From contig CATLFB010000010.1 in the NCBI GenBank assembly GCA_949927415.1, positions 1-32,927 on the forward strand: DNA of 32,927 nucleotides, given 5' to 3'. The notes beneath the pieces were generated by a model that made no database searches, was not told the origin of the DNA, and worked only from the letters and a program-made list of their open reading frames with translations. This DNA is from an uncultured Candidatus Melainabacteria bacterium. GTDB lineage: Bacteria; Cyanobacteriota; Vampirovibrionia; Gastranaerophilales; Gastranaerophilaceae. The position numbers and the translations under genes are program-made. Within the stretch, counting starts at the first letter, position 1; each line of letters starts with the position of its first letter. Shown piece by piece: positions 1 through 32,927 of the stretch.

Positions 1-1
1 G

Positions 2-430
2 TTTAATTATTATTTGGCGCCCTATCTGAATATAATAGACAAAGAAACCCTTCCCGATGGCAGCTACATAGTTTACTTCGCCGATGGCGGGGCCTTGGAG
101 GCCGCAAGTCATACAACACGCGACTGGCATTTTTATGCAGGCAAGCCTAAAAAATGTATTGAAAAATATCCTGAAGTTACATCCCGTATAGGTATTTGTA
201 TGTTTAAATTTTCATTTATGCCGGATTTAAATAATGAGCACTGGCGTTATCATTATAACAAAGGTATGGAACCGTTTAAGTATCTTTGGGAAGGGGATAG
301 TGCCGGACTTTATAGTGCCACTCCTTATGGCTGCAGGAAAGGTAATGAGCGGCCGTATTACTGCACTGCGCTGATTCAGATGAACAACTGGACTATTCCA
401 AAAGATTATCCGTTCAAAGTTAGCTATTAA
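2..430 (+). CDS. Type IV pilin-like protein, C-terminal part (5' end outside window)
   Basis: The frame is open to the left edge, so the N-terminus, which would carry any prepilin leader, is missing; the first in-window start-like codon is TTG at 14. The visible part has the look of the C-terminal globular domain of pilin/pseudopilin-like proteins of this lineage: a DGSYIVYFADGG strand near the start, two cysteines near the end (YGCRKGN and YYCTAL), and the closing ALIQMNNWTIPKDYP stretch, resembling the CxALIxxNxWxIPxDYP endings I associate with such proteins. Function would be a minor pilin or pseudopilin exported by the type IV pilus/type II secretion machinery. Two further pilin-like genes and one pilin start lie elsewhere in this window. 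Family assignment without the N-terminus is inference. Confidence 0.55.
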   Translation, partial: FNYYLAPYLNIIDKETLPDGSYIVYFADGGALEAASHTTRDWHFYAGKPKKCIEKYPEVTSRIGICMFKFSFMPDLNNEHWRYHYNKGMEPFKYLWEGDSAGLYSATPYGCRKGNERPYYCTALIQMNNWTIPKDYPFKVSY

Positions 431-450
431 ACTTTATAATTTTTAACATT

Positions 451-484
451 AAAAAACCTCCTTATTAATTAAGGAGGTTTTTTT
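451..484. terminator. Bidirectional intrinsic terminator
   Basis: The arms AAAAAACCTCCTTA (451-464) and TAAGGAGGTTTTTT (470-483) form a perfect stem around a 5-nt loop, with an A run on one side and a T run on the other. It lies between the convergent pilin-like gene (ending 430) and the aldolase gene (ending 501), so it can serve both strands. Confidence 0.9.
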
Positions 485-500
485 AGACAAATTTTTAAAA

Positions 501-1457
501 TTAGTCTTGAGCGTGTCCTGCAGTTCCAAGAACGTCAACCATTTTGTGTTTAACCATTTCTTTAACAGCAGTTCTGCCCGGTCCCATGTATTCGCGCGGG
601 TCGAATTTTTCAGGATGTTCTACGAAGAATTCTCTGATAGTAGATGTCATTGCAAGTCTCAAGTCTGTATCAATATTGATTTTTGCAACACCGTGCTGAG
701 ATGCATATTTAAGCATATCTTCCGGAACGCCCTGAGCGTTAGGCAGGTTGCCGCCGAATTTGTTACATTTAGCAACGAATTCAGCAGGAACTGATGATGA
801 ACCGTGAAGAACAATCGGATAATCGCCAAAACCGGCTTCTTTTAATGCGTCTTTGATTTCTTTAAGTCTGTCAAAGTCTAATTTTGCTTCGCCTGCAAAT
901 TTGTAAGCGCCGTGAGAAGTTCCGATAGCAATAGCTAATGAATCACAGCCTGTTTGTTTAACAAATTCAACAGCTTCTTTAACGTTAGTGTATTTAGCGT
1001 CTTTAGCGTCAACGTTAACGTCGTCTTCAACACCTGCAAGTTTACCAAGTTCAGCTTCAACTGAAACTCCTCTTTCATGAGCGTATTCAACAACTTTTTT
1101 AGTCAAAGCAACGTTTTCTTCAAACGGGAATCTTGAACCGTCAATCATAACTGATGAAAATCCGCCGTCGATACAAGCTTTACAAATTTCAAAATCAGCA
1201 CCATGGTCTAAGTGAAGAGCGATAGGTACAGTTGTTGTAGCAAGTGCAGCTTCAACAAGTTTGATTAAGTAAGTTTGGTTAGCGTATTTTCTTGCGCCTG
1301 CTGAAACCTGCAAAATAATAGGTGATTGAGTTTCTTCAGCAGCTTCTGCGATACCCTGCAAAATTTCCATGTTGTTAACGTTGTAAGCACCGATAGCATA
1401 TCCGCCGGCAAGTGCTTTTTTGAACATTTCATTTGTTCCAACTAGTTTTCTTGTCAT
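501..1457 (-). CDS. fba: Class II fructose-1,6-bisphosphate aldolase
   Basis: This is a cytosolic zinc enzyme that splits fructose-1,6-bisphosphate into dihydroxyacetone phosphate and glyceraldehyde-3-phosphate in glycolysis and gluconeogenesis. The 318-residue protein has the class II hallmarks in order: AYNVNNME near 24-31, LDHG with D84/H85 (general base and zinc ligand), VEAELGKL at 133-140, GTSHGAYK with H182, VLHGSSSVP with H218, and NIDTDLR at 261-267 for phosphate binding. Length is normal for the family. The ATG start at 1457 is supported by AGAAGGAG about 9 nt upstream on the minus strand. The gene is monocistronic and ends at a shared bidirectional terminator. The family call is firm; which class II subgroup it belongs to is not resolved here. 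Confidence 0.95.
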   Translation of the reverse strand: MTRKLVGTNEMFKKALAGGYAIGAYNVNNMEILQGIAEAAEETQSPIILQVSAGARKYANQTYLIKLVEAALATTTVPIALHLDHGADFEICKACIDGGFSSVMIDGSRFPFEENVALTKKVVEYAHERGVSVEAELGKLAGVEDDVNVDAKDAKYTNVKEAVEFVKQTGCDSLAIAIGTSHGAYKFAGEAKLDFDRLKEIKDALKEAGFGDYPIVLHGSSSVPAEFVAKCNKFGGNLPNAQGVPEDMLKYASQHGVAKINIDTDLRLAMTSTIREFFVEHPEKFDPREYMGPGRTAVKEMVKHKMVDVLGTAGHAQD

Positions 1458-1691
1458 AATGTGAGTTCTCCTTCTTTCTGTAACTCTATATACATGAATA
1501 AGCTACTACAAACAAAAAAGGGGTGCAAGTGTAAAGAAATATTAATATAGTATATACTATTTTACAAATGGATTTTTTAGTCTATATAATAATTCTAATA
1601 GGGTTAATGAAAAGCTGGGAAAAAAATATTTTCAGGCTTTTTGTAATTAAAAACAATTGAATATGGAATTAAAAATAAAGGGGTGAAAATT
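1458..1691. promoter_or_regulatory. Divergent intergenic region with a promoter for the plus-strand gene
   Basis: No gene is seen. For the plus strand, TTTACA (1561-1566) and TATAAT (1585-1590) are separated by 18 nt, predicting a start near 1597 and a leader of about 95 nt. Within that leader, AAAAGCTG and CAGGCTTTTT (roughly 1611-1640) can pair across an A/T-rich loop and are followed by a short T run, so an attenuator-like hairpin is possible. The aldolase promoter on the other strand is not clear to me. Confidence 0.5.
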
Positions 1692-2399
1692 ATGGCAATA
1701 AGACCAATTGCATCAGGATTTGCGTTACAAAAAAATAATCAAACAGTGTTTACGAGCAGAAAAAACGGCAATGATTTTGTGGATACAGCTTCTGACGAAC
1801 ATTCAAGACGTTCGCTTGCAAGCCGTCTGGCAGGCCCTCTTGCGGCAGCCGCAATTGCAATGGCTCCGATGGCAGCTGATGCGCAGTATATGACGTTAGA
1901 ACGTTTAGATCGCGGTCGTGATCCTCATGAAGATATTCGTGTGGAACTTGCTCAATTGCCGGCAAATGAAAAGGTTATAGATTATAAAAAACTCAATTCA
2001 TCAGAAGGCGACAAAGGCTGTTATGGCGCCTCGCGTATTGAATTGATTAGTACGGACGGTAATAACAGTGATATAGAAAAAATCAAAGTTTCAAGACAAA
2101 TTTCAAAAATGACCTGTTACTTCATTGATGCCAAAAGACTTATATCTGAAACCCAATATTATTATGATAGTTCAGGCAAGAAACACGAAGAAACAAAATT
2201 TTTCATAGAAGGTCCGATGGTTGAAAGAAGAAAATTAATGAATGGCAATAAGCAAGAGAAGCGTATGTTAAAAGGCCGTCAGGAAATTTCTGCTAAGACC
2301 TGTTCATATTTGCTGGATTTACTTGAAGGCAAAGGAAAAGCAAAATATAACGGGGCATTAGAAAGTCTTGATTCGTATGAAGTTGAGGTTGAAAAGTAA
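1692..2399 (+). CDS. Hypothetical protein with internal hydrophobic segment and AxA site, probably exported
   Basis: I do not recognise a family. I chose the ATG at 1692 over the in-frame GTG at 1683 because AAAGGGG sits 7-8 nt upstream and the GTG lies inside that ribosome-binding site. The 235-residue product has a long polar N-terminal region (about 45 residues) followed by a hydrophobic stretch, LAGPLAAAAIAMAPMAADA (46-64), that ends in ADA-Q, a plausible signal peptidase I site. The n-region is unusually long for a signal peptide. The remainder is polar and lysine-rich with three cysteines (GCYGAS, MTCYF, KTCSYL), compatible with a secreted or periplasmic domain. An upstream promoter is visible at 1561-1590. 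The next gene lies 105 nt downstream on the same strand. Export is inference; a membrane-anchored protein is the alternative. Confidence 0.7.
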   Translation: MAIRPIASGFALQKNNQTVFTSRKNGNDFVDTASDEHSRRSLASRLAGPLAAAAIAMAPMAADAQYMTLERLDRGRDPHEDIRVELAQLPANEKVIDYKKLNSSEGDKGCYGASRIELISTDGNNSDIEKIKVSRQISKMTCYFIDAKRLISETQYYYDSSGKKHEETKFFIEGPMVERRKLMNGNKQEKRMLKGRQEISAKTCSYLLDLLEGKGKAKYNGALESLDSYEVEVEK

Positions 2400-2504
2400 G
2401 TTTTTTACATATTGTAAATTTTTGTAAAAATGTCGGAATATGAAGGAAATTCATGCTTCCGGCATGTTTTTACATGAGTAAGTATAAATCGAGAGTATAA
2501 AAAA

Positions 2505-5138
2505 ATGTCAGAGTTTAACGTAACTGGTAATAATAGTGCAAGTGGAGTCGGCAGAAGCAGTGCGGCGAAATCGTCAAGTGCAAACAATTCTTCATCCTCA
2601 TCTTCAATTCAGGTTTTCAAAAAATTAACCAAAGAAGAGTTTATAAAAAAACTTGGCATCACACCTGAATTATATGAACAAATTTTACTTGAAAATCCGA
2701 ATATTACACAAACTGAAATAGAACAATTAGTTCAGAAAATGAAGGCCGAAGAAGCGGCAAACGCAAAAGGCACTGAAAAACCATCATCAGCCAATACCGC
2801 ATCTGAAACCTCACAGGCAGAAAAAGTTGAATCTCACACTCATGAACATCATCATGAAGTTCATGAGAAAAATCCGGAATCTTTTGATAAAGCGGCATAT
2901 AACAAAGCTGATTTGTCCCAAAAAAGAGAAATTCTGACAGTTGAAATTGCTAAAAACCACTTTTTATATGGTGATAAGTCCAATCCCAGAACTGAGGAAG
3001 AATGGAATAATTTAAGTCCGGAAGAAAAGACCGCCCTTGTTAACAGGGTTGTTGAATTTGGCAAAGCTCATAAGACTGAATTTGCTAAAATGCTTGAAGC
3101 TTTTGACAAAAACGGTCAAACTTCACTTGCAGACAATGTCATGTCTTCAATTCAAGCCGCAAATAACGCCGGTTTGTCACTTGAAGAATACGCAAAATTG
3201 TCACCGGAAAAGCGTGAAGAACTTTTATACGATTATTTGGTTCGCGTAAATGCCGAAGATGAAGGCACCGGAGAATCTTCTTTCAGCAAAACGGAACAGG
3301 AATTCTGGGACAGAAACCAGTTATTGAAAGAAGCAGCAGATTATTATTTCAAAACCGAAAAAAATGAAACCCGTAATGTTTGCCCTGGTGAAGTAAATCA
3401 ACTTCTTAACGAAGAAAATATTGACATTGAAACTGTCATGAAAAATTACCTGGACAACAAAGCTAAAACAGGTAAATTATCAGAATATGAAAAGGCTCAA
3501 AAAGAATATTTAGACAGCTCTTCATCAAGAGAACTTGCACTTCTTGCCCAGCAGGAAAACCCGGAACTGAGTGATCCGCCTTCACTGTATTCAAAAATTA
3601 ACAGCACAGGACATGCAGACAAGTATAACAATGCAATGATTCCGCAAAAAGCTGAAATTTTGAACAATTTATTGGAAAAAGAATCCGCAGGAGATGCAAA
3701 AGCGTATTATACAAACATGGTTGCTTGTGCAAAAGATGCTTATATAAAAGGCGACAAGGCTTTGGCTCACGCCTTAATGCAAAAAGCAATGAAAAATGCA
3801 CCTGAATTCGTCGTTGCAATTCCGGAAGACGCTTCGGCAACAGAAGTAGCCTTAAGTGCAGGCGCAGTATCAGTTTTGTCAGAAGAAGACGCTGCTGCAT
3901 ACACTGCAAATGTTGAAAAGCTTAAATCTGAAAAATTGGCCGAAGCTGCAGGTGTCGCCGTCAGACAAAACGTAACGGAATCTCAAATGGTCTCAGTGTC
4001 AGCAGTCCGTTCGCGTTTTGAAGCTGTTCAAAGAGCAAACGTTGATATGCGAAACCGCGCAGAATCTGTTGAAGTTCAAGAGGAAGTCAACAAAAATATC
4101 GCAAAAACTTGTGATACTCCTGCAAGAGCTTATGCTATTGCAACAACCGGAAAATTGCATAAAGACGCTCAACTTCCTGCATTGAAAGAACAATTAAAAG
4201 ACAAAAATGAAGCCTTAATCCTTGAAGCCTCAAGAGTTCCGTCTACATTGCATAAAACAAACCAGTTTGACTCCTTAAAATTGGTCAAAGGCATAGCGCT
4301 TGGTATGCCAAAAGATTTCAGCAAACAAGTAGAACTCAACCTTGCAAACCAGATTCCGCTCTGTAAGGATAAAGATGTCCAGCTTGCAATGCATAAAGAA
4401 ATCATGACCTCAAAACATTCCGCAGTGCAAGAACAGGCCGCAAGCAACATCAAGGATTACAACCATTCAATACAAAGTGAAGCTATTGATGTTGTCTATG
4501 CATCCGGCAACTCACAGGCTGTAAAAGTTGTATTAGATAATCTTGCGAAAATGCCGCCAGATATCCAAAAGTCAGAAGTAGTAAGGCTAATAGGTGAATT
4601 AAGCGTATCAAACGCAATACAGTCCGAAAACTTAGACGCAAAAATCTTCGGCGGAACTTTGAGTTCTGCAGAATTGCGAAATCTGTCAGCATCCCAGCGC
4701 CGCGATTATTTCGTCAAAATGTTTGAAGAAGCTACTCCTGCAAAAAAACTCGAAATCCTTAGAAATATCGCCACAAGTTCTATCGGAATTCATAAAAAAA
4801 CTATTTATACAATCATTGCAAGATTCTCTGCACCTCTTTTGAAATCAATGGTTGAAGACGGTATGGGACTTTCCATGATTCGTGCAGGTGTTCCGAGCGA
4901 CGCTGTTACTAAAATTATTACCTGTATGAAAACATCTACAAGCAACAAAGTAATTCAACAGCGCAAAGAATTGGAACTCGATTCTGATTTTGAAAAATAC
5001 TTCAACGGCAATGACAGCATCGCAGAAAAAGCAGCAACAATTCCGCCGGAACTCAAAAATACTTTTGCTGCAAATCCGGATAAGACAACGCTTGAAGAAC
5101 TTAGAAGAAACAAAGCAACAATGTATATTAAATCATAA
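2505..5138 (+). CDS. Large alpha-helical hypothetical protein with Ser-rich N-terminus and His cluster
   Basis: The product is 877 residues with no recognised family and no signal peptide or membrane segment. Residues 10-35 are a serine/alanine/asparagine low-complexity tract. Residues 36-80 form a compact charged helical unit (LTKEEFIKKLGITPELYEQI). Residues 90-122 are a linker with a histidine cluster, HTHEHHHEVHEK, that could bind metal. The rest is predicted mostly helical, with recurring short units around LSPEEK/LSPEKR (near 170 and 235) and a HEAT-like alternation of helices in roughly 560-710. The ATG at 2505 has only a weak GAGAG upstream. A hairpin follows the gene. The abundance of lysine, glutamate and alanine suggests a soluble scaffold; an unconventional secreted or surface role is possible but unsupported. 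Confidence 0.75.
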   Translation: MSEFNVTGNNSASGVGRSSAAKSSSANNSSSSSSIQVFKKLTKEEFIKKLGITPELYEQILLENPNITQTEIEQLVQKMKAEEAANAKGTEKPSSANTASETSQAEKVESHTHEHHHEVHEKNPESFDKAAYNKADLSQKREILTVEIAKNHFLYGDKSNPRTEEEWNNLSPEEKTALVNRVVEFGKAHKTEFAKMLEAFDKNGQTSLADNVMSSIQAANNAGLSLEEYAKLSPEKREELLYDYLVRVNAEDEGTGESSFSKTEQEFWDRNQLLKEAADYYFKTEKNETRNVCPGEVNQLLNEENIDIETVMKNYLDNKAKTGKLSEYEKAQKEYLDSSSSRELALLAQQENPELSDPPSLYSKINSTGHADKYNNAMIPQKAEILNNLLEKESAGDAKAYYTNMVACAKDAYIKGDKALAHALMQKAMKNAPEFVVAIPEDASATEVALSAGAVSVLSEEDAAAYTANVEKLKSEKLAEAAGVAVRQNVTESQMVSVSAVRSRFEAVQRANVDMRNRAESVEVQEEVNKNIAKTCDTPARAYAIATTGKLHKDAQLPALKEQLKDKNEALILEASRVPSTLHKTNQFDSLKLVKGIALGMPKDFSKQVELNLANQIPLCKDKDVQLAMHKEIMTSKHSAVQEQAASNIKDYNHSIQSEAIDVVYASGNSQAVKVVLDNLAKMPPDIQKSEVVRLIGELSVSNAIQSENLDAKIFGGTLSSAELRNLSASQRRDYFVKMFEEATPAKKLEILRNIATSSIGIHKKTIYTIIARFSAPLLKSMVEDGMGLSMIRAGVPSDAVTKIITCMKTSTSNKVIQQRKELELDSDFEKYFNGNDSIAEKAATIPPELKNTFAANPDKTTLEELRRNKATMYIKS

Positions 5139-5174
5139 TTAATATAATCTCAGGTGCAAAATTTGTAGAATAAA

Positions 5175-5200
5175 ACAGGTGTCTTTAAAACGACACCTGT
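5175..5200 (+). terminator. Terminator-like hairpin after the 877-residue gene
   Basis: ACAGGTGTC (5175-5183) pairs perfectly with GACACCTGT (5192-5200) around an 8-nt loop. The following sequence is T-rich (TCTGTTGTTTTGG) but has no uninterrupted T run, so termination may be partial. Confidence 0.6.
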
Positions 5201-5242
5201 TCTGTTGTTTTGGCCAAAATCCCAAAAACGTGAAGTACGACC

Positions 5243-5270
5243 TTGATTTCAAGCTTTTTTGTGTTTTAAT
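5243..5270 (+). promoter_or_regulatory. Promoter candidate for ispH
   Basis: TTGATT (5243-5248) and TTTAAT (5265-5270) are separated by 16 nt. A transcript would start near 5277, which would place the TTG at 5270 outside the mRNA and favours a downstream ispH start. Confidence 0.45.
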
Positions 5271-5335
5271 TGTATTACAGCGGTTTTTGTAAAAATCAAA
5301 ATCTGCGAGTCCATAAGAAAGAAGACAATTTCAAA

Positions 5336-6199
5336 TTGCCGAAAACAATTGAATTAGCAAAATATGCGGGTTTTTGTTACGGAGTAAAACGAGCCGTTGA
5401 GACCGCTAAAAAACTAAAAGCAGAACACCCCGATATGCAAGTATCTATTTTGGGTGAACTTATTCATAACGCAAATGTAATCCGCGAGTTAGAATCTCTC
5501 GGAATTAAAACTTTGCAGGAAATTCCGGAAAAAGGTGAAGGAATCTGCATTATCAGAAGCCATGGCGAAAGTCCTGAAGTTATCGAAAAAATTAAACAAG
5601 CAGGATTTGAATTGGTAGATTTGACCTGTCCTGATGTCAAAAAAGTTCAGCAAAAAGCAATTGAAATGGCAAAAGAAGGATATTTTGTCGTAATCGTCGG
5701 AAAATCAGAGCATCCGGAAGTTGTCGCAATAAGAGCGAACGCGCTTCTCTGGAGCGAAAATGTTGCGGTCGCGGCATCTGTTGAACAGTTGAAAGAATTT
5801 GAATCACAAATAAAATCACACCGTAAAGTTGGCGTAGTTGTGCAAACTACTCAAAGGCTTGAAACCCTAAATTCAATTGTAAATTACCTGACTTCAATAT
5901 CCAAAGAACTCCACATAGCAAACACAATCTGCCGGAGTACTGCAAATCGTCAGGCAGAAGCAAAAGAACTTGCTAAAGTCAGCGATCTGGTTATAGTTGC
6001 AGGCTCCAAAAAAAGCGCCAACACCACACACCTTGCTGAAATTTTGAAAGATATCACAAACGTGATTCACATCGAAAATGACGAAGAATTGGAAAATTAC
6101 ATGGATTTGATTGAAAAATCAGAAAAAATAGCGCTCACGGCAGGCGCCTCAACTCCGCAAAACATAATCGAAAAAGTTTTAAATAAAATACAAAAATGA
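5336..6199 (+). CDS. ispH: 4-hydroxy-3-methylbut-2-enyl diphosphate reductase
   Basis: This is the last enzyme of the MEP isoprenoid pathway: a [4Fe-4S] protein reducing HMBPP to IPP and DMAPP. The frame stays open back to a TTG at 5270, but that codon overlaps a likely -10 box. From the TTG at 5336 the product is 287 residues and begins PKTIELAKYAGFCYGVKRAV, as IspH proteins normally do. The three cluster cysteines are present in AGFCYGV, LTCPDVKK and NTICRSTANRQ. The substrate-binding histidines are in GELIHNANV, RSHGES and KSEHPEV, and GSKKSANTTHL is near the end. No good Shine-Dalgarno sequence precedes either TTG, so the exact start is uncertain. It is followed 61 nt later by rpsA on the same strand; co-transcription is possible. 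Confidence 0.9.
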   Translation: MPKTIELAKYAGFCYGVKRAVETAKKLKAEHPDMQVSILGELIHNANVIRELESLGIKTLQEIPEKGEGICIIRSHGESPEVIEKIKQAGFELVDLTCPDVKKVQQKAIEMAKEGYFVVIVGKSEHPEVVAIRANALLWSENVAVAASVEQLKEFESQIKSHRKVGVVVQTTQRLETLNSIVNYLTSISKELHIANTICRSTANRQAEAKELAKVSDLVIVAGSKKSANTTHLAEILKDITNVIHIENDEELENYMDLIEKSEKIALTAGASTPQNIIEKVLNKIQK

Positions 6200-6260
6200 T
6201 ATAAAATCCGGCGGGTTAAGCCCGGCTAAAAACAATACAATACGAAAGGAAAAATAACAA

Positions 6261-7331
6261 ATGACACAAACAGTAGACAAAATTGATGAATTCGAAAGAT
6301 TGTTAGAAGAATCTTTCTCAAAAAGCAACGCAGTTGCAGACATCGTTGAAGGAACAATTATCAAAAAAGAGCAAGACGGCTTTTTGGTAAGCGTTCGCGG
6401 CGCAAAAACAGAAGCTTACCTTCCTGTAAAAGAAATCCCTTCAGCAGAAGGCGCAGAATCTGTTGCAGTTGGCGATGTAAAAGAATTCTATGTATTAAAA
6501 GAAGAAAACGATGCAGAAGGCATGGTTCTTTCACTAAAACGCCTCGCATTTGCTCAAGCATGGGCACAATTGAATGATGCAAAAATTCAGGGCGATACAA
6601 TTTTAGCAAAAGTTGTTTCAATCGTAAAAGGCGGCGTTCTTGTTGACGTTGCAGATTTGAAAGGTTTCATCCCCTCATCACAACTCAGAACAGGAACTCC
6701 TTTCGACGGACTTATCGATACAAAAATCGAAGTTAAAGTTCTTGAAGCTGACCCGAAAAAGAACAAACTTATCCTCTCTCAAAGACAGGCAGTTGCAGAA
6801 CAGCGCGATCAGGTTGTAGATAACATCCTTTCAACTTTGGAAGAAGATATGGTCGTTAAAGGTGAAGTCGTAAGAATCGCAGATTTTGGCGCATTCGTAG
6901 ACATCAACGGAATTGACGGCTTACTTCCGATTTCAGAAATTTCATGGTCAAGAATCAAACATCCGTCAGATGTAATCTCTCTTGGCGAAACAATCGAAGT
7001 TAAAATTATTAAAATCGATACAGAATTAAAGAGAATTTCGCTTTCATTGAAAAGAATGGGCGAAGATCCGTGGCAGCAAATCGAAGGCCAGTTTGAAGAA
7101 GGTCAGGTAATCACAGGAACCGTAAACAAAGTTACAGGTTTTGGCGCATTCATCAACATCTTCCCGGGCGTTGAAGCATTGTTGCCGGTATCAGAAATGG
7201 CTGAAGAAAACGTTAATCCGTTCAACAGATACAAAGTCGGCGACAGCGTAGAAGTTTTGATTAAAAAATTCACTCCGCAAGAACACAGAATTGCATTGAG
7301 TGTAAGAGATATCAACAAAGACGCTGAATAG
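6261..7331 (+). CDS. rpsA: Ribosomal protein S1 (four S1 domains)
   Basis: The 356-residue protein has four successive S1 (OB-fold) RNA-binding domains, at roughly 26-95, 111-177, 193-264 and 280-352. The third and fourth carry the classic signatures ADFGAFVDINGIDGLLPISE and VTGFGAFINIFPGVEALLP. Role: binding mRNA to the 30S subunit to help initiate translation. Four domains is shorter than the six of proteobacterial S1 and matches the compact forms seen in several other phyla. The ATG is preceded by AAAGGA about 9 nt upstream. The gene lies 61 nt after ispH and ends at a strong terminator. A four-domain S1-like regulatory protein is the only realistic alternative. Confidence 0.9.
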   Translation: MTQTVDKIDEFERLLEESFSKSNAVADIVEGTIIKKEQDGFLVSVRGAKTEAYLPVKEIPSAEGAESVAVGDVKEFYVLKEENDAEGMVLSLKRLAFAQAWAQLNDAKIQGDTILAKVVSIVKGGVLVDVADLKGFIPSSQLRTGTPFDGLIDTKIEVKVLEADPKKNKLILSQRQAVAEQRDQVVDNILSTLEEDMVVKGEVVRIADFGAFVDINGIDGLLPISEISWSRIKHPSDVISLGETIEVKIIKIDTELKRISLSLKRMGEDPWQQIEGQFEEGQVITGTVNKVTGFGAFINIFPGVEALLPVSEMAEENVNPFNRYKVGDSVEVLIKKFTPQEHRIALSVRDINKDAE

Positions 7332-7346
7332 TTTCTAACTTAATAT

Positions 7347-7379
7347 AAAAAGCCTCTGCAATTTCGCAGGGGCTTTTTT
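7347..7379 (+). terminator. Intrinsic terminator after rpsA
   Basis: AAAAAGCCTCTGC (7347-7359) and GCAGGGGCTTTTT (7366-7378) form a stem, with one G-T pair and a 6-nt loop, ending in a T run. The A-rich 5' side could allow function on the other strand too. Confidence 0.9.
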
Positions 7380-7421
7380 ACTTTGATTTTTGAAAATTTT
7401 TTAAAAACAGATTTATTCGGA

Positions 7422-7450
7422 TTGCAAAGTTGTGAAAATTTTGTTATAAT
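7422..7450 (+). promoter_or_regulatory. Sigma-70-type promoter of the first poly-G pilin gene
   Basis: TTGCAA (7422-7427), a 17-nt spacer and a perfect TATAAT (7445-7450) are followed by AGGAG at 7478-7482 and the ATG at 7490. The whole expression signal upstream of the interrupted reading frame is therefore intact. Confidence 0.7.
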
Positions 7451-7489
7451 AATTAAGTACATAGAGAATTTTAATACAGGAGCATTAGT

Positions 7490-8264
7490 ATGAAAAAGCA
7501 GACTATTACTGGATTTGCGGGGGGGGGGGGCACCCGAAAATAACGCTCCTTCAAGGGTTTTAGGTGCATTCACTCTTGCAGAAACCCTTATTACGCTAGG
7601 CATCATCGGAATCGTTGCCGCGATGACTTTGCCTGCTGTGATAGACAAATCACAAAAATATATCTTAAAACAGCAATTTAAGAAGTCTTATTCTGTTTTG
7701 TCGCAAGCCTTGTTGAAGGCTGAGGCTGATTTGGGTTATAGCCCGCAATGTCATTACGGAGCCGGAAAGAGCGTATCTTCAACTGACGGGTATGCTGGCG
7801 TCAACACCATTGTGGAATGCGCAGTATTGCATGATGCTATGATGAAAAATCTTAGTGTAATCCAAAAATGTGACAACCATTCTTTTACGAAGAATTGTAT
7901 TCCGAAGTACGTAGGTTTTGAAAAAGTTCTTATGAATAACGACCAAAACCTGAGTGAAGATGATGCTAAAGAAGCAATTAAGAAGTTTAGCGGATGGAGT
8001 ACGAATAATATTTTGAATAACTCGCCTGCGTATGTTCTTAAAGACGGTACAATTATAATTGCTTATTATTCGGCTCCTTTTCCATACAATTTTGCGGTTG
8101 ACATAAATGGCAAAAAAGGTCCGAATAAATGGGGATATGATTTGTTTCCGTTTATTACGATAGCAAATTCAAAAACGAATTTGATACTTATGGGATACGG
8201 TGCTTACCCATTCGAAAAAGGCGGGATTAATGTTGTCGATATGCTAAAACAAATGCATAAATAA
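7490..8264 (+). CDS. Type IV pilin-like protein, reading frame interrupted at a 12-G run
   Basis: A good promoter, ribosome-binding site (AGGAG) and ATG at 7490 start the peptide MKKQTITGFAGGGG, but with 12 Gs (7519-7530) the frame runs into TAA at 7541. With one G fewer it continues as APENNAPSRVLGAFTLAETL and gives a 257-residue prepilin. The cleavage site is GA/FTLAE, with Glu at +5, followed by a hydrophobic helix (LITLGIIGIVAAMTLPAV). The C-terminal domain has cysteine pairs and the motif DINGKKGPNKWGYDLFPF, close to the one in the intact pilin-like gene at 32021. The 3' frame by itself can only start at a TTG (7515) touching the G run, with no own ribosome-binding site. Possible states: phase-variable OFF allele, frame restored by slippage, or a sequencing error. 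The family call for the body is strong; the adhesive or structural role is inference. Confidence 0.8.
7519..7530 (+). repeat. Poly-G tract, 12 G, in prepilin leader
   Basis: Twelve consecutive Gs interrupt the prepilin leader 29 nt after the A of the ATG. In-frame lengths would be 11 or 14, so the observed run is one G over. Similar runs occur at 30461 and 32791. Confidence 0.95.
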
Positions 8265-8390
8265 GCATTATTTTACGTTTGGCGGAATGGGGCTATGTTT
8301 GCCTGACTTTTTGATATGGCGCTTGTGGCGTTAATTTGCCGAGGCATTTTTTTGATATCGTTAAAAGACATTGTCCTCTTCAAGCGTCTG

Positions 8391-8834
8391 AGTCCTAATC
8401 CTGAATGTTCAGCGCCTAATTCCCTAAAAAGCGACTTCGGTATGACAGTTCCAATATGTCTGGATTATTGCTTCACGCTCCGCAGTCATTCGCTTCATTT
8501 TGCTTACGCAAAACTTGCGCTCATTATGCTCCGCGCTACTTCGAGTTCGTTCGCTTACGCTCACTCCACTCTACGCAAAATCCATCTACGTGCGTAGCAC
8601 CTCACCCTAATTTCTAACTTTCGCACCGCCAATAGGCGGGCTTAAGTTGAAATTCCACCCTCTCCTCTACCAGGAGAGGGGATGCGACGATTGTCGTCGG
8701 ATTTTGTGCAGGCACCGTCAAAAGACGTCGACTGTTCCCAGCGCCCCCGTCCTAATCCTGTACTTCTTTGCATAATTCCTTTAAAAGCGCCTCCTGTATG
8801 ACAGCCCCGGTATGTAAGAGCACACTTCGTGTGC
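8391..8834 (+). repeat. Dispersed intergenic repeat block, copy A
   Basis: The 8265-8836 gap holds no credible gene. Two copies of a module (about 8391-8460 and 8749-8834) contain CCTAAT, AAAAGCG, TATGACAG and TATGT elements. Between them is a low-complexity stretch of GCTTACGC/CGCT words (8470-8580), then a second module (8595-8680) ending in the hairpin CCCTCTCCT-CTACC-AGGAGAGGG (8658-8680). The final 60 nt, including the palindrome GCACACTTCGTGTGC (8820-8834), matches positions 24286-24345 on the opposite strand at most positions. Related copies lie near 24286-24660 (inverted) and 25276-25735 (direct). Confidence 0.8.
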
Positions 8835-8836
8835 GC

Positions 8837-9838
8837 CTATTCGCCGAAGTAGTTTTTGAGGCCGACTGTGAGATGCTTGTTTTTGCAAAGCTTCTTTAAC
8901 TTCGCAATCGCACGGTTTTCAATCTGGCGGATGCGCTCTCTTGAAACCCCGTATTGCGAACCGATTTCATCCAAAGTCTTCTTCGCCCCGCTGTTATCAA
9001 GCCCGTAGCGTAAAATCAGTACATCGCGCTCCTTCGGACTAAGCTGGTTTAGCATTCTTCTTATATCTTCAAAAAGATTTTCCTGCGAAACCCTGCTGTC
9101 AGGCGTGATTGTTGAATCGTCAACAATGAAATCCGCAATCTTTGAACTGTCCTCGGAACTGCTCGCCGGCGTTTCCATACTTATCGTGCTTTGTGCCGAT
9201 TTTATAATTGATGTAAGTTTGTTAACCGAAACCCCGAGCCGGTAAGCAATTTCCTGCTTTGTCGGCGTGTGGCCGAGTTCTGTCGTCAAATCAATCGTTG
9301 CACGACGGATTTTTCCTAAAGACTCAATCATGTGTATCGGAAGTCTGATAATTCTTGCCTTGTCAGCTATCGCACGCGTAATTGACTGCTGTATCCACCA
9401 GGTTGCATATGTCGAAAATTTGTAGCCTTTTGTGTAATCAAATCTTCCGGCAGCCTTCATCAATCCAAGATTACCTTCCTGAATCAGGTCAAGAAATGAT
9501 AGCCCGCGGCCAATGTATTTTTTCGCAATGCTCACAACAAGCCTGAGGTTTGCGTTGACCAGAAGGTTTTTCGAAAATTCATCCTGAGTTTCGTAAATCT
9601 TTTTGGCAAGTTCAAGTTCCTGCTCGCCTGATAAAAGCGGAATTTTTCCGATTTGCTGCAGGTAAATCTTTACGCTGTCATCAGAATTCACAGACGCCAA
9701 ACTTTCCTGAACTTTCGGATCTTCTACGGAATGAATTATTTCATCGTCTTCGTCCATCGGTTCAAGTTCGTGAAAATTAACGTCCTCGTCTGAAATGTCC
9801 TCTGATAATATGCCCAGTTTTTCTATTTCTTTTTTCAT
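8837..9838 (-). CDS. rpoD: RNA polymerase sigma-70 family factor, RpoD/SigA-like
   Basis: This is the sigma subunit that directs core RNA polymerase to -10/-35 promoters. The 333-residue protein has a short acidic N-terminus (1-52), region 1.2 ([20 protein letters not shown], 54-73), region 2 ([16 protein letters not shown], 97-112; [30 protein letters not shown]), region 3 (169-245) and region 4 ([15 protein letters not shown], 266-280; helix-turn-helix [20 protein letters not shown]). It lacks the long region 1.1 and non-conserved insert of large RpoD proteins. It could be the primary factor of a small genome or a group 2 paralogue; the window cannot decide. GGAGAG lies 13 nt before the ATG, and a TATAAT box (minus strand, 9869-9864) lies upstream. 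The stop abuts repeat copy A, whose palindrome may end the transcript. Confidence 0.9.
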
Positions 9839-9863
9839 TGATTAAAAGCTCTCCATATATTTT

Positions 9864-9869
9864 ATTATA
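9864..9869 (-). promoter_or_regulatory. -10 box upstream of the sigma factor gene
   Basis: A perfect TATAAT on the minus strand lies 25 nt before the ATG at 9838. No good -35 hexamer is seen at 17 nt (TAGTTT at best), so confidence is limited. Confidence 0.45.
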
Positions 9870-9906
9870 ATATGATTTTTGGGGTAAAACTATTTTTTTA
9901 CGTTGC

Positions 9907-10647
9907 TTAACTTTTGCCCTGAAGTTTTTGACGTACGCTTTCGAAAATAATTATGCTCATCGCGTTTGAAACATTCAAAGAATTGAAATCTTTAAGCATC
10001 GGGATTTTTACCGTAAAATCCGACATCTTTAACAATGTTTTAGACACTCCGGCGTGCTCAGCGCCCATTATTAGTGCAAAATTCATATCATTGTATTTGA
10101 TGTCATAATAATTATCTTTTGCTGAAGCATCCGCCGCAATTACCCACCAGTTGCTTTCTTTTAGTTTCTGAACAGCGTTTGTCAGGCTATTTACTTTTAT
10201 TATCGGAATGTGATTTGCGGCACCTGCGCTTGTTTTTTCAACTACTGAATTAACCTGAGCATTTCGTCTGGATGGAATTATAATCCCGTCGACTCCTGCG
10301 CATACGCATGTTCTAATCATTGCGCCGAAATTGTGCGGGTCTTCAATTCCGTCTAAAATTACAAGAGATGCGTTTTCTCGGTTTTGTTCAAGAAATTCGT
10401 CCAAATCCGCGTACTTCAACGGCGAAATCTGCGCGATTACGCCCTGATGGTTGAATTCTGCATAATTTTGGAATTTCTCTTTTGCGACAAATTGAAATAC
10501 AACTCCGCGCTCTTTTGCTAAATCTATTATCTTGTTAAGCTTTGCGTCCGGATGAATGTTTTTTGAAATCAAAATTTTATTTATTTCACGGTTTCCGCTT
10601 ACCAAAGCCTCTGTTATTGCGTTTTTGCCAAAAATTATATCATCCAT
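9907..10647 (-). CDS. rlmB: TrmH/SpoU-family 23S rRNA 2'-O-ribose methyltransferase, RlmB-like
   Basis: This enzyme methylates a ribose 2'-hydroxyl of RNA (in RlmB, 23S rRNA G2251) using SAM bound in a trefoil knot. I chose the ATG at 10647 (246 residues). It starts 1 nt after the nadA stop codon, and AGGG in the end of nadA serves as ribosome-binding site; the longer frame to 10686 overlaps nadA. The substrate-binding N-domain (MDDIIFGKNAITEAL, then to about 75) is followed by SpoU motif 1 (LVILDGIEDPHNFGAMIRT, about 95-113), motif 2 (ALIMGAEHAGVSK, about 191-203) and motif 3 (NSLNVSNAMSIIIFE, about 222-236). Tight coupling to nadA indicates one operon, but no functional link is obvious. Confidence 0.88.
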   Translation of the reverse strand: MDDIIFGKNAITEALVSGNREINKILISKNIHPDAKLNKIIDLAKERGVVFQFVAKEKFQNYAEFNHQGVIAQISPLKYADLDEFLEQNRENASLVILDGIEDPHNFGAMIRTCVCAGVDGIIIPSRRNAQVNSVVEKTSAGAANHIPIIKVNSLTNAVQKLKESNWWVIAADASAKDNYYDIKYNDMNFALIMGAEHAGVSKTLLKMSDFTVKIPMLKDFNSLNVSNAMSIIIFESVRQKLQGKS

Positions 10648-10648
10648 A

Positions 10649-11566
10649 TTATTTTCCCTGTTTTGAAACTTCAAGCATTCTGTCAATGCAGGTTAAAGCT
10701 TTTTGTGCAATTTGAGAATCCACTTTTATCTCGTGCTGTTCGTATTTTAAAGCGTTATAAATGTCTTCTAATGTATGCCATTTCATATTCTGACAAACAA
10801 TGTTGTCTTTTATAAGAATGAATTCTTTTTCCGGATAATCGCGTTTTAAGCGGTCAACAACGCCTTTTTCAGTTGCGATAATGAATTGTTTTGCATCGCT
10901 TTTGATTGCGTAATCCATAATTCCTGTGGTGCTTCCTGTAAAATCAGCCAAATCGGTTACGGATTTGTGGCATTCCGGGTGCGCCAGAACCTTTGCATCA
11001 GGGTATTTTTTGCGAGCCTCAATTATGTCTTCCGGTTTGATTCTCAAGTGTGTCGGACAGAATCCGGGGTATGTGATTACTGTTGTTGTTCCAAGCTGCG
11101 CTTCAACCCATTTGCCAAGGTATGTGTCAGGGAGGAACAAAACTTTTTCAGCGTTGAGGCTGCCTACAATTTTCAGTGCATTTGAACTTGTGCAGCAGAT
11201 ATCGCATTCTGATTTTACTTCTGCTGTAGAATTTATATAGCAAACTGTCGGAATCCCGGGGTTTTTGCTTTTGAATTCGCGCAGCTGTTCAAGGTTAACC
11301 ATATCTGCCATAAGGCATCCGGATTCAAGACGCGGGAGGAGAACTTTTTTTGAAGGATTGAGGATTTTTGCGGTCTGCGCCATGAAGAATACGCCTGCAA
11401 ATACAATTATATCAGCATTGGTTTTTGCCGCCATCTGACTTAAATATAATGAGTCGCCGACATAATCCGCGACTTCGTCAATTTCGGCGTTCTGATAGCA
11501 ATGGGCAAGAATAACGGCGTTTTTATCTTCTTTCAATTTTTTAATCTGCTCTATCAACTCTTTCAT
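10649..11566 (-). CDS. nadA: Quinolinate synthase
   Basis: NadA is a [4Fe-4S] enzyme that condenses iminoaspartate with dihydroxyacetone phosphate to give quinolinate in de novo NAD synthesis. The frame extends to an ATG at 11584, but I chose the ATG at 11566. GGAGG lies 11 nt before it, and a TACAAT box (minus strand, 11592-11587) would start transcription at about the upstream ATG. The product is then 305 residues and begins MKELIEQIKKLKEDKNAVIL. It shows AHCYQNAEIDEVADYVGDSL (the second position is usually Tyr, so AHCY for AHYY is mildly unusual), SGCLMADM, CDICCTSSNA, GFCPTH, HPECHKSV and CQNMKWHTLEDIY. The cluster ligands are likely the Cys of SGCL, GFCP and VCQN. nadB and nadC are not in the window. 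Confidence 0.92.
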   Translation of the reverse strand: MKELIEQIKKLKEDKNAVILAHCYQNAEIDEVADYVGDSLYLSQMAAKTNADIIVFAGVFFMAQTAKILNPSKKVLLPRLESGCLMADMVNLEQLREFKSKNPGIPTVCYINSTAEVKSECDICCTSSNALKIVGSLNAEKVLFLPDTYLGKWVEAQLGTTTVITYPGFCPTHLRIKPEDIIEARKKYPDAKVLAHPECHKSVTDLADFTGSTTGIMDYAIKSDAKQFIIATEKGVVDRLKRDYPEKEFILIKDNIVCQNMKWHTLEDIYNALKYEQHEIKVDSQIAQKALTCIDRMLEVSKQGK

Positions 11567-11606
11567 CCGGGGCTTATCCTCCATTTATTGTAAATTTATG
11601 TTAAAT

Positions 11607-11636
11607 TTGCATCGTTCAATAAAATTATTGTATAAT
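11607..11636 (+). promoter_or_regulatory. Promoter of the pilMN-pilO operon
   Basis: TTGCAT (11607-11612), an 18-nt spacer and a perfect TATAAT (11631-11636) precede the ATG at 11679. The leader contains AATTAAGTACATAG (11646-11659), the same 14-mer found in the leader of the pilin-like gene at 7490. Confidence 0.65.
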
Positions 11637-11678
11637 AAAAATAAGAATTAAGTACATAGGAAGAGAAAATTTACAAAT

Positions 11679-13373
11679 ATGAGTGGAAATGCAATTTCGG
11701 ATTTTTTAGAAAAACTTACAGCAGGCAGTCGCCCTGACGTTTTTTTATCAGTAACCCCCGGTGTCGGGCTTGAAATGCTTCAGGTTGACTACGCAAATCA
11801 TACTGTTAAAAATTATGCGGTTCGGCCTTTGGCTTATAATGAATCTTTGAGAGAAATCTCTGACATGGAAGAGTTCAAAAGAATTGTTTCTGAAATGTTT
11901 GATGAGTTGAAGCTTTCTCCAAAATGCAACGTAACAATCAACGTTCCGACTGTTTTGTTCGGCTCTATTGAAATGAGTCTTATGCTTGGTGATGAAGCTA
12001 TTACCGGCGCTGTTACGTCGGAAGTTGAACAGTCTTATGTGTTTAAAAGACATGATCCGATAGTTCAATGGAGAGATTCTAATATCGGAACCGGTGAAAA
12101 TAGAAAGTTGTTTTATTCAGCTGTTCAACAGCTTGTTGTTGAGAATTTCAGCAATGCATTAACCGAACTTGGTGCGGCGCTTGTGGGCGTTGAGATGTCG
12201 CTCGTGTCATCTTTGAGAGCGTTGGATTATACCGGTCTTGCGGCTGAACAGATGAAGGATAATACAACCTGGAACCTTTTAACTGTATCTTCTATCGGTT
12301 ACACACTTGTTTCTATGGTTGGTAAACAGATTGTCGATTATTATGAAGAGCCGATTGCGGTTAAATCTTATGAAGGGGATGAAATTTATAATGTGATTTC
12401 GTCTTCCGCCCAGATTACTTTGATGAGTTATCCTGCAAATCATTTGCTTATTGTTTCTGACACAGATTCAGTGAGTGCTGAAATGCTGGCTAAAAATCTT
12501 AATGTCGATTATGCAATTGAGTATGTCGAAAACAATAAATTTAAACGCAAAGAGTTTTTGCCGGTAAGTTTGGATGTATTGCCTGATAATATTCTAAAAA
12601 TTTCATTGCAGGCGATTGGTTCTGCGATTTCAAGAGCTTCGGATTTCCCGTTTACCTGCAATTTCTTATCTTCCAGCGAAGTTGTTACGGTTGAGGAAGC
12701 TGTAAAAATTCCTGTAGGCGAAAATGTTTACGAAGTAACTCCGACAATGGCAAGGCTTATTTCTGTTGCGGCAGTTATTGTTCTTGCGGTTTGCGTCGGT
12801 ATTCCGTTTGTGGTTCTTCCTCAAGTGCAGGCTAAAAAGCAGGCGGAACTTGATGAATTGAATGCAAGTATCCAGCAGGTAGAAAAACAAATAGAAAAGC
12901 TTAAAGAAGAAGCTGAAATGCAGGGCAAATTCAGTATTAAAAACGAGATTATGAAAGTTTTGGCGAACAACCGTGTTAAATTGATGTCGTATGCGGCAAT
13001 CGGAGAATCTGTTCCTGCTGAATTGTGGCTGACTTATTTCTCAGCGGAAGATGACGGAAAAATTACGATAAAAGGCGGTTCTAATACTGTTGAAGATGTT
13101 TATTTGTTCTTCAAAAATGTTAAAGATTCGCTTGTTAACAGCAATTTGAAACTTCAAAAACTTGAAATGATTTCAGATGATGTTGATGAATTCGTCTCAA
13201 ATCTTCCTGTAACATACGAATTTGAAATTTCAAATGTTTCGGCACCGGCAAAACCGGCCGGAGACGATAAAGGCAAAGATGCAAAAGCCGGCGCTGCAGC
13301 CGGACAACCGACAGGCAAAGCCGCAAATATCGTGCCGGACAGCAAACTTTTAAGCGATAAACCTATTAATTAA
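11679..13373 (+). CDS. PilM-PilN fusion, type IV pilus inner-membrane assembly protein
   Basis: The 564-residue protein appears to join two normally separate pilus platform subunits. Residues 1-350 resemble a PilM/GspL-type actin-like cytoplasmic domain: an early beta-rich DVFLSVTPGVGLEMLQVDY, then VTINVPTVLFGSIEM and a late NLLTVSSIGYTLVSMVG strand. A single membrane helix follows (MARLISVAAVIVLAVCVGIP, near 356-384), then a short coiled coil (QAELDELNASIQQVEKQIEK). After it comes a PilN/GspL-like periplasmic domain with LWLTYFSAEDDGKITIKGGS and a final LQKLEM strand. The tail (about 522-564) is Ala/Gly/Lys-rich linker. AGGAAGAG precedes the ATG. The next gene, 39 nt on, is PilO-like, matching the pilM-N-O order. 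Residue-level actin-fold motifs look weak, so the assignment is by architecture and context. Confidence 0.75.
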   Translation: MSGNAISDFLEKLTAGSRPDVFLSVTPGVGLEMLQVDYANHTVKNYAVRPLAYNESLREISDMEEFKRIVSEMFDELKLSPKCNVTINVPTVLFGSIEMSLMLGDEAITGAVTSEVEQSYVFKRHDPIVQWRDSNIGTGENRKLFYSAVQQLVVENFSNALTELGAALVGVEMSLVSSLRALDYTGLAAEQMKDNTTWNLLTVSSIGYTLVSMVGKQIVDYYEEPIAVKSYEGDEIYNVISSSAQITLMSYPANHLLIVSDTDSVSAEMLAKNLNVDYAIEYVENNKFKRKEFLPVSLDVLPDNILKISLQAIGSAISRASDFPFTCNFLSSSEVVTVEEAVKIPVGENVYEVTPTMARLISVAAVIVLAVCVGIPFVVLPQVQAKKQAELDELNASIQQVEKQIEKLKEEAEMQGKFSIKNEIMKVLANNRVKLMSYAAIGESVPAELWLTYFSAEDDGKITIKGGSNTVEDVYLFFKNVKDSLVNSNLKLQKLEMISDDVDEFVSNLPVTYEFEISNVSAPAKPAGDDKGKDAKAGAAAGQPTGKAANIVPDSKLLSDKPIN

Positions 13374-13412
13374 TGTTGAAAATTTAAAACATAATGGAGA
13401 TTTTTATAAATT

Positions 13413-14009
13413 ATGCCAGAACAAGAGTTAGATACAAAAGAAATTATAATGAAATTAAAAGATTCGGTTGCAATACTTGCGCTTGGTCTGATTGCGGCAA
13501 TAGCAGTGATTGTTCTCTATATTGTTCCTCCGATTCAGAGCATTAAGCAGTTGAACGAATCTTATACAGCCCAAACAGCTGTTCTTGAAGAAAAACAGCG
13601 TGAATTGCAGGATTTGCAGGCTCAGGTCAAAAAGCAGGATGATATGTCCGGTGTTGAAAAGGAAGTGTTTGTCTCTGCTGATTCCGGACTGGATTCTGAA
13701 GGCGTTATCGCGGCAGAATTTTCTGAAATCCTTGAACTTATCAGAGCAAACACTATTAAAACCCGTTCAATCGACTATACTTATGACCCGTCTGACGACA
13801 AATTCGTTCAGGGCGCTAAGGACAAATTCAACGTTGCAAAACTCAACATGGAAATGATTGCAACTTACAAAAACTTTGAGAATTTCCTTAAAGAACTCTA
13901 CAAACATGAACATTTTCTTGACATTTCAAAAGTTGAAGTTGAACCTTACGAAAAAGATAAATCTATTCTGTTAATCAACTTTGAACTCAAGCTTTATGCT
14001 AAAAAGTAG
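13413..14009 (+). CDS. pilO: PilO-like type IV pilus assembly protein
   Basis: This 198-residue bitopic protein has a short cytoplasmic N-terminus, one membrane helix (about 19-41, VAILALGLIAAIAVIVLYIV), a coiled coil with heptad pattern (about 48-80, QTAVLEEKQRELQDLQAQV) and a C-terminal ferredoxin-like domain with the PilO pattern of a polar YTYDPS strand, a long helix (YKNFENFLKELYKHEHFLDI) and a closing strand (LLINFELKLYAKK). In type IV pilus machines PilO pairs with PilN to align the platform. It lies 39 nt after the PilM-PilN fusion. GGAG is about 14 nt upstream of the ATG, rather far. No PilP or PilQ follows; the next gene is convergent, with only 4 nt between the stop codons. GspM is the alternative family name. 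Confidence 0.75.
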   Translation: MPEQELDTKEIIMKLKDSVAILALGLIAAIAVIVLYIVPPIQSIKQLNESYTAQTAVLEEKQRELQDLQAQVKKQDDMSGVEKEVFVSADSGLDSEGVIAAEFSEILELIRANTIKTRSIDYTYDPSDDKFVQGAKDKFNVAKLNMEMIATYKNFENFLKELYKHEHFLDISKVEVEPYEKDKSILLINFELKLYAKK

Positions 14010-14013
14010 AGAC

Positions 14014-14868
14014 TTATGAGAACTTTTTAAAATCTATTGAAAACATTTGTTTTTGATTTTTCATGCAAGTTGCGCAGAAATCTGTTTCCAAAATTGTTTT
14101 GCGTGAGAAATCTTTAAAATCACTTCCCGAACGACCCCTGTGGTCGTTCGCTAAGTATGGGCAGGTGTAAACCCCTTTTGCGGTCAGAATTCTGCCATAT
14201 TCGCAGTCTGTGCTTTCCCACCGGCTCTCAAAGTCCATATCGGGTTCTGAATTTTTGTTGTACATTGTGTTGATTTTGAAATTATTTTCGCTTGCTTCAA
14301 ATCCGATTTTTTCACAAACTAATTTGAAACCTTCAAGAAGTTTTTTTCTGCCTTCTCCGTAAAAATCCGTCACGCAAAGAATAGGGTTAAACCCGTATTT
14401 CACAAGACTTTTGAGTGCATGCAAAACCTGGCGGTAAGTTCCTCTTCCTCTGATGTCGTCGCTTTTGACCTCATCGTAGTGGTCTATGCTTAATTGAAAA
14501 ATAATTTCAAAATTACTTTCATCTTCAACGCGTTTCAAAAAACGTGCTTTCTTTTCGTTTATGAAACTTCCGTTAGTGCAAATGCAAACATTTGTGCGTT
14601 TAAGGCAAAGTCTTAAAATGCTGTTGAAATCCGGATGGGTCATTGGTTCTGCACCTGTAAGGTAGATGCATTCTATATTTTCGCACTTTGTATCCTGAAT
14701 CGCTTCTTTAATCATATCAATTGAGATGAAATCTTTCACGTTTTTAGTGAGCGGAAAATCTATATAACAGTGTTTGCAGCGCTGATTGCAGTTTTTGGCG
14801 GTTAATTCGATAAATAAGTTGTTTAATTCTTTTAACTGGCAGGTTTGTGCTTGAAATAAATTGTTCAT
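14014..14868 (-). CDS. Radical SAM protein of unknown substrate
   Basis: The 284-residue protein has the radical SAM cluster motif CNQRCKHC (C27, C31, C34), which holds a [4Fe-4S] cluster for generating a 5'-deoxyadenosyl radical, followed by TGAEPMTHPD (71-80), equivalent to the SAM-binding GGEP motif. The C-terminal third contains CEYGRILTAKGVYTCPYL and FCATCMKNQ, a cysteine pattern like a reduced SPASM/twitch domain that may hold a second cluster. Such proteins modify peptides, cofactors or sugars; nothing here names the substrate. GGAG about 10 nt upstream supports the ATG at 14868. It converges on pilO with 4 nt between stops and may share a bidirectional end. No precursor-peptide gene is recognised beside it. 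Confidence 0.85.
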   Translation of the reverse strand: MNNLFQAQTCQLKELNNLFIELTAKNCNQRCKHCYIDFPLTKNVKDFISIDMIKEAIQDTKCENIECIYLTGAEPMTHPDFNSILRLCLKRTNVCICTNGSFINEKKARFLKRVEDESNFEIIFQLSIDHYDEVKSDDIRGRGTYRQVLHALKSLVKYGFNPILCVTDFYGEGRKKLLEGFKLVCEKIGFEASENNFKINTMYNKNSEPDMDFESRWESTDCEYGRILTAKGVYTCPYLANDHRGRSGSDFKDFSRKTILETDFCATCMKNQKQMFSIDFKKFS

Positions 14869-14953
14869 TCTCTGATGCTCCGTAAATATCTAATCCATGA
14901 TTATTTTAGATTTTAAAGAACAAATAAAATCCGCCAACATGGCAATTGGAGAA

Positions 14954-15268
14954 CTATTTTTGAAAATCATTCGGGTTTTTATCATCAAGCCATTTTTGCA
15001 TAATATATTGTTCATAGCTGAGCGCAAAATTATATAAAGCCTTCACAAGCACTCTGCCGCTTTCTGATTTTGCGGTAATGAAAAAATCTCCGCAAGAGTT
15101 TTCGGCAAGAAATATTTCAGTCTGAACAATTTTGTCAACATGACCTTTGGGGTTTTTGGTAATTACCAGCCGAATCCAGTCGCAAAGGATTTTTACGGCT
15201 GTTGCGGAGCCGGTTTTTATTTCATCCTGACGGGTTTGTATGTATGCTGCAAATTCTCTTAAAATCAT
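14954..15268 (-). CDS. Small hypothetical protein coupled to comF
   Basis: A 104-residue protein that I do not recognise. It is predicted helix-strand-strand-helix, with one cysteine near the N-terminus and one in ENSCGDFFI, and ends in a charged tail. I start it at the ATG at 15268, whose A is shared with the comF TGA stop (TGATG), a classic re-initiation arrangement; GAGG lies 4 nt upstream. A TTG one codon earlier (15271) is possible. The coupling means it is made with ComF. Confidence 0.65.
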   Translation of the reverse strand: MILREFAAYIQTRQDEIKTGSATAVKILCDWIRLVITKNPKGHVDKIVQTEIFLAENSCGDFFITAKSESGRVLVKALYNFALSYEQYIMQKWLDDKNPNDFQK

Positions 15269-15915
15269 CAATCCTCAAACGGTGTTGTCGCCGCTAAACA
15301 TGTTATATCAGAAATACCATGTTTTTCAAATTCTTTTATCATTTCTTCAAAGGTCGAACCGGTTGTGCAGATGTCATCAATAATGAGAATTTTCATCGGG
15401 AGAAAGTTCTTTGGAATAACTTCGAATGCGTTTGAAAGGTTAACTTTGCGTTCTGATTTTTTAAGTTTATACTGCGGCTTTGTATCCTTAACCCTTTTTA
15501 TCAAATCGGTATTTGGAGTGCATCCGGAGAGCCTGCAAAATTCTTCGCAAACAAGGTCCATGTGATTATATTTTCTCTTCTTTTCGCGTTTTGGATAAAT
15601 CGGGACCGGCACAACCTGAAAATTATTTTTCTCATCAATATTTTGCCAGTATTCATACATAAATTTTGCAAGATAAACAGCGAGTTCTTTTTGATTGTGG
15701 TATTTGAGTCCGCGGATAAGTTTTTGCAAGTTTTTGTTGTAAACGCCTGCGCAAAATACTGGTTTTTTGAGAATAATCCTGTTAATTCTAACAGGCAGAT
15801 GCTCCATCTCCGCATAACATTTCGAACACATTTTCACACACTGGGCGGAACGTTTGCAAAAATAGCATTTCTTCTTGTAAATCCAGTCCAGCAGTCCGAT
15901 AAAAAAGTCTTTCAT
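15268..15915 (-). CDS. comF: ComF family protein (phosphoribosyltransferase-like)
   Basis: ComF-family proteins are linked to natural transformation, acting on incoming single-stranded DNA, and share a type I phosphoribosyltransferase fold. The 215-residue product has an N-terminal zinc-binding motif (CYFC at 17-20 and CSKC at 30-33), a middle VVPVPIYPKREKKRKYNHMDL segment typical of the family, and the PRPP-binding motif ILIIDDICTTGST (about 176-188). Length is usual for the family. There is no Shine-Dalgarno sequence before the ATG. Instead TATAAT (minus strand, 15927-15922) ends exactly 6 nt before it, so the mRNA may be leaderless. Together with the pilus genes upstream it hints at competence, although none of the other com genes are in the window. 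Confidence 0.88.
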   Translation of the reverse strand: MKDFFIGLLDWIYKKKCYFCKRSAQCVKMCSKCYAEMEHLPVRINRIILKKPVFCAGVYNKNLQKLIRGLKYHNQKELAVYLAKFMYEYWQNIDEKNNFQVVPVPIYPKREKKRKYNHMDLVCEEFCRLSGCTPNTDLIKRVKDTKPQYKLKKSERKVNLSNAFEVIPKNFLPMKILIIDDICTTGSTFEEMIKEFEKHGISDITCLAATTPFED

Positions 15916-15927
15916 AGGGGTATTATA
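15916..15927 (-). promoter_or_regulatory. -10 box adjacent to comF ATG (leaderless candidate)
   Basis: TATAAT on the minus strand is followed by ACCCCT and then the ATG. With initiation 6-7 nt after the -10 box, transcription would begin at or next to the A of the ATG. The 6-nt spacer is the opposite of a ribosome-binding site. No clear -35 is seen. Confidence 0.55.
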
Positions 15928-15971
15928 TAACGAAAATTGTGAAGCGGGAAGAATTGTACGTAAAAAGTGAA

Positions 15972-16118
15972 AGGTGAAAAGTGAGTGGTGAAAGGTCGGT
16001 AACGGGGGATTTATTTTTTGTAAAAATCCGGCGGTTTCAGTTTTTTATAACATTTATAGAAAAATTCTGTTGAAAATTAATTCTCTGATACGGCCTTTTC
16101 ACCTCTCACTTTTCACTT
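15972..16118. repeat. Imperfect 28-bp inverted repeat pair between comF and a kinase gene
   Basis: The left arm (15972-15999) and the reverse complement of the right arm (16091-16118) agree at 23 of 28 positions, built from GTGAAAAGTGAG/GGTGAAA words, around 91 bp of AT-rich sequence. The left side also repeats GTGAAAGG directly. There is no gene in the 218-bp gap 15916-16133. It could be a small non-autonomous element or a long transcript hairpin acting at the ends of these genes. Confidence 0.7.
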
Positions 16119-16133
16119 AACCCTCCCAACCCC

Positions 16134-17402
16134 CTAGACCGGAATTTTTATACAGAATTCTGTCTGAATATTTTCTTCGCTTTCGACGGTGATCTCGCCG
16201 CCATGCGACTGCATTATCTGTTGCGAAAGATATAAACCGAGGCCGGTTCCGATTTTTCGGAATTTTTTTGCCGCAGAATAATATTTGTTGAAAATCAACT
16301 TCAACTCTTCTGCCGGAATCCCCTGCCCGTAATCTATTACAGAAATCGTAGCAAACCCGGGGATTTCTCCGGTTTTAATGTCTATATTTTTTTTCGTGTT
16401 GCTGTGCGAAATCGCGTTTGAAATAAGATTCTTTACCACACGTTCAAGCTGCATAACATCAGCCGAAACAAGAATGTTTCTTTCCGGCTCAAAATTTATA
16501 ACAAGCCCGGCGTTTGTCGCAATCGGCTGAACCTGTGTTACTATATTTTGCAAAAATTCGTTCAGCTTAATAGGCTCTTTCAGTATCGGAATGCCGGTTT
16601 CTTTCAACTTGTATGTCTCAAGTACAATCTGTACAAGTTCAATTAGTTCCTGATTGGAAGATTTCATATTCAAAAGAGCAAACCTTTGTTTGTCGTTGAT
16701 TTCGCCAAATTTTCCATCTATCAGAAAGTTTAAAATGTTGGCCTCCGCAACAATCGGAACCTTAAGGTCATGCGTTAGGGTTGCCACAAAATCTTCTTTT
16801 AAAGTCTCAACTTCGCGTTCTGTCGTGACGTCTTTTATCAAAAGAACATAGCGCTTTTTGTCGTCGAGTGAAAGTTTGATTGAATTTATGACAAAATTGT
16901 TTGTGGGGGTGTGTTTAATGAATGTATCAATATTTACAAGCTTTTCGATAGCATTCCCATCAGGTATTTCAATGTAATCAAAAACATTTTTGCCTAAAAT
17001 ATCATGCCCTTTGACGCCAAACCATTTTATGATTTTCGGCGTTGCTCTGAGAATATTTCCCTGTTCGTTGACAATCAAAATCCCGTCGGAGAGCGAGTTT
17101 ATAACGCTTTCTAAAAGTTTGTTCTGCCTGATAAGTTCTGCCTGATATTCCACAATCATTTTTTCACGGTCATTCAGCGTTTCAACCATCCTGTTAATAC
17201 TGTCGGTGACGTTTTGATATGTCGGATGTTCGATTTTTTCGATTTTTGTCGAAAGATTCCCGTAACGAACCGAGTTGACCGTGTTTGTCACCATCCCCAG
17301 ATAATCGTTAATCTTTGACCATCTTTTGTTCATCTGCCTTGTAATCAGAAACAGAGCAATGAATACAAGAATTATACAACCGTTGATTATATACCAGAGC
17401 AT
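16134..17402 (-). CDS. Membrane-anchored PAS-containing sensor histidine kinase
   Basis: This 422-residue two-component sensor has one N-terminal membrane helix (about 3-21), a HAMP-like linker helix region (about 25-95), a PAS domain (about 96-192, LSDGILIVNEQGNILRATP), a dimerisation/phosphoacceptor helix with ATLTHDLKVPI (His211), and a complete ATPase domain: N box NLISNAISHS (325-334), G1 DYGQGIP (357-363), F box FNKYY and G2 GTGLGLYLS (385-393). All catalytic elements are intact. There is no sizeable extracytoplasmic loop, so the signal is probably sensed by the PAS domain in the cytosol. No response regulator is adjacent (an orphan kinase). AAGG precedes the ATG, and an extended -10 (TGCTATAAT on the minus strand) ends at 17449. 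Confidence 0.9.
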   Translation of the reverse strand: MLWYIINGCIILVFIALFLITRQMNKRWSKINDYLGMVTNTVNSVRYGNLSTKIEKIEHPTYQNVTDSINRMVETLNDREKMIVEYQAELIRQNKLLESVINSLSDGILIVNEQGNILRATPKIIKWFGVKGHDILGKNVFDYIEIPDGNAIEKLVNIDTFIKHTPTNNFVINSIKLSLDDKKRYVLLIKDVTTEREVETLKEDFVATLTHDLKVPIVAEANILNFLIDGKFGEINDKQRFALLNMKSSNQELIELVQIVLETYKLKETGIPILKEPIKLNEFLQNIVTQVQPIATNAGLVINFEPERNILVSADVMQLERVVKNLISNAISHSNTKKNIDIKTGEIPGFATISVIDYGQGIPAEELKLIFNKYYSAAKKFRKIGTGLGLYLSQQIMQSHGGEITVESEENIQTEFCIKIPV

Positions 17403-17502
17403 AAATATTCTTAACCTTTAGCTTTTGTCGACATTTTATGATACAATCATTATAGCAGATATCTTATCAGTTGTTAAATTGTAAAGAGAGGTTCAGGGAT
17501 TT

Positions 17503-17994
17503 ATGGGAGAATTAAAGCTTCCAAATACAATAAAGATGGTCATAACCGATTTTGACGGAGTTGTGACAGACAATTGCGTGTATATTTCAGATACCGGCGA
17601 AATGTGCAGAAAACTTAATTTCACAGATGTAATGGGTTTTTCGATTCTGAAAAAAAGCGGTTATGAAACAGCCTTCATCTCAGGCGAAAAAAATCATGCG
17701 ATGAACATCCTCTCAAAAAAATTCGACATAAAAGAAGTTCACACAAATATCAGAAAAAAAATAGATGTTTTAATTAATATTGTTGAAAAGTATTCACTCA
17801 CACAAGATGAATATCTATACATCGGTGATGATATCAATGATTTGGAATGTTTGAAGTTTGCAAAATACAAAATCACAGTGCCGAATGCGCCAAAAGTTTT
17901 GAAAGAACTTGACGGAATTCAAATTACAACTCATGACGGTGGCGCTGGTGCATTCAGAGAGGTAGCGGATTGTTTGGCGGATTTAAGAAAATAA
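17503..17994 (+). CDS. kdsC: KdsC-type HAD phosphatase (KDO-8-phosphate phosphatase-like)
   Basis: A HAD-superfamily phosphatase of the small C0-capped KdsC type. KdsC removes phosphate from 3-deoxy-D-manno-octulosonate 8-phosphate during lipopolysaccharide core synthesis. The 163-residue length matches the family. Motif I is ITDFDGVVTDN (D16 nucleophile, D18 acid/base), motif II is FISGEKN (S60), the motif III lysine is near KK85-86, and motif IV is YIGDDINDLECL (D109, D110). The C-terminal GGAGAFREV segment is characteristic of KdsC. Related enzymes act on acylneuraminate-9-phosphate, so the substrate is not certain. It is the first gene of an operon, overlapping the following TPR gene by 25 nt. 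Its presence argues for an outer membrane with LPS. Confidence 0.85.
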   Translation: MGELKLPNTIKMVITDFDGVVTDNCVYISDTGEMCRKLNFTDVMGFSILKKSGYETAFISGEKNHAMNILSKKFDIKEVHTNIRKKIDVLINIVEKYSLTQDEYLYIGDDINDLECLKFAKYKITVPNAPKVLKELDGIQITTHDGGAGAFREVADCLADLRK

Positions 17995-19484
17995 TTGAAA
18001 AAGTTAAAAATCTAAATTCGGAGATTGAAACGTATCGCAAAGATTCGGTCATTCAATCGCTGCCGTCTGTAGCTTTTGTCAACAGAGCCAAAAAGGCTAT
18101 TGACAACGGTCAATATAAAGATGCGCTTGAAATCCTGAAAGAAGCCGAAAACCTTCCGCAGGAAGATGCGCTTGTGTTCAAATATCAGGGCATAATTTAC
18201 GACAGACTTTTCAGGTTTGACGAGGCAGTTGCTGCATACAAAAAATCGGCCAAATTAAACCCGCAGGACAAAATTATCTGGAAAAATCTCGGGTTTGCGC
18301 TTATAAATGTGCAGCTTTTTGAAGAAGCTGAAGAAGCGTTTGAAAATGCTGACAAAATTACTCCTGCAAATGCCGAAGTTCTTATGGGATGGGGCATGGC
18401 GCTTATGAAGCAGGCTAAATTTTCTGATGCAAGAGAAAAGTTTGTTTTTTCGGTTAAGGTGAATAAATACAATTCAAATGCTCTGTTTTTGGCAGCGGTT
18501 ATGGAAATCAAGTTGAAAATGTATGATGAAGCCGAAAGCAAACTGCAGTTTCTGGCAAACGTTGCGCCAAATGAGGGAAATTCATTTGAGTATGCCAGAT
18601 TGAAACTTATTAAATCAGATTATGAAAGCGCGATTTTTTATGCAAAAAAAGCGCTGGATTTCAACAAAAACATGCTTCCGGCATGGCTGATTCTGGGGCA
18701 GATTTACAGGCTGAAAAATGATGAAAATGCATCTTTGGATTGTTACAATGAGGCTGAAAATCTAAAATTGATTGCGCAAAATCTGTATGTTGAATGGGCG
18801 GTTACGCTTTTGAGATTCGGGCATGTTGAAGAGGCGTGTGAAAAGTTGTCTAAAGCGTTAGAAAACGGCGATGAAGATTCGGAAATAAAAGAGTTGAAAA
18901 CTTTGTGCGAATTCAAAAATAATGATTTCTCAAACAAAAATGTGCTGACTGAAGCTCTAAAAAATCCGGAAAATCCGAATAGGGCGCTAATTTTAAGAGG
19001 CTTAGGGCTGGCTGAATGCGCGCAAGAAAAGTTTTCAGAAGGAATCCATTACTTCAAATCCGCGCTCAAAGAAGATTCAACTGACGTTTTGAACCATTAT
19101 TATATTGCAAAAGCCTATATGCACGCAGGCAATCGCTTTAATGCAAGAGAATATTTTGAGACTTCGATAAAAGAAAATCCGCTCTATATAAAATCATACA
19201 TTGATTATTCAAAATTTCTTATCTCAATTGACGATTTTGCTGATGCCGGCAGAAAACTTCGAAAAGCCTTGAAGTTTGCGGAAAACAACACAGAAATTTT
19301 AAATATGCTTTTTTATGTAAATTACATACTTGTCAAAGAAAACCTTTGTGAATATAATATAAAAGAGACATTGGACTTAGAAAAACGAATAAAATCTATA
19401 GATGAAAATGCATTTAAGTACCCTGACAAATCGGCAGAACTTGTCGAAATGTTAAACAACTTGCAGGAAAAGGAACAAAATTGA
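17970..19484 (+). CDS. Tetratricopeptide repeat protein
   Basis: The 504-residue protein is made largely of TPR helical hairpins, roughly from residue 35 to 460, with clear units such as DALVFKYQGIIYDRLFRFDE, IWKNLGFALINVQLFEEAEE and NHYYIAKAYMHAGNRFNARE. There is no signal peptide or membrane helix, so it is probably a cytosolic scaffold; the partner is unknown. I start it at the TTG at 17970, with GAGAGG 7 nt upstream; this overlaps the end of kdsC by 25 nt. Its stop codon overlaps the lysC TTG by 4 nt (TTGA). Both overlaps indicate tight translational coupling in a kdsC-TPR-lysC operon. Confidence 0.85.
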   Translation: MFGGFKKIIEKVKNLNSEIETYRKDSVIQSLPSVAFVNRAKKAIDNGQYKDALEILKEAENLPQEDALVFKYQGIIYDRLFRFDEAVAAYKKSAKLNPQDKIIWKNLGFALINVQLFEEAEEAFENADKITPANAEVLMGWGMALMKQAKFSDAREKFVFSVKVNKYNSNALFLAAVMEIKLKMYDEAESKLQFLANVAPNEGNSFEYARLKLIKSDYESAIFYAKKALDFNKNMLPAWLILGQIYRLKNDENASLDCYNEAENLKLIAQNLYVEWAVTLLRFGHVEEACEKLSKALENGDEDSEIKELKTLCEFKNNDFSNKNVLTEALKNPENPNRALILRGLGLAECAQEKFSEGIHYFKSALKEDSTDVLNHYYIAKAYMHAGNRFNAREYFETSIKENPLYIKSYIDYSKFLISIDDFADAGRKLRKALKFAENNTEILNMLFYVNYILVKENLCEYNIKETLDLEKRIKSIDENAFKYPDKSAELVEMLNNLQEKEQN

Positions 19485-20746
19485 GAAAGGTTATTGTACA
19501 AAAATTCGGCGGCACATCGGTTGCTAATACTGATAAAATAAAAAATGTTGCAAAAACGGTTATAAAAGAAAAAAATAACGGAAACGATGTCGTAGTTGTT
19601 GTTTCAGCGATGGGGCACACAACGGATTATCTTGTGAAAATGGCAAAGGATTTGAGCGCAAACCCTTCAAGCCGCGAAATGGATATGCTTCTTTCAACCG
19701 GCGAAGGCGTTTCAATCGCGCTTCTTGCAATGGCAATTCAGGCGCAAGGCTATGAAGCTGTAAGCTTTAATGCCATGCAAATCGGAATTATGACAGAAAA
19801 TGTTCATTCCAAAGCAAGAATTGTCGATATTAAAACCGATAAGCTGAAGAAGAATTTAAAAGAAGGCAAAATAATTGTTGTTGCAGGATTTCAGGGTGTA
19901 ACCGAAGATGGAGAAATTACGACTCTCGGCCGCGGCGGCTCAGACACCTCCGCAGTTGCACTTGCGGCTGCCTTGAATGCTGAAAGATGCGATATTTATA
20001 CAGATGTCGAAGGCGTTTACACAACCGATCCGCGAATCGTTCCAAAAGCAACAAGGTTAAATGAAATTTCTTATGAAGAAATGCTCGAACTTGCTCATGC
20101 GGGCGCAAACGTACTTCACCCCCGAAGTGTTGAAACTGCAAAACAATTCAATGTTCCTTTGCGCGTCAGAAGCAGTTTTAAAACAGATGATTTAGGTACT
20201 TTAATATTAGGAGTTGATAAAATGGAAATTTATAAACCCGTAACAGGTGTTGCCGCTGATTTGTCACAGGCAAGAATCGTTGTTTGCGATGTTCCGGATG
20301 TTCCGGGTCAGGCTGCCAAGTTGTTCGGCAAGCTTGCAAAAGAACATATTTCGGTTGACATGATTATTCAATCTTACGCAAGAAAGGTTTCAAATACAAA
20401 CGATATCGCATTTACAATCGACAGCGCTGATTTGGACAAAACAATCAAAACGCTCAACGAAATGAAAACCGAACTTAACTGCGGCGATATCCAGATTAAT
20501 GACAACATTGCAAAAGTTTCAATCGTCGGCGCCGGCATGATTGACCGTCCGGGGATTGCATCTTTGATGTTTGAAACAATGGCTGAACAAAATGTCAACA
20601 TCAAAATGATTTCGACAAGTGAAATCAAAATCAGCTGTCTTGTGGAAAAAGACGATGCGCACCGCGCATTGGAAGCACTTCACAAAGTTTTTGAACTTGA
20701 AGGTGATGTGACGGCTGATGTCAAAGGCGATTTGCCGGATGTTTAA
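19481..20746 (+). CDS. lysC: Aspartate kinase (alpha subunit) with two ACT domains
   Basis: It phosphorylates L-aspartate, the first step towards lysine, threonine and methionine. The 421-residue protein has the kinase domain (KFGGTSV at 8-14, VSAMG at 41-45, STGEGVS at 72-78, TTLGRGGSDTSAVALAAAL at 147-165, YTDVEGVYTTDPR at 173-185) and two regulatory ACT domains (about 265-340 and 345-410) that normally bind lysine and/or threonine. It starts at a TTG overlapping the TPR stop (TTGA), with GGAAAAGGAA just upstream. An AGGAG with an in-frame ATG at 20222 inside the gene could give a separate beta subunit. A strong terminator follows at 20771. Confidence 0.95.
   Translation: MRKVIVQKFGGTSVANTDKIKNVAKTVIKEKNNGNDVVVVVSAMGHTTDYLVKMAKDLSANPSSREMDMLLSTGEGVSIALLAMAIQAQGYEAVSFNAMQIGIMTENVHSKARIVDIKTDKLKKNLKEGKIIVVAGFQGVTEDGEITTLGRGGSDTSAVALAAALNAERCDIYTDVEGVYTTDPRIVPKATRLNEISYEEMLELAHAGANVLHPRSVETAKQFNVPLRVRSSFKTDDLGTLILGVDKMEIYKPVTGVAADLSQARIVVCDVPDVPGQAAKLFGKLAKEHISVDMIIQSYARKVSNTNDIAFTIDSADLDKTIKTLNEMKTELNCGDIQINDNIAKVSIVGAGMIDRPGIASLMFETMAEQNVNIKMISTSEIKISCLVEKDDAHRALEALHKVFELEGDVTADVKGDLPDV
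20209..20746 (+). promoter_or_regulatory. Internal ribosome-binding site and start for an aspartokinase beta subunit
   Basis: AGGAG at 20209-20213 lies 8 nt before an in-frame ATG at 20222 (codon 248 of lysC), and the sequence from there (MEIYKPVTGVAADLSQARIV) covers exactly the two ACT domains, giving 174 residues. Bacillus and Corynebacterium lysC genes are known to use an internal start at the same domain junction to make an alpha2-beta2 enzyme. Use of this site here is inferred. Confidence 0.65.
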
Positions 20747-20770
20747 ATTTTATTTTTAATTTGTTTCAGA

Positions 20771-20800
20771 AAAAAGCCGGTTCTTAAGAATCGGCTTTTT
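20771..20800 (+). terminator. Intrinsic terminator after lysC
   Basis: AAAAAGCCGGTTCTT (20771-20785) pairs with AAGAATCGGCTTTTT (20786-20800), with one G-T pair. It ends in a T run and, being nearly symmetric, can also serve the convergent ATPase gene ending at 20832. Confidence 0.9.
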
Positions 20801-20831
20801 AAATATTTTAAGATTGTTATACGCAAAGTTT

Positions 20832-21869
20832 TTAAATTCTTTTGCCTGTTTCAGCGTCAAACAGGTAAATGTCAGACGGGTTGACGCTCAATTCTATTGT
20901 TTCGCCAATCTCATAATCCGGCGGAAGCTTTGCACTGCACTTGTTTTCACCGATGTTGAAATAAACAATTTTCTCACTTCCCAAAAGTTCGTACATTTCA
21001 ACCTTCGCGCTGAATTTCAAATCCCCGCCGCAAACCATTTTTTCAGGCCGAATTCCAAGCGTCAATGCGCTCACACTTGAGAGATTTTCACAGTGGTAAT
21101 TTACATCTCCAAATGATATAAGCCCGTTTTCGTTTTTCGCGCTTATGAAATTCATCTGCGGCGAGCCTACAAATCCTGCAACAAATGTGTTTGACGGGTT
21201 GTTGTAAATCTCTTCGGGAGATGCAACCTGCTGGATTACGCCCCTGTCAAGAACAACAATTCTGTCCCCCATTGTCAATGCCTCTGTCTGGTCATGGGTT
21301 ACGTATATAAATGTTGTTTGAAGTTTTTCATGCAGCTTTTTGATTTCAGAGCGCATCTGAACGCGGAGTTTTGCATCCAAATTCGATAACGGTTCATCCA
21401 TCAAAAATACTTTCGGATTCCTAACAATCGCGCGCCCCAGTGCAACTCGCTGACGCTGTCCGCCTGAAAGCTGTTTCGGTTTTCTGTCCAGATATTCTGT
21501 TAAATTCAGGATTTCTGCGGCTTCCTGAACCTTTTTTTCAATTGTTGCTTTGTCAACTTTTCGCATTTTCAAGCCAAATGCAATGTTTTCTCTCACCGTC
21601 ATGTGCGGATAAAGCGCGTAACTCTGGAAAACAAACGCGATATCGCGGTCTTTTGGCGCAATATCGTTGACTTTTTTGTCGCCGATTAAAATATCGCCGC
21701 CCGAAATTTCTTCCAATCCCGCAATCATTCTGAGAATTGTGGATTTGCCGCAGCCGGATGCCCCTACAAGAACTATAAATTCCTTATCTTGTATTTCCAA
21801 ATCAATATTGTCTATCACGATTTTAGAATCGTATTTTTTACAGACATTTTTTAAAGTTACGCTACTCAT
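20832..21869 (-). CDS. ABC transporter ATP-binding protein, UgpC/MsmX/MalK type
   Basis: This 345-residue ATPase powers a carbohydrate or glycerol-phosphate importer. It has Walker A GASGCGKST (36-44), Q-loop VFQSYALYPHMTV (80-92), signature LSGGQRQR (134-141), Walker B VFLMDEP (154-160), D-loop SNLDAKLR and switch histidine in YVTHDQTEAL, then a C-terminal TOBE/OB-fold regulatory domain (about 235-345). No permease or binding-protein genes accompany it; MsmX-like ATPases are often encoded alone and shared among several sugar transporters. The ATG overlaps the stop of the upstream kinase gene by 8 nt, so it is co-transcribed and translationally coupled with it. The substrate is unknown, so no symbol is assigned. 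Confidence 0.92.
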   Translation of the reverse strand: MSSVTLKNVCKKYDSKIVIDNIDLEIQDKEFIVLVGASGCGKSTILRMIAGLEEISGGDILIGDKKVNDIAPKDRDIAFVFQSYALYPHMTVRENIAFGLKMRKVDKATIEKKVQEAAEILNLTEYLDRKPKQLSGGQRQRVALGRAIVRNPKVFLMDEPLSNLDAKLRVQMRSEIKKLHEKLQTTFIYVTHDQTEALTMGDRIVVLDRGVIQQVASPEEIYNNPSNTFVAGFVGSPQMNFISAKNENGLISFGDVNYHCENLSSVSALTLGIRPEKMVCGGDLKFSAKVEMYELLGSEKIVYFNIGENKCSAKLPPDYEIGETIELSVNPSDIYLFDAETGKRI

Positions 21870-22995
21870 TTCCTAATATAATTCCTTTTTCAACCGGTAA
21901 AATTATGTTGAAGGTTGTACCTTTCATAACTTCGGATTCTGTCCAAATTTTTCCGTTAAGTTTTTCTGCAAGCGCTTTTACCGTGCCAAGACAGATGCTT
22001 CTGAGAAATATTTTTCTGTTGGCCTTTTCAAGTTGTGTATACGGTTCAAAAAGTCCGTCCATTTCTGTTTCCTTCAAGCCTGCGCCCGTGTCCTTCACCG
22101 AAATCAATACATAAGATTCATTTGTTGCTTTGTTAAATATTTTTACTCCGGCTTCCTGAACATAATAAATGTCGGGATTCGAAATTGTGATGTTTATGGA
22201 ACCGATTTCTGTTGATTTTAATGATACATCAATTATGTTTTGCAGGATTGTTTTCAAAAGATTCCTGTCTGTTGTTGCAGGCCGGTTTGCAAGTTTTTCA
22301 CTGTCAAGTGTTATTGAAAGTTTCTTGGATGATGCCGCGGCTTCATTAGATTTAATTATTTCCTGTATGCAATTTACAATGTCAAAAGTCTTAGGCTCAA
22401 GGGTTATAAGGTTAGATTCTGTTTTTGAAAATTCAAAGAACTTGTCCATAAAATACAAAAGTTCGGATGCATTTTTGTTTATAATTTTCACATATTTGGA
22501 TTGTTTGTCGGTAATATTTCCGCCAAGTCCGTCAGTGAGCGCATTCGAAAACCCGATTATTGACTGCAGCGGCGACATGAAATCATGTGTCAACTTTGAT
22601 AACATAAGATTTTTATCTTTATTAAGCCGGCCGGTTTTTTCCGCTTCCGCAAGAACCTTTGTCATTGCTGTCACATCACGAACCGTAATAATAAATTGAT
22701 CTTCGTACAATGAGGCATTCAATTCTATAAAAAACTCATGTTCGTCCTTTGCAATGGCTCCTGCGATAACCGGAACATGCTTAATCGCAGACTGCTGGGC
22801 CAATTCAAGACCTTTGCTTACAAAATCGTCAAAATAATAGTCGGTTTCTTCGCTGTTATCGAATCCAAACATATATTCGGCTTCTCTGTTAGTCCAGGTT
22901 ATTCTGCCTCTGCTATCAATCAATATAACTGCATCAGGAAGTTTTTGTAAGATTTCTTTTAGATTGATTCCTGAAAATAAATTGATAAAATTCAT
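21862..22995 (-). CDS. Soluble PAS histidine kinase-like protein with degenerate ATP-binding boxes
   Basis: The 377-residue protein lacks membrane helices and has an N-terminal PAS domain (about 12-110, LPDAVILIDSRGRITWTNREA), a phosphoacceptor helix with KLTHDFMSPLQSIIGF (His137) and a GHKL-like C-terminal domain. The G1 motif VKDTGAG (300-306) is present. The N box reads LQNIIDVSLKS, with Val257 where the magnesium-binding Asn is expected, and the G2 segment reads RSICLGTVKALAEKLNGKIW instead of GTGLGL. Kinase activity is therefore doubtful; it may be a phosphatase, a sensor partner or a pseudokinase. AAGG precedes the ATG, and a TATAAT lies at 23021-23016 on the minus strand. It overlaps the ATPase gene by 8 nt, suggesting a role linked to transport. 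Confidence 0.85.
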   Translation of the reverse strand: MNFINLFSGINLKEILQKLPDAVILIDSRGRITWTNREAEYMFGFDNSEETDYYFDDFVSKGLELAQQSAIKHVPVIAGAIAKDEHEFFIELNASLYEDQFIITVRDVTAMTKVLAEAEKTGRLNKDKNLMLSKLTHDFMSPLQSIIGFSNALTDGLGGNITDKQSKYVKIINKNASELLYFMDKFFEFSKTESNLITLEPKTFDIVNCIQEIIKSNEAAASSKKLSITLDSEKLANRPATTDRNLLKTILQNIIDVSLKSTEIGSINITISNPDIYYVQEAGVKIFNKATNESYVLISVKDTGAGLKETEMDGLFEPYTQLEKANRKIFLRSICLGTVKALAEKLNGKIWTESEVMKGTTFNIILPVEKGIILGNE

Positions 22996-23254
22996 GTTGC
23001 CTTAAGTCCTACTTTATTATATAATAAATGATAACATAAAAAATCCGCTTAGAAAAATCGCAAATATTAATTTTTGTAATTTTTTTTATTAAAACTAGCA
23101 AAAAAAATATTTTTTGTGGTTTAAAGCAAAAAAGCGCGAGTGAGATTACAGAAAAACTAAATGAAGATATTATCCAAATGGCTGTAACATACACCGTTTT
23201 TTTTATAAAACAGTAAGTACATATAATTGCCCTAAAAAGCAAAGGATGTGAACC
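22996..23254. promoter_or_regulatory. AT-rich divergent intergenic region
   Basis: It holds a TATAAT for the minus-strand kinase (23021-23016). For the plus-strand small gene it holds a TATAAT (23222-23227) overlapping a TAAGTACAT word (23214-23222). A 77-residue hydrophobic frame on the minus strand (23009-23242) has no convincing start signal and is dismissed. Confidence 0.45.
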
Positions 23255-23590
23255 ATGAGAGAAATCAATAACAATTCTAACAATTTGAATTTTTCACAAG
23301 TTCAGAAAATTGATCAGCAAAAAGAAATTTCAGCCGTGCCGCTTGAACTTAATGCTGATGATTCCGCAACTCAAGTTGAAACTCATGATTTGTCACAAAT
23401 GCCGGGGGCTGTTACAGGGCGCTCGCTGGTATTCAAGGGTGATTCGATTGACAAAGATATTAGTTTTTTGATGAAAAATCCTGAATTTTGTGCAAAAGCC
23501 AATGAGTTCTTTGATTTGGCAGAAAGCCAAACCGGTTATGAAAATGCTGCAAAGTTAATGGATGGTTTTGTAAAAGAATTCCAAAAGTAA
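23255..23590 (+). CDS. Small hypothetical protein
   Basis: The 111-residue product is not recognised. The first half is polar, asparagine- and glutamine-rich and probably disordered. The second half looks like three short helices (DKDISFLMKNPEFCAKANEF, then SQTGYENAAKLMDGFVKEF) with a single cysteine. AAAGGATG lies about 7 nt before the ATG, and a TATAAT is 28 nt upstream, so expression is likely. No signal peptide or membrane segment. It stands alone between divergent and convergent neighbours. Confidence 0.65.
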   Translation: MREINNNSNNLNFSQVQKIDQQKEISAVPLELNADDSATQVETHDLSQMPGAVTGRSLVFKGDSIDKDISFLMKNPEFCAKANEFFDLAESQTGYENAAKLMDGFVKEFQK

Positions 23591-23661
23591 CCGGACAAAG
23601 AGGTTAATGCGCAAAATCAGTCGATTTTTTTATTGTTGGACGGTGTTTTTACTATTTTAGA

Positions 23662-24108
23662 TTATTTTAGATTAGACTGTTTTAATATGTCGGACAGGCC
23701 TTTTAGTGCGAGTTTATAGCTTTCTGCTCCGAATCCGCAGATTTGCCCTGTGCAAACATCTGAGATAAGTGATTTTTTGCGAAAGTCTTCGCGTGCGTGG
23801 ATATTTGTCATGTGAACTTCAACCGTCGGAATATTTACCGCGCTGATTGCGTCGCGAATGGCAACGCTTGTGTGAGTGTAGGCGGCGGCATTTATGACAA
23901 TCCCATCGGCTGTATCTTTAGCCTGTTGGATTTTTTCGACAATTTCGCCTTCATGGTTGCTCTGGTACGTTTCGATATCAATTCCAAGTTCGAATGAATA
24001 TGCATAGAGGTCTTTTTCCAAATCTTTGAGGGTAATGGTTCCGTACTTTTCAGGCTCGCGGATTCCAAGCATATTCATATTTACGCCGTTTATTACCAAA
24101 ATTTTCAT
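23662..24108 (-). CDS. aroQ: Type II 3-dehydroquinate dehydratase
   Basis: It converts 3-dehydroquinate to 3-dehydroshikimate in the shikimate pathway, working as a dodecamer in the cytosol. I start it at the ATG at 24108, with AGGAG 7 nt upstream, giving 148 residues, the normal size; the longer frame to 24144 would begin upstream of the predicted transcription start. Motifs: INGVNMNMLGIREPEKYG (6-23, with catalytic Tyr22; the usual NGPNLNLLG is slightly altered), YQSNHEGEI (48-56), VINAAAYTHTS (71-81, where most members have NPGA or NAGA) and VEVHMTNIHAREDFR (97-110ish, with catalytic His99). Promoter TTTACA-17-TATAAT lies just upstream. The gene is monocistronic. Confidence 0.93.
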   Translation of the reverse strand: MKILVINGVNMNMLGIREPEKYGTITLKDLEKDLYAYSFELGIDIETYQSNHEGEIVEKIQQAKDTADGIVINAAAYTHTSVAIRDAISAVNIPTVEVHMTNIHAREDFRKKSLISDVCTGQICGFGAESYKLALKGLSDILKQSNLK

Positions 24109-24126
24109 GACAATTCTCCTGCAATA

Positions 24127-24155
24127 ATTATAGTATAAAATCAATAAATTGTAAA
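24127..24155 (-). promoter_or_regulatory. aroQ promoter
   Basis: On the minus strand, TTTACA (24155-24150), a 17-nt spacer and TATAAT (24132-24127) predict a start near 24120 and a 12-nt leader that contains AGGAG. Confidence 0.75.
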
Positions 24156-24190
24156 TTTTTATTAAAATTAATAATATAAATGTAACAAAA

Positions 24191-24284
24191 TTGACATGCT
24201 TGGCATATCATGCATGTACAACTATCCCCAAATCTCCTCCCAAGATTATTGTTCAAGGTCGCACTAAAAGGTGCGACTTTTTTT
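24191..24284 (+). ncRNA. Candidate small RNA with C-rich segment and terminator
   Basis: On the strand opposite aroQ, TTGACA (24191-24196) is followed by an inverted repeat ACATGC...GCATGT (24194-24217) that could be an operator. Downstream come ATCCCC and TCTCCTCCC (about 24224-24240), then a strong intrinsic terminator. No reading frame fits and no plus-strand gene lies upstream. A transcript of about 60-65 nt with an exposed CUCCUCCC, complementary to ribosome-binding sites, is suggested. The -10 box is poor (TACAAC with a 20-nt spacer at best). A relict leader or attenuator is the alternative. Confidence 0.4.
24255..24284 (+). terminator. Intrinsic terminator of the candidate small RNA
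   Basis: GTCGCAC (24258-24264) pairs with GTGCGAC (24271-24277) around a 6-nt loop, extended by A/G-T pairs and followed by seven Ts (24278-24284). Confidence 0.85.
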
Positions 24285-24285
24285 G

Positions 24286-24660
24286 CACACGAAGTGTGCT
24301 CTAACGTATTGGGGCTGTCATACCGGAGGCGCTTTTTTAGGAATTAATCGCTAAGTGCAGATGTAGAACTGTGACGCTGGTGGATTTTCGGCAGAGGGTG
24401 AAAAGCATTGCACCCTGCAATGCTTTGGAATCGTTTAGCGCCGCCGAGCAAGACCACGATAAAATTGCTCCTGCAATTTGAAGCGAGTGCAAGATGCAGG
24501 ATAGCCGAATAATCAATTGAACGGTTGACGTCTTCAGGTGATATTTACAAAATCCGACGGTATTCGCGGCAACCCCTCTCCTGGTAGAGGAGAGGGTAGA
24601 ATTTCAACTTGAGCACGCTTGTCTGCGGTGCGAAAGTTAGAAATTCGGGTAAGGTACTAC
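24286..24660 (-). repeat. Dispersed intergenic repeat block, copy C (inverted)
   Basis: It begins with GCACACGAAGTGTGC (24286-24300) and matches the reverse complement of the end of copy A (8775-8834) at most positions over 60 nt. It also holds the hairpin CCCTCTCCT-GGTAG-AGGAGAGGG (24574-24596), with its loop inverted relative to copies A and B, then the module with GAAAGTTAGAAATT and GTACTACG words. No gene is seen from 24285 to 24660. Confidence 0.8.
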
Positions 24661-24663
24661 GCA

Positions 24664-24784
24664 GGTCGCCTTATTATAGCAGAATCAGGAGACCACCGCT
24701 AAGAATCTGGCATAGAAGTCCTACAGTTGAATAAACCTGTTAGGAAGGAGGGAAATACCCGTTATAATTATTTTACAGGAATGT
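24664..24784 (+). other. Non-coding stretch with hairpin; possible remnant of a lost gene
   Basis: Between repeat copy C and the small minus-strand gene lie a bulged hairpin (TCCTACAG...CTGTTAGGA, about 24717-24744) and GGAAGGAGGG (24743-24752), which resembles a ribosome-binding site but leads to no gene. One plus-strand frame reads without stops from about 24692 to 24784 after an in-frame TAA. It could be the decayed 3' end of a mobile-element gene, but I recognise no motif. Confidence 0.2.
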
Positions 24785-24794
24785 AAAAATAATT
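24766..24794 (-). terminator. AT-rich hairpin at the end of the small minus-strand gene
   Basis: AATTATTTTACA (24766-24777) pairs with TGTAAAAATAATT (24782-24794), with one bulge and a GGAA loop on the plus strand. It overlaps the stop codon of the gene ending at 24793. It lacks G-C pairs, so its terminator role is uncertain. Confidence 0.35.
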
Positions 24795-25053
24795 AGCCTC
24801 TTTCGTCAATGGAAACTTTAGACGACATTTCGGCAACAATTCTTGAAATATCAGCGCCGCCGATGGCGATTTCAAGAATAAGCGGGCTGTGTATAAATAC
24901 AGTTTCAGAATACTCCATTGAATCAATGTTAATCACATCAAATTCAACAAAATCATCTCCGGCATAAACGAGTTTGCCGTATTCGCCGCCTGTAGCCCAA
25001 CGGATAAACATATATTGTTGTTCAAATTCTTTTAACTTCTCAATTAAACGCAT
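24793..25053 (-). CDS. Small hypothetical protein, possibly Sm-like beta-barrel
   Basis: The 86-residue protein has an N-terminal helix (MRLIEKLKEFEQQY) followed by beta-strands with a GKLVYAGDDFVEFDVIN turn, then a second strand pair (ETVFIHSPLILEIAIG) and a short C-terminal helix. The order helix plus strands, and the pattern G-x-L-V-Y-x-G-D-D-F-V-E, recall small Sm/SH3-like barrels, some of which bind RNA. That is inference from pattern only. The ATG has AGGAT about 8 nt upstream. An upstream TTGACA (minus strand, 25141-25136) precedes an AT-rich stretch with several possible -10 boxes. It stands alone between repeat blocks. Confidence 0.65.
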   Translation of the reverse strand: MRLIEKLKEFEQQYMFIRWATGGEYGKLVYAGDDFVEFDVINIDSMEYSETVFIHSPLILEIAIGGADISRIVAEMSSKVSIDERG

Positions 25054-25275
25054 AATAAATCCTTAAAAACTAATAATATATAACCTTCCCTGAGAACTGG
25101 TGTCTATATTTATATTTTAGTTATTTTTCGAATAATGTCAAGTGAGTGGAATTATTGCAATGTAGTGTGAACGTCTAAAAGTGTTGTGTAAATTGAGGTT
25201 TTGCGATTCAGACTGTCGAATTTTGTGTTCCGTAATCATCAGACATTGCCATTTCCAGGCGGCTCTTTTGATTTT

Positions 25276-25735
25276 TGCATTTGCGCGCCTAATCCTTTCA
25301 CAAAAGCGTCATTCCACTAATTCGGTTTTAATATGGGTATGTGTGTAGCACCGTGCGTAGTACCTCACCCGAATTTCTAACTTTCGCTCCGCAAAAAAGC
25401 GGGCTCAAGTTGAAATTCTACCCTCTCCTCTACCAGGAGAGGGATTGCCGCGAATATCGTCGGATTTTACGGGAAGCGACAGAAGGTGTCAGCCGTTCCC
25501 AGCGCCTCTGTCCTAATTCTGAATCTCCAGCGCCTAATTCTTTTAAAAGCGCCTTTCACCTAATCCAGTTCCAATATGTCTACGTGCGTCAATTTTACCC
25601 GTGACAAATTTTGACTATCGTCACAAAACGACTACCGTTCCCAGCGCCTTTGTTCTAATTCTGAACATCCAGGGCCTAATCCTTTCAAAAGCGCCCTTCA
25701 CCTAATCCAGCTCCAATGTTCCTACGTGCGTAGTA
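25276..25735 (+). repeat. Dispersed intergenic repeat block, copy B
   Basis: The 682-nt gap 25054-25735 holds no credible gene. It carries three versions of the GCGCCTAAT...AAAAGCG module (about 25288-25345, 25519-25595 and 25646-25725). It also has a hairpin module (25352-25443) matching copy A, with CCCTCTCCT-CTACC-AGGAGAGGG at 25421-25443, and ACGTGCGT(AG) words at several junctions. Copy B is in the same orientation as copy A. An 87-residue frame at 25341 is translated repeat. Confidence 0.8.
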
Positions 25736-26380
25736 CTAGATGTTGAAGCTTTTGCGAGCGCCTTCTTCATGGTAGAAGCCGCCGCCGCAAATTGTTTCAA
25801 CGACTTTCAATACAAATTCGCGCGGAGCATCAATCTGGTTCAAATAAAATTCGCGGTTTGGAAGATGCTTAATCTTCATAATAGAATTCTGGTTCGTTTC
25901 AGCCGGAATAAACAGTGACGCAACTTCGTTGTCCAAAAGCCTTACCATCTCTTCATCATGCTCTGTCACGCCCTTCATTATTTCGTAGTAGTTTCCGCGT
26001 ATCGCCATAATCCTTCCCGAAAAAACATGCTGTCCGTTTTCGCGGTAAAGCGCCTGAGGCTGGAAGTTGCAGCGGGTTGTAAAACTTATTTTGTGCCAGA
26101 GAATGTTGACGATAATAACAGACTTTTGCGGGTCAATGTCAAGGTAAATGTTCTGGGTAGTCACGTTGCGCGATGAGAAGGCTTCTTTCAACGTCTCAAC
26201 AACATCCTGAAGGTTTTCAGCCATTCCGTAAAAAATTTCGTTCGTGTTCACCGTCGCATGCTGATAATCCAAAAATTGTTTGTACATGTGCGTCGAAACA
26301 AGCCCCACACGCTCCTGTATAAGCGCGGATTTTCTTGCGGATGTTTCTGAATTATCAAAGCTTTCGTAGTTGTTAAGCAA
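25736..26380 (-). CDS. Hypothetical protein, 214 residues
   Basis: Not recognised. The product is soluble, with no signal peptide. An N-terminal helical part (about 1-75) is followed by a mainly beta region with NIYLDIDPQKSVIIVNILWHKISF and HVFSGRIMAIRGNYYEIM, then a C-terminal helical segment with APREFVLKVVETICGGGFYHEE. The start is a TTG at 26380, supported by AAAGGGG with a 7-nt spacer, the same AAAGGGG(T/C)GAAAAT context as in front of the gene at 1692. A TAAGTACAT word lies 67 nt upstream (minus strand, 26455-26447). The stop abuts repeat copy B, with no obvious terminator. Confidence 0.7.
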   Translation of the reverse strand: MLNNYESFDNSETSARKSALIQERVGLVSTHMYKQFLDYQHATVNTNEIFYGMAENLQDVVETLKEAFSSRNVTTQNIYLDIDPQKSVIIVNILWHKISFTTRCNFQPQALYRENGQHVFSGRIMAIRGNYYEIMKGVTEHDEEMVRLLDNEVASLFIPAETNQNSIMKIKHLPNREFYLNQIDAPREFVLKVVETICGGGFYHEEGARKSFNI

Positions 26381-26533
26381 TTTTCGCCCCTTTGCATTTT
26401 GTTGTGCGTTTTACGCGGCTGTTTTATAACATATTTTAATAATAAACATGTACTTATGTAAAGATTATATTTTTTTTCGTTACAAAAAAGAATACATAAA
26501 AATATTTATTTATCAGCTTTCTGATTTGAAATT

Positions 26534-27274
26534 TCAGTTCAATTTTTGCGCGATGACCAAAATCGGCGTGTAAGTCAGTGTAGTTTTAGCGTAGGTTTTT
26601 GTGTAAGTTTCGCAGAATTCTTTTACATCCGCAAACGTCCAGCGATGATTTTCAAGAGAATTCACGCCTGTGTTTTTCATGTGATACAAAAGTTCCAGCG
26701 GAGTTTTGAATTCCAGAACCTTTTTGTAACTTTCGATTTTTAGTATCCTGTAATTCTTTTCTACAATTGCGCACAACTCTTCCTGACTTTTGTAATCAAG
26801 CGTAAGACCGGTCACGGCTTTTAATTCTTGAAAATTTTCCGGCGAAAACGTTGTGAATGCAAGAATTCCATCATTGTTGAGCATTTTTTTGTATTTCGTT
26901 AGAACCTCGTCAAGATTTTTGAACCACTGAAACATCGCATTTGAAATTATTAAATCATAAGAAGTGTTCGGATTGATTTTCGCGGCGTTTGCGCAAATAT
27001 AGTCGTATTTTTTTAAAATTTTGTCAAGATATCTTTTTGACCTGTCTGTCAAATCGTTGGCCGTGTAGGATTTATATTTGATTTTTTCATTGATACAGCG
27101 TGTAAGAAGCCCTGTGCCGCAGCCGAGTTCAAGAATTTTTTCAAAACTGTTTTTGACAGAGGCTGTTTCGGACGCCAAAATTTCCGCCATAAACTTCTGG
27201 ACAATCGCGTTTTCGTCATACTTCTCCATACTTTTTTCAAAATGAGTTTTTATTAATTTCGGATTGATTTGCAT
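26534..27274 (-). CDS. bioC: Malonyl-ACP O-methyltransferase
   Basis: BioC methylates the free carboxyl of malonyl-ACP with SAM, disguising it so that fatty acid synthesis can build the pimeloyl chain of biotin. The 246-residue class I methyltransferase has motif I ILELGCGTGLLTR (47-59), an acidic loop equivalent (YTANDLTDRSK), motif IV DLIISNAMFQWF (close to the NLALQW-type segment of BioC) and post-motif strand LAFTTFSPENFQEL. The N-terminal PKLIKTHFEKSMEKYDENA matches the BioC start. No good Shine-Dalgarno sequence precedes the ATG. It lies 39 nt after bioG, and the pairing supports the specific function over a generic methyltransferase. Confidence 0.88.
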   Translation of the reverse strand: MQINPKLIKTHFEKSMEKYDENAIVQKFMAEILASETASVKNSFEKILELGCGTGLLTRCINEKIKYKSYTANDLTDRSKRYLDKILKKYDYICANAAKINPNTSYDLIISNAMFQWFKNLDEVLTKYKKMLNNDGILAFTTFSPENFQELKAVTGLTLDYKSQEELCAIVEKNYRILKIESYKKVLEFKTPLELLYHMKNTGVNSLENHRWTFADVKEFCETYTKTYAKTTLTYTPILVIAQKLN

Positions 27275-27313
27275 ATTTAAACTTTCGGCTTGAGATTTTG
27301 GGCAAAATCAACT

Positions 27314-27991
27314 TTAATGCGCCAAATTTTCTGCGGCTTGTGCGATTTCGTCCCAGCTTTTGAAATTATAGAACGGAAAGTGTCCGCTTTCAAGTATTTT
27401 GTAAGGCGCTTTTGCCTGCCAGAAGTTAATCTGGTTTTTGGGCGGAATAATTTTGTCTGACGCGCTTATGAGGGCAAAATCGTAGAACTTTTCATACGAA
27501 TTTTGATGAACTTTAATTCTTTCATAAAGCGATTTCAATTCATCAACGCGGTTGTCAATTGTGCGTTCAACAGGTGTTTTTTGGTATTTTTCAAATTCAT
27601 GTTCTGTTTCAAAAACGTTTTGGTAGAATTTCCCTTCAAGCCCTGTTTTTGCATGGCGAAGTGTTAAAAGAAAAGGTTTTTGAGGAATTCCGAATTCATC
27701 ATCCACAGGGAAAGGCGTTCCGTTCACGGCGATTTTTTTGTCAAAGTTTTTGAATTGTTCCTGAAGAAGGTTTGCCGCAAAAACACCCATCGACCAGGTA
27801 ATGAGAGTTTTTTTTGAATAATTTTCAAATAATTCGGGATTTAACGACTCAATTTCGTTGTAATCGTAAACAAATAAAACGTCGTTTTTAAAGCATTCAA
27901 GAAATTCAAACGGCTTGAAATCAAAACTCCAGCCTGCGAAAAATACGATAAGTTCGTCATTATTTTTTTTGTTTAACCAGTGATATTTCAT
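27314..27991 (-). CDS. bioG: Pimeloyl-ACP methyl ester esterase, BioG (DUF452) type
   Basis: BioG removes the methyl ester from pimeloyl-ACP methyl ester, ending the BioC-disguised chain elongation in biotin synthesis; it replaces the better-known BioH. The 225-residue alpha/beta-hydrolase has FFAGWSFD (17-24), the nucleophile elbow TWSMGV with Ser67, the family motif AVNGTPFPVDDEFGIP (88-103), a later acidic position in ISASDKIIP and the catalytic histidine in SGHFPF. It is followed 39 nt on by bioC. There is no ribosome-binding site. An extended -10, TGCTATAAT, ends 6 nt before the ATG, so the message is probably leaderless. Confidence 0.88.
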   Translation of the reverse strand: MKYHWLNKKNNDELIVFFAGWSFDFKPFEFLECFKNDVLFVYDYNEIESLNPELFENYSKKTLITWSMGVFAANLLQEQFKNFDKKIAVNGTPFPVDDEFGIPQKPFLLTLRHAKTGLEGKFYQNVFETEHEFEKYQKTPVERTIDNRVDELKSLYERIKVHQNSYEKFYDFALISASDKIIPPKNQINFWQAKAPYKILESGHFPFYNFKSWDEIAQAAENLAH

Positions 27992-28006
27992 AAAAGAATT
28001 ATAGCA
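27992..28006 (-). promoter_or_regulatory. Extended -10 promoter abutting bioG (leaderless candidate)
   Basis: On the minus strand TGC-TATAAT (28006-27998) is followed by TCTTTT and then the ATG at 27991. Transcription would begin at or next to the initiation codon. No -35 is needed for an extended -10, and none is seen. Confidence 0.6.
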
Positions 28007-28129
28007 CTAAAAAATGAAAATCTCCCGAGTTGCCATTGTTGCAATTCCGGCGAATCGTACAGGGCAGTGCGGCCTGTATGGCATTTTAATGAACGATTAA
28101 TGCTCATTACTCAGTGCTGGTAGGAAAAC

Positions 28130-28175
28130 CTCACCCCCGGCCACTCTCCTAATTTAGGAGAGGGGAGAGGCAACC
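28130..28175. repeat. Partial intergenic repeat, copy D
   Basis: In the 363-nt gap 27992-28355, CCTCACCC followed by CTCTCCTAA-T-TTAGGAGAG (28144-28162) resembles the hairpin module of the larger repeats but with a different loop. The rest of the gap has GT-rich sequence (28265-28300) and no gene. Confidence 0.55.
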
Positions 28176-28355
28176 CCGCCGCGTCAGCAAATGTAATTAA
28201 ATCTTTAAATGTAACGAATTGTAAAAATGAATTTTAAAACGCCTCAAACCCTGTCATAATCTGCGGTATGGTATGGTGGGGTGGCGGTATAGCAACATTT
28301 CAGCCGTTTGTGTTTTGATATAAGCATTGAAGGCAGAATTATAGAAAGGTAATTT

Positions 28356-28994
28356 ATGGAAGTGAATTCAGCGCTAAATCCGGTTGAAACCAAAACACAT
28401 ACCGGCCGAAATGTTGCGCTTGGCGCAGGTGTCGGTGCCCTTGGCGGCTATGGTTTGGGCTATTTAACCACAACAATTTTGAAGAATGGAGATTATAAGG
28501 ACGAATTTATTTTGCGCGGCTTGAAAAAGGTCGCAGGCGATAAAAAGGAGTTTGAAATCTTTAAACGATTTATTAAAATGAAAGATGATTGCACTATTGA
28601 AGACGTATGTAAATTCTTCAAGTCGATTGATAAAGAAACCGTAAAACGTATGGCCGGAGATGATGTTCTGGTGTTGAGGATTAAAGACCCGTCGACATTA
28701 AGCAAAACCCAGGCTGATAATATTGTTAATATCTTTAAAGAATTCAAAACAAAAGCAAAAAATATGTTTGAACCTGCAAAAGCGGGAATGGACGAAATCT
28801 ATGACAGGAGCGCAAAAGCGTTTAAAAATAATCTTGACGCAACACAGGCTGAAGATGTCAATATTGCTAAAAAAATCATCTCGGAAATGAAGCATGAGCG
28901 CGGAGGAAAGTTTGGCGCAATCGGGCTTGCGGCCTGCGGGCTATGCGCTTTGGCTTATTCTTTGCTGTCTAAGCCGTCTTCCGGAAATCAGTAA
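28356..28994 (+). CDS. Hypothetical membrane-associated protein antisense within the biotin cluster
   Basis: Not recognised. The 212-residue protein has a glycine-rich hydrophobic segment near the N-terminus (NVALGAGVGALGGYGLGYLT, 19-38) and a second one near the C-terminus (IGLAACGLCALAYSLL, about 191-206), with a charged helical region between them. Both segments could be membrane helices, giving a hairpin topology. GAAAGG lies about 7 nt before the ATG. The gene is on the opposite strand between bioF and bioG and overlaps the 3' end of bioF by 26 nt (tail to tail). Its position interrupts an otherwise continuous bioF-bioG-bioC order and may reflect insertion. Confidence 0.65.
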   Translation: MEVNSALNPVETKTHTGRNVALGAGVGALGGYGLGYLTTTILKNGDYKDEFILRGLKKVAGDKKEFEIFKRFIKMKDDCTIEDVCKFFKSIDKETVKRMAGDDVLVLRIKDPSTLSKTQADNIVNIFKEFKTKAKNMFEPAKAGMDEIYDRSAKAFKNNLDATQAEDVNIAKKIISEMKHERGGKFGAIGLAACGLCALAYSLLSKPSSGNQ

Positions 28995-30180
28995 GAAGAC
29001 TGATTAAATCCGCCAAATCATCTTCAACAATTTCTGTCGTGAGCGACAATCTGAGACGCGATGTTCCTTCCGGCACGGTCGGAGGCCTTATGGGAAGTGT
29101 AAAATATCCGGCATCAAACAGACGCTTGCAAACAGCTTCTGTCTCTGCGTTCCTGCCGATTATGACAGGAATTATGTGGCTCGTTGTTCGCGCTTTTGAA
29201 CCTTCAAAAGCCATTTGAGCGTTCATCCCTGATTTGTCCGGTGAAATGGTGCTCGAAAGCTTTTCGGTTAAAAGTTTTCCAAGTCTCAGCATTTCCTGAC
29301 GTTTTTCCAAAGTCTGCGGCAGTTTATTCTCAATAATCCATTTTGAAAACGCGATTGTTACAGGCGGCAACGCTGTTGAAAAAATAAACGAACGCGCTTT
29401 GTTTGTTAAATATTCAACCAAAATCCTGTTGCCGATGGCGAATGCGCCCATCGAACCTATTGATTTTCCAAACGTTCCGACAAGCAAATCGACTTCCTGT
29501 AATATTTTTAGTTCTTCGCATACCCCGCATCCCATTGAGCCGAAAACCCCGAAAGCATGCGCTTCATCCACTATCAAAAGGCAGTTGTATTTCTTTTTAA
29601 GTTCGACAATTTTTCTCAAATCCGCAATGTCGCCATCCATCGAAAAAACGCTTTCGGTAACGATAATTGCATTGTTAAAATTGCCGCGTTCACGTTTCAA
29701 AAGCCTTTCAAGACTTTCCATGTCGTTGTGCGAATATCTGAAAAATTTTCCCGCAGAAAGCCGCATCCCGTCGATTATACTGGCATGGTTAAGTTTGTCG
29801 GAAAAAATAACATCTCCCTTGTCAGCAATTGATGAGGCGATTCCGACATTTGCATGATAGCCGCTGTTGAATAAAAGCGCCCGCTCCTTTTGAGACATGC
29901 CGCAAAGCACCTCTTCAAGTTCCCTGTAAACCGGCAGGGTTCCTGTCAAAAGCCTTGCGCTCGCGCTTCCAAAGGAATAGCGGCTTTTGGCGTATTCAAG
30001 AAATTCTTTTGTAATATTTTCATCGTCCGCAAAGCCTAAATAATTGTTTGAAGAAAGATTCAAAAGTTTTTTACCCTTAAAATAAATGAATTTTCCGTCT
30101 TTGTCTTCAAAATCTTTGATTTCGCGAAAATGTGAATTCTGCTTTAAATTTTCCAGTATGTTTTCGTAAGTTTCGTACAT
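28969..30180 (-). CDS. bioF: 8-amino-7-oxononanoate synthase
   Basis: BioF condenses pimeloyl-ACP with L-alanine to give 8-amino-7-oxononanoate, the first ring-building step of biotin synthesis. The 403-residue PLP enzyme has NLSSNNYLGFA (41-51), SFGSASARLLTGT (69-81), the ring-stacking His132 in KLNHASIIDG, VTESVFSMDGD (174-184), VDEAHAFGVFG (204-214) and the PLP-lysine motif GTFGKSIGSMGAF (K239). Glycine C-acetyltransferase is a close relative, but proximity to bioG and bioC supports BioF. There is no usable Shine-Dalgarno spacing. The promoter TAGACA-17-TAAAAT ends 6 nt before the ATG. Its 3' end overlaps the antisense gene at 28356-28994. Confidence 0.93.
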   Translation of the reverse strand: MYETYENILENLKQNSHFREIKDFEDKDGKFIYFKGKKLLNLSSNNYLGFADDENITKEFLEYAKSRYSFGSASARLLTGTLPVYRELEEVLCGMSQKERALLFNSGYHANVGIASSIADKGDVIFSDKLNHASIIDGMRLSAGKFFRYSHNDMESLERLLKRERGNFNNAIIVTESVFSMDGDIADLRKIVELKKKYNCLLIVDEAHAFGVFGSMGCGVCEELKILQEVDLLVGTFGKSIGSMGAFAIGNRILVEYLTNKARSFIFSTALPPVTIAFSKWIIENKLPQTLEKRQEMLRLGKLLTEKLSSTISPDKSGMNAQMAFEGSKARTTSHIIPVIIGRNAETEAVCKRLFDAGYFTLPIRPPTVPEGTSRLRLSLTTEIVEDDLADLISLLTDFRKTA

Positions 30181-30215
30181 AACCTGATTTTATTGCAAAC
30201 ATTTGTGATTGTCTA
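30181..30215 (-). promoter_or_regulatory. bioF promoter placed for a leaderless transcript
   Basis: On the minus strand TAGACA (30215-30210), exactly 17 nt, and TAAAAT (30192-30187) are followed by CAGGTT and the ATG at 30180. The predicted start coincides with the initiation codon. Confidence 0.6.
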
Positions 30216-30320
30216 ATTTGTGAGTTTATAAAGTTATGTAACAAAATAAAGCCTGTCTGAAATATGAGAGCCGGGATAAACTTTATATATTCAAGAAAGT
30301 TTAAAAAAGAGGAGCCGGAT

Positions 30321-31863
30321 ATGGTTGATATTAACGGAGATTTCAGTTTAAAATTAAGAGCACTTCAGGCACAAAAAGGTCAAAAATCGCAAAATGGTAT
30401 TCGTCTGGCAAATATCGACCCGCGTATGAGCATGAACGGCAGTATTTTCGCACCTTTTGCGGGGGGGGGGGCAACCGGTTAATCCGTCCTCTCAGGCAAA
30501 TAATGCCAACAATTCAGAGGGCACACGAAATGTATCCAAAGGTCAGGAAACTGCCAAAAATGCCAAAGAACAGGCATCAAAGGGAAGTTCAAGCGTAAAA
30601 AGTTTTATGAGTACTGCAGGCGGTTATCTTCAAGACGCGCTTTCTGCCGAAAAGCAGGGTGTAAGTATGAAGAAGACCATGGAAAAGCAGTCTGCGCTTC
30701 TTAATAAAGATTTTCAAAATTACCAGAAAGCAATGCAGCAGCAAACAAAAGCTCAGGCTGAAACTGATGCTAAAATTGCTGAAAATGACGCTCAGACCGC
30801 CTCGATTCAGCAAAGACTCGAATCTGCTATTCAGCAGAGGAATTCGCTTGGTGCAAATGCCGGATTTATGGGGGATGGCACAAGCAATATTAATGGTTTG
30901 GCAGCCGAATTAGACGGATTGGAAACTTCAAACACGACGCTTCAAACAGCCAACCTGACTGCGACTAAAAGTTCGCAAACTGCATATAAAACAATGACAA
31001 AGTCTTCAAAAAATCTTCAAAAGACTTCGACAAATATGCACAAAGTTACGACAAATACTTTGAAAGTAAACGCCCGCGCGCAATCTGCAACTCAATCCGG
31101 AATAAATTCCGCAACTAATTTGACAATGACCGGAGCGATTACAACCACAACAGGGTCCGGCTTAACTGCAACCGGGACATTGATGACTTCAAGCATGAAT
31201 CCTGCAACTGTTGCAGCCGGTGTTAAATTAACGATTGCCGGAATTTCGACGACGACGGCAGGCGGCGTTATGACAGCAGTAGGTACAAAGGGCCAGAACA
31301 GCGGACAGCAGGCAATGGCAGGATTAACGACTGCTGCGGCGTCCATGGGTAATGCCGCGAATGCATCTAAAGCGGCCGGAAAAACTGCAAAAAACACAAC
31401 TGTCCAAACAAATACCGTAAACAGGCAAAATCAGGCTATGTATCAACAAACGCTTGAAAAACTTCGTAATTCAGAAGGCACTCTTCAATTTGAAAGGACG
31501 ATACAACAGCAGGCACAGCAGACTATTACAAATCTCGGACAGAATCAAAAGCCGCCGGTTGCGGGTGCAAATAGCAGCAAGGCAAGTTTGGCTGATGGCG
31601 CAGAGTTTCAGAATACCAACGGTGGTGCAAGGATGTCAAACAACAACAATGATGCTAACACAAACCGTTTATGTATGGCAACTTCTCAATCTGTTATCAA
31701 TTCTTACAAAAACGAAATGGGCAGTTATGGAAGAGTATCTTCGCAGGAGGATGACACGCCTCCAAGACAGCCGCGCTTGGGTTACGGCAATTCCGCAACA
31801 TCAATAACAAACAATGACGAAGAGCAAAAAAGAAGACTTAATCCTTTACAGATGAGAAAATAA
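30321..31863 (+). CDS. Coiled-coil, Thr/Ala/Gly-rich protein, reading frame interrupted at an 11-G run
   Basis: GAGGAG precedes the ATG at 30321 by about 6 nt, and the first 50 codons read normally to APFAGGG. With 11 Gs (30461-30471) the frame then ends in TAA at 30480; with 10 Gs it continues as QPVNPSSQ to 31861, giving 513 residues. The body has long polar coiled-coil segments (MKKTMEKQSALLNKDFQNYQ and neighbours, roughly 120-200) and a hydrophobic small-residue region (TMTGAITTTTGSGLTATGTL and following, roughly 265-320). The tail is low-complexity and rich in Asn, Gln and Ser. No signal peptide is seen. The look is of a secreted, pore- or surface-associated protein, but I recognise no family. 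The 3' frame has only a TTG (30457) touching the G run as its own start. Confidence 0.7.
30461..30471 (+). repeat. Poly-G tract, 11 G, in the coiled-coil gene
   Basis: Eleven consecutive Gs follow TTTTGC. In-frame lengths are 10 or 13, so the run is one G over, the same offset as at the other two tracts. Confidence 0.95.
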
Positions 31864-31957
31864 TCAGATGTTTTGTTGATATTTGTTTTCTGTGGAATTG
31901 CGCTGACGCTCTTTATATAAAGCATAACTATTTCAGGAATCTACTGTTTTTTGCGGA

Positions 31958-31986
31958 TTGCGCTTATGTTTAAAATATTGTACAAT
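31958..31986 (+). promoter_or_regulatory. Promoter of the intact pilin-like gene
   Basis: TTGCGC (31958-31963), a 17-nt spacer and TACAAT (31981-31986) lie before an AGGAG (32008-32012). This makes the in-frame TTG at 31958 part of the promoter and not a start codon. Confidence 0.6.
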
Positions 31987-32020
31987 AGGGAATAAACATA
32001 TAAAAGCAGGAGAGTCGGCG

Positions 32021-32710
32021 TTGTCAAAGTTTTCGGTTGGTCATAGTTTGAAAAGTGAATTTTTCCGGGGGATATCTTTGCCCGAATTCATTTTGACCAT
32101 GGGAATCATAGGTGTTGTGGCTTCTCTTACTTACACCGGCCTTCAGCAGCGGGCAGAGCAGCAGAAAAGCATAGCAGCGATAAAGAAAATATATTCGGTG
32201 CTTTCGCAGGTGACTTTGTTTGTTGTAAAAGACCATGATTCAGCTGTCAACTGGGATTTGGAAGGCTATTCGCATGAGGCGTCCGAAAAAGCTTTCAATT
32301 ATTACAAACCATATTTCAGAACCGTAAGAATATGCGCAAACGACCCGGGCTGCTGGCGCTATCCGTCATGGTTTTTGAGCGGGCGGCCGTATTTGAAGGA
32401 AACTGAATTTTATAATTATATGTTCACGCTTGCAGATGGCATGAATGTAATTATCAACGTATATCCTCCTGATATTGTCGTCCGTGATTTCGGGGTAAAT
32501 GTAGAGCGTCCGACGGTTGTATTTCTGGCTGACATAAATGGCGACAACCCTCCAAATACCATGGGCAAAGATATTTTCGCGTTTGTCCTGAAAGAAGATA
32601 CAATCGTTCCGAGCGGAATGGACAATTCTTACACTTGCAATGTCAAAAGCACCGGATTAACCTGCACTTCACGACTTATCAATGACAATTATGAGTTTAA
32701 GTATTATTAA
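32021..32710 (+). CDS. Type IV pilin-like protein (intact, no G run)
   Basis: I chose the TTG at 32021, with AGGAG 8 nt upstream; an earlier in-frame TTG (31958) overlaps the -35 box. The 229-residue product has a 17-residue leader ending in RG, then ISLPEFILTMGIIGVVASLT. Gly is at -1 and Glu at +5 of a class III (prepilin peptidase) site, followed by the hydrophobic assembly helix. The globular part contains cysteines (RICANDPGCW, then TCNVKSTGLTC near the end, a possible disulfide loop) and the motif DINGDNPPNTMGKDIFAF, shared with the pilin at 7490. It lies 51 nt before the start of a third, G-run-containing pilin gene and may be co-regulated with it. Phe, typical at +1, is replaced by Ile. 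Confidence 0.82.
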   Translation: MSKFSVGHSLKSEFFRGISLPEFILTMGIIGVVASLTYTGLQQRAEQQKSIAAIKKIYSVLSQVTLFVVKDHDSAVNWDLEGYSHEASEKAFNYYKPYFRTVRICANDPGCWRYPSWFLSGRPYLKETEFYNYMFTLADGMNVIINVYPPDIVVRDFGVNVERPTVVFLADINGDNPPNTMGKDIFAFVLKEDTIVPSGMDNSYTCNVKSTGLTCTSRLINDNYEFKYY

Positions 32711-32726
32711 ATTTTGAAATTTATGC

Positions 32727-32732
32727 TATAAT
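32727..32732 (+). promoter_or_regulatory. Extended -10 promoter of the third poly-G gene
   Basis: TGC-TATAAT (TATAAT at 32727-32732) is followed by GAGGAG (32751-32756) and the ATG at 32762, so the expression signals before the interrupted frame are intact. Confidence 0.6.
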
Positions 32733-32761
32733 ATACATGTAATAAAAATAGAGGAGTAAGT

Positions 32762-32927
32762 ATGAAAAATCAAGCTATTATTGAATTTCAGGGGGGGGGG
32801 GGCATCTGAAAACCTTATCCCTCAAGGTATTAAGAGTGAATTTATAAGCAATCTTTCCAAGCAATCAGCTTTTTTTAAAATTTTCGAAAGATTTTTTAAT
32901 TCAAATTGCGCGGCGTTTACTCACGCC
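32762..32927 (+). CDS. Prepilin-like gene start, reading frame interrupted at a 12-G run (3' end outside window)
   Basis: From the ATG at 32762 the frame reads MKNQAIIEFQGGGG and, with 12 Gs (32791-32802), hits TGA at 32807. With 11 Gs it stays open to the window edge as GGGASENLIPQ, then a polar stretch ending in NSNCAAFTHA, which is just where a class III site (A/FTHAE-type) would begin. The leader MKNQAIIEFQGGGASEN is homologous to MKKQTITGFAGGGAPEN at 7490. GAGGAG and an extended -10 lie upstream. The pilin assignment depends on sequence beyond the window and on frame restoration. Confidence 0.65.
32791..32802 (+). repeat. Poly-G tract, 12 G, in prepilin-like leader
   Basis: Twelve consecutive Gs; in-frame lengths are 11 or 14, so this is again one G over. 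Confidence 0.95.

Follow-up and report, generated by a model that had tools for sequence, protein, structure and literature searches.

A gene for a coiled-coil protein of no known family occupies positions 30321–31863 on the forward strand of the window, the 32,927-nucleotide stretch analysed here, which is contig 10 of the 2.18 Mb genome (G000; 99.9% complete) of an uncultured Gastranaerophilales species. Its Shine–Dalgarno (SD) site, AGAGGAG (30308–30314), precedes an ATG at 30321 that opens a frame of 53 codons (30321–30482), closed by a TAA (30480–30482) just past a tract of 11 G (30461–30471) lying directly after TTTGC. The remaining 463 codons and stop follow in a downstream frame (30472–31863), which 10 G would join to the first; as the first-pass annotation had stated, the frame fails by one G, and translation after removal of one G yields a protein of 513 residues containing FAGGGQPVN. 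In the frame actually read the TAA falls 2.7 codons past the run, with the other wrong frame open for 41 codons. A putative anti-SD element, ATCCGTCCTCT (30482–30492), shows complementarity to the SD region of the same gene (AGAGGA-gc-CGGAT, 30308–30320), and the predicted RNA fold of the leader pairs all 11 of its positions with this region (duplex -15.4 kcal/mol); other sites in the gene are as stable, the total fold has a z of 0.36, and for this gene taken alone the predicted pairing is weak and suggestive only. Comparison of the coiled-coil protein with Pfam gave no match above the cut-off, the best hits falling below it. An adjoining pilin-like gene without a run (31958–32710, forward strand; LPEFILTMGIIG) forms a pair with the coiled-coil gene that is kept in G001, G007 and G008.

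Two pilin genes on the forward strand of the window carry runs as well. In pilin 1, an SD (AGGAGC, 7478–7483) is followed by a short ATG frame (7490–7543) that stops at TAA (7541–7543), a tract of 12 G (7519–7530) where 11 would be in frame, and CGCTCCT (7544–7550), complementary to the SD; translation of the downstream frame (7531–8264) shows the prepilin motif GAFTLAETLITLGIIG, and the match to Pfam PF07963 (N_methyl; E 0.066) lies below the cut-off. In pilin 3, the short ATG frame (32762–32809) ends at TGA and contains 12 G (32791–32802), where again 11 would be in frame, and the body frame (AAFTHA) runs off the contig end. These are the three runs of at least eight G in the window, each one G too long, and octamer matches within the window number 14 against 0.13 expected by shuffling. 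The sharing between coiled-coil gene and pilins that the first-pass annotation proposed extends to the run, the offset and the 3' flank, whose resemblance to pilin flanks is equalled by 0.05% of background 22-mers; it does not extend to position, the tract lying 140 nt (47 codons) past the ATG against about 10 codons in the pilins, or to the 5' flank, which shows no likeness beyond TTTGC.

A genome-wide search of G000 identified 66 runs of at least eight G, nearly all of whose loci were retrieved, refuting the prospect that the genome holds no other such genes. The SD and the ATG served to call gene starts, one assembly being used per species, and a locus was considered assignable where a start with an SD was combined with a long downstream frame, as in 43 cases in G000. 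The prepilin pattern was found in 35 of the 43, the remainder including the coiled-coil gene, and in most run genes [GA]F[TS][LM]xE is followed by a hydrophobic helix, which marks them by pattern as type IV pilin-like. The run usually starts 28–30 nt after the ATG (median 29 nt), which, judging from the motif, would place it inside the leader that prepilin peptidase would remove. A smaller class of genes features C runs, encoding PPP in place of GGG. Downstream frames are mostly open for 200–480 codons, and the products comprise pilins, the coiled-coil protein, acyltransferases and glycan-locus genes (the last two judged by eye), classes that match those typical of phase variation. The suggestion of a common switch is supported: dozens of genes share the run, the off-by-one state and the near stop, whether the tract is of G or C and although their proteins are unrelated. 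Genomes from other families of the order contain almost no runs of at least 10 G, and in run-poor genomes, wherever a pilin start could be called, the leader is short and free of runs.

Several individual arrangements have also been observed. Three runs lie within 6 kb in glycan-locus-like genes (L082, L083 and L084; G000:C2 177–184 kb), encoding two long proteins with similar C-termini and one hexapeptide acetyltransferase, and the longest run of the genome, an apparently intergenic G18 (L074; G000:C1 388511), is assigned to no gene. In some loci of G012, CALVAX and G014 (e.g. L039, L168, L250, L179), pilin leaders of 100–240 residues carry in-frame translated repeats (RHSELxSES...DSGSGAGMT, ASSQAPRND) in the stretch that separates the run from the prepilin motif, which gives the cleaved leader the look of a landing site for repeats. 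Contig ends frequently fall no more than about 130 bases from a G run (in G000, C5:1, C7:1, C16:99, C18:99 and the window end at 32927; numerous ends in G006 and G016 do the same), and repetition of leaders among paralogues is the probable cause.

The offset of the runs is close to uniform within a genome. Among the 43 assignable loci of G000, 37 are at +1, three are in frame (7% ON) and three are at -1, with +1 prevailing in G and C tracts, and it is kept whatever length this requires (9, 10 or 11 bases in G000; 12 and 14 in G012). When run lengths were shuffled among loci, this constancy gave permutation p = 5e-5 for G000 and 2.5e-4 for G012, values that overstate independence since loci within a genome are related. 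A tendency of runs merely to settle at about 12 bases was rejected as an explanation, length following the frame needed, although part of this pattern can stem from A-to-G changes beside the run. Across all genomes, 126 of 185 loci are at +1, 33 at -1 (21 of them from G019) and 26 (14%) in frame; same-genus relatives, G022 and CALVBD are mostly at +1, and G019, from another genus, is at -1 in 21 of 25. Nearly every G019 run, G and C tracts alike, is exactly 10 long, one short of in frame. A subfamily inside the window's own genus (L092, L105, L146, L234) is at -1 and has its stop in that frame, since post-run DNA of similar sequence joins the body in another frame. Between species and between paralogues, related loci can differ in state (0 versus +1); the offset is mostly conserved, but some relatives are in frame or offset the opposite way. 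At L157 in G001 the run is broken by a T (G10-T-GG), possibly a locked state.

Codon-level selection for a stop is confined to the frame actually read. In most genomes that frame meets a stop a few codons past the run and the other wrong frame does not. Over 159 loci, 135 (85%) have such a stop within four codons, against 80 expected (50%) when synonymous codons are redrawn, with a maximum of 99 in 2000 draws; for the other wrong frame the observed 15% compares with 14% in redrawn sequences. The direction of the offset goes with the frame having the nearer stop (185 loci; Fisher p 1.4e-13, and 6e-4 without G019). Ribosomes have therefore long read these genes out of frame. Between run and prepilin motif, a start codon in frame with the body is lacking in 80 of 128 close cases and possible in 48; in the former a change of frame would therefore be needed, and restart at a downstream start codon is unlikely as a general mechanism.

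Complementarity to the SD likewise recurs beyond the individual gene. In 49% of loci the 40 nt downstream of the run contain a complement of at least 6 nt to the SD, compared with 4–11% for control windows. Of 169 loci whose SD is GGAG, 92 have a CTCC core able to pair with that SD, just after the stop and about 14–16 nt from the run; the stop lies 5' of this core in 72 of 77. Bases neighbouring the core covary with the SD (p 0.0004 and 0.005, both inflated by relatedness and best-core choice), predicted SD pairing is higher with the true tail than with shuffled tails, and among six windows compared, the tail gives the most stable predicted duplex with the 5' region in 62% of loci. Within the window's genus the complementarity is strong; G019, G022 and CASGAK show it weakly.

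Clear homologues of the coiled-coil gene have been identified only in a few congeners (G001, G007 and G008; 35–41% identity), where they are intact, in frame and without run or motif, and align from the same start (MVDISGD); a search for related loci among the genome contigs with the coiled-coil protein gave no match. As the homologues read R[ML]SxxGSIF[AS]G in a conserved stretch, the FAG of the coiled-coil protein is partly native to its own family. Given the run-free congeners, run and 3' flank were gained in the window lineage, loss in three other lineages being the less likely alternative. A G012 acyltransferase gene (L224; G012:C3:163400–166400) has a G12 inside it, flanked by the direct repeat TAAAACAGCT, and the 20 nt downstream of this run nearly match those in the pilin leaders of G012; the module thus appears to move between unrelated genes. 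An invertible cassette, with C-tract genes as flipped G-tract genes, was rejected, TCCGCTAA following the run in the same orientation in both. The leader pattern also occurs on a viral contig (L290), which proved to be an unrelated phage with a chance match, and a looser viral scan for the pattern returned generic hits only.

Taken together, these features probably identify the run as a tract for slipped-strand phase variation. The genome would have about 60 such tracts, switching surface genes (mostly type IV pilin-like genes, and here a coiled-coil gene paired with a pilin gene) and OFF by exactly one base as the default. A ribosome starting at the SD and ATG would read the run out of frame and stop a few codons on, giving the OFF state, and loss of one G would restore the full protein (ON), with tract length presumed to vary between cells. 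The stopped ribosome would leave the anti-SD stretch free to close the SD in a hairpin, whereas an in-frame ribosome would read through this stretch and keep the SD open, so that the hairpin possibly tightens the OFF state. Long tracts lie near coding starts far above chance, tract length sets the frame, and the genes belong to the surface and envelope, as in contingency loci; G/C runs in an AT-rich genome are the usual choice for replication slippage. Loss of mismatch repair was rejected as a cause, genes for MutS1 and MutL being present; hypermutability is therefore not given, which counts against phase variation. The mixed ON and OFF states (about 1:2) usually expected of contingency loci, though not part of their strict definition, were not observed (7% ON in G000, 14% over all loci). 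Random phase variation predicts about one-third ON and both OFF directions (PMC4965091 gives 1:2); with 7% ON in G000 and nearly all loci OFF one way, phase variation needs the extra assumption of selection against ON combined with slippage bias. If ON were costly and slippage biased, lengths might come to rest at the OFF length immediately preceding ON. Phase variation by slippage fits the gene classes, the choice of G/C and the Bifidobacterium breve precedent; the uniform OFF direction is not explained by it alone.

That uniformity is explained by programmed recoding, the main rival, which is considered rather unlikely: the out-of-frame tract would be fixed, ribosomal frameshifting or RNA polymerase slippage would yield a set full-length fraction, and the near stop would end a default short product, as at known recoding sites. 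In agreement with this, the offset hardly varies within a genome and is often shared by related loci from different species, stops are selected only in the frame read, mismatch-repair genes are present and 80 close cases lack an intervening start. No tRNA-Gly(CCC) was identified among the tRNAs examined (five tRNA hits fell outside that set), so that GGG may be read by UCC wobble; the Gly and Pro tRNAs examined (with the same five hits outside the set) have ordinary 7-nt anticodon loops, and no four-base suppressor was found among them. Against recoding, 26 of the 185 loci are already in frame and offsets run in both directions, acyltransferase genes carry the run too, as does a coiled-coil gene with homologues that require no shift, and the runs are only G/C, whereas known transcriptional slippage usually involves A/T (PMC3711429). 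The gene classes, the in-frame minority and the run-free homologues are left unexplained by recoding, which does account for the uniformity. The fullest form of recoding, in which dozens of surface genes would be purposely one base out, with genome-wide programmed slippage on G/C runs and a frame-sensing SD/anti-SD latch, is doubtful.

A sequencing or assembly artefact, in which runs truly in frame would gain one base in assemblies (or drop one in G019), is very improbable: homopolymers are error-prone, and for the B. breve G tract the length in RefSeq was not the majority length that was measured (PMC9187656), but the same offset occurs in MAGs apparently from different pipelines (contig-name styles NODE, idba and k127), and its direction matches the frame of the selected stop, both per genome and in a subfamily (HP loci) within one genome. 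The first-pass annotation had offered a common short N-terminal signal, FxGGGxPxN, as an alternative to a switch, and the peptides are alike in the window, with GGG[AS]xxN common in the set. This reading has next to no likelihood and is largely refuted by the run-free homologues, which lack the motif, and by frame differences, the same DNA being read as APENKLL, HPRISSW or, in an acyltransferase, QPVKQLL; the motif is at codon 47 in the coiled-coil gene rather than 10, and C-tract genes have PPP instead. What is conserved, to judge from these comparisons, is the DNA and the reading-frame anatomy, and not the peptide. That the genes are decaying pseudogenes with runs as frameshifts is scarcely credible and largely refuted: for all that most runs are out of frame, the downstream frames are mostly open, and constraint acts on the offset and, at the codon level, on the near stop.

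The general class to which phase variation of this kind belongs is already known from Neisseria, Campylobacter and Bifidobacterium; we know of no earlier description of the uniform off-by-one default, the frame-specific stop or the anti-SD. Neisseria phasomes feature mixed repeat types and states, and to our knowledge no uniform offset. They share with the present loci large sets of repeat-switched surface genes (PMC5084427, PMC5953494). Campylobacter jejuni NCTC11168 has 29 poly-G/C contingency loci and, as here, many short, frame-dependent G/C tracts in an AT-rich genome, many of them in surface genes, with majority-ON and majority-OFF genes at an expected 1:2 ON:OFF, in contrast to the approximately 60 runs here that are nearly all OFF one way (PMC4965091). 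In B. breve UCC2003, tracts of about 11–12 G inside sortase-pilus pilin genes (bbr_0113, bbr_1889) split start from body, the ON state arises by replication slippage and the ON length is enriched in the mouse gut; the cited sections concern two loci for sortase pili in a Gram-positive species, rather than dozens of type IV pilin-like genes, and describe no selected near stop or SD/anti-SD pairing (PMC9187656). Programmed frameshifting and transcriptional slippage (prfB, dnaX, IS elements) share a default frame that stops soon after the slippery site, but affect few genes per genome, at A/T runs or defined slippery sites, and not surface gene families (PMC3711429, PMC1088944).

Among the papers searched, none joins phase variation with Gastranaerophilales, a mostly uncultured gut lineage. 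If phase variation is the correct reading, a single genome would hold tens of pilin genes, most of them OFF by one base, and a population could display many adhesion types. The direction-specific stops, together with the proposed SD/anti-SD latch, would constitute a sequence signature of the frame read over evolutionary time, one that could allow default states to be read from genomes elsewhere.
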